A DNA stretch of 64,000 nt from Owenia fusiformis (lineage: Eukaryota > Annelida > Polychaeta > Sabellida > Oweniidae). Location of the stretch: positions 19,110,931-19,174,930 of the forward strand of contig CAIIXF020000003.1 of assembly GCA_903813345.2 (NCBI GenBank), given 5' to 3'. Each line of letters opens with the position of its first letter. Positions within the stretch are counted from its first letter, which is position 1. Below are positions 1 through 64,000 of the stretch, piece after piece. The position numbers were made by a program, and so were the translations under genes. Under the pieces are notes generated by a model. It was not told the origin of the DNA. It was given only the letters and a program-made list of their open reading frames with translations, and ran no database searches.

Positions 1-3000
1 CCACAGGCTCGCATCGTGGCTTATTACATCAAGTTTGGGGAAGTTGTTACTGACGGAATGAACTTCTTTGTTGATGGATCAAATCTGAACCCCGTAAGTT
101 GGAGAAAAATGACCCATACCATTTTGATGAGAATTTATTTTTTAAATTACTGAAATTGACCCAAAACACAGATACAAAAATTATTACTAAGTTATTGCTT
201 ATGTATTTTTACGTGTGAATATTTGATAATCATGCAATATGCAATATTTGTGACTTGATAACTAAGTGTAGTCAATATGATGCAAATATTGATATATTAT
301 AAATTAAAGGTGTATTTCTAATGTCATGTTTGTTAGCTTAGCTAAATCCGAACCAGAATAATGTTATGATACATACAACTACCTTTTATGCATTACCTAG
401 GTAACCGTGACATTCAACAAAGGGAAAGATTTCACATATGATACCATTGAGATCATTGGCAAGACTGACCCAGGATCTTACATTGGATTCTCTGGCTTGG
501 ATTATGATCTCTACAAACGTGGAGCTAGGACCTTCATCACTGAGAACGATGTAAGGAATATAACAGCCTTACACTTGTTTTGAGACTGTATCAAATAGAA
601 TATCAGTAGAATATAGGGATCTTTCTTTCTACAAGTATTTGTAATAAAGTTTGGACAAAATTTATGCTGGGAAAAAACAGAATTTAGGCTTCAGTATGGA
701 ATAGTTTGAACCCGAACAAAATTCATTTCAGTTGATAAAAAGTTCTGTAGATATGTTATCTTTTGGGCCATTATGGCTCACCACATGATGCTGTACAAGA
801 CTTCCATTGCACAAGACTTCCAATGCACAAGACTTCCAATGCACAAGACTTCCAATGCACACGACTTCCAATGCACACGGCTTCCAATGCAATTTGCTAC
901 ACTTAAATGTTCAGTTTTCAGAAATCTTGTAAGTTATGGTATAATGCGGCCAATTGATATATTGTCAATATATTTGTAGATTATGGAAGAGCTGAGTACA
1001 TATGATGACCATGTTAACTCAAGCTATAAGCACACTTGGAAGGGATGGGAGGATGAGGACAGACATGAGTTCTACCCTGCAGGAACATATGGCATTGATG
1101 CAAACACAACATTCTATGTAAGTCTTTTTCATGTGTTCAAAACATATGGCATTGATGCAAACACAACATTCTATGTAAGTCTTCTTCATGTGTATAACAT
1201 ATGGCATTGATGCTAACACAACATTCTATGTAAGTCTTCTTCATGTGTTCAAAACATATGGCATTGATGCTAACACAACATTCTATGTAAGTCTTCTTCA
1301 TGTGTATAACATATGGCATTGATGCTAACACAACATTCTATGTAAGTCTTCTTCATGTGTATAACATATGGCATTGATGCTAACACAACATTCTATGTAA
1401 GTCTTCTTCATGTGTATAACATATGGCATTGATGCAAACACAACATTCTATGTAAGTCTTCTTCATGTGTATAACATATGGCATTGATGCAAACACAACA
1501 TTCTATGTAAGTCTTTTTCATGTGTTCAAAACATATGGCATTGATGCAAACACAACATTCTATGTAAGTCTTCTTCATGTGTATAACATATGGCATTGAT
1601 GCTAACACAACATTCTATGTAAGTCTTCTTCATGTGTTCAAAACATATGGCATTGATGCTAACACAACATTCTATGTAAGTCTTCTTCATGTGTATAACA
1701 TATGGCATTGATGCTAACACAACATTCTATGTAAGTCTTCTTCATGTGTATAACATATGGCATTGATGCTAACACAACATTCTATGTAAGTCTTCTTCAT
1801 GTGTATAACATATGGCATTGATGCAAACACAACATTCTATGTAAGTCTTCTTCATGTGTATAACATATGGCATTGATGCAAACACAACATTCTATGTAAG
1901 TCTATTTCATGTGTATAACATATGGCATTGATGCAAACACAACATTCTATGTAAGTCTATTTCATGTGTATAACATATGGCATTGATGCAAACACAACAT
2001 TCTATGTAAGTCTATTTCATGTGTTCAAAACATATGGCATTGATGCAAACACAACATTCTATGTAAGTCTATTTCATGTGTTCAAAACATATGGCATTGA
2101 TCCAAACACAACATTCTATGTAAGTCTATTTCATGTATTATTAGAGAGATTTCGCAACTCACTTATAGCATGTTTTAATTCCAGTGTAACTTATTATGCG
2201 TTTGATTGCGTCATCATTTATTGTGCTGGTCTATACACCCATAAGTATGATATTCTTACTATTATACTTATAGACCATTTATACTGTATTTGTAAAAAGA
2301 CCCTTTAAATCAAGCCTTATGTAATCTGTGTGTAATTTCAGTATGCTGGGTTAGTGGTTTTCACAGATGCCAATGTGACCAGGTTGCCACATGAGTGTAA
2401 TGAGACTATGGGTTGGTTGCCTTGCTACGACGGCACATGTTATCGTGTTGAGAAAAAATGTGACGAATATGCAGATTGTCTGGATAGAGCTGATGAAATG
2501 GGATGTAAGTCAGCTTTGAATTTATCATTTGCTTTGTTTCTGAATCGTATCTCTTTTTTCTGGAATTAACAAGAATCACTCGTATGTTTTTCCAGAGCTT
2601 TCCAGAATTTCTATTTAGAATGTCCCCATCTAGAGAGATTGTGAGTAAATATATATTTTTCAGTGTATAAACTTATGATTAATTACATCCATAAAATTTA
2701 TTTAGGTACATACAACAGAACCACACCATACCCCCTAACAACACCATTTGAACGTATGAAGCGAATCACTCGTCACTACGAAGAAACGGGATCCTGGCTC
2801 TGGTTGGGGCATTTTGCCAAACCTAACGGCCAAGTTGAACTAAAGGTGGAGCTACCAAAAGAGCCAATGTCATGGGTAGTAGGTGCGTTCAGTATGAGTC
2901 GAGAGAAAGGTCTCGGGGTGATGCAGGAGCCAGCAAGGGTGAGGAATTTTTACATTTTTTCAAAGTCTACAAAGTTCTTTTTCAATAATTTGAAGATTTC

Positions 3001-6000
3001 ATGCATAGAAATGTCATAATACTGTATGTCGTTTAGTATAGTTAAAGAAAAAAGCTGATGCTAGAAAATCCTTGTTATGGTTTTGTCTAGTATTACTCAT
3101 TTTTACTAATATACAATATATAAATGTTACATTGTGATAAACAAATGATGATAAGAATCACACACATTCTGAATTTAGAGAGAATAGAGTAATTATATTA
3201 ACATACAGTTACGCAGTGCAGTAATCTTCTTGCTTTTTTAGTTCCAAGCCACACGTCCATTCTATATCCAAGTTGAGATGCCAGAACTTGTAGTGAAAGG
3301 CGAGATGATTGGAATCAGAGTGGCTGTGTTCAACTACCATAACGAATACCTAGAGGTATGAATATGTAACTCATCTTTGTCACAATAGATATACATATAA
3401 CATCTCACAGAAAGGGAGAATTTGATGAGGGATTCATCGGAACTTGAGAAAGTTTCTCTATCACTGAATTAGGAGCAATTTTAGTGTCTTATCCGTTTTT
3501 CTAAATGTCTAAACTGACTAGCTTAAAATATTCAAAATTATTTTTAGAAAAGTAGCTTCTCAAATGAATTGTGTTTATTTGGTATGATCCGTAAATTTTT
3601 ATAAAAAACAACTGGCACAAACAGTTTAACTTTGAGGTTGAAAAACATTGAAGTATAGCACTTTTAAAAAAAGAATAATTTCATGTTTTCTTTGCAATTT
3701 TAGGCCCTGGTTACTCTGCATAGATCACCAGACTATAGATATGTGATCGTTGAAGAGTTTGGGATCGTCAGCTCTTACGCCCCTCGACTTGGAACTGGGG
3801 ATCTACAGACTCTTGTCTATGTGAGTATTGTATTTTGAGATATTTGAACCATGAGAATAATTACACAGAGAACTCTGAGGCTCAGGAGACAGTTTTTGAT
3901 GCTGGCAATACTTAACAATTACAAATGTAGCTGTGAAACTCAACTCGACTTGTGGCTTTGAGTCATATTCTATTATCACACTGATCAAAGTTTTGGGATC
4001 AATATATCAACCTACACATCCATATATGATTTTCAGGTGGAACCTGGAGAGTATGCATACGTCCATATGCCAGTGTTGCCCATCAAGGACAATTTTGTTG
4101 ATGTTACGGTCAGCGCAACATCTTTCATTGGTGGAGATTCAGTGACTAAAAGGATGCATATCATCGTGAGTAAACTTATTTTCAATCCTTGACAAGATTG
4201 ACAGTTTTGCAGATTTTCTTAAATATGTTTCGAATGGTTTGCCTCAGAAGAGACATTTTCAATAATTATCAGGAAAATTGATGCATGAATTAACATCGTA
4301 ATTATATACATGTTTTATATTGAGTTATGTGTTTGTCTTAGAAACTTTCTGAATCATTCTCTGTAATACAGATATGTACTATAGTTTGATTTTAATACCA
4401 TGTTTATTCCTATATTCCAGTATGATGGCGTCACCAACTACTACAACACGCCATATCTCATTGATCTCATATCCCAGGGTTCCCTCATTATTCCCGATCT
4501 TGAGATTCCCGTCCCTGAGCAGTTTGTCGTCCCTGAGCAAAGAGAGCATCGCTATGTTCCTGGCTCACCAAGAGCATTTGTCAACATTGTCGGTAAGTCC
4601 TGAAAAGTTAGCGTTGAAAATATTTAGTGACGATATAATGTCAAAGCTGTGACTGGTATTTGGCATCCGTGTCAATTTCTCTAATGATTGTTACAATTTT
4701 GTTATCGCAACCAGGAAATAACGTCTGACCTTACAAAACATTAATTTTTCCAGTGCAACACATTTACATTGTGTCAGCATTTTTAATTTACAGTAAATGA
4801 AAATATATATCACTGTGTTTTGTAAAAGTTTCCTCATTGTTCATAGATGTCTCAATTTACATCAATTTGATTACAGATAATTTCAACATTATCAGTCTTT
4901 GTCTCATGAAATCCCCCTATAAATATATTTTGTTTTCAACAGGTGATGTTGTGGGACCTGGTCTGTTCAAAGACTACATTAATGCAGAGGATATGTTAAG
5001 GAGACCATTTGGATGTGGGGAACAATCTGCCTTCAACTTTGCTGCTAACTTATACTACCTGAAGTTCCTCAAGGCAACAAACCAACTTGAACCTAATGTA
5101 ACAACCAAGGCCCTAACATACATGAACATAGGTATGTGGGTTCTTAATTCTGACAATATTTTAGTGAATACATGCAGACTATAATGTGTGCAGAAAAAGG
5201 TTTTACCTAACAGATGGCAATATTAATAGAGATGATGGAACTAGGTCACTGTAGCCTTATTAAAATATTTTTAAAAAAATGCAAAATATTTAGATACAGT
5301 CTTCGATAAATAGCATGTGGCATTGAATTAGATTCAGTGATTGGGTCACTTTAGCCTACTTACACTTAATTGTAGGTCATAAAATGACTAATTTTGACAC
5401 AAATGTTATTCCTTTATAGCATACCAGCGTATTATGAGCTACATGAACGTAACTGACAACTCATTCCATGTTTTCCGTGACGTGAGTAACTCGAGTCTCT
5501 GGGTCACATCCTTTATTGCTGAGGTTCTCAACAAGGCCAGGATCGCAGACTGGGAAAATGACCTATATCCCAGTTGACCTACTGAATAGATTGCTGGTGT
5601 ATGTTTGTGACCAGCAGAACACAACAAGTGGAGCTTTTGAGGCAGTGGGACCATTGTATGATAGGAAAATGGTGGTATGTATTGTATATTTCTGAAAAAT
5701 CTCGGTTGAATAAGATAATGAAACCAAGAGTGGAATCAGCAAGGAATAGCATTAACAGGAATATGATCTTCATTATGTAGATGGGAGATTAGAAAGATGC
5801 AGTTATCATAAGATTGTAGTATACAGTGTTCATTTCCGAAAGGATTTACTCTTAGTCCTTATATTTATGAAATGTCAAATCATGACAAAGGTGGAAATAG
5901 CATGGAATAAGATGAACTGAGATGAAGTCTGTGGTCTGAATCAGTAGACACTCCTGAATATTTTACTCAACTAAAAGTTGTCTGATTTCAGTGAAAAAAT

Positions 6001-9000
6001 GTCTTTGATAATATCACAGCAAAATACCATATGTACATTATTTTGTTCTTTTCATTCAAATCATATGATTGAACCATAGTGTCTGAACATTTCGCTAAAA
6101 ATTACCATATTTCCATTGTAGCTTAAAAGTTTGTTTATTCTATTTCAGTCAAACCGAACTATGACTGGACCTGATATGGATATACCTACGTATAAGAATA
6201 TATCTCTAACAGCTTATGTGCTGATATCTCTGATAGAAAATAGTGGAGTTACAGGAGTATGTATTTTTTTCGTTATACATGTATAAGAAATTGATAAATC
6301 CCAAGAAGCCAGGTTCTTCAGATTTTTAAATGGCTAATGAATATTTTGAGGGGCTTAATTGTTTTTTGTTACGAGTTCATGTGGTGGGATTTATCCAGCA
6401 TGCACCAGGATTTTAAGAAACATTTCATTTGGATAAACCCCAGGTTTAACAAAGAAACTATGACTTTGAATTGGTTAAATAACATTTTTATTTTGCAACT
6501 AACCAATTTGGGAAGAATTTTTGAACCGTAGTTGATTTTGAATAGGGAAAGATTTGTGCTTTATAGCAAATCATCATTGCTGCATACTTCCTTACTTTTG
6601 AAATGTTTGTACTTTCTGTAAAAGTTGCTCGATTTTTGTTATAGATTGCAAGAAGTCGTGTTGAATCAGCTAAGACATTGGCAGTAAAATACCTAAATGA
6701 TTTTGTGCAAGATATCAGTGACCCCCTTCAGATGGCACTTGTCACTTATGCATTGGACGTAGCAAACAGCGTAAAGAGAAACGATGCCTTCAAACGCCTC
6801 GAGGCTATGAAAATTGAAAGTAAGTTGTGATATTGTTATAGCCTCCAACTTATTTGTGGCCGGTGTTCTGTGATAAGCGTTCATAACAGCGTTCCACAGT
6901 CGGCATCTGTAACTAATGGCAAATTGCATGTTAATGTCTTGTATATTTATGCAACAGTGATCTTCTAGGATTGAGGCAAGTTGGTGTGGCATTCACTTGT
7001 GATTTTAAAAATAGGTTTGTACCTACTTGAAAACCCAATTTGCCCTCTTTTAATTGAGAAAGAAATGAGGAGATATCCACTTACATTGAAAATACAGGCA
7101 AACAGTCTATTACCCAAGTAATATGTAAATAAATATTGAGAAACAAACTTATGTACATAAATACTAGACCCCCACACATTTCATATGGACTTAACATTTC
7201 AGATGAGTTTGCCTATTGGGCTAGTGTAGAAATCCCAATGAATCCGACAAAGATTATCAACACGGTACCGTTCCATCTACCTCGTAAAGAATATGCAAAT
7301 GAGGCACATGCTGTTGCTGCTACGTCATATGCTTTGCTGGTGTATATGAGAAATAATCGAATGCGCGAGGCGACACCCATCGTAAAGTGGTTACAGACAA
7401 TGAGGAATTCTATTGGTGGATTTGCTGCTACTCAAGTGAGGGGAAATGCATAGCATTATTCTAATATTGATTAAATCATTGTACACTTTAAAGCAGATAT
7501 GAAATGGTATTTTTGACCTAAAGGAATCAATAGAATTTTTTGATAAATGTATTTGGACATGTTTTCTCATCAGTATTGTGAAAATTATTTCACTCTAATG
7601 ATCATTGTAGCTGCTTAATAAGCAATATTCAAATAGTTTGTGACGTTATTGGCCCTCACATGATCTCTCACTGGCCCCAATGTGGCCCGTTTTGATGTTA
7701 CTTATAAAAATACAGCAAAGCAAATGGAACAAAGCTTGTAATGATACTACTCAATCACTTTCTCTGTGAGTTGGTTATTGCCAAAAATTTAGAACATATA
7801 ACCAAATATCATAATATAAATGTACAAAATCAGTGATGTGCTGTTCGATTTCCAGGATTCAATCATTGCTCTAGAAGCACTGACAAAATATGGAGAGGCA
7901 GATACAAACAGAGATCTCTATAACATGGAGATTAATCTCGAATCCACAGCTTCACCCGATTGGAAACGTACTGTGCGGCTAAATAAGGATAACTTTGCCA
8001 AGCTGCAGCGTTTAGAGCTCCCCCAAGATAAAATCTATGGAAGTGTCAAAGCTGTGGCACAGGGAACTGGCATGGCTCTCATGCAGGTAAGGAGGATTTA
8101 ATGTTTTCATATTGGAGCCTCAGATCAAATTTAGACGTATTTCCTTTGTGTGGAGGGATAAAATAAAGCCAATTTAGGAATTAATTGAAAAATGAATCCG
8201 ATTTATTTACAAATCTGTCATTTCTGTGAAAATAAGCTTGATCATGTATTTATCTTGTATAACCTCACCTTCAAAACTAACACACTGCATATTCTTTTTC
8301 AGCTGGAGACACATGTGAATGTGGAGTATGATAATTTGCTGAAACAGGCAGAATTAGATGCACCAGCATTTGACATCATCATCGATGACCTTAAGTTCAG
8401 TGGCAGAAATTTCTCCATTATGGAAATGAGACCATGTGCCCGGTGAGTGTTCATTAAAGTATCTTGGAAATCAAAATTGTTTAGTTAGCTGAATCAAACA
8501 GAATATAAATAGTTGAATACTGGCTTCATTAAAACCGTATGTATCTAAACCTCAAAAATATATTGATAATTTTTGCCAAATTTTAGGTACAAAACATAAT
8601 TACAAAATAAGGAATTGCCCAGCCTGATTACACACAAATTAGTGATTTTTAGCTCACATGGTGAGCTATTGCAATCGCTCACTTGTCCGTCTGTCTGTCC
8701 GTCCATCCGTCTGTCCGTCCGTCCGTCCGTCCGTCAACAATAGTGGCACGTTTTAAAACCTCTGTCGATAGGATTCCTGTTTTAAGTTATTTCTGTTCAA
8801 CATCAATACAGAAAACCCCCCTATGACTCCTGGTTCAAAAGCTCGCCTATTTTCAAAATGGCCGCCATTTTTGTCTCGCGAAATTCACTTTTGGCTCATT
8901 TCCTAGCTTTACAAATAATTTCAGGTGTCCTACATTGTAAAAATCCATGTCAATGTAAAGATATATGAAATAATTTTGTTACAAAAAATCAGCGAAAAAT

Positions 9001-12000
9001 TGTATCCATTTTTTTATTTTCAGCCATTTTAGTTAACATTGATTTGTCTATCTGACTCGCGAAATCCACTTTCTGTCAATAACAGTGGCACGTTTTAAAA
9101 CCTCTGTCGATAGGATTCCTGTTTTAAGTTATTTCTGTTCAACATGAATTCAGTCACTTTTGTCTCACGAAATTCACTTTTAGCCCATTTCCTAGCTAAC
9201 CTCTGTCGATAGGATTCCTGTTTTAAGTTATTTCTGTTCAACATCAATACAGAAAACCCCCCTATTACTCCTGGTTCAAAAGCTCGCCTATTTTCAAAAT
9301 GGCCGTCACTTTTGTCTCGCGAAATTCACTTTTGGCTCATTTCCTAGCTTTACAAATAATTTCAGGTGTCCTACATTGTAAAAATCCATGTCAATGTAAA
9401 GATATATGAAATAATTTTGTTACAAAAAATCAGCGAAAAATTGTATCCATTTTTTTATTTTCAGCCATTTTAGTTAACATTGATTTGTCTATCTGACTCG
9501 CAAAATCCACTTTCTGTCAATAACAGTGGCACGTTTTAAAACCTCTGTCGATAGGATTCCTGTTTTAAGTTATTTCTGTTCAACATGAATTCAGAAAACT
9601 CCCCTATGACTCCTGGTTCAAAAGCTCGCCTATTTTCAAAATGGCCGCCATTTTTGTCTCGCGAAATTCACTTTTGACCCATTTCCTAGCCTTACAAATA
9701 ATTTCAAGTGTCCTACATTGTAAAAGTCCATTGCAAAGTAAAGAGTAGATGTATGAAATAATTTTGTTATGAAAAATCAGCGAAAAATTATATCCATTTA
9801 TTTATTTTCAGCCATTTTAGTTAACATTGATTTGTCCATCTGTCTCGCAAAATTCACTTTTGGACCATTTACCTTTAACCCTCTGTCGATAGGAATCCCA
9901 TTTTAAGTTATTTTTGTTCAACATCAATACAAAAAACTCTCCTATGACTCTTGGTTCAAAAGCTCGGCTATTTTCAAAATGGCCGTCACTTTTGTCTCGC
10001 GAAATTCACTTTTGACCCATTTCCTAGCTTTACAAATAATTTCAGGTGTCCTACATTGTAAAAATCCATGTCAATGTAAAGGGTAGATATATGAAATAAT
10101 TTTGTTACAAAAAATCAGCGAAAAATTGTATCCATTTTTTTATTTTCAGCCATTTTAGTTAACATTGATTTGTCTATCTGACTCGCGAAATCCACTTTCT
10201 GTGGCACGTTTTAAAACCTCTGTCGATAGGATTCCTGTTTTAAGTTATTTCTGTTCAACATCAATTCAGAAAACTAACCTATGACTCCTGGTTTAAAAGC
10301 TGGCCTATTTTCAAAATGGCCGCCATTTTTGTCTCGCGAAATTCACTTTTGACCCATTTTCTAGCTTTACAAATAATTTCAAGTGTCCTACATTGTAAAA
10401 ATCCATGTCAATGTAAAGAGTAGATGTATGAAATAATTTTGTTACGAAAAATCAGCGAAAAATTATATCCATTTATTTATTTTCAGCCATTTTAGTTAAC
10501 ATTGATTTGTCCATCTGTCTCGCAAAATCCACTTTTGGACCATTTACCTTAAACCCTCTGTCGATAGGATTCCCATTTTAAGATACTTTTGTTCAACATC
10601 ATTACAAAAAACTCTCCTATGACTCTTGGTTCAAAAGCTCGCCTATTTTCAAAATGGTTGCCATTCTTGTTTCGCATAATTCACTTTTTGCCCATTTCCT
10701 AGCTTTACAAATAATTTCAGCTGTCCTGCATTGTAAAAAGCCATGTCACTGTAAAAGGTAGTTGTATGAAATAATTTTGTTACAAATAATCAGCAAAATA
10801 TTATATCCGTTTTTTTATTTTCAGCCATTTTAGTTAACATTGATTTGTCCATCTGTCTCGGGAAATCCTCTTTTGGACCATTTGCTTAAAACCTCTGTCA
10901 ATAGGATTCCAGTTTCAAGTTATTTTTGTTCAACATCAATACAAAAAACTCCCCTATGACTCCTGGTTCAAAAACTTGCCTGATTTCAAAATGGTCGCCA
11001 TTTTTGTCTCGCGAAATTCAATTTTGGCCCATTTCCTAGCTTTACAAATAATTTTAGGTGTCTTGCATTGCAAAAAGCCATGTCACTGTAAAGAGTAGTT
11101 GTATGAAATAATTTTGTTACAAATTATTGGCAAAAAATTGTATCCGTTTTTTTTCAGCCATTTTAATTGACTGAGAGACAGATGGCTTGAAATAATTTTG
11201 TAACAAAAAATCAGCAAAAAATGTGACCATGTGAGCCCAGTACCCATGGTACTAATTTTTATTTTTTGAATGAATTGTTTAATAATCTTGACATTTTCTC
11301 GTGTTTTCTCAAAGGGAACATTTGTAGGACAATATTATAACTAAATTCAGTAAAAACAAAGATATACATGTAGTAACAGAAAGGTGTTGAAAATTGATGA
11401 ACGTCTTTATTAACATAATTTTGATCTGCTCATTCATTTCAGATGGAAGAGAATGGACATTGCCAACCAGAGTGGAATGGCTGTCATGGAGATTCACATC
11501 CCTACAGGTTACGTTGTAATGAATGATGACCTCAGAGCTTACGTCCAATCAAAAAATGTATCTCTACTTAAGAGGGCTGAATATTACGCAAGAAAAGTAG
11601 TCTTCTATTTTGACTCGGTAAGTGAATTTTTATGTCACCCCCACAAGTTGTGACATATTGATATGGCCTCCAACTCTTTTGTCGACAGTTTTCGTCTGTG
11701 GCGGTTGCAATGTGTAACAAATAGCAAGTGGTGATTTTTTGCAAGTAATATTTTTTCATCTTGAGGTTGTTTTAGATTTCAATTTAAGATTAAAAGCAGG
11801 TGTAGCCAGGATCTAAAATTTGCAAGAAAAAACTTGATAGCCTCTGCATTACCTTATCTACAGATCCAACATAAAACATATCTTTCTTTAAGATCTTGGC
11901 AAGACATTTGTCTCCCCTGCCTCATTGCCATCTACACCTATAATCAGTGCATTGTGTATTTTTCTGAAATAAAATGAACACATTTTCAGTTGTATGTGTC

Positions 12001-12582
12001 AAAAAGCATGATATGTGGGGAAAAACTGATCCTATATTTTGGTTTTCAATTTCAGCTGAACAGCACATACACCTGTGTTGACTTCAGAGCTGACAGATGG
12101 TTCCCTGTTGCTAACGTCACCATCCAGAATATGATGAGAGTCTACGATTATTATGAAACAGGTAAGATACAGATAAGTGAAACATCTCTTGAAGTGAAAC
12201 ACCTCCCAAGTGGAACCCTTTGACTTAATGTAAAATGAACACCTCCTATAACACCTTTTAAGTGGAACAATATTTGAGGTACAAAATGTGTTCCACTTAG
12301 ACAGGTTTTTAGTTTTATTCAGTGGAGATCCCTTATATGACTTAAAACAAACAGGCCCAAAATCTCACCCTATGTTTCAATGTATTTTCAGGTTTACACA
12401 ATACTACGCTATACACCACCTACAATCTGTTCAACCTACACATGTGCCAAGTCTGTGGAAGCTTCCAGTGTCCTTATTGTCCTGGATACAACACAGCTGG
12501 CATGCTCTCCTTCAGTCTAGTGTTTAGTATTCTATCTGTACTTCTCGGGTATTTAACACAGCGCCATCTTTTGAACTCTTGA
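1..12582 (+). CDS. Thioester-containing protein (alpha-2-macroglobulin family, MCR/CD109-like), 3' 19 exons
   Basis: Secreted or membrane-anchored member of the complement C3/alpha-2-macroglobulin/CD109/MCR family; the N-terminal part lies upstream of the window. Exons: 1-93, 401-550, 980-1117, 2342-2504, 2706-2938, 3242-3355, 3704-3820, 4037-4165, 4421-4592, 4943-5131, 5420-5674, 6149-6256, 6645-6819, 7203-7435, 7856-8086, 8303-8442, 11443-11617, 12056-12161, 12392-12582. All joins keep phase with GT-AG borders and give about 1,036 residues, except for one single-base frameshift in exon 5420-5674. In order the protein shows macroglobulin domains, an LDL-receptor class A domain, the thioester motif GCGEQ, the alpha-helical thioester domain, a receptor-binding domain, a CxxC-x5-CxxC segment and a hydrophobic C-terminus. 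The LDLa insert is what I know from insect MCR proteins; MCR-like rather than CD109-like is therefore my preference, not proof. Confidence 0.9.
1084..2137 (+). repeat. 19-copy tandem array of an exon end plus its 5' splice site
   Basis: The unit is 57 or 55 bp. It holds the last 34 bases of exon 980-1117, the donor TAT|GTAAGT and the first 17-19 bases of the intron. The first copy is the real exon end; 18 more follow in the intron, each with an intact GTAAGT. Two spacer types occur: TTCAAA copies (57 bp, in frame) and TATA copies (55 bp, frame-shifting). Blocks of seven units repeat with a 389-bp period, so expansion also happened in larger steps. Confidence 0.95.
2342..2938 (+). other. LDL-receptor class A domain inside the thioester protein
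   Basis: Exons 2342-2504 and 2706-2938 encode six cysteines in LDLa spacing. The acidic calcium box reads CDEYADCLDRADE, and the sixth cysteine is split across the phase-1 intron. LDLa modules bind ligand through a calcium-stabilised fold. In this family an LDLa insert in the bait region is a mark of MCR-type proteins (established knowledge). Confidence 0.85.
4943..5131 (+). other. Thioester exon (GCGEQ)
   Basis: The exon encodes RRPFGCGEQSAFNFAANLYY, the conserved thioester site in which Cys and Gln form the internal bond used to attach covalently to targets. The exon begins and ends in phase 1. In the next exons the residue aligning with the catalytic His of C3 appears to be Asp (GPLYDRKM), which in the C4A isotype favours amide-forming chemistry. 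That alignment was made by eye. Confidence 0.88.
5420..5674 (+). other. Thioester-domain exon with an apparent one-base frameshift
   Basis: The frame entering from the previous exon runs through NSSLWVTSFIAEVLNKARIADW, then meets TGA at 5575-5577. The family-like continuation (YIPVDLLNRLLVYVCDQQ) is in the +1 frame from 5564. The exon is 255 nt where 254 would keep phase, so one extra base is present. The AAAA run at 5555-5558 is the likeliest site. This could be an assembly error, an allele or true decay; every other exon is intact, which favours an error. Confidence 0.75.
6829..6960 (+). repeat. GTCACCAC-family interspersed repeat, degraded copy
   Basis: This resembles the copies at 11632-11760 and 26107-26245 in the same orientation (shared words such as CCTCCAAC and TTTGTGG). 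It lies just inside an intron of the thioester gene. Confidence 0.5.
8649..11242 (+). repeat. Large composite intronic repeat, about seven 337-bp units
   Basis: The element starts with AGCTCACATGGTGAGCTATT followed by a (GTCC)n-like run (8684-8735), and ends near 11222-11237 with ACCATGTGAGCC, a short inverted match to its start. Between these lie about seven imperfect units, most 334-343 bp apart, each containing TTTACAAATAATTTCA and GAAATTCACTTTT. I associate the GTGAGCTATTGC start with a repeat type common in mollusc-like genomes. No coding potential was seen. Confidence 0.8.
11632..11760 (+). repeat. GTCACCAC-family interspersed repeat
   Basis: The copy starts TATGTCACCCCCACAAGTTG, just after the exon donor at 11618. 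It matches the reverse complement of the copies at 39944-40075, 42970-43112 and 52130-52272. Confidence 0.6.
12392..12582 (+). other. Last exon: Cys-rich stem and hydrophobic C-terminus
   Basis: The exon encodes CQVCGSFQCPYC, a short spacer, then a roughly 20-residue hydrophobic segment and a short polar tail ending at TGA 12580-12582. This fits a GPI-attachment signal (as in CD109) or a membrane anchor, so the protein may be displayed at the cell surface. Which of the two cannot be decided from sequence. Confidence 0.7.
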
Positions 12583-13474
12583 TGAGGTTAAACTTTCAAG
12601 GACTTTTATTTGGTTAATTTGGCACTCGTTTAAACTTAGCAATAAGGAGCATGAAAAAATTCAAGGAAAATTGAGCTTTTTATTTAAGGCTTTTCATTAA
12701 AAAATAGTTAAACTTTTTTTGTTATGAAAGCAGCTGAAATCTGACATTAATTCATAACATTGGCATTCTAGATTTCCATTTTCATTGTATATCCAAATAT
12801 GGAAGTATGGTACTCGTAGAGGTTTTGTTGTTAAATTCTCTTGAATGGCCACTTGCCGAGACAACAAAAAGATGAGACTATTGATTTTTGAAGAGCGATA
12901 ATTCAGCATTTTGAAAAGATGTGCTATTGTCCAAGTTGAAACCAAAGTTGACATTTCAGAATTGTCAACAAAATGATTTTGCTTCAAATTTTTGGAATAT
13001 ATTGAACTCATTTTTGGTTTCAATTTTGAACTGTTCAACTGGGTTAGAGAATGAACTGCAGTGTGCCATAAGACATGCCTGATAGAAATCAAAGTAATAC
13101 ATTAGTACTACAACGAAACATTTCCAAACCTGATAGAAACTGCATTTTAGGGTTTATTTACATATATTTGTCTATCTGTACATAGGCTGTACTGGGAAGT
13201 ACTTGTATTTTAGACTTTTTTATAATTCATGTATATCTATATTTAATATTCAAACCCCAAATTGATAGACTTAACTTTAATGATATATGTTGCAATCTTG
13301 TACAGTATATATACATGTAGATTATTCCATAAGAGTGACTGGATATGGATTTTATTCCTAGAAATATTTTTGGAGGGAAATTTCATTTATGTAAACATTC
13401 CAAATGTAATTTTCAGATATTTTGAAAAATACACAAAAAATTCCAGGGTGGTGAATACCTCTATTATAAGATAA

Positions 13475-13480
13475 AATAAA
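13475..13480 (+). terminator. Candidate poly(A) signal of the thioester gene
   Basis: AATAAA lies 0.9 kb after the stop codon in AT-rich sequence with no open frame. It is the clearest canonical hexamer in that stretch; transcript data would be needed to confirm it. Confidence 0.4.
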
Positions 13481-13482
13481 TA

Positions 13483-16400
13483 TTAATTATTATTAATTAA
13501 TATTAATAAAATTAAATGTTTTGATGAATCATTGATTGAGTTTTCATATGTAAATGCTCTAACTAGTACTAGAAAACCATGTTCATGGAAATACTTAAGA
13601 TTACAGATATGCCGTGATTTATTCAAAGTTAAAGCAACTTCATGTTAATTATACCTCATTGGGGAACCGAAGATAGCAATTTCAACATTGTATTGTTTAA
13701 AATTATCTTTGTGGTATATTGTAGACCCCAATTGACCAAAGATAGAATCCAGTAGAGTAGGTGCAAGATAAGCTTTGGTTAATATACACGTAGTCAGATT
13801 ATATCAGTCAAATATTTCCCAACTCTGATAGATAAATTGTAAACTTCAATGTACATATTTTTTATATTTTATAGTATTTTTAGTGATTGTGTAAACCTTA
13901 TATGAAGTACTTTACATTTATCATTCCACCACCCATACTGATAGACTTGTGGTATGAGGTTCCATATCCATCCGCCAAAAGGTATGACCCCTATATAGTC
14001 CATTTAAAAACTTGTGGTTTTGTTCTAAATAACGCCATAGTTGGCTTCTAGGGTACCTAGTATGCCACTATTTGGTATCAAAATAAAGAGGATGAGTTCA
14101 ACTTTCATTTGAATTACGAAAATAGCGATGTAGGTCAAAAATAGTTCCGACGTGAGCATGTTTATTACGCGTTTGCCCATCATATCAGAATTGAGGAAGT
14201 GGTAGCAAACGCGAGTCACAATAAATGGACGCTGATATCTCAAAAAGTAACCTGACTCCCTATAATTTGATGTAGATCAATCGAACCCCTATATGAACAG
14301 GTACATTTTGATATATAACACTATGGGGGGTAAGCGTTTTATTGTTGGTCACGAACGCCATATGTGCAAAGTATTGTTATGAATTTTCGAATTTGGTGTT
14401 GGATTACGGTACTCATACCTTAATATGAGGCCTAAAATTGTCTGCTAGTTGGCCAGAGACCAATATTCTAGCAGATTTTGAGAACAGAATCGATTTTTTC
14501 GTTCTGCGTAGGGCAAACAATGATTTGAAATCACTTTCAACCATTCTGTGAGTATAAGAATGGTCATAAGAGGCCCGTGGAGGGTCTGGAATGAAAGAAA
14601 GCCCTCTGAAATTCCGTCAAAATTGCAGGTTATTTCTTCATTTTTTGCTAAAATTACATGATTTTCAGGGCCCATATCTCAGTGAAATTGCTACAATGTA
14701 GCGATTTTTCATTTTTACAGGCTAGATACACGTGTCAGGTCGACAGAAACAGTAAGCATGTGTGATTTTCAAATTGCTACATTGTAGCAATATTTATTTC
14801 AAAATACAGGTGTGAGGGAAACTGCAATTTAGTTAGATTTGGGCGAAAATGGCCAAATTTCAGTCAAAATCCTCGGGACACAGGCCCTTTGTCTTAGATT
14901 TAGTCAATGATGCAACTCTTAGTAGAAGGTGTGCCATATAGGGAATGAAAGCTGTTTGTCAGACGTATCATTTTCTTCAATAAACTCAGAGATAGTCAGG
15001 TTAGATTTGTGACGTCACAGTGGCAAAGTTAGACCAGCATATTTAGACGTATTTGGGGTAGGGCAAATTAACCCTTTCTAGCCTAAATGGATAAATTTTT
15101 CACATATTCAGCCAGTTCCGACGTTTTTATGTATTTTTGAACTAGAAATGATATTTTCTGCCAAAAAAAGTTGCAGAGACAAAAATCAGTGTGATGTCAT
15201 AACACATTAAGGTATGAGGTTCCATATCCATCCGCCAAAAGGTATGACCCCTATATAGTCCATTTAAAAACTTGTGGTTTTGTTCTAAATAACGCCATAG
15301 TTGGCTTCTAGGGTACCTAGTATGCCACTATTTGGTATCAAAATAAAGAGGATGAGTTCAACTTTCATTTGAATTACGAAAATAGCGATGTAGGTCAAAA
15401 ATAGTTCCGACGTGAGCATGTTTATTACGCGTTTGCCCATCATATCAGAATTGAGGAAGTGGTAGCAAACGCGAGTCACAATAAATGGACGCTGATATCT
15501 CAAAAAGTAACCTGACTCCCTATAATTTGATGTAGATCAATCGAACCCCTATATGAACAGGTACATTTTGATATATAACACTATGGGGGGTAAGCGTTTT
15601 ATTGTTGGTCACGAACGCCATATGTGCAAAGTATTGTTATGAATTTTCGAATTTGGTGTTGGATTACGGTACTCATACCTTAATATGAGGCCTAAAATTG
15701 TCTGCTAGTTGGCCAGAGACCAATATTCTAGCAGATTTTGAGAACAGAATCGATTTTTTCGTTCTGCGTAGGGCAAACAATGATTTGAAATCACTTTCAA
15801 CCATTCTGTGAGTATAAGAATGGTCATAAGAGGCCCGTGGAGGGTCTGGAATGAAAGAAAGCCCTCTGAAATTCCGTCAAAATTGCAGGTTATTTCTTCA
15901 TTTTTTGCTAAAATTACATGATTTTCAGGGCCCATATCTCAGTGAAATTGCTACAATGTAGCGATTTTTCATTTTTACAGGCTAGATACACGTGTCAGGT
16001 CGACAGAAACAGTAAGCATGTGTGATTTTCAAATTGCTACATTGTAGCAATATTTATTTCAAAATACAGGTGTGAGGGAAACTGCAATTTAGTTAGATTT
16101 GGGCGAAAATGGCCAAATTTCAGTCAAAATCCTCGGGACACAGGCCCTTTGTCTTAGATTTAGTCAATGATGCAACTCTTAGTAGAAGGTGTGCCATATA
16201 GGGAATGAAAGCTGTTTGTCAGACGTATCATTTTCTTCAATAAACTCAGAGATAGTCAGGTTAGATTTGTGACGTCACAGTGGCAAAGTTAGACCAGCAT
16301 ATTTAGACGTATTTGGGGTAGGGCAAATTAACCCTTTCTAGCCTAAATGGATAAATTTTTCACATATTCAGCCAGTTCCGACGTTTTTATGTATTTTTGA

Positions 16401-18320
16401 ACTAGAAATGATATTTTCTGCCAAAAAAAGTTGCAGAGACAAAAATCAGTGTGATGTCATAACACATTAAGGTATGAGGTTCCATATCCATCCGCCAAAA
16501 GGTATGACCCCTATATAGTCCATTTAAAAACTTGTGGTTTTGTTCTAAATAACGCCATAGTTGGCTTCTAGGGTACCTAGTATGCCACTATTTGGTGTCA
16601 AAATAAAGAGGATGAGTTCAACTTTCATTTGAATTACGAAAATAGCGATGTAGGTCAAAAATAGTTCCGACGTGAGCATGTTTATTACGCGTTTGCCCAT
16701 CATATCAGAATTGAGGAAGTGGTAGCAAACGCGAGTCACAATAAATGGACGCTGATATCTCAAAAAGTAACCTGACTCCCTATAATTTGATGTAGATCAA
16801 TCGAACCCCTATATGAACAGGTACATTTTGATATATAACACTATGGGGGGTAAGCGTTTTATTGTTGGTCACGAACGCCATATGTGCAAAGTATTGTTAT
16901 GAATTTTCGAATTTGGTGTTGGATTACGGTACTCATACCTTAAGGGATTATTTTGATCATTATGGGATATATTGAGCATTATGGGATATATTGTGATTAA
17001 TAAGCCTCATTCCTCTACATTGTACATAGAGCAATCATAGCTTTGTAGATACAGTATAGTATAGTGATATACTGTATATACAATATAGTAATATTGTCAG
17101 AAACATTTGATTACATGAAATGATTGTGAGTTTAACAATTTTATTTCAAAATCTGATGGTGTTTCAAATTTTATTTCAAAATTGATGCTATTTCATTAAC
17201 ATGTCAAATACAATGCCTCGTGCTTGAGTGACTAATCATGTTTGAAGTATTATACATAAATTATAAAAGAAGACACTCGTTAGTAATGTATTTACAATGC
17301 ATCTATATTTGTATATATTTTTCATAACCCACACATGTAGGTAATATTGCATACGTAAACAGGACTTTTTATACATGTAAATTTAACATTCCAATTATTA
17401 CAAATAAACATTCTGATTTTCTATTAAATGTATTTTCTTCATCTTTGCGCTGTTCTGTCTCGTTGTCTTTTTGACCAGATATCAAAAAGAGCAAAAAATT
17501 GATAAATCCACAGTCAGAGAGAATGTTTCTGGCGAAAATTCTGGGATTCCAGGCAATTCGAAGAACGTATTAGATGTCCGTGGATAAATCAGTAATACCA
17601 GGAATTTTGCTGGAGAGGCACACTTTTACACAACAGTAAAACCTGTTTATTTGAGCACCTCTGTTTCAAAATCTCAATGTTGACGCTTTCTCTGGCCAGA
17701 TGCAGTGGCATTGGAATTACAGGTTTTCCTGTAGTTTTAAAGATAGAATAAAAAGCAAGCCGCCTAGATAGATGCCTTATATGGTATTTGTAGATCACTT
17801 AATATCGTTTGTTAAGGTTGGACAGTTTGCGATTTCACCTAAAACTTTTGTATACGACTTATACTTATCAAGTTAATTCATTCCAAATATTAAATTGATA
17901 TTGGGATTGGGGGATTTTCATTTAAGATCTTAAAAAGATAAATTCCTATGTCTTAAAACATTGCAAGCCCAATGTAAAAATAACTTAAACTACAGTATAA
18001 AACAAAATATAAATTATCACTGGTTGAAATAAATGCATAATGTGCAATATTAGCAATAAATTCTATATGCGATATTCCTCCTCTAATACTGGTGAGCAAT
18101 CATGCATGAGTTAAATGTCACACTATTTTGGTCCTCACCTAGAGTCCTCGCCACACGTGACTCTGATTACTGATTGAGCATTATTAGATATCAATTTGCA
18201 AGTTTAAAAATGGCATCTTGTTAATTTGTCAACCAATGAAAAGATCTACAATTTGCAATCATTTCTTGAATGTCTATTCCAACATTGGAACGGCGTTTCT
18301 ATGGTCCTCTTTGTTGGTTG
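13483..18320. other. Intergenic region
   Basis: Apart from the 1,260-bp duplication at 13951-16943, the sequence is AT-rich and without convincing open frames, splice-site chains or RNA-like structures. It separates the convergent 3' ends of the thioester gene and the V8-like protease gene. Confidence 0.6.
13951..16943 (+). repeat. 1,260-bp tandem duplication, about 2.4 copies, with a TTAA-flanked element
   Basis: Three near-identical 469-bp segments (13951-14419, 15211-15679, 16471-16939) start GGTATGAG and end CTCATACC, so they have short inverted ends. TTAA follows all three and precedes the second and third. Between them lie two near-identical spacers of about 790 bp. The period is exactly 1,260 bp; I noticed one clear base difference (16597). 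TTAA target sites and GG..CC ends are what piggyBac-type non-autonomous elements show. The open frames here are too short to call coding. Confidence 0.85.
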
Positions 18321-19046
18321 TTAAAGGATAGTCTCATCTCCCCAAGCTCGAACTGTTTTCACCATATCTACTGTTATTCTTCGCGCAGAGTTCCTATTGT
18401 CACTTCCGTAGCCGTGTATTCCAATGGCCATCCAATTCCACGTGTCCCATGTCCACACGGGGCTCCCGCTTTGCCCACCCTCCGTATCATTCTCATAATG
18501 GAACGTTTTGTAGTCTGATGATTTGATTTTCCCGCCCGCGATCCACATCGTTGATCTAGGGATTTTCCTGCTTGTACCTGGGTAGCCGCAGACGGTGATG
18601 ATTCTGTCACGTAGAGCCGAATCCGACATGACCCTAAATGGGAAACCATAGCCTCCTGGCATCTTACTCTGGATGCGGGGTGGGAGAAAAATCACCCCAT
18701 AGTCGTCACTGGGTCGCCCTCTAGAAGCATTCTCCCAGTTATAAGGCACACGTAGATAGGATTTAGTTACTGTAAAATAACCAAACGGTGTGGTAGAGCC
18801 ATCTCTCCCGGGATAAACGCGTATCTGTTCCGCCCATCCACCCTGATCGTGCACGTAAAGATTGTGGGCGCATGTCAAGATGGCCGATTTGCCACTGAGG
18901 ATGTTACAAAACCATCCTGTCCCGACATATCTGCCTCCTCGCTGTGTTTCGATTTCGAGACGGCAGATCCAATGATACGGTGGTGAGGTACATGGTGTTA
19001 TACGTTGTCTCTCGTCACGTTCTATCACAGATTCCCGACGCATTGC
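18321..19046 (-). other. V8-like protease catalytic exon (241 residues)
   Basis: A single 726-nt exon with acceptor TATTTCAG at its 5' side. It carries, in order, a region WICRLEIET, GTGWFCN, TCAHNLY (His), DDYGVI (Asp) and EGGQSGSPVW (Ser), ending in RAWGDETIL. All three catalytic residues are present, so an active enzyme is plausible. That the catalytic core sits in one exon could reflect a retroposed or transferred origin. Confidence 0.82.
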
Positions 19047-22000
19047 CTGAAATACAAAACATAATTTAGCACTATCATAGAACATAAGGGACAACAAGCC
19101 ATACGATCGATGTAGGTCTACAAGTCATAAAGCTACATCAGTCTACCATCACAATGGTCAATAGACCAAACTACAACATGATAACGTTTCCGAGCCCCGG
19201 AGTAGAAGTGATACAGTATCTAAAGATTTGTGCATAAAAATACTGAAGAAAATTTTGATTCTAGGCTTTGGTTATAAGAAAACATACATACATATGGTAT
19301 TTCGTTTTGAACACAGGGGCTTGGCTCGAGTGTCGGGCAAGCCCTCCGATGAGTATGTACTGGTTATTAAGAGTATAAGTACTGGTTATTAAGAGTACAC
19401 ATTCATCGGAGGACTTGCCCGACCCTCCAGACAAGCCCCTATGGTTTTGAACATTAATACTGGCCATTGGGTTTGTGTAAAAAACCGGGTGACCGGGTAA
19501 CCGGGTAGCTGGGAGACCGGGTACCTAACATTCCTAGCAGGGTTACCAACTTTCAAAGTTTAACATTTTCCCTGATATATAGTAGCGAATTGACTTGACA
19601 GACTAAGCCTACCGAGTGCACTACTGTTCGATATTTTTTACCCTATAAGAGACAGAGTACTTTTTAAAATAATCGACACAGCAAACAGTGACGTCCATGT
19701 CACGCTGGTCATTAGTTGCGTTGTCAAAACGTTTTTTCGATGTGAAATAACCTCAAAACGTGACGTCCATAGTGGCGTTCATGTACCGTATTGATCTGAC
19801 GTTATTCAAATATTCAGCAAAACGTCGATGGATGGTATAAAAAGTACGTTGTAGAAACATATTCGTAAAGTTCGTTAGTGTAGAAAACGTAACAGGGATG
19901 TTTCATTTTTACCTTATTGGTTAATTTTCGAGGTAACATAAACGTTTTATTTCAACATTGTGTGGAAATGGCTTCAAAATATTTGTAAGTTAAGAAAACG
20001 TTACAAAGACGTTATGCTCTCACTAAGGTTAAAAGTTAACGTCACCCGGTTTTTTACACAAACCCCTGGCCATTCTTAGAATTTTTATTGGCTTTTGATA
20101 GGAGAAACAATTCTGGGTTTGGTTTACTAGGGTAAACATCCCACTTAGTGCGATCTATAATTTCTATACCAACCTCTACCATTGGGATATCCTCAATCTC
20201 CGCCGCACTTCTCTCTGCACCATCTTTTTCATCGGGACTATCTACATCGTCTGCAAATTCCGTGACCTCGATGCTATCTACATCCGGGTCATCGAGGGTG
20301 AAATCAACGGGATGAGGTTGTGTCTCGGGGCAGGAGAAAGTATCTGAAACAGAAAATAAACGTTCTCGTTACGGTATACAATCATTTGTAAACGATAAGT
20401 AGGGTCAGAATATAAATAATTAGTTTTGAAACACTTAAACTTTATTATTTCCCAAACCATAAAATAAGCTACATTTCCAGAATTAGTGACATTTAGACGA
20501 GGAAGAAATTGAAATAAGAGGCTGTTTTAAAGGTTGACCCCCCTCTTCGGTTTAGCAGGCTGAAATTAGGCATACTTCACTGTGATACTTGCAGAGGAAG
20601 ATATACAGATTCGCCTATTCTGACAATACATATTTGGTCATCCATGGGTAGCGTGGCCAATGCATGAGTTCCTGGGTTACCCTGAGCATCATATCCCAGC
20701 CATGCAAGGGAAACGGGAAAATGTGATAGAGATACATTTTGTGTGCAATAAAATAGTGCATCAAATAAGAAATAATTATTGCATCAAAGATAGATATGAC
20801 GTGCACGGACCTGGGGACAATTCGGGAAATACGGGCTAATCTCAGCTTTGAGCGTTAATCTCTGCCTTATTTAAAAAGCTAACTATGTGTTTTATATATC
20901 ATTTTAAAGTATTTTTTATTCGCATTTCAGTGAAATTATTTTTCCTTCAAAATTTTGATGGGATCCAACATTTTTTTAAAGTTAAAAATATCCAGACATC
21001 GTCAAATACGCTGTAAGACGTAACACTTTACGCTTATAGGGCTCGTTGAAATTGAGATAACTTTTGAAATAATGATCAAAATCCCACTAAAATTTCACAA
21101 TTTATTCAATGGAACATATTCATTTATGACGTCACAATTGCTTAACGGCTCCCGCTCAAATTATCTTATATGAACGCTTTTAAAATTTTCAAAATTGTGT
21201 AAGGTTTTGAAGGCGAATGGGACGAGCAATAAGTTTACCTTTATTTAACCTTCTAATTTAAGTCTGATTTGAAAGAAAAATTAACTGCACAATATTGTCA
21301 TTGCGAAATTTACAAAACAATAATCAGTTTGTTTATTTTGCAATTAATATTAAAATAAGAGCTGGTTTTCGAGACTTGAAAAAAATGTGACGCATCGATT
21401 TTTTACCACAAATTCCATACATATCAATTTTTACCAACGCCCCGAGTGGATTTCTTGACCGTTTTTCAAAATTCAAAAACATTTTAGAAATATTGTCCTC
21501 GAGATCTTGCTACCCTGTGAATTTCGTCATGATTAGATAAGGATAAAGTATTTTATTTTTAGGTTGACTAAACTTGACAAAAATGTGACGCTTGTCGTTT
21601 TTGACGTTGTAAGGCTGTTTGCGCCCTATGCTGCTCATTGTTTTGTCTTAGTTTTTGACGCCATAATGTTACGCTAATTGTCCCCAGTTTCGTGCGACGT
21701 GTAAGAACATTATCAACAATCAACTGAAACGACACTTACAACGCGTAATATCTCTGTCAAAATCGTGCAATGACATTGATCATTTTCACACGCGGCATGT
21801 GGGGGCGGTCATTATGAAACACCCTGTACATTTTTAAATGAGCAATATTGGCCATGAAAACATTTTATAAAGATAGGTTTTGCAGAGACTACAAGAAATT
21901 TGACACTTGTTTCTATTCAAATTTAAAACAACACGCACATAGTTGAATTAAACAATTCTAACCATGGTATAAGGCATTGCCCTTTTATTGGAAGAAAATC

Positions 22001-25000
22001 GTGAAAAAGTAAGAGTTGATTTAACCCTAATGCAGGCACGAACGCAAGGGGGTCCGCCTAGGGGGTGATTGGACCCCTTATAAAATCAATATGATCTTTA
22101 AAAGATTACCCTGCGCGCAGAGTCTAGTTATAAATTACCGAGTGAAGACGAAGCTATATTTTAAGAAGTGAAATCGAACGAATGCAAAGGGTATTAAAAT
22201 ATCGTTATACAATCCTATGATTTATTATGTTAATATGAAAGACGCGCATAATAAAACGCCTTGCGCGCGAAAAATAAAAGCCTTGCGTGTACAATCGCGG
22301 GTGTGGATATACAGGGTGGGCCAAAAAACGCCACTTTTTCAAAGTGCTACAACTTTTTTAATTTTTGAAACAAAATCATAATTTGCATACCAAATGAAAC
22401 TTGAGGTTGTTATCTAGTCATGGATCATGAATTATACACTTTTACTTGATTAAGCATAGTTTGCAACCTGAACTGATACGGCCTGATGATCGCAAAGTTA
22501 ATAGTCCCGATGCGATCCCCAGTGAGTATAGGGTATGGGACGGTATCCAGGAGATTGTATGAAAACACCCAATCTAGAAAATTGCTCAACTAAAGCTGGC
22601 AATTAAGACAGGTTGAAAAAAACTTAGCTAACATTTCAATGATACTGCTATATCAGCAAGGCGACTAAAACTAAAATATATCATCAAATAGGTTGGTGGA
22701 CCAATTGAAGTCCTCTTTTAGATCAAATATAATCCAAGTTGAAAGACTTGCTACATTAAATTATTACTAAGAACCCCTGGCACTATATAACTGTAAAATT
22801 TTGGGTATGTAGGTTGAAAAATAAAAAAGTTGTAGTGTCTTGAAAAAAAGTGGCGTTTTTGACCCACCCTGTATATACACTTATCCCCGGGTATTAAACA
22901 AACCCTTGTACTATCCTGCGATTTTGACAGATACAGGGTGATCATTAAGTTCTGGGAATTGGTCTGCCATTTCAAGATTTCTCAACCATTTGAGTTGAAA
23001 TTTTCAGCAGGTGTACATTGTATAATTCTGAATTGACAGGCAATGTTTCATATACATATCACATCTACAATTTATTTGATTGTAATTACAAAAAAAGTAA
23101 AAGTTGTTCGCGGGTCAGCAAATTTTAACTGATGTTAATTTGAAAATTTCCTGCCAAAACATATTCATCTTGCCTAGATGGTTGCTTCAAACTACTTGTA
23201 CTAGAGGCAGAAGAGTACTCTAAGAGTCATTTATTCAGAAGTATTCTTCATTGCTGAGAGGATCATTTCATTTATGATTGTTTCCATTAGCCTGGACGCA
23301 CATGCGTTGTTGACAAACTTAGTCCATAAAGATGTGTTCCAGTCCTCCCTTTGGTATCCCTTGAAGATTTGCTCAAGCCGTTGAAATCAGTCCCTTATTG
23401 GAATCAAACTTATGACCTGTGAAGCCTAATGGTGCTTCATCTGGTGAATATTGTCTGGTGAATATGGGGCACTAAAAAATTCTTCAAGAGTAGTATGGGC
23501 AGCTTGAGTAATGGGAAGGAGCTTAGTCATAATGGAAGATAACTCCCGCTATTTTTAGTCATGATTGTTACTTTGAGATGCTGATGAATGATACAAAAAT
23601 AGAGCAAAGTACACTCTTATATAACAATAAAGATGTTACTTTAGAAACTTAAGTTAGAAGTATTTGAAAATATAAAAAAAACAGAAATATATCCACTTAA
23701 TAGGTATTTATTAACCATACTTTTGGATCAAGCAAAATTTGAATTCATTTTTATTTTACTTGACCCGCTACGCCATTTATCATGTTGCTATAGTAACAAT
23801 AATTATTCATTGTGACATCAGATGACAATGAGACTGTTTTATCCAACCCAAAATTACATTCCCCATTTACCTTGAAAATTATAAGTAAATTGGTTGAAAA
23901 ATAATGAAATGACAGATAAATTCCCAGAACTTAGTGATCACCCTGTATAATTCCATTCTCAAAATTCAATTCTTTCGTTGCGTACCTTCACTACCGCTAG
24001 GAGATTGAAATAATTCGTCATGTTTACCTCTACCGAATGAACATGCATGTTGTGCGTTGTGCACATTTGAATTAGTTAAAGTATGAGGAATGAAGACAAC
24101 TTAATATTTGAGTAATTTGAACAATGTTTTTTTTCATAAATAGAGACTGAATATATGGTGCTGTTAATACATGTAATAGGCATGTATTTAGCGTTAGAAT
24201 TGCTTCATTATCTTTTAACTGTTAGTTTTTGTCTCCATGACAACATGTTTGTATTTTAGCAGTCGAGCACGTGAAACGTGATGAAAGTACATGCGTTTCC
24301 TCAGTTCCAATAACATATTGCAAAATAATTCTTTTCCAATCAAAATTTGTGTGTTTTCCGCAACCAATTCCAAAACCAAATCCTGGATACCACGAAATAC
24401 ACAATGATTTTGACAACATTTAGTACTTTAATAAAGACATAAAAATGCTAGCAGTGAGTGAGTGAGTGAGTCATTTTATTGTATGATGATTACTTTTTGG
24501 CCATACGATGTACTCGTACAATGATATGTTTCTGTTTGGTTCACCAATATTATTCACCAGTTATTTTGTTATTTGCGGCTCATGACAAGTTCCCAACAAG
24601 ATGGTTGCCTTAAAATAATATACATGCAAGCAGCGCTTTCTTGAGGTTCTTGTAACGAATTCTTGATATTATGAGCTAACAACCCACCAAATCAAATATT
24701 TGATTCGAACCAGTATCTAAGTGCTAAAATTGAGTTTCCAAACTGAATTCGGATGATGTTTCTACTGTTTATATATTTTGGGACGGTCTGTTGCGTCAAG
24801 AATTTAGAATTATTTTTAATTGTAGAGTCCGAGCCCTGAGCTGGTAGACATCTTCAAGAATTTTGTCACAAGAACCTTAACTTACCGAATTCCGCCCTGC
24901 AAGGTCGGTGGTGAGTTCTTGCTATAACACATATGTTAATTGGCTATAATAATTAAGCATGTCAACCCATGTCAAATCATGCACGAGTTGCATTGATGAA

Positions 25001-25875
25001 GCTAGACAAAACTAGGTCGAGTCGTGTGTTTGCGAGGTATCACTTACAACTAATGACTTGACATGCTTAAATCTTTTTCACACATTGCAAAACGTTTGAA
25101 ACAAGACATTTTATGACGATCGTAGTCTTGTAACAAGTCTCTGAGCCTCTCATACCCCTATGTATGCCACCCCCCCCCCCCCGTGTGCAAAGGGGGGGGG
25201 TCACAGGAGCTTGAAGCAAGACAACGAGGGTCGTTCCTTTAAATCAAATACGATGTTCTGCCAAGTCTTCAACATTAATTTCAATAGGTGTAAAGTGTTA
25301 CAGGACTTTTTTCATGTTATATTTTTGGCAAGGCTTTCTCAAAAACAACGTAAGTTTGTAGAGCTCATTTTGAACCTTAGTAAAATATCACATAAATTAG
25401 AGTACTGATAGTCTGGGAATCTCATTTATTAAATGTACATGTCAAACCATAACAACCTTAACAGTCAAATAGACCATAGACTATTTTTACTTGAATTTAC
25501 TTATTTTAAACTTGAGATTGACCCACTGTCTTACCTGTCACAATATCAACACTAGCTCTGGCAAGAATACCAGCCACCGACGATGATCCTGAGCCAGTTG
25601 ACGAGACCCTTGGACGACTGGGCGACGTTATTCCGTCGTTTCCAAAATGAGGTAGGCCCGATGGACGGTCAGTTTTCAAAGTCTCTTGACTCAGCGACGC
25701 CGTTGTTTTAGTTTTATCATCCGAGGCATCTGTCTCCAACATCGCAGTGTCTCTATGCATTCCTGTTGCGCGACCAAAGCGAGGGGAAAAACTCATGTTG
25801 CCTTGTTTAAAGAACTTCCTAGATTGTTGTAAGTTGATTTTGTCAACTGTTGTTAATACCGGTTTCTTTTCAAAA
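18321..25875 (-). CDS. V8-like (glutamyl endopeptidase type, S1B) serine protease, 3' exons
   Basis: Exons read on the minus strand: 25875-25535, 20343-about 20180, and 19046-18321 (stop TTA at 18321-18323 on plus). The last exon holds the whole protease domain: His in ILTCAHNLY, Asp in SDDYGVI and Ser in GGQSGSPVW form the trypsin-fold triad, with the short V8-type GGQSGSP motif. The first exon encodes a Ser/Thr-rich segment (an internal Met at MSFSPRFG is a possible start, but the frame is open upstream). The second encodes an acidic linker rich in Asp and Glu. No signal peptide is visible. Exon 1 to 2 is phase 1. The donor of exon 2 is uncertain: ATG|GTAGAG at 20180 keeps phase 0 with the last exon, while GTATAG at 20170 does not. 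Families of this kind are mainly bacterial, with scattered invertebrate members. Confidence 0.72.
19314..19441. repeat. Foldback element with about 46-bp arms
   Basis: The left arm, starting AGGGGCTTG and ending GTATGTAC, is complementary with a few mismatches to the right arm ending CAAGCCCCT. The centre holds a short direct repeat of TACTGGTTATTAAGAGTA. As RNA it would form a long hairpin inside the protease gene intron. Confidence 0.75.
19460..20074. mobile_element. Recent non-autonomous DNA transposon, 25-bp TIR, 9-bp TSD
   Basis: The element spans 19469-20065 (597 bp). Its ends are a perfect 25-bp inverted repeat (starts GGGTTTGTGTAAAAAACC). It is bordered on both sides by the direct repeat CTGGCCATT (19460-19468 and 20066-20074). 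A 9-bp duplication is typical of Mutator-type elements. Near the left end is a roughly 10-bp ACCGGGTA tandem motif. No transposase frame was seen. Perfect ends and duplication indicate a young insertion. Confidence 0.9.
22105..22210 (+). repeat. Interspersed repeat, copy 1 (partner 28503-28610)
   Basis: The two copies share words such as TCTAGTTATAAA, GACGAAGCT and TCGAACGAATGCAAAGG in the same order over about 100 bp. Copy 2 contains the palindrome CTTTTAAGGGGCCCCCCTTAAG in split form. Confidence 0.7.
22312..22871. mobile_element. Mariner/Tc1-like MITE with roughly 55-60-bp TIRs
   Basis: The ends CAGGGTGGG and CCCACCCTG are flanked by TA on both sides. The inverted repeats continue for about 55-60 bp with a few mismatches (words CGCCACTTTTT and CTACAACTTTTTT). 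Length is 560 bp; no open frame. TA duplication and CAGGGTG ends fit the Tc1/mariner group. Confidence 0.85.
22934..23945. mobile_element. Mariner-like element with decayed transposase fragment
   Basis: The ends CAGGGTGATCA and TGATCACCCTG are flanked by TA; the inverted repeats share a further TTCTGGGAATT. Length is 1,012 bp. On the minus strand near 23520-23430 a broken frame reads AAHTTLEEFF...APYSPD, similar to the mariner transposase region near its last catalytic Asp, followed by stops. It is a dead copy lying only 62 bp from the previous element. Confidence 0.7.
25170..25200. repeat. Poly-C / poly-G hairpin
   Basis: A run of about 14 C is followed 10 bases later by a run of 9 G, able to pair. 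This may be a replication-slippage site or an assembly weak point. Confidence 0.7.
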
Positions 25876-26106
25876 CTGAAAGAGAAAAACGACGTACTTA
25901 TGATTCAATGAAGTGTTTGTACAATGTGAACTTGCACATCGGTGTTAACGTGCCCTTCATATGGTAAGAATGTAAGATTTTTGAACCTGTGTGGGTTAGC
26001 ATGCTCTTAAAGGAAGACGAGGGAATATAGACGAGTTGAGACTAAATTTAAAAACAATTGTCACAATTTTGCAACTTGCTCTCATCACAGCACGTCATGG
26101 CTATTT

Positions 26107-26245
26107 TCATGTCACCACCACAATTGGTGACATATTTATAGTCTCCAACCTTTTTGTGGACGGTTCTCTCGGCGGTTGGTGTACGGCGGTGGGCGGAAGG
26201 CTTTTATAACAAAAGGCAGGTAATGATATTTTGCATGTTAATGCC
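26107..26245 (+). repeat. GTCACCAC-family interspersed repeat
   Basis: The copy begins ATGTCACCACCACAATTGG and is the best-preserved plus-orientation copy of the family also seen at 6829, 11632, 39944, 42970 and 52130. Confidence 0.65.
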
Positions 26246-26987
26246 TTTTTAAAATGTCAAACAGTTCTGACTTTATTTCAGAATAAGCGGATAATCTGAG
26301 ATTATCTGACAAGAAATAAAAAAAAACGTGGGCTCTCATTATCAATCTGATGAATTAGGACAAGTCTCCATCTTAAATATTAAATACCTTACTACTATAT
26401 TTGTTTAGATTGATAAAATAAGTGACTATATATAATGGAAAAATTGGCATGCTTTTTGAGAGGGTTGATTCTAACATTGTCCGAGTGTGTTTTTCCAAGG
26501 CGTCTGATCTAGTTCACGAGAAATTATGCGTCCCCCTCTTTGCCGAATACCCACCCCTCGACGTAATCCACAAGATGGACTCGTCTTGAATTAGCTTAGC
26601 TTTTTAATGATCAAAATGTATTAGTCTAGTATATACTACTAAAAGCACGTCAAAGGAACTCCTCCACAGGTTAAATTGAACACTCGTCACTCATTGAGTC
26701 ATGGCCTCTTTTTATGAGAGTATATTTTAATTTATTGACTTTGTCAACCTTTATTAAGTGATAGAACAAATCCTAGCAACCTTAAACAAAGATCACGTAG
26801 ACCTGCGAACAAAAAATCTGTTCACGGGGTAAATATTAACAACATTTTTAGGTATATCCGCGGGGAGAGATCCGAAGATTCAAGGGTTCGCTATGCCGAT
26901 AGGCTTTCCTGGAATTTTTTGACACGATTTATATGGTCCACCAACCCTCCCGCACGCCATCAGCTCAAGACGGACCACAGTGCCCTA

Positions 26988-27190
26988 TACAGTAAAGCCT
27001 ATGTAGTGGAACACTGCTGTTCCAATGTAGAGGATCTATTAGCACTAAGTCAATGGATCGCATGTCCTTGAAGTTTCCAATTTCAGGTGTTCCACTTACA
27101 AAAATGTTCCACTTACAGAGGTGTTCCACTTACAAAAGTGTTCCACTTAAAGAGGTGTTCCACTTACAAAAGTGTTCCGATTGACAGGTT
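26988..27190 (+). repeat. GTTCCACTTA-type interspersed repeat
   Basis: The copy starts CAGTAAAGCC and contains many GTTCCACTTACA words. It belongs to the family with ACAGTGAAACCTG ends found in three copies in the calpain introns. Confidence 0.6.
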
Positions 27191-28502
27191 TTTAACATTA
27201 TCGTTAACAGGCAAACGTTTTCAAGAACATAAGGTTTACATGGTGGAGCCTGACCGATCCTATCGTTCGCGATTAAAGAAAACATTACAAATGAATAGTG
27301 ATGAGCCAAATACGGCTGTTAATATCCCTTTACCCTTTGCAAACATCGTCAGTTATTTCTCCACCGTGATTTCTCGCGGTCTTTATCAATTTATGATATG
27401 AACTACTATATCTGTCTTACTTAATTTATTGCATTAAACACTTTCATTTTCATAATGTCAACCTGACTTCAACTGATTGATCTGGACATGTAAAAGTATT
27501 TTTTATCACAAATCACTATAGTATATTAAATTTAATGTCAGAAACAATCTATACTTTGGTACAAGGATGCCCTGCCCTGCCCTATTAAGCCATTGTATTA
27601 ATACTTACCAATGCTATATACTGTACATGTATGTAATAATGTCTGCATCCAAAAACCTATATGATCAATATTTAACAAAATCCAGTCTCGGGTATTTTAT
27701 TTCCATTAACTTAACACTGGCTGATACGGCCCATATGACAATACCACTTATTAAGTAGGAAATTGGCACATCGTATAAATCCAAATGTACCAGCAGCTGG
27801 TGAACGTCTTTTCCTCAACCTTGGTTGAACGCGTTGACCCTGGGGTTGATAAATCCTCGGCAAATGGCGCTACTCCAGAAAAAAGCATGAGAAAATCATT
27901 TGAAATTTTAGTTTTCAGCCTCCCACTGTATTTACGTTTTGTGTTTATATCCAGTAATTCTAATATCGTTCGTAGCTGAGTTAAGGTGAAATAAATCCAA
28001 TTTAATACACTGTGTATATGCGACTATTCATCCATTTGTACATGTAGGTTTAACCTGCAGTTTAAGTGTACGAATGGAAAAACATGTTCACTCGTACATA
28101 CCTGATATTGTGTGATCAGAATAAATTAAACAAGTTCAATACATATTATTTTTACAACAGACCAGGGGCTTCCTTGAATAGATGTATTGTTTACTTGATT
28201 GCAAATGAGTCACAGGTTTTGTTGAAAACCTGGTACACTATTTTGTCATTGGGCTAGGTTTTATTATGAAGTCTATTTTATTTTAGGCTATTTTACTCTA
28301 TTAGATAAAACCCCGTTTTGTGTATCATCTCTGAAGAGCGTTAAATGCTAATGGTTTCTTACAAACTCTGTTGAAAGAAAGAACGTGTTTAAAATGGATA
28401 TTGAAATCAGGAAATGAACGACTTGAAAATGACAAAGTGAATTCTGAATATGCAGTAAATATAAGCCAAGTGACCCGCAGAGACTGAAACCAACGCATCG
28501 CT

Positions 28503-28610
28503 CTTCATTTACCCTACGCGCAGTCTAGTTATAAACTACGAGGACGAAGCTCTCTTTTAAGGGGCCCCCCTTAAGAGGCGAAGTCGAACGAATGCAAAGG
28601 ATACTCTTCA
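28503..28610 (+). repeat. Interspersed repeat, copy 2 (partner 22105-22210)
   Basis: Same word order as the partner copy. It contains an inner palindrome of about 22 bp centred on GGGGCCCC near 28563. Confidence 0.7.
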
Positions 28611-30472
28611 TTATACATACATTAATTTTATTTCTTACAAATACAAATGCCTTTCTTCATGTCTAAAATTCTAAATAAAAACAAAAAATATTGAGTCGGT
28701 CCCGAAAAAACAATTTGAAGAGTTTAGCAGGTTGTCATGGACGTTAACAAAATGTTTCCATAGTGATCTTTAACAACAGGTACATCTAACAGAATTTGGA
28801 AACTGATGAGAAATAATGTTATGTTACCTGCTTTTCAAGATTACAAGCTCAATGATCATTCGTAGCTTAACGCAATTTCCCACATGAGCACATATCTACT
28901 TTTTACCGTCAGAAGATTTGATTTATGCATATGTCGACGAGTTCTATTATACCGGGGTTATTCATGTACAATATGAACACAACATTTTACACTGAGTTCA
29001 TCAGAGGTCAGAAATAAAAATGTCTCTGCACAATAAACTATTTTAGTATATAAGCATGAACTATGCAGTTCAAAGCACAGCGCCAAAAAGTACCATACTT
29101 TTGACTCACCATCTACATTAACTTGCGGGCAATAACTGGGACGTTGCGCCAGACTGTTTAGTTTATTAGTCAGTTATGTTTTTATGTCTATGTAAATAAC
29201 AACTGGCACGTCCATGTAGACAGCAGATGTGTGTGAACATACGGATATACTGGGCGGGATACAGGGCCCCTGACTGCCCAGTCCAGTGAAAATAATATGA
29301 ACTGAATCTTGTGTTTATATTAGACCAAGAATTCTATTTATGGGAGCTAGTTCTAGATCCGAGCAGATCTGCTTGTCCGGATTATTAGATTAGTGATAGG
29401 GAAGATTCACACAAGCAAGTATTGATCTAAAGGGGTTGCTTTGATTGGTTTAAATTAATCACGTGGTTCAAGCATATATACCTCCTTTGGACCAGCGTGC
29501 ATCACTGCTAGTAATTACATCTCGCAGACCTATAGGCCATTTTTATAAAAACAAACGCTTTATTAGATTTTTTTGCAATTTATCGTTTTGTTTTACTGGT
29601 GCATGTAGAAAGGACGATCAATAGCGTATCGTACAACAGGCAAAGATGCATCTTATGTCATGTAACTGTTGGAATGATGCGGCGATTCAGCATCACCGCT
29701 GCCTATAGATACAGCTGTTGATCCTGTCGAATGCTGCAATTCAACTAGCGGTTAATTGCCTTTTATCACTAATATACAAGGCAATATTTCCTTCTCTTGG
29801 AAGCAGTAGAAGATAAGCCATCCTGAATTCACGAAACTCGAAACACAATTATATACATGTTCAGTTAGATAAGAAAACGTGTTCAGAAAGCTAAGGTGTA
29901 TCTTGACATTGGATGTATTTTCAGTTGAAGCCTAGCCAATGAGCCAAAGGAGGGATAGATACATCAACGTACAAGGGAGCTTTGATTAATGCTTTCCAAA
30001 GGAAAAGAATAAGTTAGTAGATGGTTATTTAAAGTAACCTGTTATGTTCAACATCGTTTCAGTGTAACTAACATCACCCAGCTGCCGGGTATTAATATCA
30101 AATACATTCATAGTACATGTAAGCGAGATGGGAAGAGGTAAGAGGTGAGTAAGTGATAGATGATAACGTCTGGATTAACACACTCTGGATAAGAAAAACA
30201 ACAGTGATATGATAATGAACTTGGTAATTTTGGAGCATAATATATGTGCAATCACAACTTAAGGTCGGATCAGTGGGAGAAAGGACATTCTCAATATCCT
30301 TTGGAATTTATATCGATTTGTTCTACTTTGATTCAATACGATTCGTGCAATTGGATTAACAAAATTACATTGCTGGGTAATATCTGAGATGTAGAACTGT
30401 AAACAGGGTGGTTAAGAAGAGATCAATCATCAAAGAGGACCTAATATCGGAGCTGAGTCATCAGGAAAAATT

Positions 30473-33400
30473 ATGGAGTCGACCTTTACTTCCCTCAGAG
30501 ATAGACTCGTCCAGAATAAACAATTGTTCGAGGATCCTGACTTCCCTGCTGTGGACGAGTCTATTTATCATTCTGATGAAGTTCCCGATTATGTCATTTG
30601 GAAAAGACCCAAGGTAGTCTCTTAATATATTTGGGTATTGGTGTCTGATCTAATTAATCTACATTCAACTTATAACATTCAACATACCGTACTACAAATC
30701 ATCTGAATAATTACATTTGGTAAAGAATTAAGGCAGATTGTAATAATGGTATGATCTTTTGGAACACCCTGTATATGTTTAAAAGAACACCTAAATCTAA
30801 TGCACTGGTGGATCCAGAAGGGGGGGGGGGGGTATGGGTCCAGGGCTCCCCGCTTGGATGGTCCCAGAAAAATATTTTTGGCCCAATTTGGGCCCAAAAA
30901 TTTTGTAGGGCCTCAATTAGTTGGCCTTTTTGGTTATTATTTTGCCTTTTTGGGCCTTTTAAGGCCAAATTATCTAACATGGGCTTTGCATTTTAGCCCA
31001 ATTTTTCGATATAGGGGCCCAACATTTTTTAACATTTGAAATTTGGCTCCCCTCCTCAGGGGCGGATCAGGGAACCAACAAGTGGGGCCCAAATTTCTGG
31101 TCTGAGAAAAATTTTTGGCCCCCTAAAACTAAGAAATGGGCCCTAATTTTGAGGCCCATTTTCTTCAAAATTAGGCCTAAAATTAAAAAATAAGGCCTTA
31201 AAAGCCCCAGCAATGACTACAAAGGCCCACTTTTTGGGGCCTTAGGGCCTTTTTTGGCCCAACATCTATATTAGGCCCAACATTTTTTCTGGGCCCGCCC
31301 ATCCACGATCACAAACTCTAGTCCAAACTCTATCCTGCATTTTTATACAATTTTTAGGAGCTGTGTGACAATCCAAAGTTTTTCAAAGAGGGCGCTTCCA
31401 GGTTTGATCTTGCCCAAGGGGCTATAGGTAGGAAGCGTTTTCTTAATTCAAAGGGCCTTTAAGAAGTAGAGAAGGATTCCATTCATGCATGTCAATTTAT
31501 CTATGAATGATTTACATAATATAATAAGAAACTATTTTAATACATTTTACTGCTGCATTCGCAGGTCTCAGTCATAAATATCAATTCTGGTGACTAGGAA
31601 AGTTTGAACTAAGTTAATCACTTACTCCCATTAACTCCTAAAGGAAAGCCCCACTCTCCCTTAAGTCAATAGCATATATATAATAATTTTGACATATACT
31701 TTATTGTAGGCAATTGCTGGTTCATAGCAGGAGCAGCAACTCTGACCACTAAGCCATCATTGTTCAACAAGGTGGTCCTACCTGGCCAGACCTTCTCTGA
31801 CAACTATGCAGGTAAAGTTCACCGAAGAATAGTGTCCAGTTGTAAACAGTTTTGGGAGACTGAAGTTCATTTCATCAGGGAAGAAGGGATAAATGGTTGT
31901 TTTGTTAGCAGAGTATTGATTTTATTAATATTCACGTAAAAAACAAAATCAACATTTTAAAATCACCTTGCCTTGGGTCTTATGAGGAAATAAAAGCTGC
32001 TGTTTTTCAATAAATTATGGATTGTAAGGGCATGTTGTTTTCTGAAAGGAATGCTTCTATATTCTCTGCTGCCAACAGTTCAGGTGCTGGCTCAAATCAA
32101 ATGTTTTTAAAACTTGTATAAATAGCTTATTCAACAAGGTGGTCTAATGGAGCCTCACCTCAACAATTATACAGTCAATTATGAATAATCACTAATCAGT
32201 TACACGAATGTTAGTATGTGTCAGTATCGCCTTTTCATTTTTTTCTATATCCAGAAACATTATGCAAACATAATGTTTTGATTGGATATGACATCATTGT
32301 GGATTTTATGAGATATCAGATGTTTAAAGGTCAAGCCTTTCACCAAACTGACACTTTAAAGGCAGATGGTCAAGTAAGGCTTCTTGAATGCTGATATTAT
32401 TACTTAAATACAAAAAATGAATTTTTACAAGGTCAGCTTTATTTTCAGGTATATTCCGCTTCCACTTTTGGCACTATGGGACTTGGAAGGAGGTTGTCGT
32501 GGATGACAGACTCCCTGTGTATGAGACTAGTCATACGCTGTGCTTCTGCAAAAATAAAACAAACAAAGATGAATTCTGGGGCCCATTGCTTGAAAAAGCA
32601 TATGCAAAGTAAGAAAATGTACACCCCTAAGAGATTACCCCAAAATACAACATTTTCACCCATGCATTGCGTTTTGGACTTCAGATTAGTTTTACTGAAG
32701 AATCATTGCCTTTACATATAAGGTCCAGTAAAAACAAAATTTACTTCATGGTTTTTGGAGTGCATAATAATTTATAATTTAATGTTACCCTTGGTTTTTG
32801 GTTCAAAGGAATATTTTCCTCTTTGATGATATTAAATATACCTAATGCAGTAAAGCATGTAGCAAAGTACTCTGTTGAACTGTTTGCCAGATGTTCTATC
32901 CTCCAGAGATGTATCTGTTACATTACATAGAACCTGTAACTGATGTTGTTACTGATAGCATTCAGCCTTTGGAACATACTGTACATCAGTGCAAGATTAG
33001 ACCAATGTTTCACTTAAAGTGGCACTATGGTAGCTTTAAAAATATGAAGTCAGATACTTGGTCAATTAAGGCGTTTGACTGATAGCATTCAGCCTTTGGA
33101 AAACACATCAGTACAGGATTAGACCAATGTTTAACTTAAAGTGGCACTATGGTTAGCTTTAAAAATATGAAGTCAGATACTTGGTCAATTAAGGCGTTTG
33201 ACTGATTTCAGCCTTTGGAAAACACATCAGTACAGGATTAGACCAATGTTTCACTTAGAGTGGCACTATGGTAGCTTTAAAAATTGAAGTCGGATACTTG
33301 GTCAACTAAGGCGTTTGACTGATAGCATTCAGCCTTTGGAAAACACATCAGTACAGGATTAGACCAATGTTTAACTAAAGTGGCACTATGGTTAGTTTTA

Positions 33401-36400
33401 AAAATATGAAGTCGGATACTTGGTCAACTAAGGCGTTTGACTGATAGCATTCAGCCTTTGGAAAACACACCAGTACAGGATTAGACCTATGTTTCATTTA
33501 AAGTGGCACTATGATAAAACTTTAATTATTGTCAATATATGAAACAACACTCTGATATCTAAGAACATAAAATTAACCTCTTTTACTTCACTGATCTATG
33601 TAAATTGCTTTGTCTACATAACTTTCTCTGTATTTTAGAAAACTTTTCACACGTAAATTGAAAAACCATATATTATCACTTTAATACAAGATATCTGAAA
33701 ATAAAGCAAAGATGATGTTCAAAAATAAAGCAGACTTTGAAGGGCTGTATGTTGCAGTATGTCAGTTTACATTTACACACAGTTCCTACTATTGGCCATA
33801 TTCTTGATGTTTAAATAGTATTCACCCATTTTTAGGGAAGGACATTCAGTACAGAATTTGATGTTCAGTTTAACTCGAAATTGGAACACAAGTACAGCTG
33901 CTACAGGGTGTACAAAAACCTATAGCTGTTACATTGCCTATTAATAAATATAAGACAATTCAACAAGGAACCATCTTATCACTAGAAAAAATGTGAATAA
34001 GCCTTTTTGAAGTTCTTCTGACCTTCCCCCACCATTCACTCTAACCTTCCATAATAGTTAGTAGGTGAAGTAGATTGGGAGAGGGGTGTTCAAACACTTG
34101 ATGCATGAGTTACATTTATGTTTTCTCTAGGTTGAATGGTTCTTATGAAGCACTCCACTCTGGGTTGATACGTGATGCCTTGGTGGACTTTACTGGGGGG
34201 ATCTCAGAATCATTCAGGTATATATTTGTGGCACTTGATTGGCAGAATTTTCTTTTGAACTTATGCTTCTAAAATGTTGGGAAATTTGAATATTTGAAAA
34301 GTAAAAGACTAACAACTTTTTGTCAACTTTATCTCACACAATTTTAAGTCGTTACAAATATTTAGATGATTAAACCAAACTTTGCATAGGGCCTTTAAAT
34401 ATTTAGGCATCTTTCATGATATTGTCAGAGACTTTTTCAAAAATATACTTTTAATCTGTTACGCTTCAAAAAGCTGTATTATTGTCTCTTATTTTTGTTG
34501 CTTCTTTAAATAAAATATTTTCACAATATTTAGATTGGACAAAATGAGACAGGAAGAGGACCCACACCCCATTCCCCCAGACTTCTTCAAACTCATTGTA
34601 AAGAACCTGAATGTAAAGTCCCTAATGGGGCTATCAATATGGGTAAGTAATATAATAGACCATAGTAGGAGAGTACTAGGGTTTAGTATTCCTTCCAGCT
34701 TTTTCCTTGGACTATGAAACAAGTTTCTAACCTTTAATGAATGGGAAATCAAGATTAAATGGGCTTAAAAGAAGTAAACTGGTAGACCTCTCTCCCTTTT
34801 TATAATACCATATTTCAACACCATGTGGGATTTATTTGAATTCTGTAAATGTAATGAAATTCAAAAAACACACAAAAAGATTGATCCATATAAGCCTGTT
34901 TTTCAGAATTCTCAAGGGGAAATAGGAGAAGTTCCACTGGACAATGGTCTATTTAAAGGACATGCATATAGTCTTACGAAAGCCTTAGAGATCACACATG
35001 AGGGCAAGAAAGTAAAGTTGATAAGAATGAGGAACCCATGGGGTGAGAAGGAATGGAATGGGGCTTGGAGTGACAGGTAAGACTGTAAAGCTAGGTAAGA
35101 TTAAGACAGTGATCTCCCCAACATTAAAGCAAGTGGGTGCAGCACCCCAAGAGATTTAAAAAAAGGCTTGCACCCACCTGAAATTCCATTTCCACCCACT
35201 TGAAAAATAAAAAAATCATCAAAAATGGGCATATTTTTACCAATTTTGGTCTAGATTGTGAAAATGACAATTTTGCACCCACTTAAGAAAAAATCCTGTT
35301 GAGAAAACTGCAAAAGATGATATAGACATTTTTAAGAGAACTTGTTTGTGAATGTGTCATAGTATGAACCCCTGGAATTACAGCTTACCCCTGAGCCAAT
35401 ATATATGTACTAGTAAAATGTAAAACACAAAGGGCAACGTTTTAGAAATATAAAATTAGACAATCCAATTGAAATTATATATTGTATAGTATTATATTGT
35501 ATTTTATCTGAATCCCTCACTGTGTAGCTCCAAAGAATGGCAGAGCATCCCAGATAAAAAGAAGGCAGAGATGGGCCTGAAGGTGGAGGAAGATGGAGAG
35601 TTCTGGATGTCATATGAGGACGTTATGGCAAACATTGATGGCCTTGACATGGTGCATATATCCCCTCAGAACTATATAGGGGAGGATTCAAAAAATACCC
35701 AGGTATATTGTTTTTATTTAATTTTCCACGTTATATTCGGCGTATTATGTAAGGAAGGTGTCTTAAAATATCATCATGCTAGTATTCAGTAAGGCACAGC
35801 CAGTACCTTAAAATGGATGAGGCAAATTGAAATAGATGTGGCAAATTGAAATAGGTGTGGCAAATTGAAATAGGTGAGGCAAATTGAAATAGGTGAGGCA
35901 AAATGAAATAGGCGAGCCAAATTGAAATAGGTGAGGCAAATTGAAATAGGTGAGGCAAATTGAAATAGGCGAGCCAAATTGAAATAGGTGAGGCAAATTG
36001 AAGTAGGTGAGGCAAATTGATATATGTGAGGCAAATTGATATAGGTTAGGCAAATTGAAGTAGGTGAGGCAAATTGAAGTAGGTGAGGCAAATTGAAATA
36101 GGTGAGGCAAAAATTGAATTAAAAGCTGTATGTAATAATACAGGACACCATCCTCACAGTTCCAATTGAAAGAAATGTTTGAATTATAAGTTTTTTGTAA
36201 AATTTTAGTGAGGCAATTGCCTCATATGCCTCATGCATGGCTGCCTTAAAAATGTTCAAGTTTTGATTAACAAATCTGCCCAGCTGTTACTTGAAAATAC
36301 TTTGTCAATTGTTCAAAGGTTAGCCTCCCTAAGATGTAGTGATCCTCCCTGGAACTCAGTATAAGGGAACCATTATAGGTTTAATAGGTTCCTCATTATC

Positions 36401-39400
36401 CATCAAATAACCATTAACGGGACATTAAATTAATTAGTTTTCATTTTTATTGCTTGATTAAATCAATGATATGTTCTCAATTTTAATATTCTACTTTTAC
36501 AAGTGCTAAATATTTGATTTTATGCCATTTCTGATATCGTATAGGATTTCCTCAACATGCAGTAAAACCTTTATATTCGAACATACCTCTCACAATGTGA
36601 ACACTTTTTCTCAGACCCAATTTTCTTCTATTGTTTCACATATTGAAATAAATCTTGAAATGTGAACACCTGCTAGTCCAACTACTTTTACCCTCACTCA
36701 TTGGCATTGGGATCAGACAGGTTTCACTGTATTTGGCTTTTGAAGATGTATGTCACCTGGCAGAGATACACTCCCCTCCAAATGTTTGGAAACCAAAAGT
36801 CCCCCTCAACTTTTCTAAACTGAAAAGGGGCTTGAAGTCAACCTATTTTTGCACATGTATTTCAGCCCCAGCAAAATGTCAGTTGGAAGCAGTACAGTCA
36901 CCATGGTGCTTGGATAAAGGGACTCTCTGCAGGAGGATGTGGTTTATTCTCACCTGGCAAAGGTACACTCCCCTCTATAAGTTGGCATACCAGAAGTTCT
37001 CCTTCAGATAACATCTGAAAGCTTGTTCATGTTAAAGGGTATTGACAAAATCAAGTACACCATTGGTCCGAATCCCAATGGTCCAAATCCCTTTTGTTCG
37101 AATCCCGATCTTTCCAGTTCATCCATATCCCAAATGTTCGAATCCCAATCGATCCCAATTTCTTTACTTAAAAAGGGCTTGAATACCCTATCTGATGTAG
37201 ACCTCTAGTTTCACACTAAGGAAGGGTTTATTAAGGGGCCTTCACAATATGGCCAAAAAATCTTTTAAATCTAATGCTCAAAAAGTACTAAAAACAATAC
37301 TCCCAGAAAAATCAGCAACACCAAACATATGAATTTTCAAAACTGGAATACTATATTGTACATATATTTGAATATATTAAAAAATTAAAAAAGATATCAA
37401 AAAGAATCATGTTACAATCTACTTGATTCATATCAAATGTTTAAGCCAAAAAACATATTGATCAAAAAGCAAATATTCTTAAACCCGATGGTAACTATGC
37501 TAACTCAATTTATAGATAAAATGGAGAGGTTTATTAGAGACATATAGGATCAATTTAATTGCAGAATTATACTACACCAACCCCCAGTACACAGTGGATC
37601 TCACTGACAATGAAAGCAACGATACGACAGTTGTGATATCTCTCATGCAGAAGCTAACAAGGGCTACAGACACAAATAAAAATAAAAAACTTTTCATCGG
37701 GTTTGATGTCAGACCAGTAAGTACCATACCATGTAAGGTATCTTTCTTCACATTTTCCTTATAACCAAGTCAGTTCATCATATTTGACAAAATTATTCAA
37801 GGAAAATGGGTAGATCATTGATATATGTGTAAGCTATAGTGAAAGCAATCCAGAAATGACTCAAACAATGACTTAAACAGAAATCCCAATTTCAGAAAAT
37901 CGTATTTTGTACATGACAGTTTCACACTATTGCATACCTGGACAGAAAACGTGATTTAAAATTAATTAAATTGTTACCATTTAAAAGATGACCACTGTAT
38001 GGATGATGTTATTTTTTCAGATTTATTTGAATAACTGGTTTAAAAGAAAAAATATTGAATTTAGTTCACCAAACACAACCAATCCTCTGCCTTGCCTATT
38101 TTTTTAGATCCTTCCCACTGCCACATCCCTGTATATGTTACTAGCTTCATCCTCAAAGATAAAACAATTTATTAAAACAACATATTATATGCCCAAGTCA
38201 AATCATAAATGATGAATACTCCAGGTTAAAGATGGCTACAAAGGCTTAGAAGAAGGTGCGGCTTACACAGCAGAGGACCTCCTGTTCAAGGAGCACCACA
38301 GTCGCACTGCCCTACGTGAAGTGTCCTACCGTCTAGAGTTAAAGCCTGGTATATACTGTATCATACCCAACACACTCAGGGTCAATCGTGATGGCCGTTT
38401 CCTACTCAGGGTTTATACACCAGCTGGCACTGCTAAAATTAAAACAAAGTAAGTAGCCCAAAGAGACATAAATACAGTGGAACCTGTCTACGTGGAACAC
38501 ATCTGGTACCTCTTAAAAGAGTTCCACTTGGGAGGTGTTCCACTAATAGAGTTTTATTTAACATTAAGTCAGGTGGTCTTGGGACATTGAAAAGTGTTTT
38601 ACTTCCAGAGGTGTTCCACTTTCAGGTTTCACTGTATCTGTTTACCTTTATACCTTATCTTTGTTACAATGGAAACACACTTCTCTTTTTCTGTTTGAAC
38701 ACATTGTACATATTTTTAATCTGTTACTATTTGAACTGAAGAACATACAGTGAAACCTGTAAAGTGGAACACCTCTGTTAGTGGAACACTTTTCAGAGTC
38801 CCAAGACCAACTGACTGAATGATAAATGGGCCTCTACAAATTGAACATCCCTACCCCAAGAAGAACACTTTTTAGTACCAGAAGTGTTCTAAGGTTTTAC
38901 TCTATGTGCATATTTTAAATCTGTTACTTACTACCATATTTTAATACCTAGGAACACTCTGTACATCTTTAAATATAAACACTCTGTACATTTACATATT
39001 TGATATCTGTTTCTAATATCATTGTGTTAATGTACCTCTTTTATCTTGCAGTTTCATAGATGTACCTACGGGCCCCATAGAACCATCACCAACACCAACT
39101 CCCACCCCTGCGAAACCTGCTGTTCCAACAGACAACCCACCTCCCTCTCCACAACCAAAACCTGTGAAACCAGCACCTAGTCTGACTCCAAGTGTTAGAG
39201 AACTGTTCTATGAGATGTCAGGGGATGACTTTACTATAGATGCAGCTGAGTTACAGAAATTGTTACCTCTTGTATATACAAGTAAGAATTACAGTAAAAC
39301 CTGTCTAAGTGGAACACCCTTGGTACCTCTAAAAAGTATTCCACTTGGGAGGTGTTCAATTGATGGAGTTCATGTACCATTAAGTCAATTGGTCTGGGAA

Positions 39401-42199
39401 CTCTGAAAATTGTTCCACCAACAGAGGTGTTCCACTTCTAGAGGTGTTTCGATTTGCAGGGTTCACTGTAGTTGTTTTTGGGTGTTATTTTCTCTTGAAC
39501 AAAGGGTGGATGTAAAAAATAAATACAGCCAAAACAAGTGCAACCACGCACTCACAAAAGGTTTTCCCAAGAAAGTGAGGCCCCCTTAGGTCTAAAACCT
39601 GCCTTTACATCTAAGTAATTCCCCTGCAAAAAGTTTCTTTTAAAAATGAGAATTAACATTAGATATGAATAAAATGAAGAAGGGTGTGTCAATGGAACTG
39701 TTTCTCTTACAGATCAGAGCAGGAGGACATATGGTTTGGAATGTTGCCGCTGCCTTATTGCTCTTGTTGATGTATCCTTTTATCAAAAATTAGGGCTACA
39801 CATTTTTTAAGAGAACTTGTAAGTGAATTTGTAGAATTATGGTCCCCTGGGGACTAGTTCTGAAAATGTAGACTTATATGGGCCTCTAGGAATTAAATCT
39901 CCACTTTGCAGTATTCTTACCTAATTGAATATAAAGGTATGTGGAAACAAGGCATTAATATGCAAAATGTCACCACCTGCAATTTGTTACAAACACCAAA
40001 TGCCAGACGCCAACTGTCATCACAAAAAATGGAGATCATAACAATATGTCACCACTTTTGGTGGCAACATAATTACAATGAAATTTTGTCACAATGAACT
40101 CTGAAAATGTATTGACAACAAATTGAATATTTATGTAATATAGTTTATTTCTTAACTGGTTGCTATAGCAACATGAGAGTGGGAGAATGAGTAGAAGAGA
40201 ATTGGAACAACTCATCTCTAAAATAAATATTTGGAAGGTAAGCATTATTTTAGTTCCTGTGCTATTCCCTACAACTGTGTCTGGCAATTTGTGGCAAATC
40301 TGTGTTTTAAAGGTATAAGCACCGATAAATAAATACAGGGTGGGCCGAAAATGTTGGAACATTTTTCAATTCATTATGACTACATTTGAAAGTATGAATG
40401 ATAATCCCATCTTCCTTATCTATGAAATCAAAGAGCAACATAAATATTTTTACTTTGAATGCTCATGCTCAACAGAAAGCCACTCATTCAATGAGGTCCT
40501 TCAAGGGTCCCCCATCCACCTGAACAATCAGTCCTAGTCCAGATGTTTCTTTTTAAAAATACGATATCATGAAATTCTGTTTCTCCATAATTCAGTGGTA
40601 TATTTGAATGAATTGCATCAATTTTCATGTTTGAGTTCCACCCCATGTGATATTTTAAGGATGACATTTTTTTTATTTTTTAGGAAAACTTCAGAAAGTA
40701 TGACACAAACAACAGTGGAAATATACAAAGTTTTGAACTGAGGCCTTTATTTAGAGATATGGGTAAGCATTTAACATGGATTCTACATAAACATTATAAA
40801 TATAGATGTAATGAAGGTCTTAAATTTTAGGTAATGGCTAGAGAATCCAAAGTGTTTAACATCGGTGGTATCACAAAATATGGAATTTGCCGTAATGTGG
40901 TTGCACAATATGGTGAATAATTTGCATTTTTCAACCCATAATTTTGTGTTTTTTGCTACATAATTTCAATTTGGTTTTTAATACATAATTTCAATTTTTT
41001 GAATGCATAATTCTGGAACCTGTGATATACATTTAGTATAATATATACTCATACACGTGGCAATTTAATTGTCAATTCTCAAGACAGTATCTTTGAGTAG
41101 TAGTTTAAATCTTCATTACTTCACAGGTTTCTCTCTAAGTTTCAACACTGCCTTTGCTCTGACAGTTCGCTACGGAGGCAAGGATATGGAGATCAAATGG
41201 CCAGACTTCATTCTCCTAAGCGCAAGACTTTATACTATGTATAGTAAGTATAAAATATATTATTCCATGATACAACTACTTCCTGGTGAATAAAACTGGG
41301 AATAGTTTGAGATTCCCAACCCTACAGGCCTTCAGGAAATATATTGTCCTTCTGAATAAAACCCATATTCAATCCCTCTTAGTAAATAACCTCTATGTAT
41401 ATAGAAAGTGTGGAGGGTTTTCCAATGTGGACATTGTTTGTACTCACCTTGTTGCAAAACAAAAAAAGAGAGGCACATAAGTACATGAAGAAATTCTTTT
41501 CACACATTGCAAAATATTCACATTCAATATTCAAATTGCAAACACACTTATAGCATACAAACTCACTAAAAGAACATATTTTCAATGAAACTTTTTGCAA
41601 GGGTCAAGTTGGCCAAGTATCAATTTCAGTCTGTAGAGTAAAGTTGTCACCTTGACAACTGTTTTAACTCGTGACCATGAGTTGGTTATTTGGTTATACA
41701 ATGCAATGCCGTGATATGAAATAGCGTGTTCGGATTGACTGCAAGCGGACAAGCCTTGCCTAGCTATGTGTGAATAACATATTTTAGAAAGAAACTTAAA
41801 AATATGGACACCTGCTAATCAAAACACTTTCAACAGGTCCCAGTGGCATTAAATATACATTAAGCTGCTATCATTCTGTTTTCAGATTTATTCCTAAAAT
41901 TTAAGGAGGCAAATACTGATAAAGCTTCGCTCACCCTAGATGAGGTAAACATCAATTTAATTAAACAATAAAAAGAAAGAAACAAATCAATTTAAAGAAA
42001 ATAATAAATCAATGGATAGACTACCTTTGTCAAACCTATTGCTGTGACATGTAATAGAAAGTTCATATAATTATACATGTAAATGATAAACTGTTCAAAT
42101 AAGCATACAAAAATATTCTTGGAATTTGTAAATTCTGAATTATTTTCTATAAATTTCATTTCTGTGTTTCAGTGGATGTACTCCTCAATGTATTTCTAA
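30473..42199 (+). CDS. Calpain, classical penta-EF-hand cysteine protease, complete (708 residues)
   Basis: Calcium-activated cytosolic cysteine protease. Exons: 30473-30613, 31358-31427, 31710-31811, 32449-32608, 34131-34217, 34534-34642, 34907-35076, 35528-35702, 36866-36962, 37565-37716, 38225-38448, 39052-39281, 39713-39771, 40169-40237, 40684-40762, 41127-41243, 41886-41944, 42173-42199. They total 2,127 nt and every junction keeps phase with GT-AG. The Met at 30473 is the only one after an in-frame stop at 30413. Domains: N-terminal LFEDPDFPA; protease core with Cys in [12 protein letters not shown], His in [10 protein letters not shown] and Asn in RNPWG; C2-like domain with LSAGGCG and NPQY; a proline-rich linker; a penta-EF-hand domain with loop [12 protein letters not shown]; end WMYSSMYF. 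The usual GDCW is GNCW here. Confidence 0.93.
30800..31315. repeat. GGCC-rich repeat pair in calpain intron 1
   Basis: Two adjacent related segments of about 250 bp, full of GGCCC/GGGCC words and with GGATCA or GGATCC near the borders. A poly-G run sits at about 30820. Base composition differs sharply from the surroundings. It looks like one transposon type inserted twice. Confidence 0.6.
31710..35076 (+). other. Calpain catalytic core exons (CysPc)
   Basis: Exon 31710-31811 carries the active Cys (completing GNCWF across a phase-1 intron). Exon 34907-35076 carries the active His (KGHAYSL) and Asn ([10 protein letters not shown]). All three residues are present, so the enzyme should be catalytic. 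Confidence 0.9.
32950..33515 (+). repeat. Tandem repeat of about 120 bp, nearly five copies, in a calpain intron
   Basis: The word GACCAATGTTT (or a variant) recurs at about 33000, 33121, 33240, 33361 and 33486. Each unit also has AGTGGCACTATGG and CAGCCTTTGG. Confidence 0.9.
35107..35312. repeat. hAT-like short element, older copy
   Basis: Related to 51514-51690: both start CAGTG(A/G)TCTCCCCA and contain several GCACCCACTTGA words. Right end CTGTTGAGAAAACTG is degraded. Confidence 0.6.
35810..36115 (+). repeat. 19-bp minisatellite, about 15 copies, in a calpain intron
   Basis: The unit is close to GTGAGGCAAATTGAAATAG. As 19 is not a multiple of three, all three minus frames stay open and give shadow frames; it is not coding. 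The flank at 36205-36240 (GTGAGGCAATTGCCTC) has a relative at 53775-53815. Confidence 0.9.
36557..36735 (+). repeat. ACAGTGAAACCTG-type repeat, diverged
   Basis: Starts CAGTAAAACCTTTATATTCG and ends GTTTCACTGTAT, with CGAACATACCTCT and GTGAACAC words in between. Confidence 0.55.
38473..38636. mobile_element. MITE with ACAGTG..CACTGT ends, copy 1
   Basis: Starts ACAGTGGAACCTGTC and ends CAGGTTTCACTGTA, so the ends are inverted repeats. The inner sequence is full of GTGGAACAC and GTTCCACTT words. Confidence 0.75.
38747..38906. mobile_element. MITE with ACAGTG..CACTGT ends, copy 2
   Basis: Starts ACAGTGAAACCTGTAAAGTG. The right end (AGGTTTTACTCT) is diverged. It lies 110 bp from copy 1 in the same calpain intron. 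Confidence 0.7.
39291..39470. mobile_element. MITE with ACAGTG..CACTGT ends, copy 3
   Basis: Starts ACAGTAAAACCTGTCTAAG, 9 bases after the exon boundary at 39281, and ends GGTTCACTGTA. The calpain donor GTAAGA is left intact. Confidence 0.75.
39944..40075 (-). repeat. GTCACCAC-family interspersed repeat
   Basis: Ends TATGTCACCACTTTTGGTGG. Inner words include ACCAAATGCCAGACGCCAA. Minus orientation relative to the copy at 26107. Confidence 0.65.
40338..40400. repeat. One end of a CAGGGTGGG element
   Basis: TACAGGGTGGGCCGAAAATG resembles the left end of the element at 22312. I could not find its partner end. Confidence 0.35.
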
Positions 42200-42368
42200 C
42201 CAGACTGGAATCTGATGGAGAATAACAGAAAGAATATAAACGCAAAGAAACCATATTCTTCCATGTGTGAAAATGTATGACATAACATCTATGTAAAAGA
42301 ATCAGTACTTCCCTGAGTATATCTAGCCATAGATATACTAGTAGACAAATCAAGAAGATATAATGAGG

Positions 42369-42374
42369 AAATAA
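42369..42374 (+). terminator. Candidate poly(A) signal of the calpain gene
   Basis: AATAAA lies 170 bases after the stop codon. Confidence 0.5.
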
Positions 42375-42969
42375 ACATAAAGGTATAACTAAGGCAGCCC
42401 AGTGAAGAGTCAAGTACAGGAATGCACAGAGACACTACTGAGAAAACACATACTTGAACAATGAAGTAATTTCAGTGATGCATGTGAATTTTGGATTGCA
42501 AGTTTCTCATCCTCCAAATCAAGGGCTCCGCATCATCCACTCTGGTCCTTCCTTGGTTAACAGAGTTGATGATGTCTGGAAGATGAAGTTTTCTAAATAC
42601 GTGGTTGATCAGAAACCTCATACCATTCCAATACCTTTTTACAATTAGAACTTAAAAAGTTTGTATGGCAAAATATTTGGAATCCAGATTTTACTTGCTT
42701 TAGCTGAAAATTGAAGGTTTCTCGATATCATACGAATTTTGTTCACCATTTTGGATGAGACTAACTCCAGTAAGTCTATCCTGCTGTGGACCAGGGAGCT
42801 TTGTATTTTAGTGTCATTCCTTCTAGACTATTCCCGATTTGCACAAGTTTTCTTATGATGCAGCTCAAATATTCATGTACCATGAAACAAATTGTTAAAT
42901 ACCTCTATTCGACAGTTGAGTACTCTCAGACTAGCAGATATCATATCACAAATATTATATACAAGTACG

Positions 42970-43112
42970 AGGCATTAATATGCAAAATGTCACCACCTAC
43001 CATTTATTACAGACACCAAACACAAACTGCCAAACATCAACAACCAACAGCCATTCACAAAAAATTTGAGACAATAACAGTGTGTCACCCCTTTTTGGTG
43101 GTGACAGAACCA
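42970..43112 (-). repeat. GTCACCAC-family interspersed repeat
   Basis: Contains AATATGCAAAATGTCACCACC at its start (as in the 39960 copy) and ends with TTTTTGGTGGTGACAG. Confidence 0.65.
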
Positions 43113-44139
43113 GATATAACATAGATATTGTCCAGGTAGGCAAGGTAAAATGAGTAATCTGGTAAGCTATTAAGGTTTGCATGCAGATGTAATACACACA
43201 TTGGACCATTTGGTTGAAATAGACCAACCTTAGGGAAACTATTCACCATTAAGATGAGGTGTTAGTGTCTAGGCCACAGACTATATGTTTCACCTTTTAA
43301 AAGTGAAGGAATAACCCAGAATTCATACATGAGCCTGTCTTGAAAAGATGAACCTTGAAGTTACTAAGTAACATTGTATGTAGGTGCTTGTTTGAATTCT
43401 GGGTTCCTCCCCCTCTTATCTTGTTAACATTTCATTACATTATGGATACTATAGTGAATATGCATGCGTGCCAACAATGTATATTGTATACTATGTATAT
43501 GTATGGGCTCTGTTGATAGCCAATGGTGTATGCTACGTGTGATTGTTTTTGGATACCTGAATGCATTTTCTATTATTTTATACTATTTTATAAAAATATA
43601 TGGACATTTTGTAAGTCATTCAATTAGAAGCATGGGAGAGTATATTCACATTCAAATGGTGTTCTAGCTATTGTAATATGAACAATGTATTCTCTCTAAT
43701 GAGCGCACATTTACGGGGGTACTACAGTGGTGACATCTAGATTTTCTCTTTTTGTATGGTCATTATTTGCTGAAGAATGCTGGATAATCACATGTAGTGT
43801 AACCTTGGTTAGAATACCATTTGACTGTAAATATACTCTCGCTGTTAATTAGGGTTTGTAAGAATTTCTAGCATGAGTATGAAATATCTAGTCTAAGTTC
43901 TCATGTGTCATACACTTGCAAATAGCATTGTAGTATCTTGTAGTAATCTTGGTCTAGAATTATCATTTCATTTATATGGTTTTGTATTGCAATATTCTAC
44001 ATATATTTTGGTATGATATTAATCAATGTATTGCATTGCAATATCATAAATATGTTTGATATTGCGATACAAGCATCATAAAAATTGGTTTGATATTGCA
44101 ATAACATTTTGATAAATTGGTGCTACAATATCATAGAAA

Positions 44140-44490
44140 TGATTTGTTGTTGGTATTATATCAATATCAAAGAAATGATTTTGTGTTGGTGTAATATCAA
44201 TAGCACAGAAATTATTTGATGTTGGTATAATATCAATAGCACAGAAATTATTTGATGTTGGTTTAATATCAATATCATAGAAATGATTTGATGTTGGTAT
44301 AATATCAATATCAAAGAAATGATTTGATGTTGGTATAATATCAATATCAAAGAAATGATTTGATGTTGGTATAATATCAATATCAAAAAAATGATTTGAT
44401 GTTGGTATAATATCAATATCACAGAAATGATTTGATGTTGGTATAATATCAATATCACAGAAATGATTTGATGTTGATAAAATTTCAATA
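44140..44490 (+). repeat. 36-bp minisatellite, about nine copies
   Basis: The unit contains ATGATTTGATGTTGGTATAA followed by TATCAATATCAAAGAA. The 12-codon period keeps a minus-strand frame open as a shadow (YQHQIISLILIL repeats). No coding role is supported. Confidence 0.9.
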
Positions 44491-44499
44491 CTGTTTGTT

Positions 44500-44980
44500 A
44501 CTATAATATCTTACAATAATTTTAGTACTATGTTACCAAGTAAATGTTTCCAGCTGATTTTATCAAATAAATAAAATATCTGTTGTTTTATATAAAGTGT
44601 TTGTATAGAGAAGAGTTGTACTTGAACTGTTTAAAAATACAATGTATACAAATATACTGGATTGAAAAATGGACGTTGGACGGAAAATATGGAATCTTGA
44701 ACTTAAAAGTATATTTATATTTTCTGGAATTTAGTCTTCATTAACTCAATAATATCTACATATCTATATATATATAAAGGTATAACGTCATAATGTGCAA
44801 ATTAAATGATAATCACTTACCTGAAGAATAAAAGTGAAACCGGTAGTGACTGAATTCATGTGGGGCTGATGGCAAGTAACCTCATATAGAAGCAATGCTT
44901 CAACATTGACTCAACATTGTTTTTACCTGGCAGAGTACCCTAAATATCAAAGCGTAATAAATCCAGGAGTATTACATGTA
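44500..44980 (+). repeat. Upstream copy of the serpin 3' flank (partner 49000-49620)
   Basis: Shared words in the same order: TCAAATAAA, TTTTATATAAAGTGTTTG, AGAGAAGAGTTGTACTTGAA, GACGTTGGACGGAAAA, GGGGCTGATGGCAAGTA and TTGTTTTTACCTGG. A segment of about 120 bp is inserted in the downstream copy. It may be the last trace of an upstream serpin duplicate. Confidence 0.8.
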
Positions 44981-45654
44981 TTGAGATTACTCCTTGAGTG
45001 AATGTCTGGAATTCATGACTATTTCATGAATTTATATGTGCTGGACTATTGTATGATTTCAAATTTTCAAATACAAAAAAAGAATGGTCCAGGACTATTC
45101 TGTAGTCAACAAATCCAAACTAGAACAAGAGAAAAACAGCAACTACCTGGTAGCAAATCCAACCCAACAAAACACATTTTATCAAATCACTCATTATTTG
45201 AACATAACATGATAGAAATAACCAGAATGACATTGAATTTGGACCAAATCCTTCAACTGGTATTGTCTCAAACAATTTCAAGTAATGACAAATAATATTT
45301 GGATGATTTAACAATATTTTCAAACTTTTCATGAGATCTTTAACAACTTTCAATGGCCTTTTCACTTTACAAGGACAAACAGCCTTTGTAGTTTTCAACC
45401 TGCACTGAAATTGCAAAACAACCAAAGTTATGGATGCTACATGCACTCCAGCATGTATAATTGAGTTAGCTTAGTGCAGTCATCATTACAAAGCAACTTA
45501 TACACGTATGATATCAAATACTGCTATTGTAAAAATTAATCTATGAGCAGTAAAATTAACATTAAATTAAATGAGTTTTCATCTATTTCAATACCATTCA
45601 AATCAAACGTGACTTGTGATATGTTAGCACCTGAATCACTTTGTCATGTTCTAA

Positions 45655-45660
45655 TATAAA
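45655..45660 (+). promoter_or_regulatory. Candidate TATA box of the serpin gene
   Basis: TATAAA lies 75 bases before the preferred start codon at 45730. A start site about 30 bases downstream would leave the upstream in-frame ATG (45664) outside the transcript and favour the ATG that begins a signal peptide. Confidence 0.4.
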
Positions 45661-45729
45661 TCAATGAACACCACAGACTGCAGAATTATTGAGACACGCT
45701 TCCCAGCAACAAGGTGCACTCTTGCAAAG

Positions 45730-48700
45730 ATGTTGAGAGTGTTGGTATTGGTCTACTTGGTGTTTGAAGGGACAACCGTCAACACTACACCCATTGGGGA
45801 TTCAATCAATGGGTTTGCATTGGACTTGTACAATGAGATATGTGGGAGCTTGGCTGGTTCAGATAACGTGTTTTTGAGCCCGTTTAGTATCTCAACTGCT
45901 CTTGCAATGACATACCTTGGAACTGCTGGAAATACGGCAACAGAAATGGCAACTGTTTTGAAGTATCCACCAAATGTGCACGTTCTGTTCAAGGCTCTTC
46001 TGACAACCATAAATGCACCGAATGACAACTACACATTGAACGCTGCAAACAATCTATTCCCACGAACAGGTTTTGCTATTCTGTCTCAATATGTAACTGA
46101 TGTCATGAACTTTTACTTTGCTACAATAAAAGAGCTGGACTTTGCGGGACAGCCAGAACCTTCCAGGCAGTACATCAATGAATGGGTCTCTAACATAACA
46201 ATGGAAAAAATACCTGAATTGTTGCAAGTAGGTGATATCACCCCTTTAACTGTTCTTGTACTAGTGAATGCTATCTACTTCAAGGGAGAATGGCAGAATC
46301 CATTCAACCCTGACCTCACAGCAATATCTGCCTTTAATGTGACACCAACTCAGCAGATTTCAGTTGCTATGATGTATAACGTGAGCATGTACAGATACTT
46401 TGAAGACACAACACTAGATGCTAAAATATTAGAATTGCCGTACACAGGGGAGGAAGTAAGCATGATTATTATTCTACCAAATCAACAAGATGGCCTAGCT
46501 GACCTAGAAGCAAACCTAACATTGAGTAAATTAAATGCTGCCATCAATAATCTCTACGCCCCCTACACTGCAAATGTAGTTAATGTATGGCTGCCAAAGT
46601 TCAAGATTAAATTCAGGTCTGAATTAGGTGAACATCTACAGGACCTTGGAATGGTGGACGCATTTAATGCAGGTGCTGACTTCTCACCACTTTGTGGATT
46701 ATGTAATGTCAGAATCAGCAAAGTTATCCATGAGGCATTTGTAGAGGTGAACGAGGAGGGTAAGAACATCCTTATTATATATTTACAGCCAAATAGAACG
46801 CCATGATTCTACTCTAATAAATGGTTCACCAAAAGTATATGTACTAGCCAATGAAAAGCAGAGATTCTATACTAATCCCGGGTTAACCAATAGTACATGT
46901 TTTAGCCAAAGAAATGCATTGATCCTATTCTAATCAATGGTTAACCAAAGGTATATATACTAGCCAATGAAAAGCCTTGATCCTGTGCAAATTCATGGTT
47001 AACAAATAGTATATGTACTAGTCAATGAAACACTTAGATCCTATACTAATAAATGGTTAACCAATAGTACATGTACTAGTCAATGAAACACTTAGATCCT
47101 ATACTAATAAATGGTTAACCAATAGTACATGTACTAGCCAATGAAATCCTCAGATCGTACACTAATCTATGGTTAACCTCTCCCTTATCATAAGAAGTAG
47201 TCAATGTCTGTTGTTTCTACAGAGGAGAGATTTTAATATTATTGTTGTAGGCACAGAGGCTGCGGCTGCCACAGCGGTCATTATCCTAAAAGGAGTTCCC
47301 CGTCCTAAAATATTCAGAGCAAACCATCCATTTCTCTTTCTGATCCGTCACAAAAAATCTGGCTCCATATTGTTCATGGGACGTATCACATCACCAAGTA
47401 AGTGCTACTTTCTTATTGGTTATCATAGGTACAGAGGCTGCTGGGGTAACAGCTGTCATTATCCGTGAATCGGTGCCGGAGCCAATAGAATTCAAGGCAA
47501 ATCACCCCTTTTTGTTCCTCATCAGACATAAAGCATCGGGGACTATCTTATTCCTTGGACGTATTACTACACCAACAGTTGAAGGCAAGAATACTTTTAA
47601 TTTTATATAGTGGGAATACAGTTTTACAACATCCTCTGAATACAGGGATCCAGAACTTGCACCTTCTTCCAGAAGAAGGAAGGAACATAGTGAATGATGT
47701 CTGGGGCCTGCATTTGGAGGATGTCATTTTCAGTTGAAAACACCGGCACCATTGAACACATTCTCCAAACACAGGCCTCCAGAACGTGTACCTCATAGAA
47801 GGAAGGAACATAGTGAATGATGTCTGGAGCCCTGTGTTCAGAGGATGGTTCTACAAAAGCTCTGCCTAAAGAAATTCTAGAAAGTAAAATGTATTTTTTC
47901 ATTCAAATCAAAAGTTCTGAGATTATTCATGAAAATGAATTAATAAACCTGGATATATTTGCTTACTGTACTTCAACTTAATTTGGCATGACTTATTTTG
48001 GTGGATTTGCTGTTTTGAACATTTGGGAGCGACTTAATTTGGCGGACTTGGAATTATACAATTCTAATAGTTCTTATTTACATTGTACTTAAATTCCCAT
48101 GAATTTTACTGGCTTCTTAATCTGGAGGACTTAAACTGTTAAACAATTTGGCCAAATTAAGTAGAAGTACAGTATTAAATCTTTCATGTACCTCAAAGTT
48201 TATTAAACTTGGATTGTTAGGGACATAATGGCATGATCTCTGAAGACTTTCAATCTCATATTTTGTCCCAGATAATCGTCCTTTACTGCCACTTTAAGAT
48301 TAATTGCACATTTGATAATTATACTCCATCTTATAATTGACAATGTTCTAATGAAGATGCAGAGGAAGAAGAAGAAGAGAGTTGTTTAACAAAGAAACCG
48401 TGTCCCAGACGAAAGGGGAAACTGCACAAAAAATGTTGTGGTTGTCCATATATGTTTAAGGATCCAGTAACCAAGGTAATTAGAAATATAAAGAACATTA
48501 AAAAAGGGCAGTCGTATAATAAAGAAAAGATATGTCCAAACAAACTATCTAATGTACAAAGAAACAAAGTTGAATGGCTCCCTTCACCTACCATTCAAAA
48601 ATGATTTTCACAATTCAAAATGAAACACTCAATTTAACATTTTAGAAAATTACATTTCCCATGATTGTGTTGAAGAAGAACAGGGGAAAAGATGTGTGTA

Positions 48701-48753
48701 GGGAAGCGTGCCTGAACAAGAAATGTCTGAAAATGTTCACTAAAAGAGGATAG
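45730..48753 (+). CDS. Secreted serpin with alternative reactive-loop exons and Cys-rich tail
   Basis: Serine-protease inhibitor. Exon 1 (45730-46759) encodes a signal peptide ([14 protein letters not shown]) and most of the serpin fold, including [10 protein letters not shown] and NAIYFKGEW, ending at the hinge VNEEG with donor GTAAG. An in-frame ATG at 45664 would bury the signal peptide. The loop and last strands come from either exon A (47251-47397) or exon B (47429-47584); both start and end in phase 1. Tail exons 48363-48475 (or from 48357) and 48646-48753 follow in phase and end at TAG. Predicted length is 465 residues with A, 468 with B. The intron 46760-47250 holds a 58-bp tandem repeat. 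The first 343 residues are certain; the tail is inferred from phase agreement and splice sites. Confidence 0.85.
46800..47185 (+). repeat. 58-bp tandem repeat, about seven copies, in the serpin intron
   Basis: Each unit holds AATGGTTAACCAATAGTACA and TACTAGCCAATGAAA with variations. Confidence 0.85.
47251..47397 (+). other. Serpin reactive-loop cassette A
   Basis: Encodes hinge TEAAAATAV, loop [12 protein letters not shown] and the conserved [20 protein letters not shown] then FMGRI. The P1 region is L-K-G, so Lys is the likely P1; counting from the hinge would give Gly. Acceptor TTGTTGTAG, donor CCAA|GTAAGT. An unspliced reading would add about 20 residues before a stop. Confidence 0.88.
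47429..47584 (+). other. Serpin reactive-loop cassette B
   Basis: Encodes hinge TEAAGVTAV, loop [12 protein letters not shown] and [20 protein letters not shown] then FLGRI. The P1 region is R-E-S in place of L-K-G, so the target protease should differ from cassette A. Acceptor ATCATAG. The only phase-correct donor is GAAG|GCAAGA, a GC-AG type; reading through ends at TAG 47608-47610. Either fate is possible. Confidence 0.85.
47617..47850 (+). repeat. Two diverged copies of an approximately 127-bp segment
   Basis: AAGGAAGGAACATAGTGAATGATG and GTCTGG recur at about 47677 and 47799 with similar flanks (CCAGAAC before, GAGGATG after). Non-coding, between the cassettes and the tail exons. They might be the remains of further duplicated sequence. 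Confidence 0.7.
48363..48753 (+). other. Serpin tail exons: acidic run then Cys-rich basic domain
   Basis: Exon 48363-48475 starts with a run of five Glu, then [20 protein letters not shown] and GC. Exon 48646-48753 gives [20 protein letters not shown] and ends KRG-stop. Eight cysteines and many Lys/Arg occur in about 70 residues. Both junctions fit the phase of the serpin cassettes. The first acceptor (ATGCAG or, 6 bases earlier, ATGAAG) lacks a strong pyrimidine tract. I do not recognise the domain. Confidence 0.62.
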
Positions 48754-48789
48754 AACAAAGAAGAATATGTCATTCTAGATTCTACATTG

Positions 48790-48795
48790 AATAAA
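48790..48795 (+). terminator. Candidate poly(A) signal of the serpin gene
   Basis: AATAAA, 37 bases after the tail-exon stop codon. A second candidate lies near 49068. Confidence 0.5.
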
Positions 48796-48999
48796 ATTAT
48801 TTATTCTGATGAAAATTTTATGTTATTAGTAAATGAAAATGTTATGCCCAAATATTTTTCATGCATTTTAATGCAATATTTGGATATCATAACTTGGAGA
48901 ACACAAGCATCTGATGATAGAAAGCATGTTCATGATATGTTCATGTATGATTCTTTTAAGAATTCCTGGAACTTTGAAGAATTTATACAAAATTTATGG

Positions 49000-49620
49000 T
49001 AGATTGGAACTACAGTATCTTATAATAAGATAAGTATTTTATTACCATGTAAATGGCTGAACTTATCAAATAAAATATCTCTTGTTTTATATAAAGTGTT
49101 TGTATATTTCATTTTTATGACATAATATTGAACTTTCATTTAATAATGATAATATACACAAACTGCAATTCATGAATTCACAATAATTTACAATGTATGT
49201 AGATATATAACTCTATAAATAGAGAAGAGTTGTACTTGAACTGTTTAAAAATACAATGTAAATACAAGATTGAAAAATAGACGTTGGACGGAAAAGATGG
49301 AATGTTCTTGAACTTGAAAAAACATTATTCTAGACATATAATACCATTTCCTTTTGAGTCTTCAATAACTCAGCCATATCTTAATGAATAAACATTTGGG
49401 GGAAAATCTTATTCCATTGATATAAATATTCATATGGGGCTGATGGCAAGTACAAGTATTTTTATAAATTGAAATTATATAACCAATGTATGTCCAATGT
49501 TTTGTTGTGTTTTGGGTTCAACCACATAATGAATTTAACCAATGATTTAAGATTATTTCAATATTGTTTTTACCTGGTCGTATAATACCTTTCATTCCAT
49601 AATACTACTGTTTTCCCTGG
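49000..49620 (+). repeat. Downstream copy of the serpin flank duplication
   Basis: Partner of 44500-44980. It begins about 250 bases after the serpin stop and overlaps its probable 3' UTR or poly(A) region. Confidence 0.8.
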
Positions 49621-49629
49621 GAAATAAAA

Positions 49630-49760
49630 TCATATTATCCCTCTTAAAATCATATATACTCGAAAAATCATATTGTCCCTGGAAAAAAAATCATATATAC
49701 TCGAAAAATCATATTGTCCCCGGAAAATAATCATATATACTCGAAAAATTATATTGTCCC
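49630..49760 (+). repeat. Tandem repeat of about 42 bp, three to four copies
   Basis: Units contain CATATTGTCCC and ATCATATATACTCGAAAAAT. Confidence 0.8.
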
Positions 49761-50519
49761 TATTTTTTTCAGAATTTTATTTTTTCAAAAAATTGCAAAA
49801 TCAAGCATGAAATAACCTATATATATATGTGTATATTCAAGTTGAACTGGAGTATTCAATGAACTACAATGGTGAAAGACTCATCCAGAACTATTGTAAT
49901 AACTATTGTTGTTAAAGACTAATCCAGGACTATTTAACAACACCAGGGATAGACTAGTCCAGTACTAATTATAGAACTCAAATGGTGAAACACTAGTCTA
50001 GCATTTTCAATGAATTCATTATTAATATACCAGGTATACTATTGTAGAATGCTTTTCAATATTGTGAGCTATCTACTTCTAGATGAACCCGTACACTAAT
50101 CTTCTGAATAAATATAATCTCAACATCTCTAAAGTCGCTGTCACATTAGGTCGCGTGGGCTCACAATTTGTCACAGTGTTAATAATTTTGGGCATTAATT
50201 CATTCATTTTTTTTGTATATACATGGTAGCAGATAGTGAGCCAACACAGTCTAATGTGACAGCTCCATTGCATTACATATAATGGCAAATCAAAATGCAT
50301 TCTACACTGCACTTTTCACAAAACATCATATTTGTTATAATATGAAGTAGAAACAAGCACATAGATTTATACACTTGTTAGTACAAGTATAAATACATAT
50401 ACATCATTTTTTCACCATAAGTCATTCATTTGTTAACTCTAACACAGCACTCACTCAATAAATAGTTTTCATATTATAAAATTTAAAATCTACTCGGTAT
50501 CTTCATTTTGCAAGTTTAC

Positions 50520-50760
50520 CATTCTGTTACAATTATAACAATTGTGGGCACATTGTACTACATAACTTCATTACTTGCCCATTTATTACAATAACTGCAG
50601 CTAAGGACACATTGTGCTCCCATAACTTCATTACTTGCCCGTTTATTTTAATAACTGCAGTTATGGACACATTGTACTACCATAACTATATTTATTTGCC
50701 CATTTATTACAATAACTTCAGTTGTGGACACATTGTACTACCATAACTACATGAATATAA
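50520..50760 (+). repeat. 61-bp tandem repeat, about four copies
   Basis: Units contain GGACACATTGTACTACC, CATAACT and TTGCCCATTTATTACAATAA. Confidence 0.85.
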
Positions 50761-51513
50761 CTTCTGTAAAAGCATTTTGTGGTTAAACATTGTACAGTGC
50801 AGTTGGATTACAAACTTTTGATATAAGCATTTGTACAAATATAATTCTCTAGTAGCATCTTGTACTTTTGATTGAATTCAATCTCAATTACTGCATCATT
50901 CATGTGATTCAGAAATCTATTTTTGGGATGAACATCTTGATTCTTAGAAAACCTAAAGGTTCCAAATGGTTCAATAAATGGACCCCAGGGCAACATAAAA
51001 ATAAAAATCTTAGATTCTCAGAACTGCATTTTAAGAGGGGGGAGTTGACCAGAAAACCAATATTAGAAATTGGGCATATCTGGTCAAGAAATATCAAGGC
51101 TCTGTGAAATAAAGAAAGTTCATATCAAGGCAGAAAAATATAAGATCAGGGATTTAAAAAATAAGGATCTGATAGGTCTGAGCTCCTGATAAACCGCCAC
51201 TTGTCTTGTGGAAGGTACCTAGTAGATCCCCCTCTAAGGAAAGGAGGTCTAACTTCAGTGCATATATCTGCAATACTAGACTAAGTTTACTAAAACAAGA
51301 ATCGAACTTGTTTTTTGCAATCCCATTGAACACATCATTGTTTCTCTCTCACATCATATGCTAGTGGTAATGCATTTGCAAAATAATTGAGAAAAGTATA
51401 ATGCTTCATTTTCGATTTACATGCCAAGCTCCCTGCTTTTCAGACATTGGTCCCTTTAGTGATACCATATCTGTAAATCACAGCAACATGTATATGTATA
51501 TATTACTGTATAC

Positions 51514-51690
51514 CAGTGGTCTCCCCAGCATTAAAGCAAGTGGGCGCATCACCCACCTGAGATTTTGAAAACAGCCTTGCACCCACTTGAAAATACATTT
51601 GCACCCACTTGAAAATGAGAAAAATCATGAAAAATTGGCATAGATGAGAATTTTGCACCCACCTGAGAAAACATCCTGGGGAAACCACTA
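51514..51690. mobile_element. Short hAT-like element
   Basis: Left end CAGTGGTCTCCCCAG; right end CTGGGGAAACCACTA, an inverted match. It contains four GCACCCAC(T/C)TGA words. I could not find a clear 8-bp target duplication. Confidence 0.65.
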
Positions 51691-51754
51691 AGTAAAACAT
51701 GTATGTCTATAGACACCTCTGAAATCAGAACACCTCTTAATATGAACACTTTAT

Positions 51755-51840
51755 CTAATCCCAAATGGGAATCACACACAAATAACTGCAGGTGTAATCG
51801 AAGGCTTTTTTCCTAATTTTGTTACACATTCACTGAGATT
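51755..51840 (-). pseudogene. Decayed duplicate of the last exon's start
   Basis: On the minus strand the sequence AATCTCAGTGAATGTG, then AAAATTAGGAAAAAAGCC, mirrors the acceptor and first codons of the exon starting at 52051. It lies just after that exon's stop and soon loses frame. Confidence 0.65.
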
Positions 51841-51846
51841 GATTTG

Positions 51847-54800
51847 TCACATATGAGCAATCTTTGCCTGTTCTTCTAGAAACAGGAGCTGGTCAACTAG
51901 GAAACAGTCACTAGGATTTGGCACAACTTTACGTAACTTCTTCATTATAAGAGTCTCATCGATCGTGGTTGAATTGTCACTAAAACGGGATTCACGTAAA
52001 TATTTGTAGGCATGATCAAAGGCTTCTTTTCCTAATTTAGTCTCACATTCGCTGAGTTTGAGTTAAGGAACACTGAAGAATAATGGAAAAAATGTGAAAT
52101 ACAAACTTGTATAATTTGACAATGATGTAGTGTCCTGCCATGGGTTACAGATGCCAGATGCCAACACCAAGTGCCAAATGCTGAATGACCGCTGCCAAAC
52201 ACCAATCACCGAACACAGTCCACAAAAAAGTTGGAGATTATAACAATATGTCACAACTTTTGGCGGTGACATAGAATAAAACCAAATTTGGTCAAAATGA
52301 GAAATTGATTTTGTCAAAAATAGATAATTTACAACATTGACTGTATGAGAGGACTATAATTTTAAGAGGATTGTTTAATTAAAAATGCAAACAAATAAGA
52401 AAATGTGTATGATATTTACTGAGTAAATGTACATGTAGCTTACATATTGTCTGCATGTATTGATGCATCAAGAAAGAAAATGTTGGGGTGGAATATTTTA
52501 AAAATCTTTAAAAATCACCATAAACCACAATTTAGACCCTTCTTATATCATAATTCTTTGTAGAAAGGATACGCTCTGAGGTTACGAATCTTCACATTTC
52601 TTGCAGCAGGACCGAAGGCACCAGCAACAGTGTCATCATGGACTGTTAGACTTTTATCTGAAATTCAACAACAGTTTAATCATGGAATCTCTGATCTTGT
52701 ACAAACAAATGACGAATACTGGTAAGTACCTAAATCCTATACAAACAACTTTTTATATCATAAGTAGCTGGAGTTTTTAACAGCATTTCCCCATATTTTT
52801 CTGTTTAAAAAATAATTGATTACTTAATCGAATCAATTTTCTGTCTGTCCTATATAGTCTATAAAGTTACATTTCCAGGTCAACTGGTCCACTATCAAAT
52901 TCATCCCATATGTTGAACACTGTGTAATATAGCAAAACATATCAATATTATGTTAAACACTGTGTATGGAATATATAGGAAAACATATCAATATTATGTT
53001 AAACACTGTGTATGGAATATATAGCAAAACATATCAATATTATGTTAAACACTGTGTATGGAATATATAGGAAAACATATCAAAACTGTGCTTTACTATC
53101 AAATTCATCATTTATGTTGAACATCGTGTGTGTAATATCAAACTGTGCCTTACCTAGTGTAGTATCAATGGCCTCTTGCATCATTCCTATGAGATCTTGT
53201 AGGTCATCATCTTCACCTTCACCATCTTTGAGGTCTTCTTCAATCTCTTCCTCATCATCCTCAAAATCATCGTGCTGAGAGTAGTATGTGTTAGCTGTGT
53301 CTATGTCGGTTGGTACACCTAAAATATCATACATTCATATGTTACATTACAAGGCACTCAGTCTCAAAAAACAAAATTATAGTTTTTTGGATCACCCTAT
53401 GAATAGGTTTAGGAGAAAACATTTTCTATGTAATGATCTTATTGCACAAATCAATTTTTATTCCTTTAACATGATTACAGATATAATTGTACCGGTATAT
53501 TTAATGAATATCAGAGAGGACAGAATTCCCAGCCATTCAATATTTAACAGTACAATAGGTTGCAATTGTGGCTGGATCTGAATAGACTTTGGTGTTGCTC
53601 CTGTTTATTATATTAACAGGGGCAACCCAGGATAAATAATTGGTGAGGCAAATGTAAACAGGAGAGGCAAAATTCTAAAAGGAGGCAAATTAAATTGTAT
53701 ATACATTTGGACTTCATTTCATTTCCAGTTTTATTTGACAAAATGACAAAACAAATAAATTATTTCTGTAAAATGATGGTGAGGCAGTGAGGCATTTGCC
53801 TCGCCTGTCTCATCCCTGGTTAGACCCACACTTAATACATGATATCAATTATTTGTGGAAACAGTTTGAGAAAGCATTAGCAAGCTTAGAAGTCAGTAAC
53901 AAACAATCTAGTAAGCAGCAATTTATAGAGGATAGTAGCTCTATCAGAATTTTCTTTCAAAAGAGTGAATTTCCTTTCTAGAGTTCTACATATAACATAG
54001 CTGTTGAAGCGATTTTGTTAGTAATGAGTACCCATGTTATTACATGCATCATACAGGTTTGAATGTCCCTTAATGTCTTCATATGTCATTTTAACATACT
54101 GCACATATTTTTTTGATTTATATTGACAAACGTCAATGCGAAGTTGGAAAATAAAAACTATGCAAATATTAAAGAATTTAAAACTTATGACACTCCTGCT
54201 GATGGTGAACACGATAATAAATGTTTAACCGCAACAAAAAATAATCCTGTTTTTACATTCCAAAATGCAACTACTACAACCACCCATACAACCAGCCCCC
54301 CCCCCTACCATCCCTGCCTAAAAGCCACTCATAGCTACATGCTACTCCTAAATGGCTTATGCTTACTGGAATGTTGATCACTTGTTTCTGTAGCTGGTAG
54401 AGATTTAGACCTCTCCAGCTTTGATGATGGTCTCTCTGCCTTTTCTAAATAATAATCATATGGTTTTAAGGGGTTGTTGTGAATAAAAAATGTATTGACA
54501 TGTTCTATATATTTTGTTCAATTTGCATTCTAAATATAGATTGTGTGTGTTCAGAACTATATCTACTGATGATTATGTAAAGAATTTAGATAAAACGTGT
54601 AAAACCCCTCAAAATGTGATCACTTTTTACAGTCCATGTTTTTGAATATACAAACTGTTCCAAGTATTCACTTTGGATAGATTTTACTGGTACTGAAATA
54701 TCGAAGTCGAGTGTTGGAGAAATAAAACTTACCATCTTCAAATGTTAACTTGGAACTATTTTTATCGTACAATGATGTATCTTTCATTGGAGTGATTGGA

Positions 54801-57800
54801 CGGTCCTCAAAACTTCCACCCCGTTTCACATTCAATTTATTCCTGTTGAAGGGGTCACCGCTATAATCATTATTTTTGGCACCGTTTTGGTTGTATTTGT
54901 AATTTGGGTTTGGAACCATGGTTACTGCTTGGGTTTTGTCGAGACTTCTGTTGGCTTCGTCAAACGCCTCGTCATCTTCGTCAAGTTCTCGGGTAGGGGC
55001 TGAAAAGGATTCTGTTGAAATGTTTAAGTTCATCATTGATCATGCACCAAAAAGGAAGTGTTTTATCAAAATTCTTCCAATTAAAAAAAGATCGTAACTA
55101 TTAGGTCAATAGAAAAAGTATTTTTGTTTATTGGACATTTTTTCCGAAAAAGACAAACCAATATTTGAGTTGTTTTCATTTAGTTACATGGACAAGCAAT
55201 TCTTTCTCCGTCACAAAAGTAGGGAACCAACTACTGGTTTCAAAGCAGTGATACATATCTAGTCTATATGAATAATTGTAATGATGGAATGTCATAATCT
55301 CAGACATACTGCAATGGTTGCAATGTCATATATGCAATGCTGATGTGGAAAAGTCAGCCAGTCTTGTAGTTCAGAGATTGAGCACATATCCAAATAGTGT
55401 GAAACCATGGGTTCGATTCCCACTGGAGTAGACTGACTTTTTCTCATCAGCTCTTAAAACAGATTCACTCTGTGTTTCCATTAACTACTAACTTATCTCT
55501 GACTCACATGGTGCAGTCTGTGGCCTGAAGTCTCCCTCTGACTGTGAACGTTGTTCATGTAAAGCTTTGGAAGGCTGAGACCTCTTCTCTGCACCAGTCA
55601 ACCATAATACTGCTTCCTAAATGCGAATGTGAAAATCATAACAGTGAGAGTCAGTATGTGACATAAACATTATCTTAGACCTTTATCCAGAACAGAGTTT
55701 CATGTTTAATCTATGTTAGCTTGATAATTTAATGATTTATCCTAACTACTCAAGCCTCCAATACTTACGGATGTTTCATTGAGACTTTTTTTGTGATTTT
55801 CCATCCTCTTTTCTTTCGCTGCAAGGTTTGCCATGGCAATCTCTCTGGAAGGAACAATAATAGAGAAAAACTTGAGTCACCATAGTGATTACATATCCTG
55901 AACAATCAGTAGTTCTGTATTCTAAATCTATTGATTAATCACTGTGAAAAAAGCCAAATATAGTTTGTACTATAGCAAACTATTTTTTAGAATAACCCCC
56001 ATATAGTTTGAATTTCACCTAAAATATGGGCGAGAATAGTTTCTCCCATATTCCTAAAAACGGAACACTTTAATATAAGTCCTGATATACTCTCCGGTAC
56101 GCCCATATAAACTAAAATAAGTTGCATATATCATTGCAGAGTGTATATCTTTACTGAACTATTTTCCACTTATACGCCTCAAAGTAGGAATCAAACCTAC
56201 TATATGCGGTGAAAACGAACTTATATTAAATAAAAACAGACTATATCAAACTATACTTGACTTATTCTTCTCTTATTCTACCTCAAAACAAACTATACGC
56301 GTCTTATACGCGATATTACGTAATAGCTTCAGTTCCCGAGTTTGTTGTTTTAACAGATTAAAAGCAAAGTCCAGCATTGAATGTATTTTGTTTTCAATGC
56401 TAATTAATTCGCTTGTTCAGATTAATCTGGTCATTTCTATAACTGAGGGTTCTAATTTCCATCAAAAAGTCATTAAGAAATTAAGCTTTTTACTTTTACT
56501 AAATTGGACAATGACAGTCGAATTATAATTAACACCGTGTTAAATTTTAGATTCATTTCATTAATTCTGTGGGAAGTTACATTTTTCAATTCACTTGGTA
56601 TTGAAATAAAAATAATATAGAATAAAATGTTTAATATAGTTGCAATAAGAGGGAATCGTAGAGAATATTTTTTCCTGTATGGTAAGCAGTTATTTCCTGT
56701 ATTATAGCGAAATAAGATATAATAACTATTTTTAAAAATTCATTTTTATTTAATAATATTAATCGTGTATTATTTGAAGGGAACAACATATAATGCCATA
56801 TAATATAGAATAATATTCTAGTCAGGAGCAAATAATATGTTGGCATTTGCAATCAAAACCGGATTATATGCGTTTATTTTTGAGCCGTTAATCCCTAAGT
56901 ATTCATTTCCTATGAAATGAGTTTCATTCACACTAATTAATCTGTTTGTTAGGATTAATTTCTACAGCTGATGGTTCTTATTTCTCAAAAAATTATTTGC
57001 AAATTAAGTTTTTACATATTTATTTGATTGAATAATGTCCCTCGAGTTATGATTAAGATTGTGTTAAATTTGGGATTCAATCGATCAATCCATTGGAAAG
57101 TTAATTTTTTATTCTTAATTAATGAGTTTTCCTCACATTTTTACTCTATTGTTTCTCTGTCACATCAGGTTTACATCAAACAAAGTTTAAATCCCCCTCC
57201 TATACAGGTACGAACAACCACCTGTACTATTCACTTTGCCAACCAAAAACAGTCATGACACAGAACTGCTTAATATTCAATTAATATATTACGCACTTTA
57301 TACAAGCCCGTACCTAAGGACACCCTTCCCTTGGGCAACAATTTTTTAAAGAAATGCAGTTTTTCACCATTCACATACATGTATTGACATGTCAGAGCAA
57401 TGTTATTAGTAATACTTTAATCCCTAAGTATTCAATTTCTATGAATTGAGTTTTGTTCACCCTGATAAATAATCTGTTTGTTAGAGTTAATGGATTAATT
57501 TCTACAGCCTACATGTATGGCTCTAATTTCCACAAAAAAATACAAATTAAGTTTTTCATATTTATTTGATTGTAAAGTGTACCTCGTGCTATGATTAACA
57601 TTGTATTAAAATTTTGATTCAATCGATTAACTCATTGGGAAGTAATTTCTTGATTTTTAATTATGGGGTTTCCTCACAATTTAATTCCATTGTTTCTCTG
57701 TAACATTAAGTTTAATACAACAAACAACATTTAAAGCCCTCTCTTACACAGACACAAACAAACACCACTATTCACTTCGCAAACCACACAAAACGTTTAT

Positions 57801-60800
57801 AACACAAAATTGCAAAAATATTAAGCTCAATACATTACGCCTTTGATACAGGTCTGTGGCCATGGGGGAGGGTCGTTGGGTTCATGTGAATCCCCCACCC
57901 CCTTGCCAAGATTCTTTCAAAATCATACAGTTTTCACCAATCTGAGCACTGTCACGTGATTTTTGGCCAACATTATCAATTTTGACCCCCTTGGTACGTT
58001 TTGAAAATTGACCCCCTGAGCTCAAACTTATTATGAGCCTGTAATATACCAGAAATATTGCTCAGATTTCATCTGACAAATCACTTATAATAAATTAGGA
58101 AATAACATACATTATGTAAATGATACAAGTAGTATTAAGACATATTAAAACAAAGTTAAAACTTGTATTCTTTCACATTTCACAATTCATGTGTTTTCTG
58201 TTATCCATATGATATCTGAGATAAACACCCGTGATAAACAACAGAGATTAGAACGTGCAATACAATTGTTTCTTTTAGAATTGGACCATTTCTGTTTATA
58301 ACAGCTGGTTTTATTAATCATTCTTTGTTTTCCGTTTCAATATATACATATACAAAAGGTGCAAGATTCAGTATGTTTAGTTGATAATGTAATAATGCAA
58401 ATAAAGAAACGGGCGCATTTTACATTCATTGCAAATGTTTCATCTGACAAATTGATGATTATTTTTTGAGCAAATTGGTGCATGGAAGAACAAACTGATG
58501 CAAATAACATACAGTATGGACATACAGCTACATGTATGTCAGAGCAATATGATAAGTAAGACTTTAATCCCTAATTATTCAATTTCTATTAAATGAGTTT
58601 CGTTAACACTGATTACTAATCTGTTTGTTAGAGTCAATGGATTAATTTCTTACAGCCAACGATTCTAAGTTTAAAAAGAACAGTTTTGCAAATTAAGTTT
58701 TTTATATTTATTTGATTGTATATTATCCCCCATGTTATGATTAACATTGTGTTAAAATTTGGATTCAATCGATCAATTCATTAGAAAAATAATTTTTAAT
58801 TCTTAATTAATAAGTTTTCCTCACATGTTACTCTATTGTTTCTCTGTCACATCAAGGTTACAATAAACAACATTTAAATCCCCCTCTTATATTACACAGG
58901 CACAACCACCTGTATTCACCAAGTCAGCCAAAAAACAGTCTTGACACAGAAATGCTCAATATTCAGCTAAATACATTACGCATTTTATACAGGCCCGTAC
59001 CTAGCGACCCCCTCCCCTTGGCCAACAATTCTTTCAAGATCATGCAGTTTTTCACCATCTCGTACATGTATTGACATGTCAGAGCAATTAAATAAAACTT
59101 TAATCCCCAAGTATTTAATTTCTATGACATGAGTTTTGTTCACTGATAACTAATCCGTTTGTTATGAATTAAAGGATTAATATTTACAGCCGATGGTTCT
59201 GATTTCCACAGAAAAATAATTTGCAAATTAAGTTTTTCTAATTTATTTGATTCTTTAGTGTCCTTCTTGCTATGATTAATATTGTGTTAAAATTTGGAAT
59301 TAATCGACTAACTCATTGAAAAGTAATTTTTTTGATTTTTAATAAATGACTTTTCTTCACCTTTAATCCACAGTTATTACCCAAATGTTGAAAGAAACAG
59401 TGAAAGGTTAAGCTAGGCTCATGAGTATGTTTCAATTTGAGACATAGTATGTGATGTGCTGCGCTCCAGGTACATCAGTATAATATTAAAAAGTTCAATT
59501 TGGCGCATTAGTATAGTTCAATTTGGCGCATTATTTATGATGTTCAAAGTACATCCTGACAGTGAAAGATTAAACTTGGCTCATGAGTATGTTTCAATTT
59601 GGTGCATAGTATGTCATGCGCTCCAAATACATCAGTATTTTAAAAAGTTCAATTTGGCGCGTTAGTATAGACCAATTTGGCGCGCTTTTTATTATGTTCA
59701 AAGGTCATCCTTGTATTGAAAGGTTAAACGTGGCTTATGAGTATGTTTCAATTTGGGAATAGTCTTTGACATGCTCTAAGTTCATCAGTATATTAAAAAG
59801 ACCAATTTGGCGCACGCATTGGTATAGTTCAATTTGGCGCGTTATTTATGATGTTCAAAAAACATCATTATATTGAAAGGTTAACCTTGGCTCATTTGGC
59901 GCATTAGTATAGTTCAATTTGGTGCATTATTTATGATGTTCAAAGTACATCCTTACATTGAAAGGTTAAACTTGGCTCATGAGTATGTTTCAATTTGGGA
60001 CATAGTATGTGATGTGCTGTAAGTTCATCAGTATATTAAAAAGTTCAATTTGGCACATTATCATAGTTCAATTTGGCGTGTTATTTATGATGTTCAAAGT
60101 ACATCCTTACATTGAAAGGTTACACTTGGCTCATGAGTATGTTTCAATGGGACATAGTATGTGATGTGCTCCAAGTTTATCAGTATATTAAAAGTTTCAA
60201 TTTGGCGCATTATCATAGTTCAATTTGGCGCATTATTTATGATGTTCAAAGTACATCCTTACATTGAAAGGTTAAACTCGGCTCAGGAGTATGTTTCAAT
60301 TTGGGACATAGTATGTGATGTGCTGTAAGTTCATCAGTATATTAAAAAGTTCAATTTGGCGCATTATCATAGTTCGATTTGGCGCGTTATTTATGATGTT
60401 CAAAGTACATCCTTACATTGAAAAGTTAAACTTGGCTCATGAGTATGTTTCAATGGGACATAGTATGTGATGTGCTCCAAGTTCATCAGTATATTAAAAA
60501 GTTCAATTTGGCGCATTATCATAGTTTAATTTGGCACATTATTTATGATGTTCAAAGTACATCCTTACATTGAAAGGTTAAACTTGGCTCATGAGTATTT
60601 TCAATGAGACATAGTATGTGATGTGCTCCAAGTTTATCAGTATATTAAAAAGTTCAATTTGGCGCATTATCATAGTTCAATTTGGCGCGTTATTTATGAT
60701 GTTTAAAGTACATCCTTACATTGAAAGGTTAAAGTTGGCTCATGAGTATGTTTCAATTTGGGACATAGTATGTGATGTGCTGTAAGTTCATCAGTATATT

Positions 60801-63710
60801 AAAAAGTTCAATTTGGCGCATTAGTATAGTTCAATTTGGCGCGCTTTTAATTATGTTCAAAGTACATCCTTACAATGAAAGGTTAAACTTGGCTCATGAG
60901 TATGTTTCAATTTGGGATATAGTATGTGATGTGATTCAAGTACATCAGTATATTAAAAAGTTCAATTTGGCGCATTAGTATCGTTCAATTTGGCGCATTA
61001 TTTATGATGTTCAAAGTACATCCGTACATTGAAAGGTTAAACTTGGCTCATGAGTATGTTTCAATTTGGGACATAGTATGTGATGTGCTCAAACTTCATC
61101 AATATATTAAAAAGCTCAATTTGGCGCATTAGTGTAGTTCAATTTGGCGCATTATTTATGATGTTCAAAGTAAATCCTTACATTGAAAGGTTGAACTTGG
61201 CTCAGGCGAGTATGTTTCAATTTTGGACATAGTATGTGATGTGCTCAAACTTCATCAATGTATTAAAAAGCTCAATTTGGCGCATTAGGGTAGTTTAATT
61301 TGGCGCATTATTTATGATGTTCAAAGTAAATCCTTACATTGAAAGGTTGAACTTGGCTCATGAGAGTATGTTTCAATTTTGGACATAGTATGTGATGTGC
61401 TCAAACGTCATCAATATATTAAAAAGCTCAATTTGGCGCATTAGTGTAGTTCAATTTGCCGCATTATTTATGATGTTCAAAGTACATCCTTACATTGAAA
61501 GGTTGAACTTGGCTCATGAGTATGGTTCAATTTTGGACATAGTATGTGATGTGCTCAAACTTCATCAATATATTAAAAAGCTAAATTTGGCGCATTAGTG
61601 TAGTTCAATTTGGCGCATTATTTATGATGTTCAAAGTAAATCCTTACATTGAAAGGTTGAACTTGGCTCATGATAGTATGTTTCAATTTTGGACATAGTA
61701 TGTGATGTGCTCCAAGTACATTAGTATTTTAAAAAGTTCAATTTGGCGCGTAAGTATTTATCAATTTGGCACGTTTTTTATTATGTTCAAAGTTCCTCCT
61801 TACATTGAAAGGTTAAACTTGGCTCATGAGTATGTTTCAATTTTGGACTTAGTATGTGATGTGCTCTCAGTTCAATAGTATATTAAAAAGTTCAATTAGG
61901 CGTGTTAGCATAGTTCAATTTGAGGCATTATGAACATTATAAATAACGCGCTAAATTATACTATACTTATGCGCCAAACTGAACCTTTTAATATACTGAT
62001 GAACCTACAGCACATCACATACTATATCTCAAATTGAAACATACTCATGAGCCAAGTTTAACCTTTTTAACCATTTTATTCATGAAATTGTAAAATATAA
62101 TGTACTCTGTAATTACTGTATGCTATGTAATTGTCAAATATATTGAAGTATATGCATATTTTATACTTAAACTTTGTGTTTTGTTCTGTATCGTTTTGTG
62201 ACACTTGTTGATAAGGTTGATCCGTACTATTATATATGTTATAGATTGTACATGTAACCTAATGATTTACATACAAAAATAAGTTTTTGTTCAGCGCAAT
62301 CCCTCATCCTTCATAATTTTTAATTCCGGGGATTTTATACCGATTGCTTATTGTATTTCATACATTTGAATATTGTTTTCTTTTTAAAATCTAAAAATGC
62401 ATCATCATCATAAACTTCTGCCACATAATTATACAACAATTAATTTTCCTCCAGATGGCTTCACTCTAAACCTTCGAACCTCCTCCCTTACTAGGGGTCT
62501 AATTTGTCATAGGAAAGTCTGGATTGTCTCAATTTAAAACTGACAAAGAACAAAGATATCACAATACGCTTTATCTCATTTTAACTACACCGAAATTGCT
62601 GCTAATTTTTGGTAAGACTAAAAACAAACTTCAAATTAATATGCGCTTATTTTACTCAAAACGGAGAATAAATAATTTACCGATTTATATTTGAAATATA
62701 CCCAAATTTTTCATTCCACTTTTTGTATTGACTTACATTTTTAAAATGCATTTAAAGTTCATTTAGAATCATATACTTCAACATCATAAAATTTTAAATG
62801 AGATCTCAGACATCAAGTTTGATTTAGCTTTCTTAAGTGAAATGCATGATTTTATTTGTTTACATTAGCGCTTAATTGAAAAATAAAATAGGATTAACTC
62901 CAAGCAAATTAAGGCACATCAAAGAATATATAGCCTCACGTATAAGAGGCGTATAGTTTGTTTTTGGATTACGTAATACATACTATACTCATCTTTTCTA
63001 TGTACTTATATCCTACTATTCCTGGCTCTTAAGAATAATCGGAGAATAGTTCAAACGATATTTAATATCGTAGAGTATATACCACCAATACTAAATGTTC
63101 CGCTTCTGAGGCAAGAATAGTTTGTTTCCCATACCGAATACGATATAGTGAGGACATACTGAACTATATTCACAAATAGTTTGCCACTTATACCCTACTA
63201 TATTTGGCTTTTTGCACAGTGAATGTTCATATATGTTTTTACATGTAGCAGCTTCTAGTGATAAAAATATCAAGAATTGTTTAATCACAGTTCAACCTAA
63301 ACTTGTTTGAGGAACTATATGGCTCAATGTATAATTTTACTTAATATAGATGACTTATTTGAACTAACCAGCTTTGCCAAGGGGGGTTTACTTTAAAAAA
63401 ATTAAGGGGAGGGGTTCACATTTGACTACAAAATCACTTGAAAAGTCCTGGCAATGGTGAGAAACTGCATGATTGTTTCTTTCTTGACTGGGAGGTTTCA
63501 CTCAAACCGCTGAACCTCCCCCTTGGCTATGGGCCTGAACTAAGAAACAATCTTGGTCACTAAAATGGAAGCCAATTGACTTACTTGTATTTCTTGGCTT
63601 CAGCATCAGCCTGCTGCTGCTTCCGCAGCCTCATCCTCTCTCTTGGGGTGAGGTGTTTCATCTTTGTGTCTTCCTTCTCTTTAAGATCACTGAGGTGGCT
63701 GCTCCCCTTT
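51847..63710 (-). CDS. Coiled-coil/acidic protein, 3' eight exons (possibly NEK1-like)
   Basis: Exons on the minus strand: 63710-63585, 55844-55769, 55616-55508, 54999-54733, 54444-54367, 53318-53154, 52657-52573, 52051-51847 (TGA at 51849-51847). All phases agree and give 369 residues; the gene continues past the window. Order: a charged helical stretch (TPRERMRLRKQQQADAEAKK), a Ser/Pro-rich low-complexity region, an acidic run (DDFEDDEEEIEEDLKDGEGE), then DLIGMMQEAIDTTL and a globular-looking end (CETKLGKEAFDHAYKYLRES to LFLEEQAKIAHM). That end recalls the C-terminal domain of NEK1-type kinases, but I cannot confirm it. The 7.7-kb intron is filled by one large element and the last intron is U12-type. 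Confidence 0.75.
52052..52572 (-). other. U12-type (minor spliceosome) GT-AG intron
   Basis: The 5' splice site on the minus strand is GC|GTATCCTTT (52572-52564), the consensus for U12 GT-AG introns. TTCCTTAAC (52070-52062) matches the U12 branch site, about 11 bases before the acceptor AG at 52053-52052. Phase 2 on both sides joins the frames; no other donor in the upstream exon does. A GTCACCAC-family repeat sits inside. Confidence 0.9.
52130..52272 (-). repeat. GTCACCAC-family interspersed repeat inside the U12 intron
   Basis: Ends ATGTCACAACTTTTGGCGG then TGACATAG. Several words (CCAGATGCCAACACC, CCAAACACC) match the copies at 39944 and 42970. Confidence 0.65.
52905..53090 (+). repeat. 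46-bp tandem repeat, about four copies
   Basis: Units contain AAAACATATCAATATTATG and TAAACACTGTGTATGGAATA. It lies in an intron of the minus-strand gene. Confidence 0.85.
53630..53820 (+). repeat. GTGAGGCA-type repeat, relative of the 35810-36240 element
   Basis: Contains GGTGAGGCAAATG, AGAGGCAAAATTC, and an end GTGAGGCATTTGCCTCGCC like the sequence at 36210. Likely the same transposon family in which the calpain intron copy has expanded its inner unit. Confidence 0.55.
55360..55440 (+). other. tRNA-like promoter boxes (possible SINE trace)
   Basis: TAGTTCAGAGATTGAGCA resembles an A box and GGGTTCGATTCCC a B box 31 bases later. The acceptor stem does not pair as in a true tRNA, so this is at best a tRNA-derived repeat. 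Confidence 0.35.
56400..59345 (+). repeat. Diverged 535-bp repeat units inside the large element
   Basis: Units start near 56885, 57415, 58560 and 59096 (marker CCCTAAGTATTCA or variants, then TCTGTTTGTTA), with a more diverged one at about 56400. A unique insert of about 520 bp follows the second full unit. Confidence 0.75.
59390..62075 (+). repeat. 155-bp satellite array, about 16 copies, ending in an inverted copy
   Basis: Each unit has TTGAAAGGTTAAACTTGGCT, GAGTATGTTTCAATTTGG, and usually two CAATTTGGCGC words. Spacing is 151-158 bp for most units. From about 61925 to 62075 one unit lies in reverse orientation, so the array end can fold back. Confidence 0.9.
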
Positions 63711-64000
63711 CTGTATTTAAACACAATAATTTGCCTTTTTTTCATCAAGCTGTTCACATTCATTCATTATATACTTTTTGCATTTTTACGACTTTTTTTC
63801 ATACTTTTAAGCATAAATAATGGAAAGGTCACATAGAGGATTATTTACCCCTCTCTAAAAGCTAGATTATTTTTGTGTAAACATTATTCAATGATAAATT
63901 ACCAAAACCTTAAGGTGCAGATTTTTAATTATTTATTTCTACTGATTTAATGAATGTTGAATAAAATAAAATATTTTTAAAAAGTTATTTTAGATCTCAA

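Follow-up and report, generated by a model that had tools for sequence, protein, structure and literature searches.

The serpin gene described here lies on the plus strand of a 64,000-nucleotide stretch of Owenia fusiformis DNA (the window, C3:19110931-19174930) and carries two adjacent, homologous exons for the reactive loop. The question raised by this locus is whether a single inhibitor scaffold is fitted alternatively with two baits, and what would keep both loop exons out of the same transcript. An earlier note on this DNA had proposed a mutually exclusive pair. From searches of the 498-Mb assembly and comparisons between paralogues, we consider the most probable explanation to be that two reactive-loop cassettes are used in a mutually exclusive manner and that steric exclusion enforces this choice, with a probability of roughly 0.85. 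The part of the gene concerned is organized as follows, with positions counted from the first letter of the window.

Core exon, 45730..46759, plus strand: start codon, signal-peptide-like N-terminus and serpin body up to loop-hinge residue P16 (EVNEE|G)
Intron 1, 46760..47250, plus strand: 491 nt long, filled largely by a 58-nt tandem repeat
Cassette A, 47251..47397, plus strand: reactive loop plus C-terminal part of the serpin core; 147 nt, starting and ending in phase 1, with the GT donor CAA|GTAAGT
Gap, 47398..47428, plus strand: 31 nt, holding the 5' splice site of A and the 3' splice site of B
Cassette B, 47429..47584, plus strand: reactive loop plus C-terminal part of the serpin core; 156 nt, starting and ending in phase 1, with the GC donor GAAG|GCAAGA

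The core exon, whose start codon and signal peptide were called by eye, has an open frame, matches positions 2-320 of the Pfam Serpin profile (PF00079) with 321.9 bits and ends at the donor GAGG|GTAAGA after position 46759. Either cassette completes the serpin domain, since A and B alone each match positions 321-370 of the 370 in the profile, with 56.1 and 52 bits, respectively (cut-off 27). The coordinates of both exons and their assignment to the part of a serpin from the hinge to the end, as given in the earlier note, were thus confirmed. The spliced A form finds serpins among the solved structures, with 4ga7_A as the best match (E 2e-80), and the predicted isoforms comprise 467 (A) and 470 (B) residues. 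The gene looks like one for a secreted inhibitory serpin, with predicted secretion and protease trapping.

The intron ahead of the cassettes splits the codon of the P15 glycine, and consequently the cassette contains the hinge, the loop and the C-terminal strands. Inhibitory serpins carry Gly at P15, Thr or Ser at P14 and small residues at P12-P9. Both cassettes follow this rule, with a Val at P9 of B, less usual among inhibitory hinges, as the departure. The two cassettes are 73% identical over 49 residues, and 6 of their 13 differences fall in cassette residues 13-21, which form the loop (counted by eye). As homologous neighbours that start and end in phase 1, with which the phases of the downstream tail exons are compatible, A and B are in-frame alternatives; neither contains a stop, and no other disabling change, the sign that would have spoken against the proposed pair, was found in either of them.

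To see how common such pairs are, we surveyed the genome with the Pfam Serpin profile, which yielded at least 101 exon-level matches, among them 37 loop exons (starting at profile position 312 or later). A loop-exon profile was built from 34 of these 37 exons, located at 31 places (C2:8020835, later termed L031, C12:15535183 and C483:238434 were left out). Two loop exons occur at three of the 31 places, namely in the window, on C9 (L006) and on C1 (L005), and a single one at the remaining 28. Scanning 26 fetched regions and the window with the profile, a scope beyond which weak extra cassettes could be missed, revealed no further intact second cassette; beyond the 34 exons, it returned a remnant at locus L018 (E 0.045) and five short matches (E 0.038 to 160) that were taken for chance. 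The serpin matches on C483:224486-238622 pair with those on C2:17806059-17817396, one pair with equal and others with nearly equal scores, suggesting either a duplicate or a second haplotype that was left uncollapsed.

The three two-cassette loci lie on different chromosomes and have the same order of A, gap and B. The cassettes of L006 measure 147 and 156 nt with a gap of 31 nt (29 of 31 positions identical to the window), and those of L005 measure 138 and 150 nt with a gap of 32 nt. Together with the profile scores, the recurrence of the layout at two paralogous loci makes its origin by chance unlikely. It also means that the two-cassette layout is not unique to the locus for which it had been noted. 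The flanking introns vary in length in the window, L006 and L005 (491, 220 and 358 nt for intron 1, and 772, 433 and 237 nt for the intron after B). The much longer intron 1 of the window, compared with L006, coincides with the 58-nt tandem repeat at 46814-47178 (6.3 copies), which fills most of it. Its repeat units carry TACTAAT-like, branch-point-like motifs, recognized by eye, that could be candidate branch points upstream of cassette A.

In the core, A and B, the window and L006 share 88-89% identity, and their aligned intron parts are 85-88% identical, hardly below the exons. They are therefore recent copies whose agreement in gap length is not independent, and the distant L005 weighs more. 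In comparisons with L005, synonymous sites are at or near saturation, and whole-intron identities between L005 and the others, which came from a gap-tolerant alignment, were set aside. A tree of 33 serpin cores (open reading frames of 200 residues or more; L004 was dropped as a duplicate of L007, and L031 gave no core) placed the three two-cassette genes in one well-supported clade (98/98), and a branch with support of 89/86 (90% of bootstraps) set apart the seven serpins with the tail described below. In a tree of 17 chosen cassettes (49 residues), 3 of the 14 inner branches were well supported, and neither the three A nor the three B cassettes were recovered as clades. As this alignment is too short to settle which cassettes correspond, the orthology of A with A and of B with B rests on the donor type, on the extra codons at the end of B, which are present in the window, L006 and L005, and on the order.

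The donor type separates the two cassettes at all three loci: A ends at GTAAGT and B at a GC donor, in the context AAG|GCAAGA at two loci and AAG|GCAAGT at one, each time in phase 1. The coordinate given for the end of B in the earlier note implied this GC donor without naming it. B could instead be a last exon, read past the GC site and polyadenylated, so that a tail-less isoform would stand beside an A form spliced to the tail; in that case, the switch would decide whether the inhibitor carries the tail. The lack of a GT donor behind B fits this possibility, as do a stop met by read-through 8 codons past the GC site and AATAAA/ATTAAA hexamers at 47942, 48174 and 48202 in the intron after B. 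However, three such hexamers occur in intron 1 as well, neither the peptides added by read-through nor the positions of their stops agree among the loci, and the good GC-donor context in phase 1 is kept at 3/3 loci, including the distant L005. We therefore regard a terminal B exon as improbable, though it is the best of the alternatives.

If B is spliced onwards as the mutually exclusive reading predicts, the strong GTAAGT donor of A and the weaker GC donor of B would set the balance between the two forms and may give a regulatory handle. In let-2 of C. elegans, a GC donor was essential for regulated splicing, and putting GT in its place suppressed that regulation (secondary account in the excerpt of PMC7242645). 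As let-2 is a collagen gene that has the principle of splice control alone in common with the serpin, regulation of this kind would be an analogy here.

A second alternative is that a single cassette is in use, the other being a decaying tandem duplicate. To evaluate this, we looked for remnants at five single-cassette loci with a tail, using shuffles in blocks of three bases, with counts that are uncorrected for multiple tests. When the stretch after the cassette was compared with the gap and B of the window, 4 of 300 shuffles scored as well in L031, pointing to a possible remnant of the start of B, while no resemblance was seen in L011 (231/300 shuffles as good), L021 (96), L022 (131) or L018 (131). 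When each locus's own cassette was compared with its upstream DNA, the match was clear in L018 only (0/300), and not in L021 (14/300), L011 (69), L022 (148) or L031 (196). L018 (C1:38.04 Mb) contains a decayed cassette at about 1818-1893 on the reverse strand, approximately 37-41 nt upstream of the working cassette (about 1930-2075), and appears to represent a pair lost in the sister subclade. Cassettes are therefore sometimes lost, in line with the duplicate explanation.

The substitution pattern in the window argues against such decay. Between the window and L006, the core has a dN/dS of 0.32, cassettes A and B have values of 0.39 and 0.33, and tail exon C has 0.14; tail exon D, with 0.71 from few sites, is not clearly constrained. 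When the same number of substitutions was placed at random, 179 of 5000 trials for A and 31 of 5000 for B stayed free of stops with equally few residue changes. In A and B pooled, nonsynonymous changes affected about 11 of the 49 sites in loop codons 11-21, compared with about 8 of the 177 sites outside them (p = 0.0003 by Fisher's test, from rounded counts and with loop boundaries set by the analyst), and synonymous changes were even between the two (p = 0.74). Both cassettes thus look constrained outside the loop, with amino-acid changes concentrated in the loop, the pattern expected of two working inhibitors with changing baits. The dS between A and B is 2.3 within the window and 1.09 within L006, compared with 0.29 between the cores of the two genes, so that the cassettes look older than the duplication that separated the window and L006. 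With both window cassettes open and apparently constrained, and with a pair that seems to predate this duplication and persists at three loci, we judge a decaying duplicate to be very unlikely.

The distance of 31 nt between the donor of A and the acceptor of B, which the earlier note had pointed out, was found to be correct, and the sequence of the gap is GTAAGTGCTACTTTCTTATTGGTTATCATAG. This is below the usual length of an animal intron. In human genes, a donor and a branch point less than 50 nt apart are regarded as a case of potential steric interference, and 57 clusters (9%) of a survey had such a potential distance (PMC5740500); the excerpt of this source names no serpin among the human exons concerned. 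In the mutually exclusive reading, the constant core exon would be spliced to A or to B, and the chosen cassette then to tail exons C and D. Binding of U1 at the 5' splice site of A and binding of U2 at the branch point for B would hinder each other, and A would not be joined to B because the two sites share the same 31 nt; this length presumably blocks splicing in this animal. Since the cassettes are multiples of three, the reading frame would not prevent double inclusion, and the short gap appears to be the visible built-in safeguard against it. Inclusion of both cassettes, through a 31-nt intron or with the gap retained, would be in frame in the former case (147 + 156 nt), yet it is hardly credible given a gap shorter than the human steric criterion (PMC5740500, same excerpt), the frame shift and the stop inside B that gap retention would cause, and a double loop and C-terminal strand that are not expected to fit the serpin fold. 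Taken together, the phases, hinges, open exons, constrained substitutions and gaps of 31, 31 and 32 nt support the exclusive choice that had been proposed.

The account given in the earlier note ended at the cassettes. We found that the gene continues with two constant exons that encode eight cysteines in total:

Tail exon C, 48357..48475, plus strand: acidic run and C-x5-C-x10-CC-x-C; starts in phase 1 and ends in phase 0
Tail exon D, 48646..48753, plus strand: C-x3-C-x4-C, then stop TAG

Exon C has an alternative in-frame acceptor 6 nt downstream, and its splice sites were matched to L005 and L006. Both exons were accepted as part of the gene because similar exons adjoin other serpins downstream. 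When the genome was searched with an initial version of the tail, 21 matches had E values of 1 or less; two are the window's own, and eight closely follow serpin loop exons at seven further places:

Tail matches behind loop exons (tail search): C9:24.37 (two), C1:52.89, C2:8.02, C12:24.21, C5:26.68, C9:23.19 and C1:38.04 Mb

Counterparts of exon D are present in L005, L006, L011 and L031, the loci checked, and the tail is common to at least seven serpins in the genome. The other 11 matches were weak (E 0.018 to 0.61), with seven at C7:27.07-27.18 and three at C6:38.19-38.23 Mb. Two of these sites that were inspected, L032 (C7:27.157 Mb) and L033 (C6:38.230 Mb), contain an exon related to exon C with the motif CCGCP.MF.DP, outside serpin loci, with phases equal to those of exon C by eye and more weak copies nearby; a Pfam search of the tail-like exons at C7 and C6 gave one sub-threshold transposase match. 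For the tail itself, Pfam listed no match with an E of 10 or less, with program filters that drop most weak matches, and there was nothing convincing among solved structures, where the only PDB match had an E of 9.9. The tail is the mark of a serpin subfamily and lacks a described Pfam domain match. The two baits would share one scaffold and this one Cys-rich tail.

Which bonds the baits offer depends on the register of the loop. Counting by eye from the P17 Glu, position 16 of cassette A is K in the window and L006 and R in L005, and it is K or R in the single-cassette loci L011, L021 and L031 and neither in L018 and L022. In cassette B, the same position is E in the window and L006 and W in L005, followed by S, T and S, respectively. 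We infer that position 16 is P1, so that the hinge falls one residue short of the canonical 17. C1-inhibitor and alpha2-antiplasmin are precedents for such a shortened hinge, and these precedents, together with the recurrent K or R (absent in L018 and L022), are the grounds for the shifted register; the canonical count, which would place Gly (A) and Ser (B) at P1, is less likely. The shifted register suggests Lys for A and Glu, followed by Ser at P1', for B in the window.

Cassette A would accordingly present a Lys-Gly bond to trypsin-like proteases. Cassette B would most likely present a Glu-Ser bond, and its targets in the window and L006 may be Glu-cleaving proteases, either Glu-specific or granzyme-B-like; SERPINB9 is a precedent for Glu at P1. 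The B form of L005 would be directed at aromatic-cleaving proteases. With these P1 residues, trypsin-like proteases, against which the earlier note had suggested testing each form, are expected as targets of A only and do not fit B.

Other features of the window were recorded alongside the serpin gene. An open reading frame at 18327-19124 on the minus strand, 27 kb from the gene, encodes a protein similar to bacterial glutamyl endopeptidases of the V8 kind, with 1qy6_A as the best match (E 8.9e-10). It matches Pfam Trypsin_2 with 28.5 bits (cut-off 27.6) and has a GIH motif whose His we take to be the Glu-binding residue. No second copy was listed genome-wide at E up to 0.001, where one candidate was scored. 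The proximity of a V8-like protease to a serpin with a possible Glu bait was noticed after the fact and is suggestive only. Exons of an alpha-2-macroglobulin/thioester protein lie at 2648-5181 on the plus strand, with matches to A2M (30.6 bits, 2648-3013) and to TED_complement (44.3 bits, 4804-5181), the latter with a GCGEQ motif. Upstream of the serpin gene, a 36-nt tandem repeat occupies 44126-44490 (10.1 copies, 93% matches), and direct-repeat pieces about 4.6 kb apart, at 44500-44930 and 49009-49577, flank the gene. The similarity to the C9 paralogue ends approximately 20 nt past the stop codon, before the downstream direct-repeat copy.

Splice-switched serpin loops are already known in insects, nematodes and urochordates, and the title of Kruger et al. 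2002 reportedly refers to insects and nematodes; the intron position and the tail differ here. Manduca serpin-1, Bombyx serpin-1 and Pteromalus PpSerpin-1 resemble the present gene in joining one constant core to one of several exons for the loop and C-terminus, and the dN/dS of the alternative exons of insect serpins is above that of the constitutive exons (excerpts of PMC10513286 and PMC5691223). Manduca serpin-1 has 14 copies of the alternative exon (PMC5691223, excerpt), and all 21 C-terminal forms of PpSerpin-1 were confirmed by RT-PCR (PMC10513286, excerpt), in contrast to the two cassettes 31 nt apart, followed by constant tail exons, found here. In 161 of 192 insect genes, the switch site lies one base downstream of the hinge (excerpt of PMC10513286), whereas the intron here lies eight codons earlier, in the P15 Gly codon, with the hinge inside the cassette. 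The pair would thus work like the insect-type cassettes, but common descent with them is not supported. Drosophila Spn42Da (Spn4) likewise places alternative loop exons with different protease targets on one scaffold, but has four of them together with alternative signal-peptide exons, and the excerpt of PMC4006314 mentions no Cys-rich tail; similar loop splicing is reported there from nematodes and urochordates. Among the titles and abstract openings screened in the open-access literature, we found neither a splice-switched annelid or mollusc serpin nor a serpin with a Cys-rich tail.

The most far-reaching version of these findings, in which a compact two-state switch independent of the insect one, made up of the shared 31-nt splice region and the GC donor, would alternate between a Lys and a Glu bait on a secreted inhibitor with an undescribed Cys-rich tail, and the Glu form would restrain V8-type proteases such as the nearby one, is as a whole unlikely. 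If the mutually exclusive loop switch itself is confirmed, it would represent serpin bait switching at an intron position unlike the usual insect one and in the simplest, two-exon form, for whose dissection a small minigene would therefore suffice. The three paralogues with their nearly equal gaps would provide a natural test of steric exclusion combined with a GC donor, and the predicted contrast between Lys and Glu makes a direct prediction on the targets of the two forms.
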